From Candidatus Aquitaenariimonas noxiae (GTDB lineage: Bacteria; Omnitrophota; Gorgyraeia; Aquitaenariimonadales; Aquitaenariimonadaceae), in contig PEWV01000074.1 of the NCBI GenBank assembly GCA_002780005.1, positions 1 through 57,836 of the forward strand: a stretch of 57,836 bases of DNA, given 5' to 3'. Below the pieces are notes generated by a model, which was not told the origin of the DNA, made no database searches, and was given only the letters and a program-made list of their open reading frames with translations. Of this stretch, positions 1 through 57,836 are shown one piece after another. A program made the translations under genes and the position numbers. Every line of letters starts with the position of its first letter. Positions within the stretch are counted from its first letter, which is position 1.

Positions 1-302
1 AGCACCTGCCGGTAGCTGCTCCAAGTTAAAATAGCTGGAATGTCTCACTGCATATGGTAGCGACAGGGATGAGTAGTGAAATTGTCCCGCCTACGCCCCA
101 CTTTTTGCTCTTTATGTGCGGGATCCCGCACATGTATGCTTAAAGTCAGGTTTAGGCGGGAATAATTTTTCCCAAATGTGGCTTTAGGACTTACGACGAG
201 CGCCGGTAGGAGTGTACAGAATGAATAGCGCATAGGCACGAGGAGTAAGTTCAAAACCACGGGAAAAATTGTCTTAAAGCCATGAGCCCCTGTTGCTACC
301 AT
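1..302. repeat. Dispersed hairpin repeat, copy 1 (core 54-302)
   Basis: The core runs from ATGGTAGCGACAGGG (54-68) to CCCTGTTGCTACCAT (288-302), which are inverted with one mismatch. Inside lie further inverted arms: TTTTTCCC near 167-174 pairs with GGGAAAAA at 261-268, and GGACTTAC near 187 pairs with GTAAGTTC near 245. A second copy lies at 40027-40198. The left flank 1-30 also matches 39972-40001, so the repeat unit extends left to or beyond the window edge. Copy 1 is longer because a separate palindrome (86-160) sits inside it. It could be a MITE-like element or a structured RNA. No coding potential is believable here. Confidence 0.8.
86..160. repeat. Nested palindromic insert within repeat copy 1
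   Basis: CCCGCCTA (86-93) and TAGGCGGG (153-160) form the outer inverted arms. At the centre lies a perfect 20-bp palindrome, ATGTGCGGGATCCCGCACAT (114-133). The block is absent from the second repeat copy at 40027-40198, where flanking sequence is continuous, so it looks like a small palindrome inserted into a larger one. A related core, GCGGGATCCCGC, occurs at 39849-39860 in the other repeat cluster. Confidence 0.7.
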
Positions 303-314
303 TAAAGGCTTTGA

Positions 315-350
315 GGTGTCTGGTGACTTGGTGTCGTGGTGACTGGTGAC
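315..350. repeat. GGTGAC/GGTGTC tandem motif
   Basis: A run of GGTGTC and GGTGAC words. A 21-base stretch (321-341) is identical to 39926-39946 in the second repeat cluster, and related inverted words lie at 39670-39699. It abuts the stop codon of the DUF2062 gene at 354. Confidence 0.65.
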
Positions 351-353
351 GTT

Positions 354-812
354 CTATTTCTTAACCGAGGTTCTTCTGAGGATCGCAAGTGAGGCTGCAT
401 ATGCGAGGATCCCTGCAAGAACGGAAATGACAAGATAGCCTATTATAACCGGGAGTAAAAATCTGTACGTCTCGGGTTTTACCAACTTGACCCAATGAAA
501 GTCCTTGATGAATAGCGCCCACTCCGAATAGACATTGCTCCAATGCCAGCCAAGTATCCCTGAGCCAAGCTTTATTGCTGGGATGATCGCCAATACTGTA
601 AACCAGGTATTGGTAAGAAGCGCAGCTATGAGCACGCTCGCACTGTTCGCCTTTAGGATAAACGCAAAGAGTAAGCCTAGGAGCGTGCCGAATCCCGGCA
701 TAATTCCTGCAAAAACCCCTAGCCCAAAACCTAGAGCTACCTTCTGGGGTGTATCATTAATTCTGACTAGTTTGATATAAGCCAACTTTAATAATCGAAT
801 AAGTCTTTTCAT
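354..812 (-). CDS. DUF2062 family membrane protein
   Basis: A 152-residue protein with the DUF2062 layout: a basic amphipathic N-terminus (residues 1-20), a Gly/Pro-rich hydrophobic segment with AGIMPGFGTLLG near 35-46, a second membrane segment near 55-80, and a C-terminal hairpin near 118-145 before a basic tail. DUF2062 proteins are small inner-membrane proteins of unknown biochemical role, sometimes found next to glycosyltransferases or lipid genes. The gene follows the P-type ATPase on the same strand, but a 124-base gap with a multi-arm inverted repeat separates them, so co-transcription is doubtful. It ends with TAG immediately beside the dispersed repeat. Confidence 0.8.
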   Translation of the reverse strand: MKRLIRLLKLAYIKLVRINDTPQKVALGFGLGVFAGIMPGFGTLLGLLFAFILKANSASVLIAALLTNTWFTVLAIIPAIKLGSGILGWHWSNVYSEWALFIKDFHWVKLVKPETYRFLLPVIIGYLVISVLAGILAYAASLAILRRTSVKK

Positions 813-829
813 ATTAAGGAATTATTGGG

Positions 830-923
830 ATGATTACAGTGATGAAAAACATGATTACGGTGATGGTTAAAGGCAATCACTGTAATCTCATTTTGTATCA
901 CTGTAATCATTTCTGTAATCATT
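830..923. repeat. Five-unit ATTACAGTGAT inverted repeat
   Basis: Two direct units, ATGATTACAGTGATG (830-844) and ATGATTACGGTGATGG (851-866), are followed by three units in the opposite orientation: AATCACTGTAATC (875-887), ATCACTGTAATCAT (897-910) and CTGTAATCATT (913-923). The whole can fold into alternative hairpins or a cruciform. It fills the gap between the ATPase stop and the DUF2062 start, with a T-rich stretch at 921-935. It could attenuate read-through, bind a protein or be a mobile palindrome. Confidence 0.75.
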
Positions 924-936
924 ATTTTTTTATTTA

Positions 937-3633
937 TTATAAAAAATTCATTTTCTTATTTATCTTTTTCACTATTTCCATTGCCCAAAGCGGAAAAGAA
1001 GAAATGGCAATAACCAAAATCCAATCAAACAATCCCAGGGGCTCGGTCTTGAAAATACCGTTTATAAACGGCAAATAGACAACGCTCATCTGTAATAAAA
1101 ATGATATAAGTGCCGCTAAAATCAGTTTTTTATTTGTAAATAGTCCTATCTTAAAGAGCGACTCTGTCATATTCCGGCAGTTAAATGAATGAAAAAGCTG
1201 CGCGCATGATAACACTATAAAAGCCGCAGTTCTCGCGCGGGCCAAGCTTCCGTCTTCAATGAACAGGACAAATACAAATGCAAGAAGACTGCACGCCGCG
1301 ATAAAACTCCCCTGCACCAGCATTAAAAATGCTCTTTTTTTTGTTACGACAGCCTCATCAGTCGGGCGCGGGGGTTGTTCCATAATGTTAGGACTGGCGG
1401 GGTCCACCCCCAAAGCCAAAGCCGGGAGGCCGTCTGTTACTAAATTGACCCAGAGGATCTGGATCGGAAGGAGCGGGACAGGCAATCCTACAAGCGAGGA
1501 AATGAACATGATCAAGATCTCACCTGCATTACAGGATAAAAGGTAATGGACAAACTTTTTTATATTGTCATAGATACCTCTTCCCTCTTCGACAGCTGCC
1601 ACGATCGAGGCGAAATTATCGTCTGTAATAACCATGTCTGAAACTTCTTTTGTGACATCAGTGCCTGTTATTCCCATAGCTACGCCTATGTCGGCCTCCT
1701 TCACCGCAGGCGCGTCATTCACCCCGTCGCCTGTCATAGCCACAACCTCTTTATGGCTGCGCCATGCGCGCACGATTCTTAATTTATGCTCGGGCGAAAC
1801 CCTGGCGTAGACAGGAATATTCTTAACTTCTCTTTTAAATCTTTCGTCATCCAATTTATCAAGCTCTTCCCCTGTCAGTGCCAAAGAGCCCTCTTTGAAA
1901 AACCCAAGCCACTTTGCAATGGCTATAGCTGTATTTTTATGGTCGCCGGTGATCATAACTGTTTTAATGCCGGCGGCCTTGCACTCTTCGATCGCTTTTT
2001 TTACTTCTTCTCTCGGAGGATCGATCATCGCAATGAGCCCCGCAAAAGTAAGTTCGCGTTCTATAGACTTAGCATCGATCCTAGACTCACCCGCGGTCAA
2101 AGTCCTATAAGCGACTGCCAGAACACGCATCGCGGAATCAGCCAACTCGTTATTGGATTTGAGTATCTTTTTTTTGTCGTCATCATTTAATTTCCTGATC
2201 ACCCCATTCTTTTCCTCGATATTGGCGCAGTCATTCAAGAGTATGTCAGGGGCCCCCTTGACATAAGCTATTGTTCCGGTCTCATCCTGACGGATGACCG
2301 TCATTTTTTTGCGCTCTGAATCAAAGGGTATTTCGTCAACAAAACGAAATTCTTTTCCTTCTCTTTCCTTGAATAAGCCAAGTTTTGCCCCAACCGTTAA
2401 AATGGCTCCCTCTGTGGGGTCTCCGACAATTTTATATACGCCGTCTGATTTTACGAGCTCGGCGCCGTTGCACAAAACGCCTAAAAGCAATGTTTTCCTT
2501 AAACTAGGCCAATCCAGAGGATTGATCTTCTTTTCACCTACTAAAAAATCTCCTTTAGGCTCATATCCTATGCCTGTTACCTTAAAAATCTGCCCGTCTG
2601 TGAAAACAGCTTGAACCGTCATCTCATTTTTTGTCAAGGTACCCGTTTTATCCGAGCATATGACAGTGGCGCAGCCAAGTGTTTCTACAGAAGGGAGCTT
2701 CCTTATAAGAGCATTGCGCCCGACCATTCTCTGCACCCCTAAGGCAAGAGCGATGGTAACTACCGCGGGCAAGCCTTCCGGTATAGCCGCTACGGCCAGG
2801 CTCACCGAAGTCAAGAACACATCTATGATCTGTCCGCCACGCAGCCACTCCATTAAAAATACAAGCCCGACAAGCACGAAACAAAGATAGACTATCCATT
2901 TCCCGAATTCTTCCAATTTCTTCTGTAAAGGCGTCGCTTCCCGCTTGATCTGCTGGATCATGCCGGCGATCTTTCCGAGTTCTGTACTCATACCCGTCTC
3001 TACGACTAGTGCCTTTGCCTTGCCTGAAGCAACAGACGTACCTATGTAAAGCATGTTTGTCCTATCCGCCAAAGAGACTTCTTTTTCTAGAAGGGCGCGG
3101 CTTGTTTTCATCACAGGCGTGGATTCTCCGGTCAAGGACGCTTCCTGAACGTTGAAATTGGACGTGAGCCAGGCGATGCGGCTGTCCGCCGGAATACTAT
3201 CTCCGGCCTCAAGCTCAATAAGATCACCCGGCACTAGTTTAGAGGTGGGAATGATATCACGCTTATTATCTCGGATAACTTTCGAAGTGGGTGAGGATAA
3301 TTTTTTTAAAGCGGCCAGAGATTTTTCGGCCCTGTATTCCTGTACAAAACCAAGTATGGCGTTTAAGATAACGATCGCGACTATGGCTAAGGCGTCAATC
3401 CATTCGCTTAAAAAACCCGAGACAATAGCCGCTCCGATCAAAACCCAGATAATAAAATCATTAAACTGTCCGAAGAAGAGGCTTAAAGGCGAGATACCCT
3501 TTTCCTCTTTTAGCTTATTAGGGCCATATTTATCAAGCCTTGTTCTTGCGTCCTCTGCGCTTAACCCGGAAATTAAATTAGCGCTTAAAGCTTTGCCCGC
3601 TTCCTCAATGTCTGCTTGCCACCATTTTTTCAT
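937..3633 (-). CDS. Cation-transporting P-type ATPase (P2A, Ca2+-type)
   Basis: An 898-residue ATP-driven cation pump of the inner membrane. The order is: N-terminal cation-ATPase domain (about 5-70), actuator loop with TGES at 168-171, PEGLPA in the ion-binding M4 helix at 285-290, phosphorylation motif DKTGTLT at 328-334 (Asp328), nucleotide-binding KGAPD at 459-463, hinge TGDGVNDAP at 634-642, then six C-terminal membrane helices. PEGLPA and the PMCA/SERCA-like layout place it in the P2A group, so Ca2+ (or Mn2+) export is the best guess; P2B and P2C members look similar and the substrate is not proven. The length is normal and all catalytic motifs are intact. Confidence 0.9.
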   Translation of the reverse strand: MKKWWQADIEEAGKALSANLISGLSAEDARTRLDKYGPNKLKEEKGISPLSLFFGQFNDFIIWVLIGAAIVSGFLSEWIDALAIVAIVILNAILGFVQEYRAEKSLAALKKLSSPTSKVIRDNKRDIIPTSKLVPGDLIELEAGDSIPADSRIAWLTSNFNVQEASLTGESTPVMKTSRALLEKEVSLADRTNMLYIGTSVASGKAKALVVETGMSTELGKIAGMIQQIKREATPLQKKLEEFGKWIVYLCFVLVGLVFLMEWLRGGQIIDVFLTSVSLAVAAIPEGLPAVVTIALALGVQRMVGRNALIRKLPSVETLGCATVICSDKTGTLTKNEMTVQAVFTDGQIFKVTGIGYEPKGDFLVGEKKINPLDWPSLRKTLLLGVLCNGAELVKSDGVYKIVGDPTEGAILTVGAKLGLFKEREGKEFRFVDEIPFDSERKKMTVIRQDETGTIAYVKGAPDILLNDCANIEEKNGVIRKLNDDDKKKILKSNNELADSAMRVLAVAYRTLTAGESRIDAKSIERELTFAGLIAMIDPPREEVKKAIEECKAAGIKTVMITGDHKNTAIAIAKWLGFFKEGSLALTGEELDKLDDERFKREVKNIPVYARVSPEHKLRIVRAWRSHKEVVAMTGDGVNDAPAVKEADIGVAMGITGTDVTKEVSDMVITDDNFASIVAAVEEGRGIYDNIKKFVHYLLSCNAGEILIMFISSLVGLPVPLLPIQILWVNLVTDGLPALALGVDPASPNIMEQPPRPTDEAVVTKKRAFLMLVQGSFIAACSLLAFVFVLFIEDGSLARARTAAFIVLSCAQLFHSFNCRNMTESLFKIGLFTNKKLILAALISFLLQMSVVYLPFINGIFKTEPLGLFDWILVIAISSFPLWAMEIVKKINKKMNFL

Positions 3634-3663
3634 CGCGCCCCTCTGCCTTTATGTATGTTTTTA

Positions 3664-6168
3664 TTATACAACACCCGCTTTAATAGATTCAACTATAACT
3701 TTAACCCAATCGTTTTGCTGCGGATAAATAAAGGCTGTTTTTACAAATGTTTCGACGTCGAATTTCTCTCCTATATGCATCTCCAGGATAACTTTATTAT
3801 TGCCGCTAGGCTCAACCTTGTAATTCCAGTTTTTAATGACAAAATCATATATTATTTTCTTTCTTAATGAGTCTTTTGTGAATTTCAGGGAATATGCTTT
3901 CTCGCTTATTTTGTGAGTCGTATACCTGAGGCCTTTACTTTTAAAATATGGGGCGAATTCTATCCTGAAAGGGGATTCTACCCTTAATTTAAACGCTCGA
4001 TTTTCTTTGCCCGCAATTCCGTATAATTTGCCCCATTTACCCAATATGTTATTTACCGAATTGATGAAATTAGGGTTCTTTATATCATCCTCCAGTATAG
4101 ATACGGCTTTTTTATCCCACGCCAATCTTACAATGTCATCGCCTATGATCCATACCGGCTCAGACTTATCCGTTTTCCAATAAGACGAAACATAAGAACG
4201 AAAGTACGGAATTAGAGACGTATCGACTTTCATAAATGCCCTTGCTAAGGTTATGCCAAAATATTTCCGCAAAATGCCTCGCCCACGCTCGCCGACAGAG
4301 ACCGAAAAGTCTTTCTTCACCTCATTATCTCTCAGCTCTTTGATCCTCGCTTTAAATTGCTCAAGAGTGAAATTTTTCTCTTTTATTGCCATATTTTCCG
4401 CACCCGGGCCGTATTCCTCAAACTTTATATTCTTCTGGTAAGCCTCCCATAAAGTTTTTCTTTCTATCCCTGCCGAGATAAAAGCCCACGGCTTTTTCAG
4501 GCTTTCTTCCAAAGAAGAAGATCTTAGCAGATCCTGAATATCGACTCCTAGATTTTTTAGATTTTTCATAAATGAATTAAAAAAGAGCGGGGTAACATTT
4601 TTATAGTATATAAAACCCGACTCTTCCAAGGCGAGGAGAATTGCGTCTTTTATTCTCGGGTCTTCTGCCCTTATTAGAATCTGCGACACCAGATATTCTT
4701 TCACCCCCATAGCCTCGCGCGCCTCGAAATTAAAATCGGAAATCCTCCTGTGCATCTTTTTTATGATCACGTCATACGCCTCAGGGGTATAAGAGGCGTC
4801 AAATTCGAGCGGCGTAAAAGGAAAACGCACGAGAGGCGTGATTGAGAATACGACCCTCGTAGAAGACGAGGCTTTTTTCTTTTCATCCTGTATCATTTTA
4901 AGGAGCGTGCCAAATTCTTTAAAATCATCTTCAATTTCTCTGCCGGTGCAAAGCAGGAAAATCTTAAGCTCCCTCACGCCTGCTTTGAAAACGAGCGAGA
5001 AACTTTTGCGCAAACCCTCGTCTTTCAGGTTTTTATTAAGGTATTTTCTTAAACGCGCCGATATCCCTTCAAGGCCGCAGCTGAAATTCGATTTACCGAG
5101 TAATTTTTGATATTCTATAATTTCAGGGTCTTTCGCTATCATATCAAAACGCTGCGTCTTAAGACCTATATTTTTAAATACCGGAAGAAGATTCCAGATA
5201 AGTTCATAAAATTCCGAATACATATTAAAATTAAAACTAAAAAGGTTAATTCTCTCAAGGCCCATCCTTGCCTTCATGCTCATCGCTTTGTCTAGAAGAA
5301 CGGACGACGCCAGTTCTATATAAGGTTTTCTCGTCCAGCTTTCAGAGCAGAAACCGCACAATGCCCTGCATCCTTCGCTGATTTGGAGGTAGCCCGCGCC
5401 GATCTGGTCTTCGTTATATGAAACAACGCCTTTTTCCGGTAATTCTACATCAAGAGGCCGCAAGCCCGCTCTTTTGCAAGTTTTTCTCTTCCCGTCGGAA
5501 GAGAAAAATCCCGGAACGCCTTCCAGCTCTTTCAAAATATCCACTTTTGATTCGCGCGCCTTGTAACCCGAAGAGCATATTTTCAACAATTCCCTGATCG
5601 CGGACGGGTTTTCCCCTACAAAAACTCCGTCGACCAGGCCTTTGTCTCCCCATATCGAAGATGTGTGCGGCGCGTTAGCCCCGCCTAATATTATAAGCGG
5701 TATATCGGGCCTTTTTAAGCGCGCGCTTTTTTCAAGAGGTATACCGCTATTTTTTAAGAATAGGGGAATATTTAGTATCTCCTGAATTATAGAATCGGAA
5801 AAACCGATCACGTTAAAGCCTTGTGGGCCGTATTTTGTTTGAGTCCCCAAGAGCCACGGGATTTTATTTTGCGCGAAAATCTTGGAATCCCCTTCCGGAG
5901 GCAAATAAGCCAAATCCGGAAATACATCCGGCAAGGATGAGGCTAATTGATAAAGTAACGAATGCGTGTAGGAATGTTCAACATCCCGGTAGGTGGAAAG
6001 CCGCACAAACAAAACCTTTAACGGCCTTTTATTGTATTCTTCGGTAGGGATGGTGTTTAGTTCATTGCCGCGCAGCCACGTTCCGCAATACGCCAGCTCG
6101 GGATATACGGATTGGTACCATTTTGTAAAATCGTAATTTTTATCATCGCCATGTTTTTCATGAGGCAT
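3664..6168 (-). CDS. Radical SAM protein with B12-binding-like N-terminus
   Basis: About 834 residues. The N-terminal 200 residues look like the Rossmann-type B12-binding domain seen in many radical SAM enzymes (LKVLFVRLS near 52-60, IILGGANAP near 161-169), but no DxHxxG base-off motif is visible, so cobalamin binding is uncertain. The radical SAM cluster motif CxxxCxxC is present at Cys269, Cys273 and Cys276 (numbered from the TTG two codons upstream), and binds a 4Fe-4S cluster used to cleave S-adenosylmethionine. The long C-terminal third is unassigned. An upstream TTG at 6174 is possible; I prefer the ATG at 6168. The substrate is unknown. It sits between aminotransferase and P-ATPase genes on the same strand with a 30-base gap on the ATPase side. 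Confidence 0.75.
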   Translation of the reverse strand: MPHEKHGDDKNYDFTKWYQSVYPELAYCGTWLRGNELNTIPTEEYNKRPLKVLFVRLSTYRDVEHSYTHSLLYQLASSLPDVFPDLAYLPPEGDSKIFAQNKIPWLLGTQTKYGPQGFNVIGFSDSIIQEILNIPLFLKNSGIPLEKSARLKRPDIPLIILGGANAPHTSSIWGDKGLVDGVFVGENPSAIRELLKICSSGYKARESKVDILKELEGVPGFFSSDGKRKTCKRAGLRPLDVELPEKGVVSYNEDQIGAGYLQISEGCRALCGFCSESWTRKPYIELASSVLLDKAMSMKARMGLERINLFSFNFNMYSEFYELIWNLLPVFKNIGLKTQRFDMIAKDPEIIEYQKLLGKSNFSCGLEGISARLRKYLNKNLKDEGLRKSFSLVFKAGVRELKIFLLCTGREIEDDFKEFGTLLKMIQDEKKKASSSTRVVFSITPLVRFPFTPLEFDASYTPEAYDVIIKKMHRRISDFNFEAREAMGVKEYLVSQILIRAEDPRIKDAILLALEESGFIYYKNVTPLFFNSFMKNLKNLGVDIQDLLRSSSLEESLKKPWAFISAGIERKTLWEAYQKNIKFEEYGPGAENMAIKEKNFTLEQFKARIKELRDNEVKKDFSVSVGERGRGILRKYFGITLARAFMKVDTSLIPYFRSYVSSYWKTDKSEPVWIIGDDIVRLAWDKKAVSILEDDIKNPNFINSVNNILGKWGKLYGIAGKENRAFKLRVESPFRIEFAPYFKSKGLRYTTHKISEKAYSLKFTKDSLRKKIIYDFVIKNWNYKVEPSGNNKVILEMHIGEKFDVETFVKTAFIYPQQNDWVKVIVESIKAGVV

Positions 6169-6207
6169 AGGCAAAAAATTTCTTAAAGTGGTGGGGCTTC
6201 TATTCGA

Positions 6208-7365
6208 TCAATCGTTCAATCGCTTCAGAAATGCCTTCATCCTGCTTAAGGCTTCTTTTAGATTCTCGAAAGTTGCAGCGAACGATATGCGGATATGATC
6301 ATCAAATTCTTTGCCGAAAGCGCTGCCCGGCACAACTGCTACTTTTTGCTCTTTTAAAAGCCGCTGGCAAAAATCTATTCCTTTAAGGCCCGTATTCTTT
6401 ATGGATGGGAATGTATAAAAAGCGCCCTGCGGCTTTTGGCACTTTAGTCCTATCTGGTTCAGTTCTCCGACTATGAATTCCCTTCTCCTTCTGTATTCGC
6501 GTTTCATTTCCTCAACCGATCTCCTTCCGCTCACAAGGGCTTCGCATGCAGCCATTTGAGAAGTTATCGGAACACACATAATGGTATATTGATGTATTTT
6601 TGTCATAGCGGCAATTATATCTTTAGGGCCGCATGCAAAACCGACGCGCCAACCTGTCATAGCGTAACTTTTGGAGAATCCGTCAAGGTAAAGCGTACGG
6701 TTTTTTGCCTTGGGAAGCGTAGCAAAATGGGTGTGCTCAAAATCATAAGTAAGGTCTCTGTATATCTCGTCCGAAATGCAGAGAATCGAGTGCTTCTCGA
6801 GCACTTTATTTATTTCGAGCAATTCCTTTTTAGTATATGAAACCCCGGTGGGGTTGGTGGGGTAGTTAAAAAGAATTCCCTTGGTTTTCTTGTCTATGGC
6901 TTTTTCTATTTTGCGAGGCGTTATTTTGAATCCGTCGCTCTTGGTATCTATATATACGGGAGTACCGCCTGCCAATTCTGTCATAGGCCCATAAGAAACA
7001 TAGCTAGGGCTTGGAATAAGGATTTTATCCCCAGGGTTTATAAGGGCCCTCAAGGCAAGGTCCACCCCTTCGCTAACGCCCACAGTGATCAAGATCTCCT
7101 CTTCCGGGTCGTATAGAAGATTGTTCTTATGCTTTAGATAATTACTTATCCCCAGTCTCAATTTATACAGTCCCTTATTCGAGGTATATGAAGTATAGCC
7201 TTTTTCCAAAGAATATATGCCTGCCTCGCGTATCTGCCACGGCGTGACAAAATCTGGCTCTCCCACTCCGAGTGAGATAACATCCTTCATCCCGAGCACT
7301 AAATCAAAAAATGCCCTGATGCCGGAAGGCTGCATTTCTTGAACTTTTTTAGAAATCATTTCCAT
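6208..7365 (-). CDS. PLP-dependent aminotransferase, class I/II
   Basis: A fold-type I aminotransferase of the aspartate/aromatic family. Visible marks are YPTNPTG near residue 175, the PLP-binding Asp in ISDEIYR, and the Schiff-base lysine in GFSKSYAMTGWR (about residue 232 from this start), with the final Arg in IRISFAATFENL. It transfers an amino group between an amino acid and a 2-oxoacid in the cytoplasm; aspartate, alanine or aromatic substrates cannot be told apart here. A TTG at 7386 would overlap the preceding Lrp-type gene, but the ATG at 7365 has GGAGAG six bases upstream and fits family N-termini better. It lies directly behind the regulator, which may respond to the same amino acid. 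Confidence 0.88.
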   Translation of the reverse strand: MEMISKKVQEMQPSGIRAFFDLVLGMKDVISLGVGEPDFVTPWQIREAGIYSLEKGYTSYTSNKGLYKLRLGISNYLKHKNNLLYDPEEEILITVGVSEGVDLALRALINPGDKILIPSPSYVSYGPMTELAGGTPVYIDTKSDGFKITPRKIEKAIDKKTKGILFNYPTNPTGVSYTKKELLEINKVLEKHSILCISDEIYRDLTYDFEHTHFATLPKAKNRTLYLDGFSKSYAMTGWRVGFACGPKDIIAAMTKIHQYTIMCVPITSQMAACEALVSGRRSVEEMKREYRRRREFIVGELNQIGLKCQKPQGAFYTFPSIKNTGLKGIDFCQRLLKEQKVAVVPGSAFGKEFDDHIRISFAATFENLKEALSRMKAFLKRLND

Positions 7366-7382
7366 CTCCGACTCTCCGATGA

Positions 7383-7868
7383 TCAATATGATATTGCTAT
7401 TCTTTGATTTTCTTCCCTGTGTTTCAAAATAATCCCGTCTTCCTTGTATTTTTTCAAAAGAAAGTGGGTAACCGTGCCTCTTACGTTCTCCAAAGGCGAA
7501 AGTTTCTCCGATACAAATCTTGAAACTGTATGAATATCTTTGCCTTCGACGATCAGAAGCAGGTCGTAAGTTCCCGAAATAAGATAGCAGCTTGAAACTT
7601 CGGGAAAAGAATATATCCTCTCGGCGACCTTCTCGAAGCCCAAGTCTTTCTGAGGCATAATGTTTACCTCTATTAAAGCCCTTAGTTCCGAGCTTGGCTC
7701 TTTGACCAATTCTTTATTGATCACTGCCTTATATTTCAGTATTACGCCCTCTTTTTCGTATTTTTTTATGACCTCCTTTATTTTCTGAGGTTTCTTTTTC
7801 AGCATCTTGCCGATGTCTTCCGGCGTGATACGAGCGTCTTTCTCCAATATTTCCAGAATCTCGTCCAT
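7383..7868 (-). CDS. Lrp/AsnC family transcriptional regulator
   Basis: A 161-residue protein with an N-terminal winged helix-turn-helix (about 1-55, DARITPEDIGKMLKKKPQKI) and a C-terminal RAM/ACT-like ligand domain (about 65-145, with SGTYDLLLIVEGKD). Proteins of this family bind amino acids and act on nearby amino-acid genes as octamers. The start has a strong AAGGAGGGG ribosome site. It lies upstream of the aminotransferase on the same strand, 18 bases from its preferred ATG, which suggests one transcript. The effector is not deducible. Confidence 0.88.
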   Translation of the reverse strand: MDEILEILEKDARITPEDIGKMLKKKPQKIKEVIKKYEKEGVILKYKAVINKELVKEPSSELRALIEVNIMPQKDLGFEKVAERIYSFPEVSSCYLISGTYDLLLIVEGKDIHTVSRFVSEKLSPLENVRGTVTHFLLKKYKEDGIILKHREENQRIAISY

Positions 7869-7896
7869 CTTGCCCCTCCTTCTTAAAGGGTGGAAA

Positions 7897-10173
7897 TTAT
7901 GCCTTTTTTTCTATTCTCTTAAAACCTAACCTGCCGTTCTTAGAATAAATAATCGCGCCAAGGATAAGGATGGCGCATATAATTATTGCCGTTATCATCC
8001 CGGGACTTGTGTTTTTATACTGTATAAGAATGGGCGCCGCTAATAACGAGACCAGATTAATGACTTTAATCATGGGATTAAGCGCCGGCCCTGCCGTATC
8101 CTTTAAAGGATCGCCGACGGTATCGCCGACCACCGAGGCCTTATGGCACTCCGAACCTTTACCGCCGTATAATCCGTCTTCGATCGTTTTTTTGGCATTG
8201 TCCCATGCGCCTCCCGCACTTGCCATAAACACAGCTAAAAGCTGACCCGATAAGATCACGCCTGCCAGAAATCCTCCCAACGCCTCGACCCTTAAAACCA
8301 TTCCTATGAGAAGCGGGCTCACCACCGCTATCAATGCCAATCCTACAAGTTCTTTCTGCGCGGCAATCGTGCAAATATCAACGGCATTTTTATAATCAGG
8401 TTTTACTTTGCCCTCCATCAATCCGGGTATGCGGAACTGTCTGCGCACCTCCTCGACTATTAATGAAGCCGCGCGGGCGACCGCAGTTATGGAAAGCGAG
8501 GAAAACAGCCACGGTACAGCTCCCCCTATTAACATTCCTACAAAAACCGTCGGGTCAGAAACCCTGATACCGGTAAATAAAAGCCTTAAGTGCTCAGGGA
8601 CGCCCATCTGGGCCTGGACCCTTGTAATATCCGTCATGAATGCGCCGAACAAAGAAACAGCCGCGATCACTGCCGAACCGATAGCCACACCTTTAGTAAT
8701 GGCCTTGGTCGTGTTCCCGACCGCGTCCAGATCTGCCATGATCTGGCGCGCCTTTGGCTCCATATGAGTCATTTCTCCTATTCCGTTAGCGTTGTCGGAA
8801 ATAGGGCCGAATGAATCCATGGCTACGTTATTTCCTGTCAGGGTCAGCATACCTATGCCTGTCATCGCAACGCCGTATAGAACGTAAACTGCGGGTTGGC
8901 CCCAGTAAATAAGAATTGCCGCTAATATGGTGCCGGCAATAACCATGATCTGCCACACGGAAGACTCGAAACCTATAGCTAAGCCGTGCAACAAGAGCGT
9001 CGCCGCACCAGTTTTGGAGCTTTCAGCAATGCCTTTTACAGGGGCGTTTTCGGTATGGGTAAAATATTTCGTAACCTCATCAATAACGATCGCAAGCACT
9101 ATACCCACAGCAACCGAAAAGAACGCTCTCCACTCGTGCATATAATAATGCGCTAAGAAAAGAAAAGCGACAATGGAAATGCCGGCAGAGGTATAAAAAC
9201 CCTTGTTTATGCTCTTAAAGGCGTCTCCTCTTTCCTCGTCTTTCTTGCCTTTTACTAAATACGTACCGATAATGGAAGAAATAACGCCTATCCCTCGGAT
9301 AAGAAGCGGGAAAATAATCCATTTTAATTCACCTGTCAAAGAAACGAGCGCCAACCCGAGGATAAGAGCAGAGACGATCGTAACTTCATAAGATTCAAAA
9401 ATATCGGCTGCCATACCGGCGCAATCGCCGACATTATCGCCCACCAGATCTGCTACAACAGCCGCGTTTCTAGGGTCATCCTCGGGGATCCCTTTTTCAA
9501 CTTTTCCTACGATATCAGCCCCTACGTCAGCTGCCTTGGTATATATTCCGCCTCCCACCCTCATAAATAAAGCCAAGAGCGTTCCGCCAAAACCAAAACC
9601 TAAAAGCACGTCCGGTGACGCTATACCAAAAATTATAAAAATAGTTGTGCCTCCCAAAAGGCCTAGCCCGTCGGTGAGCATTCCTGTGATCGTCCCGGTC
9701 CTGTAAGCTATCTTCAAAGACTCGGAAAAGCTTCTTCTCGCGGCCGATGCGACGCGAACGTTCCCTTCAACCGCCATACGCATACCGAATTGCCCGACTA
9801 TCAAAGAAAACACAGCGCCCATAACAAAGGCAAGCGCCCGCCCCAACCCTACTACTAGCCTCACCTTATCAAGAGTTAAATTTCTGAAACGGTCAAGCGC
9901 TTCAGGACTAGGCGGAATAATATAAACGGATAAAAAGAGGACTACCGTAAGAATAAAGATCAGCGGCAATATTGTTCTTAATTGCCTTTTTAAATATGCA
10001 TCAGCACCGGTTCGTATGGCATTCCATACCTCTTGCATTTGAGATGTCCCCTTATCATGCCTCAAGATCTGGCTGCGAAGGAGAAGGGCGTAACCAAGGC
10101 CTACAAATGATATAAAAAACACCGACCATATGGCGACAATTTCAAAAAACGACGCGTCAGGCAAACTGAACAT
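7897..10173 (-). CDS. hppA: Membrane H+-translocating pyrophosphatase
   Basis: A 758-residue, about 16-helix integral membrane pyrophosphatase that couples PPi hydrolysis to ion pumping across the inner membrane. The PPi-binding loop DVGADIVGKVE is at 216-226, followed by DDPRNAAVVADLVGDNVGDCAGMAAD, and the C-terminal acidic loop GDTVGDPLKDTAGPALNP is intact. Residues 486-495 read GNTTKAITKG: Lys490 and Thr493 occupy the two positions that separate K+-independent (Lys, Thr) from K+-dependent (Ala, Ala/Gly) enzymes. Known Na+ pumps of the family are K+-dependent, so I infer a proton pump. A promoter of its own is visible upstream, next to diadenylate cyclase. Confidence 0.93.
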   Translation of the reverse strand: MFSLPDASFFEIVAIWSVFFISFVGLGYALLLRSQILRHDKGTSQMQEVWNAIRTGADAYLKRQLRTILPLIFILTVVLFLSVYIIPPSPEALDRFRNLTLDKVRLVVGLGRALAFVMGAVFSLIVGQFGMRMAVEGNVRVASAARRSFSESLKIAYRTGTITGMLTDGLGLLGGTTIFIIFGIASPDVLLGFGFGGTLLALFMRVGGGIYTKAADVGADIVGKVEKGIPEDDPRNAAVVADLVGDNVGDCAGMAADIFESYEVTIVSALILGLALVSLTGELKWIIFPLLIRGIGVISSIIGTYLVKGKKDEERGDAFKSINKGFYTSAGISIVAFLFLAHYYMHEWRAFFSVAVGIVLAIVIDEVTKYFTHTENAPVKGIAESSKTGAATLLLHGLAIGFESSVWQIMVIAGTILAAILIYWGQPAVYVLYGVAMTGIGMLTLTGNNVAMDSFGPISDNANGIGEMTHMEPKARQIMADLDAVGNTTKAITKGVAIGSAVIAAVSLFGAFMTDITRVQAQMGVPEHLRLLFTGIRVSDPTVFVGMLIGGAVPWLFSSLSITAVARAASLIVEEVRRQFRIPGLMEGKVKPDYKNAVDICTIAAQKELVGLALIAVVSPLLIGMVLRVEALGGFLAGVILSGQLLAVFMASAGGAWDNAKKTIEDGLYGGKGSECHKASVVGDTVGDPLKDTAGPALNPMIKVINLVSLLAAPILIQYKNTSPGMITAIIICAILILGAIIYSKNGRLGFKRIEKKA

Positions 10174-10237
10174 CTTTATCTATCCTTTCCTTTTGTTCTC
10201 CGTTTCTTATCTATTTATTCCAGGTAATAATGATATG

Positions 10238-10265
10238 AGTATATATCTTAAATAAATAAATTCAA
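10238..10265 (-). promoter_or_regulatory. Predicted sigma-70 promoter of hppA
   Basis: On the minus strand TTGAAT (10260-10265) and TATACT (10238-10243) are 16 bases apart, between the cdaA stop and the hppA start. The hexamers fit the sigma-70 consensus well, but the region is AT-rich, so chance is possible. Confidence 0.45.
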
Positions 10266-10276
10266 GCAAAATTTCT

Positions 10277-11023
10277 TTATTTTTTTCCCCTCAAGGCCCT
10301 TCCGAGAAGCCTTGATAATTCTTTTTGGGAAGGAGGATTGGATAGCTTTCCGCGGTAGGCCAAACTTATTTCTCCGCGCTCCTCTGAGATCACCAGGGCA
10401 ATAGCGTCGGTTTTTTCCGTCACACCTATCGCCGAGCGGTGGCGCGTACCCAACTGCGCTGGGATCCCCTCATTCGTACTGACCGGGAGGATCGCTTTAA
10501 GCCTTGCTATACGGCCGCGCCTGATGATCACTGCCCCGTCATGAACGTTTGAATTTTTTTCAAAGAGCGCGCTTAAAACCTCTGCCTTTATATCCGAATC
10601 AAAGTTCATACCTCCGGCTAAAATAGAGTTTAAATCGTTTCTTTTTTCAATGACTATCAAAGCACCCACCTTGCGGTTGGAGAGAAACTCGGCCGCTCTA
10701 CATACCTCGACAAGATAAGCCGGTAAAGAGCCGGTGAATAGGTTGCCGTATAAAAACATATTTTTTATGAAAATAAACCCACCAGACAAAAAATCAAAGA
10801 GGATCGCTGTTGCGGCAAAGATAATAATTGAAACTGCCGAATATTGTATCACCTCCGCGGGCATGTCGCTGGGGATTAAAACCAAGGCCAGGAACAGGAA
10901 TAGAAAAAAAGTCAAAAAATTAGAGGTAAATTTCCACCTGGCCAGCTTCTTTCCGCGATACGCGAAGATCAAAGCCACAAAAACAGATAATACGGCAAAC
11001 CATATTAAATGATTGGTGGTCAT
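10277..11023 (-). CDS. cdaA: Diadenylate cyclase, CdaA type
   Basis: A 248-residue protein with three N-terminal membrane helices (about 5-22, 33-50 and 60-80) followed by a DisA_N-type cyclase domain (about 100-240). The catalytic marks DGA (162-164) and RHR (194-196, in GTRHRSAIG) are both present, as in active CdaA. It condenses two ATP into cyclic di-AMP at the inner face of the membrane. c-di-AMP commonly controls K+ uptake, osmotic balance and envelope stress in other bacteria. The usual partners CdaR and GlmM are not next to it; the neighbours are a cupin gene 10 bases upstream and hppA downstream. Confidence 0.92.
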   Translation of the reverse strand: MTTNHLIWFAVLSVFVALIFAYRGKKLARWKFTSNFLTFFLFLFLALVLIPSDMPAEVIQYSAVSIIIFAATAILFDFLSGGFIFIKNMFLYGNLFTGSLPAYLVEVCRAAEFLSNRKVGALIVIEKRNDLNSILAGGMNFDSDIKAEVLSALFEKNSNVHDGAVIIRRGRIARLKAILPVSTNEGIPAQLGTRHRSAIGVTEKTDAIALVISEERGEISLAYRGKLSNPPSQKELSRLLGRALRGKK

Positions 11024-11033
11024 TCTACCCCCC

Positions 11034-11354
11034 CTAAGCCCTTATCATCACTAAAAGCATCTTAAAGCGCTCTTGCGCCTTCAAGGTGTGAGGCTTGTTT
11101 GCCGGCATAATGATCATCTCTCCGGCTTTTAAACGAAAAACCTTACCTGAAACCGTGATCTCTGCCTTGCCGTCCGCAATATAAACAAAGGCGTCGAAGG
11201 GCGCAGTGTGTTCGCTTAAGCCCTGTCCTTTGTCAAAAGCAAATAGTGTTACAGTCCCTTTCTCCTTTTTTATTATTTCCTTACTTACGACCGAACCATC
11301 CTGATAGTCTATTAATCCCGATAGATCCTTTACCTGTCCTATCGATCCTTCCAT
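11034..11354 (-). CDS. Cupin-domain protein
   Basis: A 106-residue single-domain cupin. The beta-barrel core shows G(X)5HXH-like residues (GLSEHTAPFDAFVYIADGKAEI near 50-71) and the second motif GEMIIMPANKPHTL near 82-95. Such small cupins often bind a metal and a small ligand, or act as sensors or isomerases; no specific reaction can be assigned. It is the first gene of a likely two-gene unit with cdaA (10-base gap), just beyond the terminator of the Spy-like gene. Confidence 0.8.
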   Translation of the reverse strand: MEGSIGQVKDLSGLIDYQDGSVVSKEIIKKEKGTVTLFAFDKGQGLSEHTAPFDAFVYIADGKAEITVSGKVFRLKAGEMIIMPANKPHTLKAQERFKMLLVMIRA

Positions 11355-11387
11355 TACAACCCTTTCTTTTTCACCCTATTCTACACA

Positions 11388-11427
11388 AATTAAAAACCCT
11401 CTGCAACATATTTCGTCGCAGAGGGTT
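11388..11427 (-). terminator. Rho-independent terminator after the Spy-like gene
   Basis: On the minus strand AACCCTCTGC (11418-11427) pairs perfectly with GCAGAGGGTT (11395-11404) around a 13-base loop, followed by a T-rich tail. It lies 43 bases past the Spy-like stop codon, so that gene forms its own transcription unit. Confidence 0.85.
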
Positions 11428-11469
11428 CGCAAATCACTTCTGAGCCTTTAACCGCCAGAACCTGATAAA

Positions 11470-11985
11470 TTAATAATCGGCTGACTTTTCGTCGACAGGG
11501 CCGTGCGAGTCTCCACGCTTAAAATGAGGCCTGCCCCTTATGCCTTTTGTCCTGGCATCATGTATTGATTCCAGCCTCTTATACTGATCGGGGGTAAGAA
11601 CCTGCTTCATCAAAAGAATTGATTCAACCCTTTGCCGTAATTGCGTGCTGTTCAGATCTCCGACTTCTGTAACGAGCTTGTTTATCTTGTTCCTGTCAAC
11701 GGTATCGCTTTCCATTTCCTGTTTCAACTTTTCTCTCTTGGTCCGGATCTGCTCTCTTATCTCTTTCGCTTTAGCATTATTAACGTCGAATTGCTCCTTG
11801 ATCTGCTTCTGCTGATCCGGGGTTAGGCCAAGCTCTTTAAATGTCTTGTTCATCTTCGCTTCCTTGTTCACATTCGTTTTTTCCTGTATATCTTCATTAA
11901 GCGGTTGGGCATATGATACCCCACAGATGAACAATAATGATACCACCCCAGATAAAAGCGCGGTCTTTACCAATTTCATATTCAT
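11470..11985 (-). CDS. Spy/CpxP-like periplasmic chaperone
   Basis: A 171-residue exported protein. A Sec signal peptide (cleavage after SYA, about residue 26) is followed by a mostly helical, charged region containing the LTxxQ-type repeat twice: LTPDQQKQIKEQF near 55-67 and LTPDQYKRL near 131-139. Spy and CpxP are ATP-independent periplasmic chaperones or stress sensors; the related ZraP binds metals. The first ATG has an AGGGGG ribosome site at good spacing. An ECF-type promoter (12009-12037) sits upstream and closely matches the one in front of the sigma gene, so it is likely a direct target of that sigma factor. Confidence 0.8.
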   Translation of the reverse strand: MNMKLVKTALLSGVVSLLFICGVSYAQPLNEDIQEKTNVNKEAKMNKTFKELGLTPDQQKQIKEQFDVNNAKAKEIREQIRTKREKLKQEMESDTVDRNKINKLVTEVGDLNSTQLRQRVESILLMKQVLTPDQYKRLESIHDARTKGIRGRPHFKRGDSHGPVDEKSADY

Positions 11986-12008
11986 GTTAATCGCCCCCTT
12001 TCACTATC

Positions 12009-12037
12009 TTAGACAAAGATGCGGCATAAAAAGTTCC
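12009..12037 (-). promoter_or_regulatory. ECF-sigma promoter of the Spy-like gene
   Basis: On the minus strand GGAACTT (12031-12037) and TCTAA (12009-12013) are 17 bases apart. The -35 word is the classic GGAACTT of sigma-E-like ECF factors. The flanks GGAACTTTTTA and TTGTCTAA are shared with the promoter in front of the sigma gene at 13109-13136. Confidence 0.7.
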
Positions 12038-12039
12038 GT

Positions 12040-12534
12040 CTAAAGAAAGTACTCCTCGATTGACGTGCCAAAACTAATATTATCGGAATAAGTTGAAGCA
12101 CCATTATCTAATCGGGAAATGAACTCGGATTGGTCTTCTATATAACTGATGACCTCTGACCTGCTGCCAAAAGGCAGTTTCGAAAATATTACCGCTACAA
12201 AAACCAGCGCTGTGGCCGTGGCAACGACAACAACCGGCCTCCTGAAAGAAAGTACCCCTTGCAAGAAATCCTTTAAATGCACAAATACGTTCGCAGGCCT
12301 GGGTTCTGGCTCTATATCTATTTTTTCTTTTATCCTTTCCCAGAGGTAAGCCGGGGGCTTTAGGATACCTGCATTTTTAAACGGGTCTATCGCCGCGCGC
12401 TTTAAGGTTTCCTCAAAACTTCTGCACTTTTCGCAAACACGTAAATGGTCCTTGACCTCTTTAGCCAAAACTCCTTTGGCCTCGCCGTCGGTATAATCGG
12501 TCAAAAGTAATTCTTGTATCTTTTTACAATTCAT
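12040..12534 (-). CDS. Zinc-finger anti-sigma factor (zf-HC2)
   Basis: A 164-residue membrane-anchored anti-sigma factor. The N-terminal zf-HC2 domain holds an early Cys3, then HLRVCEKC (HxxxCxxC, about 31-38), the zinc-binding anti-sigma motif. A transmembrane segment follows near 95-115 and leaves about 45 residues in the periplasm. Such proteins hold an ECF sigma factor inactive until an envelope signal releases it. Its start lies inside the end of the sigma gene (11-base overlap), the usual arrangement for a sigma/anti-sigma pair. Confidence 0.85.
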   Translation of the reverse strand: MNCKKIQELLLTDYTDGEAKGVLAKEVKDHLRVCEKCRSFEETLKRAAIDPFKNAGILKPPAYLWERIKEKIDIEPEPRPANVFVHLKDFLQGVLSFRRPVVVVATATALVFVAVIFSKLPFGSRSEVISYIEDQSEFISRLDNGASTYSDNISFGTSIEEYFL

Positions 12535-13090
12535 TTTTGACCACCTCTTTTCCCTTGTAAGCCAAAATGGCCTCTCGCGCCCTTTTTAATCTGGTACGCA
12601 CCGTATTAATATTAACCTTCAAAGCCTCTGATATCTCTTTATAGCTCAGGCCTTCGATCTCCCTTAAGATCATACAGGTCCTCTGTTCCAAGTTTAGCAT
12701 ACCCAATAATGAAGTTACAAGCTTTTCATTATCCTCTTTATAGATACTGTCTTCCCTCCCGGAGGGAGCGCCTTCGGTTTCTATAGCTATATCATAATTG
12801 TCTTCTCTTTTACTCATTTCTTTTACTCTTTTGTTGCGTATATTTATCGCGCTATTAACGGTTATCCTGTACACCCATGTTTTAAAAGACGACCGAAATC
12901 CGAAATATTTAAGGTTTTTATACACTTTTAAAAATACGTCCTGAGTGGCTTCTTCGGCGTCCTCTCTGCTGTTCGTTACCCGAAAAGCTACAGTATAAAC
13001 AAATCCCGAAGCGGCGTTATATATCTTTTCGAACGCCTCGGCATTACCCCTGGAAGCCTCTATTATAATATCATCTGATAAGGTATTCAT
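12524..13090 (-). CDS. ECF sigma-70 family RNA polymerase sigma factor
   Basis: A 188-residue sigma factor with region 2 (about 20-90, with REDAEEATQDVFLKVYKNL and FKTWVYRITVNSAIN) and region 4 (about 125-180, LEQRTCMILREIEGLSYKEISEAL then a helix-turn-helix). It lacks regions 1 and 3, as ECF factors do. It directs RNA polymerase to GGAACTT-type promoters. One such promoter lies directly upstream, so it is probably autoregulated, and the linked anti-sigma factor suggests control from the envelope. Confidence 0.9.
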   Translation of the reverse strand: MNTLSDDIIIEASRGNAEAFEKIYNAASGFVYTVAFRVTNSREDAEEATQDVFLKVYKNLKYFGFRSSFKTWVYRITVNSAINIRNKRVKEMSKREDNYDIAIETEGAPSGREDSIYKEDNEKLVTSLLGMLNLEQRTCMILREIEGLSYKEISEALKVNINTVRTRLKRAREAILAYKGKEVVKNEL

Positions 13091-13108
13091 TCCTATAGCT
13101 CCCTTATA

Positions 13109-13136
13109 TTAGACAATAAAACTGGTAAAAAGTTCC
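13109..13136 (-). promoter_or_regulatory. ECF-sigma promoter of the sigma/anti-sigma operon
   Basis: On the minus strand GGAACTT (13130-13136) and TCTAA (13109-13113) are 16 bases apart, 18 bases before the sigma ATG. The motif fits the sigma-E type and is nearly repeated in front of the Spy-like gene, which supports autoregulation. Confidence 0.7.
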
Positions 13137-13144
13137 CTATCCTT

Positions 13145-13660
13145 CTATTTAAAAGCAAACACGCGTTCAATGAATTCTTCTCTTGCGCGCGGATCCTTAA
13201 GCCTGTCATCGCCCTCCGCTGGAAGCGCCGGGAATCGGCGCATGAGCGCGGCAGCGAATATGCCCGGGCTCGTTCCCGCGGGGAAGCAGTCTTTGCCATA
13301 TACAGCGATAGATCTCATCCCGCAGCTCGGCGAATTGCTTTTAAATACAAAACCGGAAAGTCTTGCTTTTCCCAATTCATCCAACTTTTTTTCTGTCCAT
13401 TCTAACATTCGATCAGTATGGTCGATATTTGTCTCTACAGTAATCAGCCTGGGGGATTGAGGCATGCCGACTAAATGCATTACCTCCCTGGGAACGGGCA
13501 GCCCGCATCCGGCTTCGGGGCAAACGCCTATCCACTCTACAGATCGGCCGAGCGTATCTTTTAAATAACGATCCAGCCTGTGACCTCCGTCATAGCGAAC
13601 TTTTTCTCCCAAAAGGCATGAGCTTATGCCGACTTTAATTTTTTTTCGAATTGTCTTCAT
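13145..13660 (-). CDS. DUF523 family protein
   Basis: A 171-residue protein with the DUF523 signatures: GISSCLLGEKVRYDGG near 11-26, CPEAGCGLPVPRE near 47-59, and SNSPSCGMRSIAVY near 108-121. The conserved cysteines suggest a metal or cluster site. In many bacteria DUF523 is fused to a C-terminal DUF1722 (about 310 residues in total); here only the DUF523 half is present. The function is unknown. It does not overlap its neighbours and appears to be a single gene. Confidence 0.85.
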   Translation of the reverse strand: MKTIRKKIKVGISSCLLGEKVRYDGGHRLDRYLKDTLGRSVEWIGVCPEAGCGLPVPREVMHLVGMPQSPRLITVETNIDHTDRMLEWTEKKLDELGKARLSGFVFKSNSPSCGMRSIAVYGKDCFPAGTSPGIFAAALMRRFPALPAEGDDRLKDPRAREEFIERVFAFK

Positions 13661-13733
13661 ATTGATAGGGCCTTTTTTGGATTAAAAGGACTTTTTAAAG
13701 AATGGAAACTTCGGTTTTTGCTTGCTCCCAAGT

Positions 13734-15050
13734 TTAAGAATCGATAAGGCTCACCACGGCCTCTGATAACTTTTTCCTGCGAAATTTACGGGGCACAATC
13801 ATTAGTTTATCGCTTTCTATGATCTCGCCGCCTACGAGAGGGTGCTCCACCTGCTCGGCGCACCATTCGGCGAGCGACGGAATGCGGCTATCCTTAAATT
13901 TACCCTGCCAATCAAAACCTGCCGTAGAAGCGACTGTTGTCATGGGAACGCCGCCCCCCATGATCCATGATGAGCCGTAAGAATGGATATGAGTCGGCAG
14001 GCGGTCGAACTCATCCTCGATCTCGCCTACGAGTTCCTCTATAATATCCTCCAAGGTCACCATTCCCAAGGTAACGCCGTCTTTTGAGACAACTAAAACA
14101 ATGTGAGTTTTTTCCTGTATCATAACCTCAAGAAGGTTGGATAAGGGCATACTTTCATTTACTTTTTTTATAGGCCTTGTTATGCCTCTGATGGTCGGAT
14201 TGGAAGGATTAAGTTTCAACGCCACCATTATATCTTTAAAATTCACATATCCCTCTATAGTCTGCGGGTCTCCTTCCTTAGAGCATACAGGGAACCTGGT
14301 GTGCATATCGAGATGCGCTTTGAGAAAGGCGTCAGTTAGCGTATTTTCTATATATATCATTGAGACATCCTGGGCGGGTATAGCGATATTGCGCACTAAA
14401 AGCGTGGATAAATGCGCGGCCGATAAAACTATCTTTTCTTCTCTAGCGCCCAAGAGCTGCGCGGATCTGGCTAAAGAAACCGCTACTTTGAATTCGTACA
14501 GATCGTGTTTTTTCTCGCTTAAGTTCTTAGGGCTTAACCTGCTTAAAAGTCTTACGATCTTCTTTACAATGGCTTCGATGATCGAGATAACCGGATTTGT
14601 AATATTCGAAAGGAACTTCATGGCCGGGGAAAGCCTTAAGACTATCCATTCCTTATTGTTCAAGGCGATCATTTTAGGGACAAGTTCGGCGAATATCATT
14701 GTCGCTAATGTCAATGGCACTATTAACGTTACAAGCGCTATCGCTTGCGCGACCCCCTTACTAACGGCTATGTAATTTTGGAGATACGGTACGAACACGT
14801 CTCCGACCGCTACGCCTCCGACTGCCGCAGCAAGCGACCCTACCAGGGTAATGCCGAGTTGAATAATAGCGAGGCTCGCCTCTATCCTATCCTTCATAAA
14901 GGCCGCATCAACAGCGCCTTTTTTGTTTTCATTTACCAAAACGGCCAGCCGCGCCCTGGATATCGATGCCAAACCCATCTCGTAGGCCGCGAATATCGCG
15001 TTCAAAGCAAGCATCAGTGCGATAATAAACAATTCGTAACCGAATATCAC
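13734..15050 (-). CDS. CNNM/CorC-type membrane protein (DUF21, CBS pair, CorC_HlyC)
   Basis: A 438-residue protein of the family often called hemolysin III-like, TlyC or CorC. The N-terminal DUF21 membrane domain (about 1-180) has four hydrophobic helices. Two CBS motifs follow (about 205-330, including MVTLEDIIEELVGEIEDEFD), then a CorC_HlyC domain (about 345-430, with WIMGGGVPM). CNNM/CorC relatives export Mg2+ or Co2+ and their CBS pair binds nucleotides. The old name hemolysin is not supported by function here. It lies just downstream of pstB on the same strand. Confidence 0.85.
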   Translation of the reverse strand: MIFGYELFIIALMLALNAIFAAYEMGLASISRARLAVLVNENKKGAVDAAFMKDRIEASLAIIQLGITLVGSLAAAVGGVAVGDVFVPYLQNYIAVSKGVAQAIALVTLIVPLTLATMIFAELVPKMIALNNKEWIVLRLSPAMKFLSNITNPVISIIEAIVKKIVRLLSRLSPKNLSEKKHDLYEFKVAVSLARSAQLLGAREEKIVLSAAHLSTLLVRNIAIPAQDVSMIYIENTLTDAFLKAHLDMHTRFPVCSKEGDPQTIEGYVNFKDIMVALKLNPSNPTIRGITRPIKKVNESMPLSNLLEVMIQEKTHIVLVVSKDGVTLGMVTLEDIIEELVGEIEDEFDRLPTHIHSYGSSWIMGGGVPMTTVASTAGFDWQGKFKDSRIPSLAEWCAEQVEHPLVGGEIIESDKLMIVPRKFRRKKLSEAVVSLIDS

Positions 15051-15074
15051 ATACCACCCCTATTTTTTTTCGCG

Positions 15075-15836
15075 TTAACTTATTATACCCTTTATATATT
15101 CTTTGGTCATTTCTTCTCTTGGATTCTCGAAGACCTCGTTTGCGGGACCGTGTTCAACAAGCTCGCCCATGTAAAGAAAAATAACATAATCGGCAAGCCT
15201 TTTCGCCTGCCTCAATATATGCGTGACCACAATAATAGTATAGTTCTTCTTCAATTCGATAAATTTCTGCTCTATGCGCTGGCTTGATTTTGGATCAAGT
15301 GCTGACGTAGGTTCATCGCCGAGAATGATATCGGGCTCAACGGCAAGGCCTCTGGCCAAACAAAGCCTCTGTTGTTGGCCGACGGAAAGCCTTGACGCCG
15401 GCTCATGCAACCTATCTTTTACCTCTTCCCATAATCCTGATTCTTTAAGATAATGCTCAACCAACACATCCAACTTCTTGGCGTTATGCAAGCCATGTAT
15501 CTTCGGGCCATAGGCGACATTATCGTATATAGACATGGGTAAGGGATACGGCCTCTGCGAAAGGAGCCCCATCTTTTTCCTGATATGCGTGATCTCGAGT
15601 TTCGGATCGAATATATTGCTTCCGTCAACTAAAACCTCTCCCGAGACCTTGACTTCCTCCATTGAATCCACCAGGCGGTTAAATGACTTTAAAAGTGTCG
15701 TCTTGCCGCAACCCGACGGGCCGATGATAACCGTTATCTTTTTGTCAGGGATATCAACGGTTATGTTCTTCAAAGCATGCTCGTTTCCGTAAAAGACATT
15801 CAGGTTTCTTACACTTATATGGGTTTTATGTTTCAT
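15075..15836 (-). CDS. pstB: Phosphate ABC transporter ATPase PstB
   Basis: A 253-residue ABC ATPase that drives high-affinity phosphate uptake. The Walker A is GPSGCGKT (39-46), the Q-loop LLSQRPYPLP (91-100), the signature LSVGQQQRL (150-158), Walker B ILGDEP (171-176), and the H-loop is in VVTHILRQA. The Q-loop with a following Pro-rich stretch is typical of PstB. It is the last gene of pstSCAB and is itself intact, even though pstS and pstA upstream are broken. No phoU follows. Confidence 0.92.
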   Translation of the reverse strand: MKHKTHISVRNLNVFYGNEHALKNITVDIPDKKITVIIGPSGCGKTTLLKSFNRLVDSMEEVKVSGEVLVDGSNIFDPKLEITHIRKKMGLLSQRPYPLPMSIYDNVAYGPKIHGLHNAKKLDVLVEHYLKESGLWEEVKDRLHEPASRLSVGQQQRLCLARGLAVEPDIILGDEPTSALDPKSSQRIEQKFIELKKNYTIIVVTHILRQAKRLADYVIFLYMGELVEHGPANEVFENPREEMTKEYIKGIIS

Positions 15837-15844
15837 CCCTTCTC

Positions 15845-16697
15845 CTATTTAACTATATGTTTTGTAAATCTCGAGCTTAAAACCCTCGAGACTATGCTTA
15901 TTATTAAAATTATTACAGTAAGTATAAGCGCTGACGCATACGCGCGCGCCTGAACCTCGGGAAAAGGTGTTCCTAATTGGAAAAATATGGCCAAAGGCAA
16001 GGTAGCGGCCGGGCTTAATAAAGAAGAGGGTATACTATCGCTGAAACCGGCTGTAAATATAACCGAGGCGGCGTCTCCTATACCTCTTCCAAAGGCTATC
16101 AATACGGCAGTCACTATGCCGGGCAGGGCCTGCCGAACTACGACTTTCATGGAAGTCTCAAGCCTCGTAGCGCCCAGGGCGTATGAAGCCTCTAAAAGTT
16201 CTCTCGGCACCATCTTTACCACTTCGTCCATGGCCCTGCTTATAATGGGCAGGATAAAAAGCGCAACAGTTATAATTCCGGCTAATAATGAAGCCCACAA
16301 ATGAAAAAAAAGCATAATAGCGAACCCAAAAGCACCGTAAACTATTGACGGCACCCCCCCATAATACATCAAATGAAAAACGCGTGAAGTTTACCAGCGG
16401 CGAGTCTTTCTTCGAGTATACATTAATATACAAAACGACCGGCAGGCTGATCAATATCGCCAAAAACGTAGCGCCGCCTGCCAGATAAAGCGAGCCTACA
16501 ATAGCGTTCAATATTCCGCCGGCTTTCCCAAGATAATATCCGCCCTTTGGCGTTTGCGTAACCATTGCCCAATTCATAGCGGGCAGCCCTTTAATAACTA
16601 TTACGGACAAAATGAAAACTACGACCGCCAGGACAGTCAGCGTGGATATGGACATAAGGACTTTAAAAATATTTTCTTCTATCTTTCGCTTATCCAT
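15845..16697 (-). pseudogene. pstA: Phosphate permease PstA, frameshifted at a G7 run
   Basis: Inner-membrane permease half of the Pst phosphate transporter, split in two frames. The first part (from ATG 16697, MDKRKIEEN) covers the N-terminal helices up to FDVLWGG. The second part continues from [16 protein letters not shown] through the EAA-type loop ([15 protein letters not shown]) to the C-terminus at 15845. The break is at a run of seven G on the minus strand (16354-16360); six G would give the expected [13 protein letters not shown] and an intact protein of about 283 residues. This could be an assembly error, a phase-variable tract or a true mutation. The ATG at 16697 fits directly behind the pstC stop. 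Confidence 0.85.
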
Positions 16698-16698
16698 C

Positions 16699-17592
16699 CT
16701 ATTCAACGCTCCTCTCGACCCTGACAAGGATCATCCTGGATATAACATTAAAAAATAAAACTACTACCAATAAGATCAAAGAACCTAACAACAGGGCCGA
16801 ATCATACAATGGGATCGACATCATCTCTCCGTAATTATTGGCGATCAACGCCGGCAGCGGATATACGGGATCAAAAAGCGTGGAAGGAACCTTAGCAACA
16901 TTCCCGGCAACCATAAGCACTGCCATGGTTTCTCCGAAGGCCCGCGAAACTCCGAGTACGATCGCCGCGATCACGCCGGGCATTGCCTTACGCATAACGG
17001 TGTGCTTTATGGTCTGCCATTTCGTGGCCCCAAGTGACAGGGAGGCTTCTCTCATCTCGTTCGGTACTGTTCTAACAACCTCTAACGACACATGTATGAT
17101 CACGGGAAATATCATTATAGCAAGGATGATGCCAGCCGCCAAAAGACTGTAGCCGGTCGAGAAAGTCCCGAAATACGGCGCGATGTAATCTTTTATCAGC
17201 GGGACTATTACCAAGACACCCCACACCCCGTAAACAACCGATGGTATGCCGGCAAGCAAATCTATAAGCGGTTTGGAAAATTCGCGTATCCCCTTAGGGG
17301 CATACTCCGAAAGATATATTGACGTAAGGATACAAAACGGAACGGCTATGATAACAGCTACACCCGTTACCCAAAGCGTCCCTATGATAAACGGGAAGAA
17401 ACCGAACTCTCCTTTAAACGGCCGCCAGGAAGAGGAAAATATCAATTCCGCCAAAGGTTTAGCGAAAAGGATCGGCTTAGACTTGCAATACAGCCCGAAT
17501 ACCATTAGAAAAACGATAAAGCCGCAGGAAAGCGTCAAAAACAGCATAAGCTTACTTGCAATTTTATCTAGGAGCAGCCTTACGCTTTTCAT
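16699..17592 (-). CDS. pstC: Phosphate permease PstC
   Basis: A 297-residue integral membrane permease with six predicted helices, pairing with PstA in the phosphate transporter. The permease loop EASLSLGATKWQTIKHTVMRKAMPG near 180-204 is the site that contacts PstB, and AGIPSVVYGVWG near 114-125 is typical of Pst permeases. The frame is intact. It lies 14 bases behind pstS and one base before the pstA ATG. Confidence 0.9.
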   Translation of the reverse strand: MKSVRLLLDKIASKLMLFLTLSCGFIVFLMVFGLYCKSKPILFAKPLAELIFSSSWRPFKGEFGFFPFIIGTLWVTGVAVIIAVPFCILTSIYLSEYAPKGIREFSKPLIDLLAGIPSVVYGVWGVLVIVPLIKDYIAPYFGTFSTGYSLLAAGIILAIMIFPVIIHVSLEVVRTVPNEMREASLSLGATKWQTIKHTVMRKAMPGVIAAIVLGVSRAFGETMAVLMVAGNVAKVPSTLFDPVYPLPALIANNYGEMMSIPLYDSALLLGSLILLVVVLFFNVISRMILVRVERSVE

Positions 17593-17605
17593 GTCTTCGC
17601 GTTCT

Positions 17606-18568
17606 TTAAATTTCGAGCTTCTTTAACTGTTCTTGAAGAACATCGCTTGGAAGATTTATATAACCGGCTTCGGGAACATACTTTTGTCCGTCGGTCAGGA
17701 CCCATTTTATAAATTCCACAACAGTTTTATTCGTCGGCTTTCCTCCACAGACGAATTGAAGGGCCCTTGTGGGCGGCGAAGGGTATCTCCCGGTAGCTAT
17801 GGCATCTACGATCTCGTTTGAGGTATTATAAAAAGCTTCCTCTTTGTCAATTGTACCGTTGCCGTTTATATCTATCGGCAGCGGTTTTAATCCTTCGACA
17901 GGCGCTTTCGTCTTGGAATCGTATAGATAATTAATGTTGTTATAACCTGTTCCTAAAACATCCTTTTTTACAGCCTCGGCTAACCCCGGATCTCCATAAA
18001 CCCCTACCCCCAAAAGATCTTCCTGCTTATTTCCTAAATATTTAGCCCAAGTTTCTGAGGCACCGCAGGCGTCCGAACGCGTATAAACATGTATTAAGGA
18101 CGGATCTTCACTCCCGCCCATAGCTTCTCCCCATTTTGTAATTTTGCCTTCAATCCAGATCTTTGAAAAAATTTCTTTTGTAACACCTTTAGCGAGAAGT
18201 TCTTTTATCAGGGGATTTTTGGCATTTACCGTAGGCACTACGGCGTCTTTTGTAACAGAAACTCACCAGGCGCCTTTTGCGGTTTCCTCAGGATTAACAT
18301 CTCTTGAAACCATGCCGATATCGACGATTTTAGACAGGCAATCAACCATTCCCTTACCGGCCCCTCCTGCAGAAACATCCACTTTTACGGCCGGATGAAC
18401 TTTCTGGAATTCCTCGGCCCATTTAACGGTCATAGGATACAGCGCCCACGCTCCGGATATGGTTACAGTCCCTTTCAATTCGTCGCCATTAGCCTCGCTA
18501 TGCATAATAGCGATCCACATTGCGAATAAAAAGCTTACTAATAGCAATCCGATTACCGTCTTTTTCAT
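17606..18568 (-). pseudogene. pstS: Phosphate-binding protein PstS, interrupted by in-frame TGA
   Basis: Periplasmic phosphate-binding protein of the Pst system. Codons 1-101 (18568-18266) give a Sec signal peptide and the N-terminal lobe (TVTISGAWALYPM, SAGGAGKGM, IGMVSRDV), ending EETAKGAW. A TGA at 18263-18265 follows, then the same frame resumes (VSVTKDAVVPTVN) to the normal end at 17606. No base is missing, so a single codon has become a stop; TGG to TGA would be one transition. The second half could restart at the GTG at 18238, but it would have no signal peptide. The gene has a good AAGGAG site and a sigma-70-like promoter. Confidence 0.88.
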
Positions 18569-18620
18569 TCAAGTCTCCTTTTTATATTGATCTGTCCGTT
18601 GTTTTCTAAAATTTTGTACT

Positions 18621-18649
18621 ATTTTACACCATTTATATCTATCTTACAA
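18621..18649 (-). promoter_or_regulatory. Predicted promoter of pstSCAB
   Basis: On the minus strand TTGTAA (18644-18649) and TAAAAT (18621-18626) are separated by 17 bases, about 50 bases before the pstS start. No clear Pho box is visible to me. Confidence 0.5.
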
Positions 18650-18664
18650 TATAATTTGATCAAG

Positions 18665-19144
18665 TTAATACGTCCTTTTCCCGGGTTGCTTAAGCCACAT
18701 TTTAAAGAGGGCGATGTTTTCATCCCTTAAAACGCCTCCCATGACGCGTATTTTGCTTTTGCCTATTTTTTTCATCTTTTCGTTTGAAACGCACAATTCG
18801 TTAAAACCCAATTTTTTGGCGGCGTATATTTTAGAGCCATAGATTATGCATGATATTTTAGACCAGTGGCAGGCGCTGAAGCACATCGGGCAAGGCTCGC
18901 AGGTGGAATAGATCACGCATCCTGACAGGTCAATGGTTTTAAGTTTACTGCATGCCTTTTTGATGGCGCGCATTTCGGCGTGGGCGGTACTATCCGCACC
19001 CTGCCATACCCCATTGTGGGCAGAGCTTATTATTTTTCCACCCTTAACTATACAGGCCCCGAATGGCGTTTGGCCGCGGCGAATTCCCTGCCGCGCCTTC
19101 CTGATCGCGCACATCATGAATTTCTCTCGTTTTAAATAGCTCAT
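18665..19144 (-). CDS. Nucleoside/guanine deaminase of the CMP/dCMP deaminase fold
   Basis: A 159-residue zinc hydrolase. HAE at 55-57 supplies the zinc ligand His and the proton-shuttling Glu, and PCPMC at 84-88 supplies the two Cys ligands. TPFGACIVKGG and the ACHWSKISCIIYGS stretch resemble bacterial guanine deaminases (GuaD) more than tRNA adenosine deaminase TadA, but the distinction is not certain. It converts an aminopurine or related base to the oxo form in the cytoplasm. Its ATG overlaps the stop of the MFS gene (ATGA, 19141-19144), implying coupled translation. Confidence 0.82.
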   Translation of the reverse strand: MSYLKREKFMMCAIRKARQGIRRGQTPFGACIVKGGKIISSAHNGVWQGADSTAHAEMRAIKKACSKLKTIDLSGCVIYSTCEPCPMCFSACHWSKISCIIYGSKIYAAKKLGFNELCVSNEKMKKIGKSKIRVMGGVLRDENIALFKMWLKQPGKRTY

Positions 19145-20415
19145 CCTATATCCTTAAACTTTTGGTCGTCCAGTCCGGAAATTGCTTCATCTATCGTACG
19201 CAGCTTTCCTGCAAAAAATACGGCTCCTAAAATACATGATAAACCGCTTATTAATAAAGTATTTGCGGCCCCGACTTTACTGGCCAAGCTTCCGGCTATT
19301 AAGCTTCCGAATGGCATCATGCCTGCAAACGCTATCGTGTAGAAACTCATCACCCTGCCGCGTTTGTCGTCATCCGCTATGTTCTGCAACAGGGTGTTGC
19401 TTGCCACTGTCTGCGCCATCATGCCAAAACCGATGGAGATCGCAAGAAATAAGGACAGCCATAATAAATTGCAAAATGAAAAAGCGATAAGACTGATACC
19501 AAATATGATCGTAGACTTAGGGATTATCTTTTCCATGCCCCGCACATCTTTTCTGGATGCGAGGTGAAGTGCGCCTACTAAGGCGCCGAGACCTATGGCG
19601 CCCATGAGAAATCCCAGGGTGTGCGCCCCGCCGTGAAGGATATCCTTGGCGAATATAGGCATAAGGGCTGCGCAGGACATGCCAAGCATGCTGACCAATA
19701 CGACAAGGAGTAAAATATATCTTATAGGAGCAAATCCGACAACATAAGAAAACCCTTCTTTTAATTCCTGCAAAATATTATTTTTATTATGCATTTCTCT
19801 TCGCTTGATCTTCATGGCCCATAACGCAAATATAACCGCCAGAAAGCTCAAGGCATTCAGCAAAAAACAAATCGCCTCGCCCAATACGGCAATGACTACG
19901 CCAGCCAAGGAAGAACCTACAAGCCTGCTTCCGTTAAATATGGATGAATTAAGAGCAATGGCATTGCCCAGATCTTCCTTTTTCTCAACCATATCTATCA
20001 CGAAAGCCTGTCTTGCCGGCATGTCAAAGGAGTTTACCAGGCCCATGAAAACGCTTAAAAATACAATATGCCATACTTTTATAACTCCGGTAAAAGTAAG
20101 AACGGCAAACAAAAAGGCCTGCACCATTAAAAGCGTCTGCGTAATAAAAATTATCTTTCTTCGGTTCCAGCGGTCCACAAAAACTCCGGCGAAAGGAGAA
20201 AAAATAAATGCGGGGATCTGGCTGATAAATCCTATTGCCCCGAGAAGGAATGCCGAGTTAGTCAAACGGTAAATAAGCCAGCTTATAGCTATCATCTGCA
20301 TCCACGAACCGTTCAAAGACACACTTTGACCTAAGAAATAGAGCCTGTAATTTCTGTACCTGAGAGCTCTAAGCATAAACTTAAAACCGTTCATACTATC
20401 AGCATGCTGGGCCAT
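19141..20415 (-). CDS. MFS transporter (MFS_3 / enterobactin-exporter-like)
   Basis: About 424 residues with 12 predicted membrane helices. The first cytoplasmic loop motif between helices 2 and 3 is visible as GVFVDRWNRRKI near residue 80. The layout MLRALRYRNYRLYFLGQSVSLNGSWMQMIAISWL is typical of the EntS-like MFS group, which often exports drugs or siderophores. The substrate is unknown. A TTG at 20439 would add eight residues; I prefer the ATG at 20415. It is translationally coupled to the deaminase behind it. Confidence 0.82.
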   Translation of the reverse strand: MAQHADSMNGFKFMLRALRYRNYRLYFLGQSVSLNGSWMQMIAISWLIYRLTNSAFLLGAIGFISQIPAFIFSPFAGVFVDRWNRRKIIFITQTLLMVQAFLFAVLTFTGVIKVWHIVFLSVFMGLVNSFDMPARQAFVIDMVEKKEDLGNAIALNSSIFNGSRLVGSSLAGVVIAVLGEAICFLLNALSFLAVIFALWAMKIKRREMHNKNNILQELKEGFSYVVGFAPIRYILLLVVLVSMLGMSCAALMPIFAKDILHGGAHTLGFLMGAIGLGALVGALHLASRKDVRGMEKIIPKSTIIFGISLIAFSFCNLLWLSLFLAISIGFGMMAQTVASNTLLQNIADDDKRGRVMSFYTIAFAGMMPFGSLIAGSLASKVGAANTLLISGLSCILGAVFFAGKLRTIDEAISGLDDQKFKDIG

Positions 20416-20460
20416 ATTCTTTAATTTATAATTTTGCAAAAAATACTACACGAAACAGTA

Positions 20461-20520
20461 AATAACAAACCCCATTAGAAATTTTGTTACATTTTCTAAC
20501 AAAAGATATTTCTAACGGGG
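20461..20520 (-). terminator. Rho-independent terminator after the MscS gene
   Basis: On the minus strand CCCCGTTAGAAAT pairs with ATTTCTAATGGGG (arms 20508-20520 and 20470-20482), with an inner TTTTGTTA/TAACAAAA extension, followed by a T-rich tail. It starts 11 bases past the MscS stop. Confidence 0.75.
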
Positions 20521-20530
20521 CGAGTTTTTG

Positions 20531-21037
20531 CTACTTTGGGTTGATCGTTATTTTATCCGATGTCAATTTTGCATTAGGGATTATGACGCGTTTTTTATCG
20601 GGAGTGACGAGAATAGTATTAAATATCTGTATTTCCTGCACCGTTCCTGATGCCCCGGCCGCTTCAATAACATCTCCAAGCGCGAACGGCTGGAAAAGTA
20701 TGATCATGACCCCTGCGGCAAAATTTGCCAATGAGCCCTGCAGCGCAAAACCTACTGCCAAGCCTGCTGCGCCTATTATTGCTACAAACGAGTTAGTCTC
20801 GATACCTAGCTTGCCAAGAGCTGCGATAATGACAAAAATCAGGATACCGAAATAAACAATATTTTTAGCAAAGGACGCCAACGTCTTATTGACCTTGGCC
20901 TTTTCCATAGCCCGCTCGCAAAGTGCCGCGATAAGCTTGGCTACCCATTTACCAATTACAAAGATAAGTATCGCCGCAATAAGGCTTAGCCCGTACTGGA
21001 TAACATACCCGTAAAATTTGTCTAAATTCTGCTGCAT
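20531..21037 (-). CDS. Small MscS-type mechanosensitive channel
   Basis: A 168-residue short MscS homologue, limited to the channel core. Two or three membrane segments lie in the first 90 residues, including the pore helix IIGAAGLAVGFALQGSLANFAAGVMIIL near 88-115 with its small-residue packing. The start of the beta domain follows (FALGDVIEAAGASGTVQEIQIFNTILVTPDKKRVIIPN). It ends soon after PNAKLTSDKI, so the C-terminal cage of E. coli MscS (286 residues) is missing. It releases solutes on hypo-osmotic shock. It is a single gene bounded by a terminator. Confidence 0.85.
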   Translation of the reverse strand: MQQNLDKFYGYVIQYGLSLIAAILIFVIGKWVAKLIAALCERAMEKAKVNKTLASFAKNIVYFGILIFVIIAALGKLGIETNSFVAIIGAAGLAVGFALQGSLANFAAGVMIILFQPFALGDVIEAAGASGTVQEIQIFNTILVTPDKKRVIIPNAKLTSDKITINPK

Positions 21038-21067
21038 GAAAACCTCCTTTTATAGATCATACATTCA

Positions 21068-21757
21068 TTATTTGACTCCAAGTATAATTTCTTTATTTTT
21101 ATAGTACAATTTTACCGCTGCCTCGGTGATCTCCGTTACTTTTGCACCGCTAATCGTATCTCCAACTTTAACAACGTCATCATTTATTACCGCGGTAGGA
21201 TTGTTTTTATCGTACATTATCCCGCTGAGTTCAAACGGCGATGCATTCTTGGTCATTTTTTTCTTCAATTTGGCCGTAGCGGACTTTTTCATATCATCAA
21301 GCTTGGACAATTTCTTTTTTATGTCCTTTAATGGATCCACGGACCTTTTCAGCACGCTTTCCATTTTCGCCGCAAAATTCGCCGCATCCGTATAGCCGGC
21401 AAACCTCTCCAGGATCCTGCCGCTAGAATTAATAAAAACTATCGTGGGATAGCCTCTTACTATATATTTTTTTGTCAATTCCGGGCTCTTGTCACCGTCT
21501 ATCTTAACGCATATAAATTCCCTGGACAATTCCCGCACTTTTTCATCAGGATATACGTCGGTGTCTAATTTCTTGCACCAGCCGCACCATTCCGTATAAA
21601 AATCTATCAAAATGGGCTTTCCTTCTTTTCCCGCTTCTATAAGGGCAGATTCCAAATTATATTTCCAGTAGATCGCATAAGCGTTCTTTGCCAGGAAGAA
21701 ACTTGCGAAAAGCGTCGCAGCTAAGAAAGCTGGGATAAGCCGATTTAAGCGTTTCAT
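21068..21757 (-). CDS. Exported thioredoxin-fold protein
   Basis: A 229-residue protein with a Sec signal peptide (cleavage near AYA, residue 28) and a thioredoxin domain at about 30-145. The active site is WCGWC (57-61, Cys58 and Cys61), and the cis-Pro is in VRGYPTIVFI. This is the DsbD-gamma or TlpA-like style of periplasmic thioredoxins that pass electrons to periplasmic proteins. A Lys-rich linker (about 146-175) leads to a short C-terminal beta region (VKVGDTISGAKVTEITEAAVKL) that resembles a pilus-assembly PilP or SH3-like fold. The partner is unknown. Confidence 0.82.
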   Translation of the reverse strand: MKRLNRLIPAFLAATLFASFFLAKNAYAIYWKYNLESALIEAGKEGKPILIDFYTEWCGWCKKLDTDVYPDEKVRELSREFICVKIDGDKSPELTKKYIVRGYPTIVFINSSGRILERFAGYTDAANFAAKMESVLKRSVDPLKDIKKKLSKLDDMKKSATAKLKKKMTKNASPFELSGIMYDKNNPTAVINDDVVKVGDTISGAKVTEITEAAVKLYYKNKEIILGVK

Positions 21758-21844
21758 TTGGATCTCTTTTCGTTTTGGGCCGTTTCTACATTATAATGAA
21801 CTTTAGGGGTATTGTCAAAACTATTTGGGGAGGCAAATCTTGCC

Positions 21845-22345
21845 TTATTTTAGAATGTCCCTTAGGAAGGAAAACAATCCATGGCCCGCTTCTTCTTTAT
21901 TTTGAGTTTCTTTTTTAATAAATATCATTTCCTGGTCAAGGTAGAGCCAATGGTTTTTTTCGTTCTCAAGGATATCTTCATACATCGCTCTGTATTTATC
22001 GCTATCTTGAGTCTTGGCCTTTTCATAAAATTTGATCGCCTTTTTCTCGGAAGACTTGGCCTTCCTTAGCGCGCATATTATAGAAAAGCGATTACTTTTA
22101 ATATCTGAATCCAAACGTGAGACATCCGGGTCATACATTTTCCCCGTTAAGAGCCTAAGCCTTTCATTTAATAAGTTTTTATGCTCCACCGCTTCCTCTT
22201 TGGCAAAACTTTTAAACTTATCTTTTATCCGGTTATCTTTTATAGAATCGGAAATATAACCGTAAAAACACCCGGCTATTTTTTCAGCCTTTATGGCTTC
22301 TTTAAGTTTTGCTATAAGATATTTTTCAGGTAATTGCTTTTCCAT
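21845..22345 (-). CDS. Ferritin-like / rubrerythrin-like protein
   Basis: A 166-residue, all-helical protein. Helix 1 carries Glu residues (KLKEAIKAEKIAGCFYGY), helix 2 has KEEAVEHKNLLNERL (ExxxxH/ExxH pattern), helix 3 has KAKSSEKKAIKFYEKA, and helix 4 has YEDILENEKNHWLYLD. The pattern of Glu and ExxH repeated in two helix pairs fits a di-iron ferritin-like fold, as in rubrerythrin or DUF2202 relatives. There is no rubredoxin domain and no signal peptide. It may act in oxidative stress or iron handling. It is divergent from the GNAT gene. Confidence 0.65.
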   Translation of the reverse strand: MEKQLPEKYLIAKLKEAIKAEKIAGCFYGYISDSIKDNRIKDKFKSFAKEEAVEHKNLLNERLRLLTGKMYDPDVSRLDSDIKSNRFSIICALRKAKSSEKKAIKFYEKAKTQDSDKYRAMYEDILENEKNHWLYLDQEMIFIKKETQNKEEAGHGLFSFLRDILK

Positions 22346-22420
22346 CGCGTCTCTGGTCTATTGGATAAGTTATGAATGTGAAAATTATACTCAAGAAATA
22401 GTTTTTGTCAATATAAATAG

Positions 22421-22449
22421 TTGAGGAAATAAGCTAAATATGTTAAAAT
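22421..22449 (+). promoter_or_regulatory. Predicted promoter of the GNAT / PIG-L pair
   Basis: TTGAGG (22421-22426) and TAAAAT (22444-22449) lie 17 bases apart, with TG just before the -10. They are about 40 bases upstream of the GNAT start. Confidence 0.5.
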
Positions 22450-22488
22450 GATGCAAACATTTTTAATATTATGACGCTGGATTAATTT

Positions 22489-23142
22489 ATGAATAATAGC
22501 ATTGCGGTGCGGCCGTATTCCCGTCAAGATAGAGCCAGCATAAGACGAATTTCATGCGACACGGCAGATAAGGGCGAACCTATAGACAAAATCTTTCATG
22601 ACCGTGAAATAGTCGCCGACCTATTGACACGTTATTATACGGATTACGAACCTCACTCAACGTGGGTAGCGGAATCCGGCGGCAATGTTGTGGGTTACCT
22701 TAACGGCTGCTTAAACACGCGTCGTTATTATAAAATAATGCTCTTTAGAGTATTGCCCAGGACTCTCGTAAAGGCTTTTTTGAGGGGGGTATTCTACAAA
22801 AAAGAAAGCTGGATTTTTAGTATGGCCTTGATTAAAGTATGGCGGCGCGGAGGGTTCGACCGAAAAATACCCCTTTATAAATACCCTGCCCACTTGCATA
22901 TAAATATAGACAGTGATTTTCGAGGGAAAAATATAGGCAGGATCTTGATGGAAAGATTTGTTGAGCTGGCAGGCAAGAAAGGGTTAAACGGCATACACCT
23001 GACGGTTAAAGAAAATAACGCGAACGGAAGGGCATTTTTTGAAAAAATGGGATTTGCAAAATTAGACCGTTATCTTATACCACAAATGGATCATAACTCT
23101 TACATAATTATATATGGAAAGGAAATAGCACGTGTCGGTTAG
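22489..23142 (+). CDS. GNAT family N-acetyltransferase
   Basis: A 217-residue GNAT acetyltransferase. The acetyl-CoA-binding motif A is SDFRGKNIGRILMERF near 142-157, followed by GIHLTVKENNANGRAFFEKMGF near 167-188, the usual motif B. It moves an acetyl group from acetyl-CoA to an amine; the substrate is unknown. The coding end overlaps the PIG-L deacetylase start by 11 bases, so the two are translated together and may act on the same sugar or amino-sugar: one adds, the other removes, an acyl group. That link is an inference. Confidence 0.8.
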   Translation: MNNSIAVRPYSRQDRASIRRISCDTADKGEPIDKIFHDREIVADLLTRYYTDYEPHSTWVAESGGNVVGYLNGCLNTRRYYKIMLFRVLPRTLVKAFLRGVFYKKESWIFSMALIKVWRRGGFDRKIPLYKYPAHLHINIDSDFRGKNIGRILMERFVELAGKKGLNGIHLTVKENNANGRAFFEKMGFAKLDRYLIPQMDHNSYIIIYGKEIARVG

Positions 23143-24565
23143 TAATAAAACTAAAAAAGTAACTTCTTTGTGTCTATTCGCCGTTTTGATCGTGCTTGCT
23201 TCGACCGTTGCGGTCGGCATAAAAGGCTACTCGCGGACAAAAACGGTAGACATAGCGTCTTTTCCTGAAGTGGAATTGAAAGCAAATGACAGAATTCTTA
23301 TATTAGCACCCCATCCCGACGATGAAGTTTTGGGTTGCGGCGGTATAATACAAAAAGCGTTGAAGATGCATTTGCCTATTCATATCGCCTTCCTTACCTA
23401 TGGAGACAGCAATCAGTGGGCATTTATGATCTACAGGAAACACCCCGTATTTTTCCCGAAATCAGTACGCGCTATGGGATTAATTCGACATGATGAAGCC
23501 ATAGACGCCGCTCAATCGCTTGGCGTGCAAAAAGAAAATTTAACATTTTTAGGTTATCCGGATTTTAAAACACTCAATATATGGGAGTCTCACTGGGGAA
23601 AGGCTTTGCCTGCAAAAGGCCTGTTGACAGAGGCAAGGGCGGTACCTTATAAAAACGCTTTTCGTCCAGGAGCGCCTTACAAAGGAGAGGAGATATTAAA
23701 GGATCTAAAAACCGTTTTGCTAGACTTCAAGCCTACAAAAATATTTGTTTCTCATCCGGGAGATTTCCATCCGGACCATCAGGCATTATATCTTTTTACC
23801 CGTGTCGCCTTATGGGATCTTAAAAACAAAATAAAACCTTCTATTTATACTTATCTAATTCATTACAAACTATGGCCCAGACCTCTAGGCCCTGCCCCCG
23901 AACACTTACTTATTCCGCCGCAAATATTTGACAAGATAATACCGTGGCAAATTTCTAAAATGAACGCTACGGAAATAAAAACTAAACTTGCTGCAATAAA
24001 AAAACATAAGACCGAATTTTCCTCTGATTCAAAATACTTACTTTCTTTCATTAGGCAAAATGAGTTATTCGGCGATTTCCCCACTCTAGACCTGGCCCAA
24101 GGTAAAGAATCAACTCCGCTCGTACCCTATACCGGTAAAGAAAACGAACCTGGGGAACTGGAACAACTAAACGAGAATGAACATGTGCCAATTGTCGGGA
24201 TAGAAAAGAAATCGGCTGCTTTAGATAACGATACTCTTGAACTTTTTGTTAAGCTGTCACGGCCGATTGGCAAAGGCGTAGGTGTTTCGGTATATGTTTT
24301 TGGATATAAAAAAGACAAATCGTTTGCTGAAATGCCAAAATACCGAATTCAATTTGATGCCATTAAACATAAAATTTTTAATAAGGGGCGAAGGATCGCC
24401 GGAAAGGATATAATTGTTGTAAGAACTTTGAAAGAAATAAAGATCCGGATCCCTCTCAGCACTCTTGATGACCCTGAGCGTATCCTGACAGATGTTAACA
24501 CCTATATGGGCGCCGTGCCCCTAGACTGGGTTTCGTGGAGAATTATCAAGCCTGTAAAGCAGTAA
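23132..24565 (+). CDS. PIG-L/LmbE family deacetylase, membrane-anchored
   Basis: A 477-residue protein. An N-terminal membrane anchor (about 10-30) precedes a LmbE/PIG-L zinc deacetylase domain (about 50-270). HPDDE at 61-65 gives the catalytic Asp and zinc ligands, and HPGDFHPDHQ near residue 210 gives the third zinc His. The family removes acetyl groups from N-acetylglucosaminyl groups. The C-terminal 160 residues are an extra domain of beta type that I do not recognise. The start is a GTG with an AAGGAAA site. The extracytoplasmic location implied by the anchor fits envelope glycan modification. Confidence 0.82.
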   Translation: MSVSNKTKKVTSLCLFAVLIVLASTVAVGIKGYSRTKTVDIASFPEVELKANDRILILAPHPDDEVLGCGGIIQKALKMHLPIHIAFLTYGDSNQWAFMIYRKHPVFFPKSVRAMGLIRHDEAIDAAQSLGVQKENLTFLGYPDFKTLNIWESHWGKALPAKGLLTEARAVPYKNAFRPGAPYKGEEILKDLKTVLLDFKPTKIFVSHPGDFHPDHQALYLFTRVALWDLKNKIKPSIYTYLIHYKLWPRPLGPAPEHLLIPPQIFDKIIPWQISKMNATEIKTKLAAIKKHKTEFSSDSKYLLSFIRQNELFGDFPTLDLAQGKESTPLVPYTGKENEPGELEQLNENEHVPIVGIEKKSAALDNDTLELFVKLSRPIGKGVGVSVYVFGYKKDKSFAEMPKYRIQFDAIKHKIFNKGRRIAGKDIIVVRTLKEIKIRIPLSTLDDPERILTDVNTYMGAVPLDWVSWRIIKPVKQ

Positions 24566-24760
24566 TTATATATTCAGGTAAATAACTAACGCGAGATGCA
24601 CTATGGCGAAAAATGCACTCAATATCCCAAACCTCATATGCCACTTCAGATTAAGCCACCTTACATGAAACTTAAATAACAAAATCCCGCTTGCCGCAGC
24701 CGCAAAAAGAAAAACAAACGCCAGGATCCCAGCTATTTTCATCAATTCATCTATAGGCAT
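24566..24760 (-). CDS. Small two-helix membrane protein, possible heme-binding
   Basis: A 64-residue hydrophobic protein with helices at about 8-28 and 43-63. His residues near the ends of the helices (KFHVRWLNLKWHMRFG, AIVHLAL) recall the heme-ligand spacing of ferric-reductase-like and cytochrome b561-like membrane proteins. With only two helices it could work only as an oligomer. Function unknown. Its TAA stop abuts that of the convergent PIG-L gene with no spacer. Confidence 0.55.
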   Translation of the reverse strand: MPIDELMKIAGILAFVFLFAAAASGILLFKFHVRWLNLKWHMRFGILSAFFAIVHLALVIYLNI

Positions 24761-24791
24761 GTTCGTTCTCCTTATAATAAATAGTAACTTT

Positions 24792-25229
24792 TTATTTTTC
24801 CTGATACTCCATGGAAAAATTTACTTTGGGCTCGGTGTAGTTTTTATTCCAATCTAAAGAGCCGATCCAGTCGGCAGTGTTTTCTTTATAGATATCCATA
24901 GAATCATATACAAACACCATTGTTTGGGTCGGGCCCTGGCTGCTATTTTTATAAATCTTCTTTTCTTTGAGTTTCTTATACATGTCAAGCAATACGCTTC
25001 GCAAGCCTTCTTTTGAAATACCCTTATCGACCAAAACTCTCCTTATTTCCATAACTTTAAGAGGCGTGTCATATGTTACCGGAACGCCTTCTTCTTCTAT
25101 GACCGTATACGGCGGAACACGCATTTTTTTATCTTTGCCCTTTGTGCAGGATACAAGAGCAATTGATATGCCTACCATGATTATCGTAAAAAAAATAAAA
25201 ACTTTCAGCGATTTTAATATATCTTTCAT
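24792..25229 (-). CDS. Hypothetical lipoprotein
   Basis: A 145-residue protein with a lipoprotein signal peptide: a hydrophobic stretch ends in LVSC, giving lipidated Cys28. The mature part is soluble, mixed alpha/beta and rich in Lys. I do not recognise a family. It lies 31 bases upstream of the small membrane protein on the same strand, so the two may be co-transcribed. Confidence 0.65.
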   Translation of the reverse strand: MKDILKSLKVFIFFTIIMVGISIALVSCTKGKDKKMRVPPYTVIEEEGVPVTYDTPLKVMEIRRVLVDKGISKEGLRSVLLDMYKKLKEKKIYKNSSQGPTQTMVFVYDSMDIYKENTADWIGSLDWNKNYTEPKVNFSMEYQEK

Positions 25230-25295
25230 AAATACCTCCTAATCACATTAATTATTATAGTTTAAAAAGATTTATTTTGCAATATAGAATATATA

Positions 25296-25328
25296 TAAAA
25301 AAATAAGGCGCACACTAGTGCGCCTTAT
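25296..25328 (-). terminator. Rho-independent terminator after the SlyD-like gene
   Basis: On the minus strand ATAAGGCGCAC (25318-25328) pairs perfectly with GTGCGCCTTAT (25303-25313) around a 4-base loop, followed by a run of T. It is a strong hairpin 28 bases past the stop of the FKBP gene. Confidence 0.9.
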
Positions 25329-25356
25329 CGTTCTTTATAGAGACAACGGACTGGAT

Positions 25357-25881
25357 TTATTCTATCGAGATAATTTTTATATCAAAATTAAGCGTCTTGC
25401 CTGCAAGCGGATGATTAAAGTCGAGTTTAACGGTACTTTCTTTAACTTCGGCAATTCTTACCGGGAAAGGCGTCCCTTGTTTACTCATCGCTTGAAGGAT
25501 CATTCCGACTTTTGGATCTATGCCCTTCGGAAGCGTTGATTTATCGACTTCTTTAAATGCCGTGGGATCCATTTCCCCGTAGGCATCTTTAGGCGTCAGC
25601 GTAACCTTTTTCGAATCTCCGACACGCAAACCTTCGAGCTCCTTTGCCAGCGCAGGAATAATAGCCCCCTCTCCTTGGGTGTATTTCACCGGACCATTCT
25701 TGTCAGAACTATCAACGACCTGATTATCCACGGTAAGGGTATAATTGAAAGAAACTTTCTTGCCGTTAGCGACTATCTCGTCTTTTCCTTTTGCATTTGT
25801 AACGCAAAACGCCGTATTGAAAACCAAAGCCAATGCTGCAGCTACTAATAAACATTTCATGCGAACTATTTTCTGGATCAC
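25357..25881 (-). CDS. Exported SlyD-type FKBP peptidyl-prolyl isomerase
   Basis: About 174 residues. A signal peptide (MKCLLVAAALALVFNTAFC core) leads into an FKBP-type cis/trans prolyl isomerase with the SlyD layout: VSFNYTLTVDNQVVDSS, the flap insert GLRVGDSKKVTLTPKDAYGEMDP, and FNHPLAGKTLNFDIKI near the end. SlyD is normally a cytosolic chaperone and isomerase; here the signal peptide sends it to the periplasm. The His-rich metal-binding tail of E. coli SlyD is absent. I chose the GTG at 25881 because AAAGGGGG lies at proper spacing; an ATG at 25860 is also possible. Confidence 0.82.
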   Translation of the reverse strand: MIQKIVRMKCLLVAAALALVFNTAFCVTNAKGKDEIVANGKKVSFNYTLTVDNQVVDSSDKNGPVKYTQGEGAIIPALAKELEGLRVGDSKKVTLTPKDAYGEMDPTAFKEVDKSTLPKGIDPKVGMILQAMSKQGTPFPVRIAEVKESTVKLDFNHPLAGKTLNFDIKIISIE

Positions 25882-26010
25882 AGAAATCCCCCTTTCAAAA
25901 ATAAGAAATCGTAAATTCAAATATGCCGGGTTAAAGTATACTGCTTTTATAAGGGCCTGTCAATTTATTTTAGCCGCATAAATTATGTATAAAAACCCTT
26001 TATTTTTATA

Positions 26011-26047
26011 ATAAAAAACGGCAGATGCCTATATTGAACATCTGCCG
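26011..26047 (-). terminator. Rho-independent terminator after the 122-aa exported protein gene
   Basis: On the minus strand CGGCAGATG (26039-26047) pairs with CATCTGCCG (26019-26027), followed by TTTTTTAT. It lies 21 bases past the stop codon at 26069. Confidence 0.88.
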
Positions 26048-26068
26048 CTCAACAAAAAAGTACTTATC

Positions 26069-26437
26069 TTACTTTATAAGATTAATCAGGCTAGCTTCGT
26101 TCACGCCTTCTTTTGTTGTTGTATATTTAACCTTTATTTTTTCATCCTTCTTTACATCACTCAAAAGGATGGATTTCCAGCCGGAATCATAAAGGGTTGT
26201 TGTGGCCTTTACTAGAAAAGCGGCCTTCTCTCCGTTTTTGCCGACAACTACGATTTCTGACTTTTCACCCGTCGCTGGACTTGCTACGGACACAGATTCA
26301 ACTTTACCTGTTATTGTTTTCACCTCTGGAGCCTTGGGAGCTACTACTACTGCCTTAGCCGGCGTAGCTGCCTGCTGCGCAAAACACGTACTAGCCGCAA
26401 ATGCGGTTATAACCAATGCTAATATTAACTTTTTCAT
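26069..26437 (-). CDS. Exported beta-rich hypothetical protein (DUF5666-like)
   Basis: A 122-residue protein with a Sec signal peptide (cleavage after CFA, about residue 20) and an Ala/Val/Lys-rich linker. A beta domain follows (VKTITGKVESVSVAS... EIVVVGKNGEKAAFLV... DVKKDEKIKVKYT) that resembles small OB or DUF5666-type domains. Function unknown. It lies just downstream of a similar but shorter exported protein, with which it shares the order GxV-ESV-sequence-V-EKIKVKY. The two are probable paralogues. Confidence 0.6.
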   Translation of the reverse strand: MKKLILALVITAFAASTCFAQQAATPAKAVVVAPKAPEVKTITGKVESVSVASPATGEKSEIVVVGKNGEKAAFLVKATTTLYDSGWKSILLSDVKKDEKIKVKYTTTKEGVNEASLINLIK

Positions 26438-26455
26438 TTTTCCTTTTTCCTTTCC

Positions 26456-26779
26456 TTATTTTTTTGTCGTCTTTTTGGGAATAAGTTTTATGCTCTCGGC
26501 TGTATTGGTACCTATCTTAACCATAACTTTCACTTCTTCGCCTACTTTCAGACTCGAAGTCAGATTGCTTCCTGCTAATATCGTCTTATCTACCCCGGTT
26601 TTGCTGTCTTTTACAATAATCTCGTTCTTGGTAGCATCTACAGCCACTACGCTTCCTCTAATAACGTCTACGTTTTTCTTGAGTAAATTAGGGAGCAACT
26701 TTCCGCTCTTTGCGTAACTAGCCGTTGTAAGACCTACCACAACCATTAACAGAACTACTATAGCTACTAGCTTTTTCAT
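26456..26779 (-). CDS. Exported beta-rich hypothetical protein (DUF5666-like)
   Basis: A 107-residue protein with a signal peptide (cleavage near SYA) and a single small beta domain (IRGSVVAVDATKNEIIVKDS... LKVGEEVKVMVKIG). The pattern of a G-V-V start, a strand repeated as I-V-K and a late VGEEVKVMV strand recalls the DUF5666/OB group. The ATG at 26779 has GGGAGG eight bases upstream; a GTG three codons earlier would overlap that site. It is followed after 18 bases by the probable paralogue. Confidence 0.6.
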   Translation of the reverse strand: MKKLVAIVVLLMVVVGLTTASYAKSGKLLPNLLKKNVDVIRGSVVAVDATKNEIIVKDSKTGVDKTILAGSNLTSSLKVGEEVKVMVKIGTNTAESIKLIPKKTTKK

Positions 26780-26885
26780 ACTCTTCACCTCCCTTCAAAA
26801 GATAATCTTATCTAAATCTCTAATAACTATAGCATATTAATGGTTAAAATAACGTTAGAGTAAGATTAAAAAATTCTAATCTTTT

Positions 26886-28364
26886 TTAAGCGGGATATAC
26901 CGGGAGGTGCACAGTAAATGTGGTTCCTTTATTTAAAACGCTTTTTACTTCTATGTTGCCCTTGTGCGCTTCTACAATCGACTTCACGATACTTAACCCC
27001 AAACCAAAGCCTACTCCGCTGCGGGATTTGTCAACGGTATAAAAACGATCAAAGATGCGGGGTAATTCATCCTGAGAAATACCTATTCCCGTATCGCTTA
27101 TTTCTATATTGATGATTTTTCCTTCTTTTTTACTTTCTAAAATTATTTTTCCTCCTTGCGGTGTATATTTTATAGCGTTATCCAATAAATTGACAAAAAG
27201 GCGTTTGAGCTGATCTCTGTCTCCGTTTAAAATCATTTCTTTACGCTGTAAAAATTTTATTTCTACGTTTTTCTGCTCCGCCAGTATCTTCATATCGCTG
27301 ACTATCTCTTGTATCAAAAGATTTAAATCCATCCGGCCAATATTAAGCGGTTCCTCTTTGCTGTCAAATTTAGCGAGCGTCAAGAGGCTTTCTACGATCT
27401 TGGCTATCTTATCTATCTCTTCCAGACTGCTTGAAAGGATCGACTCGTATTCTTTGGGTGAGCGGCTTTTTTTTAAAGCCACTTCCAGTTCTCCTTTTAA
27501 AACCGTCAGAGGAGTTTTGAGTTCGTGCGAGATATCCTGGGCAAACTGCTTCTGGGAAGAAAACGCCTTGTCAAGCCGCTCAAGCATATTATCAAACGTA
27601 TCAGCTATTTTTTTGATCTCATCCCCGGTGTCAGGAGCATTTATCCTCAACTTCAGGTTTTTTGCTTCGATCTGATGAATAGTGCCTATCATCTTGTTAA
27701 ATGACCTTAATGTAACCTTTGCTAAGAATGTCCCCAGGATTCCGGCCAAAATAACAGCTGCCGGCAAAAGCACAAATAATAAGGTCCTTAGCCTTTTTAA
27801 ATTAGAGCATACCGTATCAAGGGGGCTCATCACCTATACTATATATGCCAAACTGCCATTTTCTATTACCGGCATGGTCAAAAGTCTGAGAGAGAACAGC
27901 TTTTCTTTAGTGTATTGTATATCAACTTTATCAAAGGAATAGTTGCCCTTTGAGATATTGAAAAATGTTTTTTTAGGCAATTTCACGAGTGGCGGTAAAT
28001 TATTGGAAGCGGCTATATTATTACCGTTCGAATCGAATATCTGCACCATGATGCTAATAAGCGCCGGGTCGTTCGAGCTTTCAGAGATCCAACGTTTAAT
28101 AATTTTGATAAAATTTATGTTGTTGGTTTTAGTGAAGACATTACCTTCTACCCCGTCTTTTACCGCCTCCAACCTTTCGGCCTCCCAATAGGTCTCTATA
28201 GAATTCGTAACCCCTTCCGCCCTCGATAAGAGCAGGCCATCCAGGCCGTCGTATAAGTGCTTATTAAAATTATAGTATAGCACAGTGCTGAAAGAAAAAA
28301 GCAGTATCATCAGTACCAACATATACCAAAAAATTATTTTGGAGCTTATAGATTTTATAAACAT
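26886..28364 (-). pseudogene. Sensor histidine kinase, interrupted by in-frame TAG
   Basis: Membrane histidine kinase of a two-component pair. Residues 1-176 give the first membrane helix (about 10-30) and a periplasmic sensor region, ending NGSLAYIV. A TAG at 27834-27836 follows, then the same frame continues VMSPLDTV into helix 2, HAMP (about 30-95 of the second part), the phospho-His box [10 protein letters not shown] and the ATPase motifs N, G1 and G2 ([22 protein letters not shown]). The family usually has IVQVG or similar at the break, so CAG to TAG is the likely change. The second part could restart at the GTG/ATG right after the stop. It follows the response regulator by one base. Confidence 0.85.
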
Positions 28365-28365
28365 A

Positions 28366-29034
28366 TTATTCCTTTAAAATATATCCCCTGCCTCTGACAG
28401 TATGTATTAACTTTTTCTTAGCTCCGGAGTCTATCTTTTTACGTAAATAATTTATATACACATCTATCGTATTCGTAAATGTATCAAAATCTATGTCCCA
28501 AACATGCTCTGAAATCTTAGTCCTTGTTACCACGGTTCCGGCGTTACGCATAAGGTATTCCAAGAGGGCGTATTCTTTGGTAGTAAGACCTATCTCCTTA
28601 TCGGCGCGCGTCACTTTATGAGTAAGCAGGTCAAGCGTCAGGTCGGCCACTTTAAATTTTGTCGGCGCAAGACTCCCTTTTTTCTTTAACAAATTCCTTA
28701 CCCTGGCCAAAAATTCCTCAAAGGCGAACGGTTTGGTTAGGTAATCATCTGCTCCGGAATCGAGGCCTAAAACCTTATCCTTAACCCCATCTTTAGCCGT
28801 AAGCATCAATATGGGGGCCGGATTTTTGGCTTCTCTTAATTTTTTGCATATCGTTATCCCGTCCATCTTAGGAAGCATAAGATCTAGTATTATAAGATCA
28901 TAATCATTGGTTGACGCCAAGAAGTGCCCTTCTTCGCCGTCATGTGCCATATCCACGACATGCCCTTCATCTTTCAGGCCTCTTTTTATAAAGCCTGCTA
29001 TCTTTTTTTCGTCCTCGACTATAAGAATACGCAT
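28366..29034 (-). CDS. OmpR/PhoB-family response regulator
   Basis: A 222-residue regulator with a receiver domain (about 1-115, phospho-acceptor Asp51 in LDLMLPKMDG, acidic pair EDE near 7-9, Lys in LTKPF) and a C-terminal winged helix (about 125-222, with VTRTKISEHVWDIDFDTFTNTIDVYINYLRKKID). It binds DNA when phosphorylated by the linked kinase. The kinase gene begins one base downstream, so the two are one operon. CusR/PcoR-type metal regulators have this look, and Hsp20 lies upstream, but the target genes are unknown. Confidence 0.9.
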   Translation of the reverse strand: MRILIVEDEKKIAGFIKRGLKDEGHVVDMAHDGEEGHFLASTNDYDLIILDLMLPKMDGITICKKLREAKNPAPILMLTAKDGVKDKVLGLDSGADDYLTKPFAFEEFLARVRNLLKKKGSLAPTKFKVADLTLDLLTHKVTRADKEIGLTTKEYALLEYLMRNAGTVVTRTKISEHVWDIDFDTFTNTIDVYINYLRKKIDSGAKKKLIHTVRGRGYILKE

Positions 29035-29158
29035 TTTACCTTCTCCTCTGCTTTATCGTCGTGCTGTTTATAAATTATACCCCCTAAAACAAGAAATCCC
29101 AAGCAAAAACATGCTTGAGATCTCTTGCGAACAAACACTCCATTTTTCAAATGCGCTG

Positions 29159-29698
29159 CTACATAATATTTACCTTAACCGATTCGGGCTTCGTTTTAGG
29201 CGCCTTGGGTATTATAACCTCGAGTACTCCGTTTTTGTAACTTGCCTTTATTCCGCTATTAGCGCAGGGTACCGGAAGCGCCAAATCTCTCTCGAATTTA
29301 CTCTGGGATCTTTCTTGTTTTACCACGCCCGGCTCTTTCGTCTCCGTCAAAACCTCTCTTGAGCCTGCAATCTTTAATGTCCTATCGCCTTCCAGTGTTA
29401 CATTTATCCTATCCTTTTCGACTCCGGGCATATCAGCCTTTACCATGACTTCCTTATTGTTTTCGGTTATATCCACCTTCATATCATTACCGAAATTATC
29501 TATTGAAGTAGCTTCATTCCAGGGATATGCCTCTACCACATCACGCATGAGATTGTCCATTTCCTTCTTCATCTCTACGACCCTGGTCTTAACATCATTC
29601 ATCATTTTACTTACTTCTTTGTCGGTCGCGTTTTCAGCGCAAGCATTTTGCGCGGTTATAACTGAAATAAGCACCGTTAATAAAATTATCCTCTTCAT
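29159..29698 (-). CDS. Hsp20 family protein with signal peptide
   Basis: A 179-residue small heat-shock protein with a Sec signal peptide (MKRIILLTVLISVITAQNACA, cleavage before Glu23) and an alpha-crystallin domain at about 70-170. Marks are KVDITENNKEVMVKADMPGV, RTLKIAGSREV, FERDLALP and the closing NGVLEVIIPK. A helical spacer rich in Met and Glu lies between them. Hsp20 proteins hold unfolded proteins without ATP, normally in the cytosol; an exported form would act in the periplasm. Exported Hsp20 proteins are uncommon. A perfect TATAAT (29729-29734, minus) stands just upstream. Confidence 0.85.
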   Translation of the reverse strand: MKRIILLTVLISVITAQNACAENATDKEVSKMMNDVKTRVVEMKKEMDNLMRDVVEAYPWNEATSIDNFGNDMKVDITENNKEVMVKADMPGVEKDRINVTLEGDRTLKIAGSREVLTETKEPGVVKQERSQSKFERDLALPVPCANSGIKASYKNGVLEVIIPKAPKTKPESVKVNIM

Positions 29699-29756
29699 AA
29701 TTAGCCTCCTTCTTCATATACTAATTACATTATAGTACTAATTGATCAAAGTGCAC

Positions 29757-30635
29757 TCACTTTGCATGAGGCTCAATGTGCACTACGACATCGGTTACTT
29801 GCGGAATTTCTTTCTTTATGGCGCTTTCTATCTCATAACTTATTTGATGCGCTTCATCCACGCGCATATCAGGCCTTACATGAGCATGTAAATCGATATA
29901 TATATCATCTTCTCTGCCGCGCGAACGTATTTTATGGCAAGCAGCGACCCCTTTAACTCCAAGAACTACGCAAGAGATCTTCTTATCATCCATAATGACG
30001 ACCTGGTCGCATAGGACGCGTGAGGCCTGCTGCATTATCTGAAACGCCTCATAAGCTATAAATAAGCTGATCATAATAGTAGCGATAGGATCAATTATCG
30101 GAAATCCTAACTTTACGGCAATAAGGGCGAGTATGACCGAAAATGAAGTGAGGACATCCGCCTGGGTATGCATTGAATCGGAAACAAGGATATCGCTCTT
30201 CAAGCTCTTGCCTCTTCTATATTCGTACTTCATAACCCAAAAATTAATACATATGGTTATGATCATAATAGCGAAATTAATGAAGTCAACGTTTGGCGTA
30301 ACCGGTTTCATAATACGCCGCACGCCCTGCTGGGCTAATTGAATACAAACAAGCAGGAGGAGCACTGCGATCCCTAACGAAAAAAATGTTTCATATTTCT
30401 TGTGGCCGTAGGGGTGATCTTTATCCTTGGGTTGGGAAGCCAAGGTAATCCCAACCAGGCCGATAATATTGGAAGCGCCGTCTGAGAGGGAATGAAAACC
30501 ATCGGCGGTCATACTGGAAGTCCGGCTGATCAGGCCGTAGATAATCTTAGCCGCTGCTACTACCCAGTTAAGAACGAGGATCAGCAGCAACACGCTGCGG
30601 ATATTATGGTAATGTTCCTTCAGGCTGGTCTTCAT
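29757..30635 (-). CDS. Cation diffusion facilitator (CDF) family transporter
   Basis: A 292-residue metal/proton antiporter with six membrane helices and a C-terminal cytoplasmic domain (about 205-290). The metal sites in helices 2 and 5 are visible as ADGFHSLSDGASN near 42-54 and SDSMHTQADV near 152-161 (HxxxD in both). The cytoplasmic domain has DDIYIDLHAHVRPDM and an ending HVEPHAK with further His ligands. CDF proteins export Zn2+, Fe2+, Mn2+ or Co2+; the DxxxD-type ligands do not settle which. Confidence 0.88.
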   Translation of the reverse strand: MKTSLKEHYHNIRSVLLLILVLNWVVAAAKIIYGLISRTSSMTADGFHSLSDGASNIIGLVGITLASQPKDKDHPYGHKKYETFFSLGIAVLLLLVCIQLAQQGVRRIMKPVTPNVDFINFAIMIITICINFWVMKYEYRRGKSLKSDILVSDSMHTQADVLTSFSVILALIAVKLGFPIIDPIATIMISLFIAYEAFQIMQQASRVLCDQVVIMDDKKISCVVLGVKGVAACHKIRSRGREDDIYIDLHAHVRPDMRVDEAHQISYEIESAIKKEIPQVTDVVVHIEPHAK

Positions 30636-30693
30636 ACGCTAAAGTATATACTATTTACATCGGTTTTTCCAATGGCTTTATTAAAAATTCTTA

Positions 30694-30723
30694 TTGAAAA
30701 AAAATATCTCCTAGGTCTATAAT
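30694..30723 (+). promoter_or_regulatory. Predicted promoter of the rubrerythrin gene
   Basis: TTGAAA (30694-30699) and a perfect TATAAT (30718-30723) are 18 bases apart, about 50 bases before the ATG at 30773, which has an AAGGAG site at 30761-30766. Confidence 0.6.
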
Positions 30724-30772
30724 AATACGCGATCAATTTTATAGGTTGCCAAACTTAAGAAAGGAGCAATAC

Positions 30773-31425
30773 ATGACAATCGCAAAACATACTTGGTTTA
30801 AACTCGGATGTATAGCGCTATTTTCCATGGCATTTTTTATAATGGCAATCCTGGTAAATGCCGAAGAAACTGCAGTAACTTCTGCCAAAAAAACACTATT
30901 GACAATCTAATGACCGCCTATAACGGTGAAAATAATGCTCATGTCCGCTATATGGCGTTTTCCAAAAAAGCTGATGAAGAAGGGTACGGAGAGGTGGCCA
31001 GCCTTTTTAGGGCAGCGGCAGCGGCCGAAAAGGTCCATTTTGAACGTCACGCTGAGATAATAGAATCTCTTGCCGGCAAGCCTGCTGTAAATATCGAAAC
31101 GCCTGACGTGAAATCTACAAAGGAAAACCTTGATCGAGCCTTAAAGGGTGAAAGCTATGAAAGAGATACAATGTATCCAGAATTTTTAAAACAAGCTGAA
31201 CAAGAAATGATCCCTGAAGCAGCCGACGCGTTTGAAGACGCCCGGGCAGCCGAAGCGGTGCATGCGCAATTATACGAGAATGCTATAGCGAGCCTTGAAT
31301 CAATGAAAGCGGAAAAGAAAGATTTGTACGTATGCCCTAAATGCGGAAATATTGTAGAGACCATTACAGACCCGAATTGCGAAATTTGCAATACCGAAAC
31401 AATAAAGTTCATGAAAGTCAATTAA
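30773..31425 (+). pseudogene. Exported rubrerythrin, frameshifted at an A7 run
   Basis: The gene starts at ATG 30773 with a Sec signal peptide (GCIALFSMAFFIMAILVNA), but this frame stops at 30908-30910. The rubrerythrin body continues in another frame (TIDNLMTAYNGENNAHVRYMAF onward) to 31425. One extra A in the run of seven at 30887-30893 would join them as SAKKNTIDNLM. The body has the ferritin-like di-iron helices with Glu and ExxH motifs (two EAxHAQ/EKVHFE sites) and a C-terminal rubredoxin-like knuckle CPKCG...CEIC. Rubrerythrins reduce peroxide. The stop TAA overlaps an in-frame ATG (30910), so a truncated cytosolic form could also be made by coupling. Confidence 0.8.
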
Positions 31426-31447
31426 TAGAGAATTGACTTGGCTCTTC

Positions 31448-32107
31448 TTATTTTATAAAATACAGCTTAATAACAACCCCTCTGCTTTCGATGCCTTTTT
31501 TAGAAAAATCCGCATCTACTCTGGAAAGGGCTTCTTCGGCTTCCTTTACTGTAATAGAGGAATGGGCCCTTATTATTTTGAGCAGCAGGAAAGACAAAAA
31601 CCAGCCATATTTTTTTCTTACCTCAGAATCTACTTCTTTTGGTGTATCGCGTCGAAGATCATAAATATATACTTTGCCGCCTTTTTTGAGAACGCGGTGG
31701 ATCTCTTTTAAATATTCGGCCGGTTTCGACCAATGATGAAAACTAAGCGTGCTTATCACGAAATCGAAGTATTCATTCTCGAACGGCAAGTTCCCGGCAT
31801 TGGCTACTTTAAAATCCGCTCTGCTGGAAAGCCGGGCCTTGCGAGCGGCCTTAACGGCTATCTTCACCATCTTGGAAGATAGGTCTACCCCTGTAACTTT
31901 CAGGTCGTTGCGTTTTTTGACAATTTCAATCGGAACGTACCCCGGCCCTGTACCCACGTCTAGGATCCGACCGGAATATATATTCAAAGAGACTTCATCC
32001 ACCACCTCTTTATGTATATCCTTTATGCAAGGGTTTTTCCTTGCAATGAACGAATATATAGAGGCGGCAAAATTGGGAATCCCCTCGATTCTAATGAGTT
32101 TTTTCAT
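31448..32107 (-). CDS. Class I SAM-dependent methyltransferase
   Basis: A 219-residue methyltransferase with the Rossmann motif ILDVGTGPGYVP near 47-58, the acidic end of strand 2 in VTGVDLSSKMV, and the motif FDFVISTLSFHHW for strand 4. It uses S-adenosylmethionine; the substrate is unknown (ubiquinone-like methylases and small-molecule methylases look alike). The ATG at 32107 has AAGGAA just upstream; a longer form from 32173 would overlap the MsrBA gene and is less likely. It converges on rubrerythrin. Confidence 0.85.
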   Translation of the reverse strand: MKKLIRIEGIPNFAASIYSFIARKNPCIKDIHKEVVDEVSLNIYSGRILDVGTGPGYVPIEIVKKRNDLKVTGVDLSSKMVKIAVKAARKARLSSRADFKVANAGNLPFENEYFDFVISTLSFHHWSKPAEYLKEIHRVLKKGGKVYIYDLRRDTPKEVDSEVRKKYGWFLSFLLLKIIRAHSSITVKEAEEALSRVDADFSKKGIESRGVVIKLYFIK

Positions 32108-32132
32108 ATTTCCTTCACCGCGGCAAATAGGT

Positions 32133-33173
32133 CTAGCCGGAACTTTTAGGAATAGGGCAAGACGGCGCCACACCGTGTTTTTCGTAATAGTTCTGGTGAT
32201 ATTCTTCCTCCGGATAAAATTTGCCTGCGGGAACGATCTGAGTAACTATCCTGCTGTCTTTGCAAGCATCCGATTTCTGCAGTTTGTCTTTAAAATCTTC
32301 AGCCTTTTTCTTCTGTATATCATTGTGATAAAAAATGACGGAGCGATATTGCGTTCCCACGTCAGACCCTTGTTTGTCAAACGTCGTTGGGTTGTGAATA
32401 CTAAAAAATATTTTCAAAAGCTCGTCATACGAAACCCTGCCGGGATCATACTCTATTTCTATAGCTTCGGCGTGCCCTGTCTTGTCAGTGCAAACCTCTT
32501 CATAGGTGGGATTTTTGGTGCTGCCTCCGGTATACCCAACAACCGTTGACGCCACGCCGTCTATTTTTTTAAACTCAGATTCCACGCCCCAGAAACAGCC
32601 AGCGGCAAACGTAGCCTTATCCAGCCTTTCTGATCTGCCGGTGGTGTCTTTTACAAACTTGAGCGCTGCCGAATTGATACAATATCTTTTTCCGGTAGGC
32701 GGCGGCCCATCATCGAAAACGTGGCCGAGGTGCGCGCCGCATCGCTTGCATAAAATCTCTGTCCTGGCCATACCGAGGCTATTATCCTGGCGTAATTCTA
32801 TATTTAACATAGAAACCGGCTCCCAAAAACTAGGCCAACCGGTTCCGGACTCAAATTTAGTTTTTACGGCAAAAAGGTCAGTGCCGCAGCAAACGCATTT
32901 GTAAATACCAGGCTCCTTAGGCACCTCGCACGTGCCGCTAAAAGCCTTCTCGGTGCCTTTGAGCCTTGTTACCTCATATTGCCCAGGTGTGAGTATTTTT
33001 TTCCATTCCGAATCTGTTTTATAAATTCTATCAACTTCTTTCGTTTTATCAGCGAAATAATCGAAGATGCGGATTTTTTCAGGTTTTCTCTCGCCTCTGG
33101 CCATACGTTCCCCCGATAAAAATAACAAAATAGGCGTGATCGCGATTATTATTGATATTTTAACAAAGCGCAT
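32133..33173 (-). CDS. msrBA: MsrB-MsrA fusion, exported methionine sulfoxide reductase
   Basis: A 346-residue bifunctional repair enzyme. A signal or anchor helix (about 3-20) leads into MsrB (about 50-180): zinc-binding CxxC at 93-96 and 142-145, catalytic Cys165 in GKRYCINSAAL. MsrA follows (about 187-340) with GCFWG at 192-196 (Cys193). MsrB reduces the R- and MsrA the S-sulfoxide of methionine in proteins. The order B-A is the less common one; A-B fusions (PilB/MsrAB) are more usual. The N-terminal hydrophobic segment suggests a periplasmic role in repairing oxidised envelope proteins. Confidence 0.9.
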   Translation of the reverse strand: MRFVKISIIIAITPILLFLSGERMARGERKPEKIRIFDYFADKTKEVDRIYKTDSEWKKILTPGQYEVTRLKGTEKAFSGTCEVPKEPGIYKCVCCGTDLFAVKTKFESGTGWPSFWEPVSMLNIELRQDNSLGMARTEILCKRCGAHLGHVFDDGPPPTGKRYCINSAALKFVKDTTGRSERLDKATFAAGCFWGVESEFKKIDGVASTVVGYTGGSTKNPTYEEVCTDKTGHAEAIEIEYDPGRVSYDELLKIFFSIHNPTTFDKQGSDVGTQYRSVIFYHNDIQKKKAEDFKDKLQKSDACKDSRIVTQIVPAGKFYPEEEYHQNYYEKHGVAPSCPIPKSSG

Positions 33174-33225
33174 ACTTTTACACTCTTATAATTATGAATG
33201 CAGTATAAAGATGCCATTTAAGCTA

Positions 33226-33642
33226 TTAGGCTTCTGCAAGGAGTTTCGCGGCTATGTTATTGTTAGAAGTCGAAAGCACTACTTTGGCCGGACACCCTTC
33301 CGAGCATGTCGTGCAATATAGGTAATTGATATTAATACTATTTCCTGCGAGGCATTCGGAAATATTCTTGAGCGAACCCGGCTTATTTTCTACCTCAACA
33401 ATAAGCACGTCGTTCTCTCTGACCTCATGATATCCTCCTTCGGTCAAAGCCTCAATAGCGGAGAAATTGTCATCTGTTATAAATAAAAGCCCGGCCTGTT
33501 GGCCTTCTTCCGTAGCATAGCCTAAAATTGCCTCGATATTTATGCTATGATTTACCAAGAATGACGTTATTTTTGCCAATGCCCCTACTTCATTAATAAC
33601 GCCCACTGAGATCTCTTTTCCTCTACCTATTCGTGTTATCAT
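33226..33642 (-). CDS. Tandem ACT-domain protein
   Basis: A 138-residue protein of two ACT domains: residues about 10-65 (VGVINEVGALAKITSFLVNHSINIEAI) and 75-135 (LIVEVENKPGSLKNISECLAGNSININYLYCTTC). ACT pairs bind amino acids and regulate enzymes or act as stand-alone sensors. Its target is unknown. Four Cys lie near 110-118 (CTTCSEGCPAK), an unusual extra for an ACT protein. Confidence 0.85.
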   Translation of the reverse strand: MITRIGRGKEISVGVINEVGALAKITSFLVNHSINIEAILGYATEEGQQAGLLFITDDNFSAIEALTEGGYHEVRENDVLIVEVENKPGSLKNISECLAGNSININYLYCTTCSEGCPAKVVLSTSNNNIAAKLLAEA

Positions 33643-33742
33643 GGGTTTTTATTTTTCCCTTTGGGCTCATATTATAATCAATAACGATCGTTTAGGCAAG
33701 ATTTTAAATCAAAATAAACTCCGCCGCATGGCTATTTCTCTT

Positions 33743-34861
33743 TTATCTGCCGACCCTTGGAGCAGGACGCAAAACTTTCTTTACACCTTGCTTAGATTTT
33801 ACTGCGCCTTGTTTATTATTTGAACTGAGTGCTCCCTTGCCGGTCGTTCCTTCAACAGAAGGCTGCATTTCTTTTTTTATTCCTTTACCCAGGCCGAGTC
33901 CCTTGGGCTGCTTTTTTCCCGTATCTAGACCCTGCGAAGCAGCTCCTTTTTGTCCTTCGGCGTTCTTGATCAGCTCGACCTCTTTCATGTTTTTATACTG
34001 GGATTCAAACCCGCCTTTTTCGTTTTGCCTCAAACCGGGCCTAACCCCGGTATTACCTGAGCTTTGTCCGCCTGATCTTTCCGACCCAAAGCCGCCTCGC
34101 CGTAACATGCGCGCAGGCGGTTTCCTGATTTTACGAATTTCTTGTGCGCGATTCGCTACATTAATTTTCATGTCCCTAAATTTACCGATCCGCTCCTCGG
34201 ATATAGCCTGCAATTGAGCCGGAGGCGCAAATCGTTTTACATTCGTCATAAATCCTTTGGCAATAACCGTCTTTTCCTTTGAAACAGCTCCGTCCGATCC
34301 GATACTTTTCACATATGCGTCATTCGTAAACGCTTCAACTACTGTATTCTCCGCATCCGCTTCTACCCGCCAATCTGTGCCGCGCACACCTGCAACAGCA
34401 GTAGGCGTTCTCACTTCAAAAGAAGAATTTCGCGGAAGATTATCCAGAATGCAATATACTTCGCCGTTCATCAGCTCTAACTTCTCGTTTTCTCCCATAA
34501 CAAGCGCTAGATCGCTATTTGACTCAATTCGGACCACATTCTTATCTTCTGCGTCAAATGATAGCTCTGCGTATGAACTGTCGCCTGTTTTTATCCTGTC
34601 ACCTGCCTCAAGTACCATACCTGTCTCCGGGCTCCCAAAAGTGCCGCTACCCTGGCAAACTTTAACATTCCCCGAATAATCCAGCAGCTCGACGCACGGT
34701 TTATCGCTGGCTTCGTCGCTCACCGCTTTATCGGAGGTGTCCTGGGTTTCTTCCAGGGCCACGTCTTCACCTGTACTTAAGGTACCTTCCAAGGCCGATA
34801 AAGGAGCGCACGCAATAAATCCGGCAAAACACGCTATTATAAAACAAAAGGCAAGTTTCAT
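33743..34861 (-). CDS. FecR-domain protein with low-complexity tail
   Basis: About 372 residues. A signal peptide (MKLAFCFIIACFAGFIACAPLSA) is followed by a FecR domain at about 60-190 (SGNVKVCQGSGTF, LEAGDRIKTGDSSYAELSFD, NGEVYCILDNLPRNSSFEVRTPTAVAGVRGTDW). The C-terminal 160 residues are Gly/Lys/Gln-rich and probably disordered. FecR-domain proteins are often periplasmic structural or signal proteins. I chose the ATG at 34861: the AAAGGAG inside the longer reading from 34876 serves as its ribosome site. Confidence 0.8.
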   Translation of the reverse strand: MKLAFCFIIACFAGFIACAPLSALEGTLSTGEDVALEETQDTSDKAVSDEASDKPCVELLDYSGNVKVCQGSGTFGSPETGMVLEAGDRIKTGDSSYAELSFDAEDKNVVRIESNSDLALVMGENEKLELMNGEVYCILDNLPRNSSFEVRTPTAVAGVRGTDWRVEADAENTVVEAFTNDAYVKSIGSDGAVSKEKTVIAKGFMTNVKRFAPPAQLQAISEERIGKFRDMKINVANRAQEIRKIRKPPARMLRRGGFGSERSGGQSSGNTGVRPGLRQNEKGGFESQYKNMKEVELIKNAEGQKGAASQGLDTGKKQPKGLGLGKGIKKEMQPSVEGTTGKGALSSNNKQGAVKSKQGVKKVLRPAPRVGR

Positions 34862-34886
34862 AGATTCTCCTTTCATGTTTATGCTT

Positions 34887-35711
34887 TTATCTCCACAGAA
34901 TGTGCGGTTTGTTGCGCAAAGGGATACGGGAATAATTAAACTTTGAATAACCGATCATCATAGCGCCGAAACAATTTGTTTTGCTCGAAAGGCCGACAAA
35001 CTTTCGCGCCTCCGCGCTCATATTTATAGCCATAGCCGCATATCCTGCCCAGCATGAACCGAGGCCAAAAGACACTACCGTAAGTTCCAAATATGTCAGG
35101 GCGATCGTGCACGCCTGGGGAGCGGTTATATCATCTTTTAGACCGTATGCGATAATAAGGTGCGGGGCGCCGCGGCATATCCAATCCTGTTTTTTATCCC
35201 ATGCGGTTACGATGTTTTTCATGCGGAATGATTCAGCGAGCGGCGAAGAGCCGGCTATAAGGCTGCGCATCCAGTTTATAACAATCTCTGAAAATCCTCG
35301 CACTTTTTCTTTATTGGATAATACTGCCCAGTATACGGGCTGCCTATTAACGCCTGAAGGCGCAAATCGCGCTATATCTATAAGTTTTTCAAGTGTTACC
35401 TTATCGACAGCCTGGTCATTATAGATACGAACGGATCTCCTCCCTTTTAAAAATTGCTCTACTTTATCCTGCGGAATACGCCAACCCGATTTTAACATCG
35501 CGCAATCTTCTTTACGCATAATCTCAAGAGAAATGGCGCCATGCGGGCATACCGCGACACAGTGGCCGCATTTAATACATATTTCTTCGCCTTTATTTAT
35601 CATAAACGGTATGTGGCTTTTATCATCCATCTCCAAGATCTTTATGGGGCAATCAGCCACGCACGTGCCGTCGCCTTTGCATTTTGTCTTATCAACAATA
35701 AAATACGCCAT
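34887..35711 (-). CDS. Ferredoxin-nitroreductase fusion
   Basis: A 274-residue protein. Two 4Fe-4S clusters at the N-terminus (about 9-55) are seen in CKGDGTCVADCP and CIKCGHCVAVCP. A nitroreductase domain follows (about 90-265), with RRSVRIYNDQAVDK and ARFAPSGVNRQP at the FMN pocket. Such proteins carry out FMN-dependent reductions fed by ferredoxin-type electrons, and occur in many anaerobes. The substrate is unknown. Confidence 0.85.
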   Translation of the reverse strand: MAYFIVDKTKCKGDGTCVADCPIKILEMDDKSHIPFMINKGEEICIKCGHCVAVCPHGAISLEIMRKEDCAMLKSGWRIPQDKVEQFLKGRRSVRIYNDQAVDKVTLEKLIDIARFAPSGVNRQPVYWAVLSNKEKVRGFSEIVINWMRSLIAGSSPLAESFRMKNIVTAWDKKQDWICRGAPHLIIAYGLKDDITAPQACTIALTYLELTVVSFGLGSCWAGYAAMAINMSAEARKFVGLSSKTNCFGAMMIGYSKFNYSRIPLRNKPHILWR

Positions 35712-35834
35712 AGCTACCTCTTTTTCTGATTAATTATAACTCGAAAATTCGGCTTTAGCAATCTCAAATTGATGTCCTTTCAGGAATACTTATCCAGTAA
35801 ACGAAGTTACCAGCTTATTATTTTAAATTTTGCT

Positions 35835-35863
35835 TTGCAACTCTTTCCATCTTGTGATACGCT
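35835..35863 (+). promoter_or_regulatory. Predicted promoter of the prepilin operon
   Basis: TTGCAA (35835-35840) and TACGCT (35858-35863) lie 17 bases apart, with TG before the -10 (extended -10), about 35 bases upstream of the first prepilin ATG. The -10 word is weak. Confidence 0.4.
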
Positions 35864-35898
35864 AGCTGAAAAGAATAGATACCAGAGATAAGGTAATC

Positions 35899-36315
35899 AT
35901 GTCACATACCAAATCTTCAAATCGGGGAATATCCTACCTAGAGCTACTAATGGCGATGCTCATCTTTTCTATAGCGGTAGCAGCCATATCTTCTACCATA
36001 CTTGTGACAACAAATTGGATAAACGGGGCAAAAGAACATAGTATCGCTGTCGCTGATGCCATTACCATGATGGAGAGTATCAAATCCGCAACATTCGACT
36101 CTGCAACAACGCTCTTCCCCAATGGCGTAAGCGATGGCTCTCCTTCGAATCCTTATGAAGACATGGTCGGCGGTTACTCCCTGATAAACGAATCTATAAC
36201 CGTAACATACGCAGATCCGAATGCCAATCCTTTGGAAATTTGTACAACTATCGATTGGCGCGATAATTATGGAAAGGTATACAATATTTCCATGTCAACA
36301 TTCAAAACGAGGTAA
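35899..36315 (+). CDS. Prepilin-type protein (PilV/GspI-like)
   Basis: A 138-residue minor pilin or pseudopilin. The class III leader is short and basic and ends G/ISYLE, so cleavage is before Ile with Glu5 kept, followed by a hydrophobic helix (LLMAMLIFSIAVAAISSTIL). Peptidase PilD/GspO would cut and methylate it. The globular part is short. First gene of three on the plus strand in a mostly minus region, with AAGGT near the start. Confidence 0.82.
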   Translation: MSHTKSSNRGISYLELLMAMLIFSIAVAAISSTILVTTNWINGAKEHSIAVADAITMMESIKSATFDSATTLFPNGVSDGSPSNPYEDMVGGYSLINESITVTYADPNANPLEICTTIDWRDNYGKVYNISMSTFKTR

Positions 36316-36322
36316 ATGTAAA

Positions 36323-36910
36323 ATGTGCCGCATCTGCAGACTAAAATATTCCCGAGGCTTCACGCTGATAGAAGTTTTACTCTCTGTGGTTCTCACTCTC
36401 ATAGTAGTCGGTTTTATGTATCAGTGGTATATCGCCGGATGGAATCTTTGGGAAAGCAATGATACCAAAGTTTATCTGCAGGGGCAAACGCGCAGTGCAA
36501 TGAGACTTATGGTAATGGAGCTACGCAACACTACCCGCACATCCACGCAGAACCCTTCGCCAAATTTAAGCATACCGTCGACACCGAACAACAATAGTAT
36601 ACAATTCTACCTGCCGATCGATAAAGATAGCAACGGTCTTATTACCGACGCGAACGGCCAGGTCGAATGGGACACTTCTAACAAAATAAAATATGATTAT
36701 ATCCCGGGTCAGCATATTCTGCGGCGGCTGGAAGGCGGACAGCAGCGTATCCTTGCCAAAGATGTTACGGATGTTAGTTTTTCTGACATTACGATCGACC
36801 CGGCGCTGGGTATAAATGAAGTAAAGATAACTCTCACAGTAAATAAAACTGTTGCCCGGAATCGCCAGCTTTCGTTCACACTGCAGACAGTTGTGCGCGT
36901 AAGAAATTAA
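36323..36910 (+). CDS. Prepilin-type protein (PilW/GspJ-like)
   Basis: A 195-residue pseudopilin with leader RGFTLIEVLLSVVLTLIVVGF: cleavage before Phe, Glu5 present. The remaining 160 residues are beta-rich. The size fits PilW/GspJ. I chose the ATG at 36323, which has GAGGTAA upstream; an earlier ATG would read through the upstream gene. It lies 7 bases behind the first prepilin. Confidence 0.82.
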   Translation: MCRICRLKYSRGFTLIEVLLSVVLTLIVVGFMYQWYIAGWNLWESNDTKVYLQGQTRSAMRLMVMELRNTTRTSTQNPSPNLSIPSTPNNNSIQFYLPIDKDSNGLITDANGQVEWDTSNKIKYDYIPGQHILRRLEGGQQRILAKDVTDVSFSDITIDPALGINEVKITLTVNKTVARNRQLSFTLQTVVRVRN

Positions 36911-36926
36911 ACAGAGACGATCATAA

Positions 36927-38576
36927 ATGAAGATCGGCAATATCGAAAATACCAAGAAAAAAGCAAAAACAAAAGGCCAGGCCCTGATCCTGGCGTATAT
37001 AATGGTCGCTGTATTTAGCGTGCTTGCGACAGGCCTGACAAAGTTGGCAGTCAACGAAAAAAACTTTGTTATGCATGAACGCCTGATGGCGCAAACGCTT
37101 TACCTGGCTGAAGGAGGCATAGATGACGCTATCAATAAGTTTACTTCGGGAATAGCGAACTACGCGATTCAGCCGGATGTGGCTACTTACCAGCCTGCGC
37201 CCGCAACATTTACTATGTTTTATAATGCAAGCGTTACTGCCACGATAACGCGCCTGGACGCTAATGAACGCACAGTCATAGAAAATCAAACAAATATACT
37301 TGTCCGAGATTACGAAATTACCTGCACGGTAACTCACCCGGAAAATAACAATATCCAGGTAACTGTGCACCAGATCATCGCCCGCCGGCTTATACCCACC
37401 TTCCAACATTTTGTTTTTTACAACGATGATCTGGAAGTTCTGCCCGGACGCAATATGACCATGAGCGGAAGGATACATTGCAACCAAAATATTTACTTAG
37501 ACGCCGAAGGCGGGGCCACGCTTACAATCGATTCGCTGCACCTCTATTCAACCGGCAATATCTACAATCAGCGCAAGGATTCCGGGCAGGAATTGGGCGG
37601 CGAGGTGTCTATACGTGTAACTAAAGCCGGCGCCCCGAAATATGAGAATATGAATAACCTCGATAGCGATAGCGCTACATGGACAACCGACGCCATCGAT
37701 CGCTGGAAAGGAACCGTAAAAAGCGCGGTGCACGGCGTAACGCAACTCACCGCGCCGTCGGTGGGATCAATACAACCAAATGATTACTACGCTTCCAACG
37801 CAAACGTCATTATAACAAACAATCAGGTAGTTAAGGGAGGCGCGGCGCTGGTAGAGGGTGTTGATTGCCCAATGGGGACTATCACATCGACAACTACTCT
37901 TTACAATAACCGTGAGGGCATAGACATCAAGACAACAAACATAGATTTAAAAAAATTAGCCGGCTACGCGCCCGGAGATGTAGAAGGCTCACCCTCTTTC
38001 AGGAACAATCTGCCGTCAAACGGATTATTATACGCGACAAGAAATGACGCAACAACTACCGAGCCCGGTATCAGGCTGGTTAACGGAGGCACATTATATA
38101 CTTCGGGAGGTTTAACCATAGTATCAAATGATCCGGTTTACGTGCAGGGCGATTATAATACGAATAATGAAAGGCCGGCCAGTATTATATGCGATTCATT
38201 AAACATTCTTTCGAATAATTGGAATGATGTTAATAGCACCGGTGGTTTAAGCGCGCGGACAGCGACCACAACTACTATTAACTGCGCCGTGATAGCTGGA
38301 GTTGACACTACAACCGGTGGGCATTACAATGGGGGCCTTGAAAACTATCCGCGCCTGCACGAAAGCTGGTCGGGTATCCAACTCAACATAAAAGGCTCAT
38401 TCGTAGAATTGTGGAATAGCCATATTGCAACCGGAGCCTGGCAGTACGGAGCCCCACAGTATACAGCCCCCACAAGGAACTGGACATACAATACCAACTT
38501 CAATAATATTAACAGCCTGCCTCCGTTTACGCCATGGGCAGTAGAAGCCCAGCGCGTAGCCTGGTGGAAGGATTAA
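36927..38576 (+). CDS. PilX/GspK-like protein with large extracellular region
   Basis: A 549-residue protein. The N-terminal helix (GQALILAYIMVAVFSVLATGLTKLA near 19-43) matches PilX_N-type pilus-assembly proteins, but lacks the usual Glu5, as GspK-like tip proteins also may. The long remainder is rich in Thr, Asn and Gly and low in charge (for example TATTTTINCAVIAGVDTTT), in the manner of surface or fibre tip domains; a beta-helix is possible. It is the third gene of the prepilin operon. Its TAA shares the TTAA at 38573-38576 with the stop of the convergent DUF4412 gene. Confidence 0.72.
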   Translation: MKIGNIENTKKKAKTKGQALILAYIMVAVFSVLATGLTKLAVNEKNFVMHERLMAQTLYLAEGGIDDAINKFTSGIANYAIQPDVATYQPAPATFTMFYNASVTATITRLDANERTVIENQTNILVRDYEITCTVTHPENNNIQVTVHQIIARRLIPTFQHFVFYNDDLEVLPGRNMTMSGRIHCNQNIYLDAEGGATLTIDSLHLYSTGNIYNQRKDSGQELGGEVSIRVTKAGAPKYENMNNLDSDSATWTTDAIDRWKGTVKSAVHGVTQLTAPSVGSIQPNDYYASNANVIITNNQVVKGGAALVEGVDCPMGTITSTTTLYNNREGIDIKTTNIDLKKLAGYAPGDVEGSPSFRNNLPSNGLLYATRNDATTTEPGIRLVNGGTLYTSGGLTIVSNDPVYVQGDYNTNNERPASIICDSLNILSNNWNDVNSTGGLSARTATTTTINCAVIAGVDTTTGGHYNGGLENYPRLHESWSGIQLNIKGSFVELWNSHIATGAWQYGAPQYTAPTRNWTYNTNFNNINSLPPFTPWAVEAQRVAWWKD

Positions 38577-39151
38577 TCTGAATTTCCCATCATTTTTTGA
38601 ATATCCTGCATATTCGGCATATTAAATTTTGCATAACCCTCGGGCATTTCAAAAAGCGAATCCGGCTGCGGGCCGACCTTAAGGTTTCTATATTCAGTCA
38701 GCCATGTTCCGTCTTCAGAGCCGACTTTTATCGGTATCGAGGTTTCTTTATCGATCCATTGCAAAACTGTTTCTTCTGTATTAGCTGCCGTATAAACTAC
38801 CTTGTACTTTGTCGTTGAGCGACCGTCAACGGTTTCATCGCCTAAAGCTGTGCGCTCAATTTCACCCGGAACTTTTTCCGCAGCGCTTGAGACTGTCTTA
38901 GGGTCTATTGTCTGTTCCATGTACATCTTCTGCTCGGGCATTATAACCCATGTTATTTGCTTATCAAACCTAACAATGCTTATGGCCTGCGGCATTTCTG
39001 TTCGCATCTTGTTATTTGATACAAAGATCTTGCCCTCAAATGTCCCGGCTTCTGTTGTAGTCACCATATCGGCTGAAAACTCAAGTGCCCATACGCAGGC
39101 GGTATATAAAATAACGGCTGACGCGATTGTAATAAAAACTATTTTCTTCAT
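38573..39151 (-). CDS. DUF4412-type exported protein
   Basis: A 192-residue protein with a signal peptide (about 1-23, ending VWA) and a beta-rich body of DUF4412 or LolA-like type (FSADMVTTTEAGTFEGKIFVSNNKMRTEMPQ, MYMEQTIDP, VVYTAANTEETVLQWIDKETSIPIKV). Related proteins bind lipoproteins or lipids in the periplasm, but the function is not established. A strong AAGGAGGAAG site precedes the ATG. Confidence 0.7.
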   Translation of the reverse strand: MKKIVFITIASAVILYTACVWALEFSADMVTTTEAGTFEGKIFVSNNKMRTEMPQAISIVRFDKQITWVIMPEQKMYMEQTIDPKTVSSAAEKVPGEIERTALGDETVDGRSTTKYKVVYTAANTEETVLQWIDKETSIPIKVGSEDGTWLTEYRNLKVGPQPDSLFEMPEGYAKFNMPNMQDIQKMMGNSD

Positions 39152-39182
39152 ACCCTTCCTCCTTTATTTTTAAGAAAAATAC

Positions 39183-39575
39183 CTATGCTTTTTCCAGGCT
39201 TTTTTCAATTAATTCAATGATCTTTTCCGGGCTTGATGTTTTAGGTATGAAAAATAAATTCCCTATTTTACTGCCTAAGACATGGCCGCCTTGAACCTGT
39301 TTTTCGCTCACGAGGCTTGAAAGATACGCGATCGGGATTTTTCCTGTTGTTTGGCAGCTTCTTAGGATATCGGTAGTTTGAACCCCGTCCATTTCGGGCA
39401 TTTTAATATCAAGCAGGATAAGATCCGGCCGTTCCTTGTCTGCCAGGGCTATGGCTTCTTTCCCGTTTGAAGCCTTAATGACATCATATCCGGCCTTGGA
39501 CAACATAAACCCGATTGCGTCTAATATATCTTTGCTATCGTCTACGATCAAGATTTTTTTCTGCAATTTTTCCAT
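39183..39575 (-). CDS. Single-domain response regulator receiver
   Basis: A 130-residue stand-alone receiver domain: acidic pair DD at 12-13, phospho-acceptor Asp56 in LLDIKMPEMDG, and the switch Ser/Lys in AYLSS and IPKTSSP. No output domain is present, so it works by protein contacts (CheY-like or a phospho-relay step). No kinase is adjacent. Confidence 0.85.
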   Translation of the reverse strand: MEKLQKKILIVDDSKDILDAIGFMLSKAGYDVIKASNGKEAIALADKERPDLILLDIKMPEMDGVQTTDILRSCQTTGKIPIAYLSSLVSEKQVQGGHVLGSKIGNLFFIPKTSSPEKIIELIEKSLEKA

Positions 39576-40279
39576 AGCGAATCTTTTTATTTGTAGTAAC
39601 TATACACGACGGCCCTAGTTCTGTCAATCGTAAAATGGCAGCAATGGGGGGTGAACGGCGAACAGCGGAGTCACCACGCCACAAGGTCACCACGCCACCA
39701 GCAAAAGATGGTAGCTTATAGAATGCTAAATCACAATATACAAATCACAAATTACAAAAAATAAACAATATACAATGACCAAAATTACAAAAAAACGGTA
39801 CTCTTAGTTGGAATTTGTCCCGTATGAAGTTTTTCTAGATGAGATTCGGCGGGATCCCGCAAAAGCGGGATAATTTGTTTGTAATTTGGTGCTTGCAATT
39901 TGGAATTTATACAAAAACTTTTAACTGGTGACTTGGTGTCGTGGTGTCATGGTGATCTCTAACGCCTCAAGAGCATCTGCCAGTAGCTGCTCCAAGTTAA
40001 AGCAGATAGCTTTCCTTCTCTAATGTATGGTAGCGACAGGGGCGAGTGGCGAATTGACAATTTTTCCCAAATGTGGTTTTAGGACTTACGACGAGCGCCG
40101 AAAGTGCAGTACTTAACTATTAGTGCAATAGGCGCGAGGAGTAAGTTCAAAACCACGGGAAAAATTGTCTTAAAGCCATGAGTCCCTGTTGCTACCATGT
40201 AAAGGTAAAGCTGCAGAGTAAAGGAATACTAAAACCGTGGGGGGGTGTTGTTATAATAAATGATTCCGGTATATTTTAA
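39576..40279. repeat. 704-bp gene-free cluster of nested inverted repeats
   Basis: No believable coding frame here. Two nested palindromic blocks can be seen. The first spans about 39670-39957: GTCACCACGCCACAAGGTCA (39670-39689) is inverted against the GGTGAC words at 39926-39955, inside are AT-rich words with CAAATTACAAA (39747-39757, repeated loosely at 39781-39793) against TTTGTAATTTGG (39878-39889), and a GCGGGATCCCGC core sits at 39849-39860. The second block is the copy of the dispersed repeat at 40027-40198. A run of seven G lies at 40239-40245. No promoter or tRNA is obvious. Confidence 0.75.
40027..40198. repeat. Dispersed hairpin repeat, copy 2
   Basis: ATGGTAGCGACAGGG (40027-40041) and CCCTGTTGCTACCAT (40184-40198) are terminal inverted arms, identical to those of copy 1 at 54-68 and 288-302. 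Inner arms GACAATTTTTCCC (40056-40068) and GGGAAAAATTGTC (40157-40169) are perfectly complementary. Copy 2 lacks the nested palindrome of copy 1. The flank 39972-40001 is shared with 1-30. Confidence 0.85.
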
Positions 40280-41467
40280 TTATAATTCTAAAGCGCCGGG
40301 CGCGTTACCATTTTTCTCTTTGCTGCCGGCATATATCTCGTACTCAAGCAAGCGGCATTCTATCTTGGCATTAAAGAAAATCAGCCGCCGGCTGGTCCGC
40401 AGCCCGACTTTTTTAGCCAGGGCCATGTTCCCTGTAAAAATATAGCCGGTAAAGCCGGAGCATTTATTTTTAAAAAAATCTCCGATGCTTTTATAGGTTT
40501 TTTCGAGCTCTTCGGCGCTTCCTAACCTGAGGCCGTATTCCGGATTAAGTATAACTATCCCTTTTTCTTCGGGCATAGGGGTATCCTTGAAATCGCAGAC
40601 ATAAAATTCGATCATCCGTTCAACTCCGGCGGTTTGGGCATTTTTCTTCGCGGCCTGAATCGCCTTTTTATCGATATCCGAGGCAATGATCCTGAAAGGC
40701 AACTTCTTACTTGAGCGAGCGTTCATTTCTTTACGCAGGGCGATCCAGGCTAGAGGATCAAATCCGATCATGTGCTGTAATCCAAAATTATTCCGCAGCA
40801 AACCCGGAGCACGCTTTAGAGCAATTAATGCCGCTTCTATCGCAAGCGTGCCGCTTCCGCACATGGGGTTCACTAACGATTGCGAGCCGTCAAAGCGCGC
40901 GGCGCGCAATAAAGCCGCTGCCAAAGTTTCCTGCAAGGGCGCCTTATGCGGGATCTTTCGGTATCCCCTGTCTGACAATTTCTTTCCGGAAGTGTTCAGA
41001 TATACCCAGCATTTATCGTCTTTCCAGTAAAAATTGATCACCACATTATCTTTTCCAGGGCCTGAAGAAGGCCGGCTGCCGCATTTTTCGGATATACGGT
41101 CAACGATCGCATCTTTCATCTTCTGGCTGGCGAAAACCGAATTATTAATAGCCGGGGTATCCGTGCGCGAAATAACGCTTAAATACTCCGAAGGTGCTAC
41201 GACATCTTCCCACGGAAATGAAGCGATTTCCTTGTATAGCTCGTCTGGATTATTGCATGAAAATTTTTTTAAGAGGTAAAGCACGTGATATGCGGTGCGC
41301 AAGGCAAGGTTAAGCTTCATCGTATCGCGCAAAGATGCGCTTATCTCTATGCCGGTATTGTGCGAAGATTCTACTTTGTATCCTAACTCTCCTACTTCTT
41401 TGCTTAAATACGGAACTATTCCGCGGCCGCATGTGATAAGTATTGTTTCGGTTTTATCTATGTCCAT
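40280..41467 (-). CDS. THUMP-domain RNA methyltransferase (RlmL-like)
   Basis: A 395-residue protein: THUMP RNA-binding domain (about 10-160), then a Rossmann methyltransferase (about 165-380) with NPMCGSGTLAIEAAL and the catalytic loop ILNPEYGLRLG. The family (RlmL/YpsC/TrmN-like) makes N2-methylguanosine in 23S rRNA or tRNA. The usual loop is NPPYG; here the second Pro is Glu, which is unusual and worth checking. It follows DUF3108 on the same strand by 10 bases. Confidence 0.85.
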   Translation of the reverse strand: MDIDKTETILITCGRGIVPYLSKEVGELGYKVESSHNTGIEISASLRDTMKLNLALRTAYHVLYLLKKFSCNNPDELYKEIASFPWEDVVAPSEYLSVISRTDTPAINNSVFASQKMKDAIVDRISEKCGSRPSSGPGKDNVVINFYWKDDKCWVYLNTSGKKLSDRGYRKIPHKAPLQETLAAALLRAARFDGSQSLVNPMCGSGTLAIEAALIALKRAPGLLRNNFGLQHMIGFDPLAWIALRKEMNARSSKKLPFRIIASDIDKKAIQAAKKNAQTAGVERMIEFYVCDFKDTPMPEEKGIVILNPEYGLRLGSAEELEKTYKSIGDFFKNKCSGFTGYIFTGNMALAKKVGLRTSRRLIFFNAKIECRLLEYEIYAGSKEKNGNAPGALEL

Positions 41468-41477
41468 AGCCGGGCTC

Positions 41478-42239
41478 TTAATTCACTAACTGCTGCTCTA
41501 TATTCTTTAATTCTAACGAATAGCCGAATGTGCCTATGCCCTGCATTTTTAAGGGTATCCTGCGCTCATCCGCGCTTACCCAGATCTCGATCTCCTTAGG
41601 CGAGCTTTCGAAACGGTAAGCTTTAAATTTTCCTGCCGGGACCTCTACATCCTCTATTGAAACCATTTTTATTTCGAATTTATTACCTGGCAGGTTCACG
41701 TTCAATATACCTCCCGGCATGAAGTTAAATACGCCCCTGGCATAATAAGATAAAAGGATCGGATTATGTATGGGGCTTTCTTTTTTGATCGTAGTTTTTT
41801 CCTGTTTCGAATATTTATGTTTAGTTATAGTAACCGTAAAATTATCCTGATCGTAAACCTCGGTTATATTCTCAGAACTTAACCATTTGCAGATCTCGCG
41901 CTCTATCTTTACCGGCATGAATGTCTGCGGATCGCTGTAAATCGTTTCTACATCCTTAAAACGAACGGCATTTGTTTCAAAAGTCAGGCGGTTCAGAAGC
42001 CTGCCGTCAACATTAATACTTCCGAAATTGCTCAGCATAGCGCTTCCAAGGCTCAATCCACCCAGCCTTACTTCATAATTCAACCTTTCCCCTTCCGGGG
42101 CACTAAAAACAGCTGGCGAAACCGGACACACAGGTTCTACGATATTAATTAACTTGCCGGTTTTTGTATTCCTCAGCGTAAGGCATACCAAAATAATAGT
42201 TAAAAATATGACGAGGAGCACTATTTTGTTTTTCATCAT
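41478..42239 (-). CDS. DUF3108 family exported protein
   Basis: A 253-residue protein with one N-terminal hydrophobic segment (about 5-22), then a beta-rich DUF3108 body (GERLNYEVRLGGLSLGSAMLS near 50-70; ETIYSDPQTFMPVKIER; EIWVSADERRIPLKMQ near the end). The role is unknown; family members are periplasmic. Its ATG overlaps the stop of the PPC gene (ATGA, 42236-42239). Confidence 0.8.
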   Translation of the reverse strand: MMKNKIVLLVIFLTIILVCLTLRNTKTGKLINIVEPVCPVSPAVFSAPEGERLNYEVRLGGLSLGSAMLSNFGSINVDGRLLNRLTFETNAVRFKDVETIYSDPQTFMPVKIEREICKWLSSENITEVYDQDNFTVTITKHKYSKQEKTTIKKESPIHNPILLSYYARGVFNFMPGGILNVNLPGNKFEIKMVSIEDVEVPAGKFKAYRFESSPKEIEIWVSADERRIPLKMQGIGTFGYSLELKNIEQQLVN

Positions 42240-42676
42240 GAGACAATTCTCAATAGGTTAAGCCCGGTCCTTATGTCGATATCTTTGGTCGCTTTAACAC
42301 CCTTAAGCTCGAAGACGACAGCTTCGATCACTAAAAATACCTCTGTTTTGCCGCGAACGCAACCGGTAAGGGTCTTTAATTTCTTGCCCATAGCGCTGTG
42401 AATATGGATCTGTGGCCCTTTCGAGTTTGTGAATATAGTGCCTATGCCTAAAACTTCCCAGGCATTTTTAAAAATAATTTTATTCGGGAGAGGCGGTATC
42501 ACAGGTTTTTTAGGGCCGGTAACAAGGTCTCCTTTTTTAAGGGCGCCTATAAAAATCATTGTTGCTGCTTTGAGTTTCTCTTTTTTCACAAAAGCGCCAA
42601 GCTTTTCGAGCAACACATCGCCGTCGTCAAACTTTAGCACGAAGATCCTTCCGATCTTGCCTTGGGTGTATTTCAT
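42236..42676 (-). CDS. PPC (DUF296) domain protein
   Basis: A 146-residue single PPC/DUF296 domain. Marks are FVLKFDDGDVLLEKLGAFVKKEKLKAATMIFIGALKKGDLV and the metal-site-like GPQIHIHSAMG. Bacterial PPC proteins form trimers and are of unknown role; in plants the domain joins AT-hook proteins. There is no AT-hook here, so DNA binding is not implied. It is coupled to DUF3108 and lies 17 bases behind the YchF-like gene. Confidence 0.82.
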   Translation of the reverse strand: MKYTQGKIGRIFVLKFDDGDVLLEKLGAFVKKEKLKAATMIFIGALKKGDLVTGPKKPVIPPLPNKIIFKNAWEVLGIGTIFTNSKGPQIHIHSAMGKKLKTLTGCVRGKTEVFLVIEAVVFELKGVKATKDIDIRTGLNLLRIVS

Positions 42677-42692
42677 TTCTTTTCGCCTTTAT

Positions 42693-43766
42693 TTAGACAT
42701 TGAACCTTATGTTTATTATGTCGCCATCCTCGACGATATAATCTTTTCCTTTAACATAATATTTACCGGCTTCTTTGACTTTTGGCTCGCTGCCTAACGC
42801 CGCCAGATCGTCATACTTCATAACTTCGGCCCTGATGAACCCTCTCTCAAGGTCTGTATGTATCGCCCCGGCCGCCTCAGGCGCCGAGGAACCTTTCCTG
42901 ATCGTCCACTGCCTCACTTCATCCGGGCCTACCGTAAAAAATGATATGAGGTTGAGCTTTTTAATGCAGAGCCTGCTTAGCGCGTCCACTGCCGGCTCAG
43001 CAATGCCGAGCGCTTTCAGGTATTCCTCTTTTTCCTTTTCGGATTCGAGTTCGGCTATCTCTGATTCGAGTTTCGCCGAAACAACCATCGCGTCTATTCT
43101 AAGCGAACCGTATTCTTTATTTATGCCTTCGATAAATTCCGTATTTTTTACATCGTCTTCCGAGATATTGATCGCGAGTATCATTTCTTTTAAAGTGATA
43201 AAAGGATAACTGGACATCGTCTTTTTCTCTTCTTTGTCAAAACCAAGCAGCCTGAGCGGCAGCTCCTTATCCAGGTGCGACTTTATCTTTAATAAAAGAG
43301 CTCTTTCCTTTTCCGACGAACCGTCGTGTATCTTTTTTAAATTTTGTTCGACGCGTTCAAGCCTTTTTTCGGTGAAAATCAGGTCATTTAAGATAAGCTC
43401 TGAATTGACCATTCTTATATCGCGCTTCGTGTCCACTGAACCGTCCACATGGTAGACGGCTTCATCTTTAAACGCCCTCACAACATGGCATATTGCGTCC
43501 AGGTCTTCTATGTCCTTGAAGACATCGCCTTTTGCCAGGGTTTCTTTTTCCAGTTTAGGCAAAACTTCAATATCGATCCTCGCCCGCACGTTCTTTTCGG
43601 GATTATACAAGGCGACGAGTTTATCGAAACGCGGGTCTTTTATTTCAGCGAGGCTTTTTACGGGCTTACCTGACACGAGCTCTTTTTCAGAGGGTTTATG
43701 ATGGGTCAACAATTCAAATAGCGTCTTTTTGCCGACTTGCGGAAGACCTATTATCCCTATTTTCAT
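42693..43766 (-). CDS. ychF: YchF/Obg-family GTPase with altered P-loop
   Basis: A 357-residue P-loop NTPase of the YchF family: N-terminal G domain, a coiled-coil insert (about 125-165, RLERVEQNLKKIHDGSSEKERALL) and a C-terminal TGS-like/DUF933 domain ending GKDYIVEDGDIINIRFNV. YchF prefers ATP and acts on ribosomes or in stress. The P-loop reads GLPQVGKKT, where the usual Ser/Thr after GK is Lys14; Thr15 follows. The base-recognition motif is NISE, as in YchF (NxxE). The Lys is encoded by AAG at 43725-43727. Function of this variant is uncertain. Confidence 0.85.
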   Translation of the reverse strand: MKIGIIGLPQVGKKTLFELLTHHKPSEKELVSGKPVKSLAEIKDPRFDKLVALYNPEKNVRARIDIEVLPKLEKETLAKGDVFKDIEDLDAICHVVRAFKDEAVYHVDGSVDTKRDIRMVNSELILNDLIFTEKRLERVEQNLKKIHDGSSEKERALLLKIKSHLDKELPLRLLGFDKEEKKTMSSYPFITLKEMILAINISEDDVKNTEFIEGINKEYGSLRIDAMVVSAKLESEIAELESEKEKEEYLKALGIAEPAVDALSRLCIKKLNLISFFTVGPDEVRQWTIRKGSSAPEAAGAIHTDLERGFIRAEVMKYDDLAALGSEPKVKEAGKYYVKGKDYIVEDGDIINIRFNV

Positions 43767-43875
43767 TAAACTATCTTTCCTCTCTTCTTTAAGTAAAAGG
43801 CCTTACCATATGTCTTGATCGCTGTTATTAAAGGCCAACTGTTGTTTTTGCTTTTTTGTCTTCCATATTATTCGA

Positions 43876-44361
43876 TTAAGATTGTTTTTTCGTTGCGAAG
43901 CTTTTAAGCGCGCTTTCTTCGGAATCGTAGATGGGAATAGCCTTCTCAAGTTTTGCTATCTTGAGATTATCCTTTAGCTCTTCGGTAACATTGATAAGGG
44001 CGAATTTGTGCCTTTCGTGTTTTACCATAAAAAGAGCCCTTAGAAGTACTGCGATCGTAGCGCTGTCAACGTGGGTAACTTTTTCAAAGTCTACTATAAT
44101 ATTTTTTTGAAGCGCCCCGCGCTTCTCTTGGGCGGTCTGCGCATATTGTCTTATGTCAGGGATGCTGAACATGTCGATTTCGCCTTTGAGTCTTACGATG
44201 TGGGCGTTATCTTTTTCCGCGATCTCATCGATGAACGGCGGCGTTTTGCCTTTTCTGATATTAAAAACATCGAATAGCATATTCTTAATTTTACGCCCGC
44301 TAAACGGATTTGGCAAGACAATTCCGAAAAGTAGCATTAGATCTATATTTTGCAGCTGCAT
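43876..44361 (-). CDS. STAS-domain protein
   Basis: A 161-residue protein with a STAS domain at about 50-150 (HIVRLKGEIDMFSIPDIRQYAQ, IIVDFEKVTHVDSATIAVLLRAL with the phosphorylatable Ser in DSATI). STAS proteins act as anti-anti-sigma factors or as scaffolds. The first 27 residues look like a weak membrane segment; an ATG at codon 28 (44280) may be the true start. The partner is unknown; no anti-sigma factor is next to it. Confidence 0.78.
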   Translation of the reverse strand: MQLQNIDLMLLFGIVLPNPFSGRKIKNMLFDVFNIRKGKTPPFIDEIAEKDNAHIVRLKGEIDMFSIPDIRQYAQTAQEKRGALQKNIIVDFEKVTHVDSATIAVLLRALFMVKHERHKFALINVTEELKDNLKIAKLEKAIPIYDSEESALKSFATKKQS

Positions 44362-44433
44362 TTTTTGTTTTTAATTATCCTGATTGCGGTATAATTTCTT
44401 AGGCGAGATGTCCTAAATCCTCATAAATAGGCG

Positions 44434-44853
44434 TTATTCTGTCACTGCGGCGATATTTAGGTTCTTAACGCCGAGCTCGCTTAAGGTATCCAGCACCTTC
44501 ACTACCTCTTTGAATTGAACAGTCTTGTCCGAATGCAAAATAACGTTTATATTCGGATTATTTTTATGCATTGAAGACATTTTTTCCTTAAGAGAGCGCT
44601 GCGTTACGAGCTCTTTATCTAAATACAGATCACCTTTATCGGTTATGGTAATATCGACCTGGTTTTGATTCGTTATGGGGGTCAGATTTTTCGCCTCGGG
44701 AAGCTTTACCTCCAATTTCTGGACTCTGTTTGGACTAAACGTGTAGAGTAGGCTGAAAGAAATGAAAAAGAATATGAACATATTTAACACAATATCGGTC
44801 ATCGTAACCGATTCCAAGCTGACCATGTAGTCCCTCTTCCCGGATATCTTCAC
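44434..44853 (-). CDS. ExbD/TolR-type biopolymer transport protein
   Basis: A 139-residue protein: one membrane helix near 18-40 with the essential Asp in VTMTDIVLNMFIFFFISFSL, then a periplasmic domain (about 50-135) ending LNIAAVTE. Works with TolQ/ExbB in a proton-driven motor that couples inner and outer membranes. It lies 5 bases behind the TolQ gene. No TonB or TolA is adjacent. Confidence 0.88.
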   Translation of the reverse strand: MKISGKRDYMVSLESVTMTDIVLNMFIFFFISFSLLYTFSPNRVQKLEVKLPEAKNLTPITNQNQVDITITDKGDLYLDKELVTQRSLKEKMSSMHKNNPNINVILHSDKTVQFKEVVKVLDTLSELGVKNLNIAAVTE

Positions 44854-44858
44854 TTACC

Positions 44859-45476
44859 CTATTCCTCCCTTGTTTCGGCGATAACCTCAAGAAGCTGAAT
44901 GCAATGATTAGTCAGGTCATTTGACGCTGCTTTTATGCGGCTGATAAAATAGTTATAGCACAAATAAAAAGGTATGGCAATGATCAGGCCGGCTGCTGTC
45001 GTGATCATCGCTTCGTAGATCCCGGCTGCCAGCGCGCTCACGGTCACATTAGCCCCGGTATGTTCCCATGACATAAAAGCCCGGATCAAGCCTGTGATCG
45101 TCCCCAAAAAACCAAGGAGAGGTTCTATGCTTATTATTGAGACAAGCGTGCCTAAATATTTTTCCAGCTTCTGGATCTGGTTATTACCGGCTTGTTCCAG
45201 GATCTTCTCTAATCTGTCTAAAGGAAGTGCGCGCCTTTCAATACCTATTTTGAATACCACGGCAAGGGGGTTTTGTATATTGTGGTCGCACAATTCCAGG
45301 GCGTGGTTAATCCTGTTCTTCTTTATGGCTTTAAATACCTCTTCGACAAATTCAAATGCGTTCAGATTCATGTGCCTATAGGCCCAGAACCTTTCTAAGA
45401 CTATGGCTAGGCCTACTATAGAACCCAATATAATGGGGAACATCACTGGCCCGCCTTTTAATATGAAACTAAACAT
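44859..45476 (-). CDS. TolQ/ExbB/MotA-type proton channel
   Basis: A 205-residue protein with three membrane helices (about 8-30, 100-125 and 150-175) and the family pattern SIEPLLGFLGTITGLIRAF, GIYEAMITTAAGLIIAIPFYL. It is the channel partner of the ExbD-like protein. It overlaps the DedA gene stop by 8 bases. Confidence 0.88.
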   Translation of the reverse strand: MFSFILKGGPVMFPIILGSIVGLAIVLERFWAYRHMNLNAFEFVEEVFKAIKKNRINHALELCDHNIQNPLAVVFKIGIERRALPLDRLEKILEQAGNNQIQKLEKYLGTLVSIISIEPLLGFLGTITGLIRAFMSWEHTGANVTVSALAAGIYEAMITTAAGLIIAIPFYLCYNYFISRIKAASNDLTNHCIQLLEVIAETREE

Positions 45477-46062
45477 TCTTTCCTCCGTTCCGTCCGTTGT
45501 ACATTTTTTTTGTCAGCTTAAAAGCCGCAAATATAAGTATCGCGACTCCGACCACGATTACCACAGGTTTCTGGAATTTCAGCACAGCGGAACCGAAAAG
45601 CGCCAAAACATACATTCTCGGGATAACGCCTACCAGGGTGCACAACACAAAAGGTATAAAAGGGATCTTGGTAATACCCGAAGCTATGGAAAACACCTTA
45701 AAGGGAATTATTGGCAATACCCTTCCGATAATCACGCCCGGGACGCCGTATTTTTTGGCAAAGGCCTCTGCCTTATAAATATGATGGGGTTTTATAAAAA
45801 CGTACTTTCCGAACCTGAGTATTACCGGAGTGGCGAGATATCTTCCCAATGAATAACCTACCATAGCGCCGAGCGTTGACCCCAAAGAGCCGAATATTAC
45901 TATCGAATAAATAGATATCCCGATAGCGCCCGCGCCGATCACGATAGCCTCGGAAGGTATGGGCACTACGCTTGATTCGAGAAACATCGCGATAAACACT
46001 CCGAGGTTTCCGAATCTCTTTATCAGTTCGATTAAATCGCTCTGCAGGATCTGTTCGATCAT
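45469..46062 (-). CDS. DedA/VTT-domain membrane protein
   Basis: A 197-residue DedA family member: several membrane helices, the VTT motif G(S/A)TLGAMVGYSLGRYLATPVI near 80-100, and the conserved GRVLPIIPFKVFSIASGI near 128-145, with the acidic ESSVVPIPSEAIVIGAG at 29-45. DedA proteins affect membrane homeostasis and lipid carrier (C55-P) recycling in other bacteria. It lies between atpC and tolQ on the same strand. Confidence 0.85.
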   Translation of the reverse strand: MIEQILQSDLIELIKRFGNLGVFIAMFLESSVVPIPSEAIVIGAGAIGISIYSIVIFGSLGSTLGAMVGYSLGRYLATPVILRFGKYVFIKPHHIYKAEAFAKKYGVPGVIIGRVLPIIPFKVFSIASGITKIPFIPFVLCTLVGVIPRMYVLALFGSAVLKFQKPVVIVVGVAILIFAAFKLTKKMYNGRNGGKNV

Positions 46063-46070
46063 AAATAAAG

Positions 46071-46325
46071 CTATTGACTTAAAAGGATAGTGACATTATT
46101 CTTTAAAACTTCGAGGAACCCTTTACCTTTTGATTCAAATATCTGGGTTTTGCCTGAATTGTTTCTCAAAATTATCTTTCCGCTGCCTATTTTAGCGATA
46201 AGCGGGGCGTGATCCGCAAGGATACCGAAATAACCCCACTCAGAAGGGGCTATTAGGGACACTATATCACCTTCATATACGGCTTTATCGCGGCTAAGGA
46301 TATTTAACCTGAATTGCTTATCCAT
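46071..46325 (-). CDS. atpC: F1 ATPase epsilon subunit, short form
   Basis: An 84-residue epsilon subunit with only the N-terminal beta-sandwich (FRLNILSRDKAVYEGDIVSLIAPSEWGYFGILADHAPLIAKIGSGKIIL). Typical epsilon has about 130-140 residues with a C-terminal helical hairpin that can inhibit ATP hydrolysis; this one ends after the sandwich at TILLSQ. The stop is a clean TAA with no hint of a frame break. It lies 11 bases behind atpD. Confidence 0.88.
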   Translation of the reverse strand: MDKQFRLNILSRDKAVYEGDIVSLIAPSEWGYFGILADHAPLIAKIGSGKIILRNNSGKTQIFESKGKGFLEVLKNNVTILLSQ

Positions 46326-46336
46326 TATTCAAATAT

Positions 46337-48602
<2,266 letters not shown>

Positions 48603-48604
48603 TT

Positions 48605-50128
48605 TTAACCTTGCACTTTAAATATATTTTTAAATGCCATCATTGCGCCTGTTAATTTTTCCATAAACGCGTCGTTCGGATCTTGGCCTGCGCCTATTTC
48701 GATCTCTATGTCGGGATATTCTTTAGCGATATAATCATATAATTCGGTCTCAAATCTCTTTATATCGCGAATCGGTATATCGTCAAGAAAACCTTTTATT
48801 CCGGCATAAATAATGATTGCCTGCTTAAAGGTCGGAAGAGTTTTATACTGGTCTTGCTTTAGGATCTCGACCATTCTTTCGCCGCGAGTAAGCCTCTCGC
48901 GCGTTGTCTTGTCAACGTCGGTCCCGAATTGGGTGAATGTGAGAAGTTCTCTATATTGGGCCAAGTCGAGCCGCAGGCTGCCTGCGACCTTTCTCATCAT
49001 TTTCGACTGCGCCTTGCCTCCGACACGCGAAACAGAAAGCCCGACGTTAACTGCAGGGCGAATGCCCGCATAAAAAAGATCGCTCTCGAGGTAGATCTGC
49101 CCGTCTGTAATAGAGATCACGTTTGTGGGAATATAGCTCGTAAGGTCTCCTGCTTGAGTTTCGATTATAGGAATAGCTGTGAGAGAACCTCCTCCCAAGT
49201 TATTGCTTAATTTTGCCGCGCGCTCAAGCAGTCTTGCGTGGAGATAAAATATATCACCCGGATACGCCTCTCTTCCCGGCGGGCGCCTTAGTAGAAGCGA
49301 AAGCTGCCTATAGGCTTGGGCGTGCTTTGAGAGGTCGTCGTAAATCACGAGGGCATGTTTTCCCGAATACATAAATTCTTCGCCTATAGCGCATCCGGTA
49401 TACGGAGCGATATACTGCGAGGACGCGGAAGCCCTTGAAGAAGCGCTAACGATAGTAGTATATTCCATGGCTCCGTATCGCGTCAAAGTTTCGGCTATGC
49501 CGACAACGTTCGATAATTTTTGGCCTATTGCTACATAAATGCAATAAACGTCTTTCCCTTTTTGATTAAGTATCGTATCCAAAACTATAGCGGTCTTACC
49601 TGTCTGCCTATCGCCAATTATAAGCTCTCGCTGCCCTCGCCCTATCGGTGTCATAGAATCTATAGCCTTGATACCTGTTTCAAGCGGCTCCTTTACAGGC
49701 TGACGTTCCACAACATTAGGGGCGGATGATTCCATGGGCCTGTACTTATCTGTAATTATAGGATCTTTATCATCTATAGGGACGCCCAACGCATTAACAA
49801 CGCGGCCTATAAGGCCTTGCCCTACGGGTACGCGAATGATCTTATCGGTCTTTTTTACGATATCGCCTTCTTTTATGCTTCTGTCAGGGTTATCCGGGCC
49901 AAAAATAACAGTTCCAACGCTGTCTTCTTCCAAATTCAAGACCATGCCCATAACATGATTAGGAAATTGCACTAATTCTCCTATCATTGCATCGTCAAGT
50001 CCGTAAACTCGGGCAATAGTGTCTCCGACCTGAATAACAGTCCCTATGGACTCTTTCCGGACGCGGGTCTTATACTTCTCTAATTCTTTTTTTATTATTG
50101 ATGATACTTCTTCGGGTCTTATTTCCAT
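48605..50128 (-). CDS. atpA: F1 ATPase alpha subunit
   Basis: A 507-residue regulatory subunit with P-loop GDRQTGKT at 172-179, the family marks [19 protein letters not shown] and [27 protein letters not shown], and the C-terminal helical domain. It forms non-catalytic nucleotide sites and binds delta through its N-terminus. It lies one base before atpH's stop, in the canonical order. Confidence 0.97.
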
Positions 50129-50129
50129 A

Positions 50130-50672
50130 CTAGCTAACCTTAACTGTCATTAGTTTTTCATTCAGGTCGTCTAAACGCCTTCTTATCGAGCCGTCTATTA
50201 CCGTATTCCCTACAATTACCTGTATGCCTCCCAGCAAATTGGGATCAAGTTCTAAGAAAAGATTCAGTTTCTTTTTCAGGTTTTTTTCAATCCGGACTTT
50301 TATCTCCTGGAGGTTTTCCAATTCCATAATATAGGCCGTTTTTAGCAAAGCATTTACAGCCTCACCGTGGCCGTAGTTTATTCTTACATAGTCTGCAATT
50401 TCTACAATATTTTTTATACGCCCTTTTTCCAAGAGCACTTTTAAGAGCTGCCTCGTTTCTTCTGAGAAATCTTTTAATACGCTATCAATTATCTCGCACT
50501 TTTCAGAATAAGTAATTTCAAGATTTTCTAAAAAGGATTTGAGTTCCGGGTTTTGGGAAAGTATTATTTTCAAACCTTTCATCTCGTCAACGGCTTTTCT
50601 AATACCCATTGTGTCCTTTGCGTAGCTTACAAAGGCCACTGAATATCTTTTGGTTATGATCTTATTCTTCAT
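50130..50672 (-). CDS. atpH: F1Fo ATPase delta subunit
   Basis: A 180-residue peripheral stalk subunit: N-terminal helical bundle ([42 protein letters not shown]) and C-terminal domain with the signature [28 protein letters not shown]. It joins the b stalk to alpha. Its start overlaps the atpF stop by 4 bases. Confidence 0.92.
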
Positions 50673-51166
50673 TTGGTTTCGTCAACCTGTTTTAAAAAGT
50701 CCCCTATAAGCTTTTTGTCGTTTTCCTCTGTAAACTTCGCCTCTATCAGGCTCTCGGTCGCTTTCATCGTCAGCGCTATTATTTCGTCTTTGAGATTTTC
50801 TTTGGCCCTGGCTACCTCGTGCTTCATGTCGATCTTGGCCGCCTCGATGATCTTTTCCGCATCCATTTGTGCCTTTTTCTTTATTTCATTTACAACCTGG
50901 CTACCCTCCTTAACCGCTTCCTTGATCCTTTCTCTCGCTATGTTCTCTATAGAGCTCAGCTGGGTCTCGTATTCCGCCTTTAAACGTTCTATCTCAGCTT
51001 TGCTGTCTTCTATGCTTTTCAAGCCCGAAGATATTCTCTCTTTTCGCTCATCCAAAAGCTTCAGGATGCGCTTCCATAAGAATATGCGCAGGATAAAAAG
51101 GAGAAGCAAAAAATTTATCACTTGCGCAACAATCTCGCTCGTGCTTAAAAGTTTTAACAGTTCCAT
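50669..51166 (-). CDS. atpF: Fo ATPase b subunit
   Basis: A 165-residue stator subunit: one N-terminal membrane helix (about 10-30, IVAQVINFLLLLFILRIFLW) followed by a long, charged coiled coil. A single b gene is present, so the stalk is likely a b2 homodimer. It lies 13 bases behind atpE. Confidence 0.92.
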   Translation of the reverse strand: MELLKLLSTSEIVAQVINFLLLLFILRIFLWKRILKLLDERKERISSGLKSIEDSKAEIERLKAEYETQLSSIENIARERIKEAVKEGSQVVNEIKKKAQMDAEKIIEAAKIDMKHEVARAKENLKDEIIALTMKATESLIEAKFTEENDKKLIGDFLKQVDETK

Positions 51167-51179
51167 AAAGGCTATTTAA

Positions 51180-51416
51180 TTATAATTTTCCGGCCAGGAC
51201 AAACGCAAATACGAAAGCATATATCGTTAATGCCTCAATAAACGCGCAACCCGTGGCCATGTTTATCAATATCTTTGTAGAAGCCTCCGGTTGCCTGCTT
51301 GTGGCATCCATCGCCGACGACACGGCCTTACCCAGGGCCAACGCAGAACCGAACGCGACTATTCCAAGCGATATGGGAATCGCAAAAGCTAATACTGTTT
51401 TATAATCAATACCCAT
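51180..51416 (-). CDS. atpE: Fo ATPase c subunit, H+-type
   Basis: A 78-residue two-helix rotor subunit with the polar loop RQPEA at 41-45 and the ion-binding Glu61 in CAFIEALTIY. Aligned through RQPE with Na+-type c subunits, the Gln of helix 1 (position 28 here) is Leu, and the residues after the Glu are Ala62 and Leu63 rather than Ser and Thr. The Na+ ligands are thus absent and proton coupling is expected. The helix-1 packing motif is G23-A25-A27-G29-A31-S33, more Ala-rich than the usual GxGxGxGxG, which may affect ring size. Confidence 0.93.
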   Translation of the reverse strand: MGIDYKTVLAFAIPISLGIVAFGSALALGKAVSSAMDATSRQPEASTKILINMATGCAFIEALTIYAFVFAFVLAGKL

Positions 51417-51440
51417 CTATTCCCTCCTTTTTATGCTCTG

Positions 51441-52175
51441 TTAATCCTCATGCGCCAAAACAAGCGCAAAATATATCGTACTCAAAAGACAAAAAACCAC
51501 TGCCTGGACAGTTCCGGCAATGATCGCTAAAAACGTATTGAAAAATAACATTGGTATTCCCTTTAAGCCGAATCCGGCCATGATGGAAAGCAATATGTCG
51601 TCGCCCCATATATTGCTTCTTAAACGCAAAGATAGGCTGATAGGTTTGATCAATTCGCCGACAATATGAAGAAATAATAATAAAAGAGGTATTGCCACTG
51701 TAAATGCCAGAAACCCCCGCGGCTTACCCATCATATGGTCTATATATCCGATAATACCGTTTTCCTTTATAGCCGAATATTGGACATATATAAAAACACA
51801 GAGGGCCAGCGCCAATGTAGTCGACCAGCTAGTCGTAGACGACTTCATAAAAGGAACAAGCCCAAAGAAATTCATAAAAATTATATAAATAAAAAGCGTA
51901 CCTATGAAGGGCGTGTACTTCCTGCCTTGAGCCCCCAGGATCCCGCATACAAAATCATCTATGCCGCCAACAAACATTTCGAATATATTTTGCAGCCTGT
52001 TGGGAACTAATCTTTGCTTGCGGCAGACAAAATACGATGCGATGCTAAGGATGGATATAATTATAAGAGAAAATATAACATTTTCCCACAAACGCAGATA
52101 GTGGGCAAAAACCGTACCCTCAAGCTTGCTTTCTAAAATGGTAACTATATTTGGCAGTTCTGTGCTCATTTTCAT
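51441..52175 (-). CDS. atpB: Fo ATPase a subunit
   Basis: A 244-residue membrane subunit that forms the proton half-channels. The essential Arg is Arg184 in ISLSLRLRSNIWGDD; the two residues after RL are Arg-Ser rather than the common Phe-Gly. Helix content and the C-terminal FCLLSTIYFALVLAHED are typical. A start two codons later (ATG 52169) is equally possible. Confidence 0.92.
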   Translation of the reverse strand: MKMSTELPNIVTILESKLEGTVFAHYLRLWENVIFSLIIISILSIASYFVCRKQRLVPNRLQNIFEMFVGGIDDFVCGILGAQGRKYTPFIGTLFIYIIFMNFFGLVPFMKSSTTSWSTTLALALCVFIYVQYSAIKENGIIGYIDHMMGKPRGFLAFTVAIPLLLLFLHIVGELIKPISLSLRLRSNIWGDDILLSIMAGFGLKGIPMLFFNTFLAIIAGTVQAVVFCLLSTIYFALVLAHED

Positions 52176-52226
52176 GCTAGGTGAATATTATTAATGGAAA
52201 ACGGTTATAAGTCAAGATAAAATCCG

Positions 52227-52460
52227 CTATTTCTTTTCTATTTTTAGCGCTAATTTTATTATTCTTACGGTTTCCAATATGGCGGCCGCGCTTCCGATAG
52301 CGCTGCATAAAATAGCTATAAAGGGCGCTAAATTAAACTTTTTTTCCAGGTAATCTCCTATAAAATAACCACCGAGCGCTCCTGCTGCCAAAATTAACGG
52401 TATAAAAGACAAAATACCAGATATTTTAATACGTTTATATATTTCATTTTTATTTGCCAT
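52227..52460 (-). CDS. atpZ: AtpZ/AtpI-type ATPase assembly protein
   Basis: About 77 residues with two membrane helices (about 12-33 and 45-65) and the AtpZ pattern GGYFIGDYLEKKFNLAPFIAILCSAIGSAAAILETVRII. AtpZ/AtpI proteins assist c-ring assembly or Mg2+ entry. I prefer the ATG at 52460; a TTG at 52496 would overlap the stop of the upstream 26-codon frame (TTGA). Confidence 0.8.
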   Translation of the reverse strand: MANKNEIYKRIKISGILSFIPLILAAGALGGYFIGDYLEKKFNLAPFIAILCSAIGSAAAILETVRIIKLALKIEKK

Positions 52461-52492
52461 AATTAGCTTTGCCCTACGAATAAGTAAAAAAA

Positions 52493-52573
52493 TCAAGGTG
52501 ATATGCTGATCCCCGGAGTAATGAACAGCGGTAAAAATGCTTTTTTGAATATCGTTTTATCCTGTTCTGCCAT
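52493..52573 (-). CDS. Unannotated 26-codon frame leading the atp operon
   Basis: A short frame MAEQDKTIFKKAFLPLFITP... of 26 residues begins at ATG 52573 with AGGAGAG at 52581-52587, seven bases upstream, and ends in TGA at 52493-52495. It follows an extended -10 promoter (52615-52623) by about 35 bases and precedes atpZ by 33 bases. It has a basic start and a hydrophobic end. It may be a leader peptide or a tiny membrane protein. I know no matching family; the strong ribosome site is the main evidence. Confidence 0.45.
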   Translation of the reverse strand: MAEQDKTIFKKAFLPLFITPGISISP

Positions 52574-52614
52574 AGTAATACTCTCCTAAGTACGCTGCCA
52601 AAATGTTTAGCTAT

Positions 52615-52623
52615 ATTATATCA
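52615..52623 (-). promoter_or_regulatory. Extended -10 promoter of the atp operon
   Basis: On the minus strand TGATATAAT (52615-52623) is a perfect extended -10 (TGnTATAAT). No good -35 is seen 17 bases upstream. It points to the atp operon and diverges from dus. Confidence 0.55.
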
Positions 52624-52696
52624 CATGGGATTAAAAAACGCGACTCTCTACAAAACTATCTTTATTTCTTAGGGCTTGAATAGTATAATAGGCTTG

Positions 52697-53689
52697 ATGA
52701 AAACGAAAATATACCTGGCTCCCATGTCCGGTGTAACAGATCTTCCTTTCCGGCTTATAAGCCGCAAATTCGGCGCAACGCATTGCTTTTTTGAAATGCT
52801 AGATTCAAATGCCCTGCTTCATGACCATCCACAAAATAGGCGCCTCATGAAAACCCTTAAGAAAGACTCGCCTATCAGCGCTCAATTAGTGGGCGCGGAT
52901 CCTTCCATAATGCTAGACGCCGCGCAAAAACTCACAAGTCTTCTCGATATATCTTTTTTAGATATAAATAGCGCCTGTCCCGTAAAAAAGGTAACAAAAA
53001 AAGGCGCGGGCGCGGCTTTATTGAAAGATCCTAAGAAGCTTGGAGATATGCTCAAAAAACTATCCTCCAAACTAAAAATTCCTCTAACGGTTAAATTAAG
53101 AACCGGCTTTAATAAAACCAATATCAGCGAGTGCATTAAAACATCTAAAATATGCGAGGCTAACGGCGCGGCTATCGTATTCATACACGGCAGAACGGCG
53201 TCGCAGGGCTATTCCGGAGACGTTGACTATAAATCAATAAGGGCTGTTAAGGAAGCCTTAAAAATACCCGTGTTCGGAAGCGGGAATATCTTCAGCCATT
53301 TACTGGCTAAAAAGATGCTTGATGAAACCGGATGCGACGGGATTATAGTCGCGAGAGGTGCGCAAGGCAATCCATGGATATTCAAAAGTATAGAAAATTA
53401 TTTAAAAAACGGCCGTATCCCCAAAAGCGTGAGCTTATCCATGAAGATAAAAACCCTTAAACAGCACATCGTTTACATAGAAAAATATAAGGAGATGGGG
53501 CACGCCAATAAGATAGGATTCATGGGGCAGGTGGCAATGTGGTATTTGAAAGGCTTTTATAACGCTTCGAAGATCAGGGAGCGCATACACAATACAAGGT
53601 CATACGAAGAATTGATCACTTTGATAAATGATGTGGAAGGAATTGCCGGCGCAACAGATATATCTTTCTCAAAGATTCAAAAAATATAA
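52697..53689 (+). CDS. dus: tRNA-dihydrouridine synthase
   Basis: About 330 residues. FMN-dependent enzyme that reduces uridines in the tRNA D-loop. The marks are LAPMSGVTDLPFRLI at the start, the catalytic Cys in NSACPVKKVTKKGAGAALL, the substrate loop VKLRTGF, and FIHGRTASQGYSG with the FMN site GSGNIF and RGAQGNPWIF. Typical DusB/Nifr3 size. An upstream TTG at 52676 would add seven residues. The last 74 bases overlap the end of cstA on the other strand. Confidence 0.92.
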   Translation: MKTKIYLAPMSGVTDLPFRLISRKFGATHCFFEMLDSNALLHDHPQNRRLMKTLKKDSPISAQLVGADPSIMLDAAQKLTSLLDISFLDINSACPVKKVTKKGAGAALLKDPKKLGDMLKKLSSKLKIPLTVKLRTGFNKTNISECIKTSKICEANGAAIVFIHGRTASQGYSGDVDYKSIRAVKEALKIPVFGSGNIFSHLLAKKMLDETGCDGIIVARGAQGNPWIFKSIENYLKNGRIPKSVSLSMKIKTLKQHIVYIEKYKEMGHANKIGFMGQVAMWYLKGFYNASKIRERIHNTRSYEELITLINDVEGIAGATDISFSKIQKI

Positions 53690-55406
53690 TTACTACAAGA
53701 GTGATCATGATAGCTGAGAGCGAAGCGTTCAAATTCCCCTGGAAGTTATGTTTTGGCAAATAATTACCAGTGATATTCAATATTCCGGCAAAAACCGTGG
53801 TTACAAACATAAAGATCGAAGGAATGAAAGTAATCAAACCATATGCCCATCTCTTCGTGTGTTTGAGAATATATAAGGTCCCTACCAGCAAAGCAAGCGT
53901 GGCTAGAAGCTGGTTCGCCACTCCGAACATCGGCCAAATAGTGGAAATATCGCCGTTATAAACCAGATACCCCCAGAGAAAACTTATTATCCCGCCGCTC
54001 GCGGCAATTCCCCATAAAGATTTGCCTATACCGCCTCTGGGGTTGGCCAATTTTGTTAACTCTTCAAAAATATAACGGGCTACGCGCGTGCCGGTATCAA
54101 CCGTGGTAAGTATAAATAATGCCTCGAACATAATTGCGAAGTGATACCAATATCCCATTAGAGATTTCATTCCCGGTATCGAAGACAGGATAACTGACAT
54201 GCCGGCTGCCAGCGAAACAGCACCGCCGGTCCGGCCCGCCAACGCCTCGCCTGTCATCTTTTCTATTTCCGCAAGATGAACTGTGCTGAATCCGAGCTTA
54301 TGGAATATATCGACAGGAACATTGATGGCAAAATAATCTCCAGGTATAAGCACTGTCGCGGCTATTAATGCCATGATCGAGACGAACGCCTCGACCAGCA
54401 TTGCGCCGAAACCTATCATGCGCATGTCCGATTCTTTATTGATCATTTTCGGCGTAGTCCCTGAACTGACAAGGCTATGAAAACCGCTTATCGCGCCGCA
54501 GGCTATAGTTATGCATACAAACGGCCATACTTTGCCGGGTATTATCGGGCCGCCGCCATGTATAAACTTAGTTACCGGCGGCATATTCAGATGCGGGTTA
54601 ACCACGAATATTCCTATCGCTAAAAGCGCTATGGTCCCGATTTTCATATAAGAACTTAAGTAATCGCGGGGGCACAATAATAACCAGACAGGAAGAATTG
54701 AGGCTATAAAACCATATATAGGTAAAATTATTGAAAGCGCCGGCTTTGAGAATAAAAAGTATTGCCCGAACCCGGTTTTTGAAAGAGGCTCACCGAAAAC
54801 TACGCCTGCAATAACAATTATGACTCCTATCAATGAAGCTTCGACGATTTTCCCTGGGCGCAATTTATACATATATAACGCGACGATCAAAGCTGCCGGG
54901 ATAGTCATCGCAATAGTAAATGTCGCCCATGAACTTTCGCTAAGCGCGTTAACCACTACCAGCGCCAACCCTGCCAGCGCGGTAATAATAATAAAGAGTA
55001 CGGCTATTCCGGTTACAAGGCCTGCAGTTTTGCTTATATTTTTCCTGGCCAGCCTTGTCAATGAAAGCCCTTTTGTCCTTACCGAAGCAAATAGGATCAC
55101 TATATCGTGCACAGCGCCTCCTAAGACCGCCCCGATAAGTATCCACAGGAATCCGGGTAAAAAACCAAACTGCGCGGCCAATACCGGCCCGACCAACGGC
55201 CCGGCCCCCGAGATCGCGGCAAAGTGGTGGCCAAAAAGTACGTATTTATTAGTAGGGTGGTAATCTCTTCCGTCTTTTAAGGTATGTGCGGGCGTGGGCC
55301 TTTTATCGTTAAAAATAAGGATTTTAGTTATAATAAATTTTGCGTAAAAACGGTACGCGAGGGCAAATACAAGTAAACTAATTATGAGCAATGTTAAGGC
55401 GTGCAT
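53616..55406 (-). CDS. cstA: CstA family peptide/pyruvate transporter
   Basis: A 596-residue integral membrane protein with about 16 helices, of the carbon starvation CstA family. Family marks are YHPTNKYVLFGHHFAAISGAGPLVGPVLAAQFG, and CGAISGFHSLVSSGTTPKMI. CstA relatives import peptides or pyruvate. The gene appears leaderless: the -10 TAAAAT (55413-55418) ends 6 bases before the ATG and no ribosome site is visible. The C-terminus overlaps dus antisense by 74 bases. Confidence 0.92.
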   Translation of the reverse strand: MHALTLLIISLLVFALAYRFYAKFIITKILIFNDKRPTPAHTLKDGRDYHPTNKYVLFGHHFAAISGAGPLVGPVLAAQFGFLPGFLWILIGAVLGGAVHDIVILFASVRTKGLSLTRLARKNISKTAGLVTGIAVLFIIITALAGLALVVVNALSESSWATFTIAMTIPAALIVALYMYKLRPGKIVEASLIGVIIVIAGVVFGEPLSKTGFGQYFLFSKPALSIILPIYGFIASILPVWLLLCPRDYLSSYMKIGTIALLAIGIFVVNPHLNMPPVTKFIHGGGPIIPGKVWPFVCITIACGAISGFHSLVSSGTTPKMINKESDMRMIGFGAMLVEAFVSIMALIAATVLIPGDYFAINVPVDIFHKLGFSTVHLAEIEKMTGEALAGRTGGAVSLAAGMSVILSSIPGMKSLMGYWYHFAIMFEALFILTTVDTGTRVARYIFEELTKLANPRGGIGKSLWGIAASGGIISFLWGYLVYNGDISTIWPMFGVANQLLATLALLVGTLYILKHTKRWAYGLITFIPSIFMFVTTVFAGILNITGNYLPKHNFQGNLNASLSAIMITLVVIIFFESLRKIYLLRRQFLPHHLSK

Positions 55407-55412
55407 GGGATT

Positions 55413-55441
55413 ATTTTACATCAAACAAAAAGCTCCTGCAA
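55413..55441 (-). promoter_or_regulatory. Promoter of cstA, giving a leaderless transcript
   Basis: On the minus strand TTGCAG (55436-55441) and TAAAAT (55413-55418) are 17 bases apart. The ATG at 55404-55406 begins 6 bases past the -10, where the transcription start itself is expected. There is no Shine-Dalgarno word between them. Confidence 0.55.
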
Positions 55442-55519
55442 GTATTTTACTACAAGTTTAGCGCCGCAGATCCTCACTCCAAACGGTTTCATTTAAAACA
55501 AGGCATCCTTTTAGAGTTT

Positions 55520-56507
55520 TTATTTTAAATCTTTCCCTAGTTTTTCAGTGAATCGTTTTCCCGAATCTAAAGTGAGATGAGCACCATCGTAATACTCGTA
55601 TTCTTCGCCGGAACATGAAGAAAGGTAATCTAGAATAGGAGCCTTGTTTTTATTAGCCATAAGATAAACGGCATTAATAAAAAGTTCGAGATTTTTTCTG
55701 CCTAAAACTTGTCTTAGGTCTTTAGAAAGGGGCATTAAGACAACTACTGGTTTTATTTCTCTGCCCCTTAAAAGTTTAATGATCCGGGACATAGAATTAA
55801 GCTGATAGTCATCCACAGCGTAATTTATGTAGTAATACAATCTAAAATATTCCGCCTCTTTCTTTGTTCTTTTTACATTTACAACATTCCTATCTATTTT
55901 AGGTGTTTCTCCTTTAAAGAAACGGGCTCTGAAATTTTCTTTCATTACATTTTGTATCTCAAGCTTGTACCTGATTAAAGGAAAACTACAATTTGCTAAA
56001 TAATATTTTATATTTTCTGCTCTTTTAGAGGGAACTAGGTCGGATAGGAAATCTTTCCAAGAAAAAAAGATACTCATTGTTTTTTTAAAACTCCCGCTAT
56101 TTCTGTTAAGCTCCATAGGCGTCATGCATAATAACGCTACCCCCCCCATTCTTAACGCATTTAAATTTTGCTTTTTTTAAAACAAATAAAAAAGCTCTTG
56201 GCGTTCCGCCGGTCAAAATAATAGTAAGTATTTTATTTTTATTATCGCTTGAAATGATATTGCCTAAAATTTCAGTATTGATCCCGAAGGCTCTCGAGTC
56301 CCCTATGACCAAAATTTGAGGCTTTTCGTCGCAAGATCTAACTTTAGCCAAAACATTATGATGCTGCCTCGTCATCACTGATGCCGGCAAAAGGCCATTA
56401 TTGAAACCTATCTCAAAAAAAGTATTTGTGCAGAGCAATAAAACAAGTAACAGTAAAAAAGCTGCCGGTAATTTTTTAAAATTGAAAGTAAATAAATTCT
56501 TTTTCAC
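55520..56507 (-). pseudogene. SGNH/AlgX-like protein of the O-acetylation locus, frameshifted at a G8 run
   Basis: An exported protein next to an AlgI-type O-acyltransferase. The first part (GTG 56507, GGAG site) has a membrane anchor (about 12-30) and the start of an SGNH fold, ILVIGDSRAFGINTEI (the GDS block). The second part carries VVLMPLSKDL and the closing DGAHLTLDSGKRFTEKL, with the Asp-x-x-His of the catalytic dyad. The break is at eight G on the minus strand (56140-56147); seven would give NGGVALLCMTPMELNR in one frame. With one base less it is about 328 residues. It overlaps the MBOAT gene end by 32 bases. The role fits DltD/AlgX-like helper proteins in O-acetylation of an envelope polymer. 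Confidence 0.75.
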
Positions 56508-57836
56508 TGTAATCTCCGAATAATATAATTAACAAAAATAATGTGAAATAGAAAATGGTGCGGATCCAAAAATTGCTTCGGAAAACTACCATTACGTCTT
56601 TTCTCCTATATTGATACAGCTGAACTACTATTAAAAGCCATGAAAAGAATACTGTTTTTAAAAAAAAGTATTCCGGAAAGATGATCCGAGTACTATTAAA
56701 TTCAAAAATTAAGCTATATAACATGGAAAATATCTGGCTCAATGATTGCCCTCTAAATATAAGCCATCCAAGGCAGGTCAAGTGAAAGAAAAATATAACT
56801 CTTATTGAAAACCATATTTTTTCTACAAAACTATGTTTCGGCGAAGGTATATTTTTAAGAAAAGGCTCTAGAAATTTATATGCTATCAGAAGCATCCCTT
56901 GATAAGCCCCCCATATAATAAACTTCCAAGATGCCCCGTGCCAAAGTCCACAGAGGATAAAGGTAACCATTAAAGCGAAGACTGAACTCCAGACTCCCTA
57001 CTTTCTCATACGCAAAGCAATCGGGTAGTATAAATAATCCCGAAACCAATTAGATAATGAAATGTGCCACCTCTGCCAGAAATCTTGAGGGTTTGTAGCG
57101 AAATAGGGCAAATTAAAGTTAACCATTATATCGAACCCCATGCATTTCCCCAACCCTCTTGCGATATTGGAATATCCCGCGAAGTCGCAGAATATCTGAA
57201 AGGCAAATGCATAAATGGTTATTAAAACCTCTACCCCCTCATAGGGAGGCTTGCTGCCAAAAATAAGATTTACAATTTTTGCCAGGTTATCTGCTATGAA
57301 AATTTTCTGGAAAAGGCCCCAAAAAATCAAATAAGAGCCCTCGTAGAATTTGTTTAGGCTTAGCTTTCTCGGAGAAGCGATCTGCGGCAGAAGATCGCCT
57401 GCCCTCATAATGGGTCCGGCCAAAAGAAGCGGGAAAAATATTACGAAAAGGGCATAATCGAGATAATTACGCGCAGGCTCGATTTTTCCCGTGTACACAT
57501 CGATCGTGTAGCTCATCGTTTTGAAAGTATAAAAAGATATTCCTATGGGAAGAATTATGTTAATGGTGTACGGCTGGACGGAAAATCCAAAAAGATTGAT
57601 AAGCTGCGTGAGATTGGCGGAAAAAAAGTTAAAATATTTAAAAAGACCGAGAATGGAAAGATTTACCGCTATGCTCAGGATTAAGAGCCATTTTTTTATC
57701 TTTTCATTATCCGAACCGCGTATTGCTATGCTGCAAAAATAATCGGTACTTATCGATATAAATATAAGAGATAAAAACTTCCAATCCCAGGCAGCGTAAA
57801 AGATGCAACTTGCCAAAAGCAGCACCCTGTTCTGCC
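56476..57836 (-). pseudogene. MBOAT (AlgI-like) O-acyltransferase, partial, with in-frame TAG
   Basis: Membrane-bound O-acyltransferase that moves acetyl groups across the inner membrane to envelope polymers. The frame is open at the window edge (QNRVLLLASCIFYAAWDWKF), so the N-terminus lies outside. Marks: LPIGISFYTFKTMSYTIDVY, DFAGYSNIARGLG, DFWQRWHISLSNWFRDYLYYPI. A TAG at 56998-57000 follows ALRMRK, then the same frame runs on (GVWSSVFALMVTFILCGLWHGASWKF) with the catalytic His of LWHG, to 56476. One changed codon explains it; Trp (TGG) is the usual residue. If translated as is, the catalytic His is lost. Confidence 0.82.

Follow-up and report, generated by a model that had tools for sequence, protein, structure and literature searches.

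Do two copies of one promoter motif, one ahead of a gene for an ECF sigma factor and the other ahead of a gene for a Spy-like protein, mark a self-controlled stress circuit, and is the Spy-like protein the only output of that circuit? This question is raised by a minus-strand locus of Candidatus Aquitaenariimonas noxiae in the window, i.e., the whole 57,836-nucleotide stretch of DNA analyzed here, which is contig C64 of a 1.93-Mb genome (97% complete). The first-pass annotation described the locus as a compact, self-controlled envelope-stress circuit with a periplasmic chaperone as its output. The order of the genes on the minus strand is DUF523 (13145-13660), ECF sigma factor, zf-HC2 anti-sigma factor, Spy-like protein, and terminator, with the following features:

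13109..13136 (-), ECF-type promoter of the sigma operon, with -35 element GGAACTTTTT and -10 element GTCTAA
12524..13090 (-), ECF sigma factor, 188 aa (Pfam, NCBIfam, PDB sequence search, alignment A1)
12040..12534 (-), anti-sigma factor, 164 aa (zf-HC2, PF13490; alignments A2 and A5), with an 11-base overlap with the sigma gene
12043..12075 (-), codons for the conserved C terminus of the anti-sigma factor, residues 154-164, ..FGTSIEEYFL-COOH (ortholog alignments)
12009..12037 (-), second copy of the ECF promoter, ahead of the Spy-like gene (exact motif match)
11470..11985 (-), Spy-like periplasmic protein, 171 aa (Metal_resist/LTXXQ), the sole copy of this family in the genome
11908..11985 (-), residues 1-26 of the Spy-like protein, a predicted Sec signal peptide that ends in SYA, ahead of Q (from the sequence)
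11394..11428 (-), intrinsic terminator after the Spy-like gene (stem-loop of -23.8 kcal/mol, z -6.8)

Both motif copies are present on the minus strand exactly where they had been reported. The first one, GGAACTT-N16-TCTAA (GGAACTTTTTACCAGTTTTATTGTCTAA), is located 8 bases past the stop codon of the DUF523 gene and 18 bases upstream of the sigma ATG, whereas the second, GGAACTT-N17-TCTAA (GGAACTTTTTATGCCGCATCTTTGTCTAA), starts 2 bases after the anti-sigma stop codon and is 23 bases upstream of the Spy-like ATG; in each case, a purine-rich ribosome-binding site separates the promoter from the start codon. With spacers of 15 to 18 bases, the window contains no further match, which bears out the earlier remark that no third well-spaced match was seen and, together with the placement of the two sites, confirms the motif observation. 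By chance, a mean of 0.08 matches would be expected, and none of 100 dinucleotide shuffles contained two or more. A search for the same elements with spacers of 9 to 12 bases, as opposed to the true 16 and 17, returned no match. The terminator that had been assigned to the Spy-like gene at 11388-11427 is real as well, its stem-loop spanning 11394-11428. Past it, on the same strand (window positions 7897-11354), are genes for a cupin, a diadenylate cyclase (DAC), and a membrane H+-pyrophosphatase. Elsewhere in the window, a pstA-like gene of a pst phosphate transport cluster (15845-16727, minus strand) is found in two overlapping frames that meet near a run of seven G residues (16354-16360), a probable frameshift in the assembly or the genome.

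The sigma factor consists of regions 2 and 4 only (Sigma70_r2, residues 24-87, and Sigma70_r4_2, residues 125-174), with neither region 3 nor region 1.1, and scores 100 bits against TIGR02937 (cut-off, 42.9). Its nearest solved chains in a PDB sequence search are AlgU, RpoE, and SigW, and the adjacent anti-sigma gene and the motif ahead of the operon place it among the ECF factors at the sequence level. The anti-sigma factor has the zinc-finger residues H30-C34-C37 (Hx3Cx2C), which are invariant in alignment A5, and one membrane helix at approximately residues 100-119 (structure model with a mean pLDDT of 81), the combination found in class I (zinc-finger) membrane anti-sigma factors; its periplasmic stretch is very short and variable. 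RsiW and ChrR are its matches in the PDB sequence search; a fold search gave no informative match overall (best E value of 1.3).

The Spy-like protein scores above the Pfam cut-offs for PF13801 and PF07813 and has two LTPxQ (LTxxQ) motifs, in which Q58 and Q134 are invariant among 42 homologs; Ala26 of the signal peptide is kept in 38 of them. The protein is composed of helices only, and a fold search matched it to ZraP, CpxP, CnrX, and Spy (E about 0.01, probability 1.00). A signal peptide, an all-helical hairpin fold, and two LTxxQ motifs characterize the Spy/CpxP/ZraP (LTXXQ) superfamily. The score against the Spy equivalog model NF007769 is 39.6 bits, far under the cut-off of 174, so the protein is a Spy-like member of the superfamily and not a Spy equivalog. 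Judging from its family, it can be expected to act as a chaperone.

The motif is not scattered at random across coding regions: its strict version, with GTCTAA as the -10 element, has three matches in the 1.93-Mb genome, and all three are placed as promoters. The third one, outside the window (G000:C55:25909-25937, minus strand), is 56 bases before a DUF6515 gene (E value of 1e-20), present in a single copy in the genome and followed on the same strand by genes for an outer-membrane efflux protein (OEP/TolC), an HlyD/MacA-like adaptor, and MacB. The TolC-like gene behind this promoter (L046:9818-11107, minus strand) is in two pieces because of a single in-frame TAA, either a sequencing error or a real loss; it is intact in the relatives. 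When two mismatches were allowed, the genome contained 39 matches vs 63 for the reversed-pattern control, i.e., not above background, and each of the near-matches inspected fell within an ORF. Weak regulon members are therefore not proposed. Exact GGAACTT-TCTAA matches at C59, C66:1539, and C66:25226 were rejected, as they lack GTCTAA and are within or close to coding sequences.

The Omnitrophota are an abundant phylum with hardly any cultured members, and our literature searches turned up no description of a stress regulon in this group. The named relatives belong to Candidatus Omnitrophota. Orthologs of the sigma factor (47-61% identity) were detected in 10 of the 59 same-class genomes, the window's own among the 59; strict motif sites are present in all 10, most of them immediately ahead of the sigma and spy genes. 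In a class-wide survey of 384 genomes, 90 encode a strong ortholog of the anti-sigma factor (E value of at most about 1e-19, a threshold set after seeing the list) and 89 contain GGAACTTTTN13-15GTCTAA. Both are present in 70 genomes, the motif only in 19, the ortholog only in 20, and neither in 275 (Fisher odds ratio of 51, p of 2e-40). The 19 motif-bearing genomes without a strong ortholog suggest that other ECFs use a similar motif.

The sigma/anti-sigma/Spy order is kept in 63 of the 71 orthologous loci from named genomes. The strict motif precedes the sigma gene in 35 of the 71 loci and the spy gene in 24 of the 63 that have an adjacent one; reversed, scrambled, and wrongly spaced controls gave zero at both positions. 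Where a spy promoter is present, it is located 0 to 6 bases past the anti-sigma stop codon in most orthologs. In some loci the motif is found only before an upstream DUF6515 gene, and others have none. With half of the loci lacking the strict motif ahead of the sigma gene and most lacking it ahead of spy, the double promoter is a frequent but not a general feature. Four loci (L236, L245, L251, and L255) have two or three tandem spy-like genes after the anti-sigma gene. Some of the 71 locus records are labeled Elusimicrobia, Nitrospinota, Nitrospirae, Auribacterota, and others, possibly owing to binning errors.

Motif sites across the class were fetched with a preference for those not beside the sigma gene, so the counts of the genes downstream of them (sigma, 30; Spy-like, 33; DUF6515-like, 22; TolC-like, 8; others, 35) are not frequencies. 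Among the others are an RND pump and, where the genome has another ECF, DUF4139-like genes; in the relatives, the names DUF4139-like and RND come from reading the sequences and not from a Pfam result. That relatives have the motif ahead of DUF6515, TolC, or RND genes points to an output made up of Spy, efflux, and DUF6515, and in one genome (G019) the module forms a single cluster: DUF6515, sigma, anti-sigma, Spy, TolC, adaptor, and MacB. Thus, the initial description of the circuit holds at the sequence level, and throughout the class, for the autoregulated sigma/anti-sigma pair and Spy. Its account of the output was incomplete, given the third strict site before the DUF6515-TolC-MacA-MacB operon and the homologous sites in relatives. 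In six loci (L074, L140, L141, L143, L144, and L145), GGAACTTTT..GTCTAA is found before genes for DUF4139-like secreted proteins, mostly in genomes outside the strong-ortholog set, pointing to a putative second group of ECFs that prefers the same promoter. In three more (L061, L133, and L161), the motif precedes a family of secreted glycine-rich proteins (..VLKQGLLGAGxGAxxxxASGG..), a possible further member of the regulon.

Conservation also extends to the C terminus of the anti-sigma factor, where the orthologs share the consensus G-T-x-[IVL]-E-x-[YF]-[FL]-L (GTxIExYFL-COOH). In alignment A5, conservation of this tail is 67%, vs 27% for the preceding 30-40 residues. The rows of A5 were partly hand-picked, so the frequencies are taken from an unselected set of 69 orthologs, in which the strict tail is found in 41 and a hydrophobic end in 53; the tail is missing in some orthologs. 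The wobble bases of its codons vary while the amino acids are kept, and the promoter starts past the stop codon, so an origin of the tail as a side effect of promoter DNA was rejected. In three loci (L111, L134, and L149), the spy promoter is within the 3' end of the anti-sigma gene and the conserved tail is absent; in L111 and L134, the -10 element ends in the TAA that serves as the anti-sigma stop codon. PDZ domains usually bind a free C terminus (PMC7593790), and the tail resembles a PDZ-protease ligand. Prc degrades the periplasmic domains of other anti-sigma factors (PMC11637429), and the genome encodes one Prc and one RseP homolog. We infer that the anti-sigma factor undergoes regulated proteolysis, and its conserved free C terminus offers a concrete hypothesis on sensing and cleavage of short-tailed anti-sigma factors.

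Taken as a whole, the locus probably represents an autoregulated ECF sigma/anti-sigma module for envelope stress that drives its own operon, the Spy-like gene, and the DUF6515-TolC-MacA-MacB operon. The membrane-spanning zinc-finger anti-sigma factor would hold the sigma factor until its short periplasmic part is destroyed, with release likely proceeding by stepwise proteolysis from the C terminus, perhaps by Prc or another PDZ protease acting on GTxIExYFL and then by RseP. The freed sigma factor, which we infer to be the one that reads these promoters, would transcribe its own operon and, from the second promoter copy just past the anti-sigma stop, the Spy-like gene. The position of this copy implies that Spy may come from two sources, read-through and its own promoter, the latter of which would amplify it. 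Transcription of the unlinked DUF6515-TolC-MacA-MacB operon would co-induce efflux, so that the response might combine holding or refolding of unfolded periplasmic proteins with the export of harmful compounds. That the signal is envelope stress is suggested by family membership.

The part played by the Spy-like protein allows two other readings. It might be both sensor and output: idle Spy would mask the GTxIExYFL end of the anti-sigma factor from a PDZ protease (e.g., Prc), and unfolded clients would titrate Spy away, whereupon the tail would be cut, RseP would finish the cleavage, and the sigma factor would be freed. We consider this arrangement unlikely; if true, chaperone titration would serve as a thermostat of the periplasm, much as with DnaK and sigma-32 in the cytoplasm. 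Alternatively, the Spy-like protein could be chiefly a sensor or co-anti-sigma factor of the CnrX type that binds periplasmic metal and controls the anti-sigma factor, turning the circuit into a metal-resistance switch, as its Pfam family (Metal_resist), the fold it shares with CnrX, the neighboring sigma/anti-sigma genes (an arrangement also seen in cnrYXH), and the efflux operon in the regulon might suggest. However, CnrX-type proteins have a membrane anchor and conserved His/Glu/Met ligands, and the protein from the window has a predicted cleavable signal peptide instead. There are no conserved His or Cys columns among the 42 homologs, and the core of the protein has a single His. Its sequence is nearer to Spy (3oeo, E value of 1e-9) and ZraP (1e-8) than to CnrX (0.0075), and the anti-sigma factor is similar to RsiW and ChrR, whereas CnrY is of another class (PMC8103513). 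The metal-sensor reading is therefore highly improbable and, with ligands not conserved among the homologs, was rejected.

The remaining alternatives concern the promoters. They could be read by another ECF, such as G000:C53 (31% identical), the sigma gene studied here being just one of its targets; indeed, the genome has several ECF-like genes, and some of the sites in the 19 genomes with the motif but without a strong ortholog are before DUF4139-like genes. This seems very unlikely, given how closely the motif tracks this particular module across the class, that ECF operons of this type are as a rule autoregulated, and that the recognition-helix region of the sigma factor is RpoE-like (TVRxRlxRARE). 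It is also quite unlikely that the second promoter is weak or vestigial and that Spy is made mainly by read-through from the sigma operon. The gap between the anti-sigma and spy genes is just 54 bases with no terminator, and 39 of the 63 loci lack a strict second site, but the copy in the window is a perfect match with good spacing, and sites of this kind, where present, keep the same place past the anti-sigma stop in many families.

The autoregulated module favored here is closest to CirY/CirZ of the gut bacterium Phocaeicola vulgatus, a sigma/anti-sigma/spy operon with a tested regulon (PMC13114119, 2026), in which deletion of CirZ raises cirY and spy (PMC13114119). As compared by gene order and description, a single transcription unit in each of the two systems combines genes for an ECF sigma factor, an anti-sigma factor, and a Spy-like protein, in the same order. 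The P. vulgatus regulon additionally includes a predicted hydrolase and a glucosaminidase/LysM protein, whereas the one in Omnitrophota has DUF6515 and TolC-MacAB, and only the Omnitrophota module is described as having a second promoter copy directly ahead of spy and the conserved tail of the anti-sigma factor. The resemblance to RpoE/RseA of E. coli and AlgU/MucA lies in a close ECF sigma factor, a membrane anti-sigma factor, a role in the envelope, and the -35 element GGAACTT, which E. coli RpoE reads (PMC8103513). Unlike those systems, the Omnitrophota anti-sigma factor has a sequence of the zf-HC2/RsiW type and a periplasmic part that is very short, an RseB-like gene was not seen in the operon, and Spy is not a member of the RpoE operon. 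SigW/RsiW of Bacillus subtilis is similar in its sigma factor and in the zf-HC2 sequence and single membrane helix of its anti-sigma factor but has another -35 motif (PMC8103513), a Gram-positive regulon, and no Spy. CnrYXH of Cupriavidus likewise combines an ECF sigma factor, an anti-sigma factor, and a periplasmic protein of the Spy/CpxP fold in one locus with an efflux output, but CnrX is a membrane-anchored metal sensor, in contrast to the Omnitrophota protein without conserved metal ligands. Finally, the BaeR regulon of E. coli consists of spy and a TolC-dependent pump (mdtABC, acrD, and tolC) (PMC2731931), the same pair of outputs as in the Omnitrophota module, although BaeSR is a two-component system with an RND pump and the module has a MacAB-type one with DUF6515. 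The pairing of Spy with TolC-dependent efflux thus appears to arise under ECF sigma factors as well as under two-component systems. The sigma/anti-sigma/spy kind of operon is known; the new elements are the regulon in Omnitrophota, its promoter code, and the tail of the anti-sigma factor. The code, GGAACTTTT-N13-15-GTCTAA, needs no more than the sequence to predict regulon members in many genomes.
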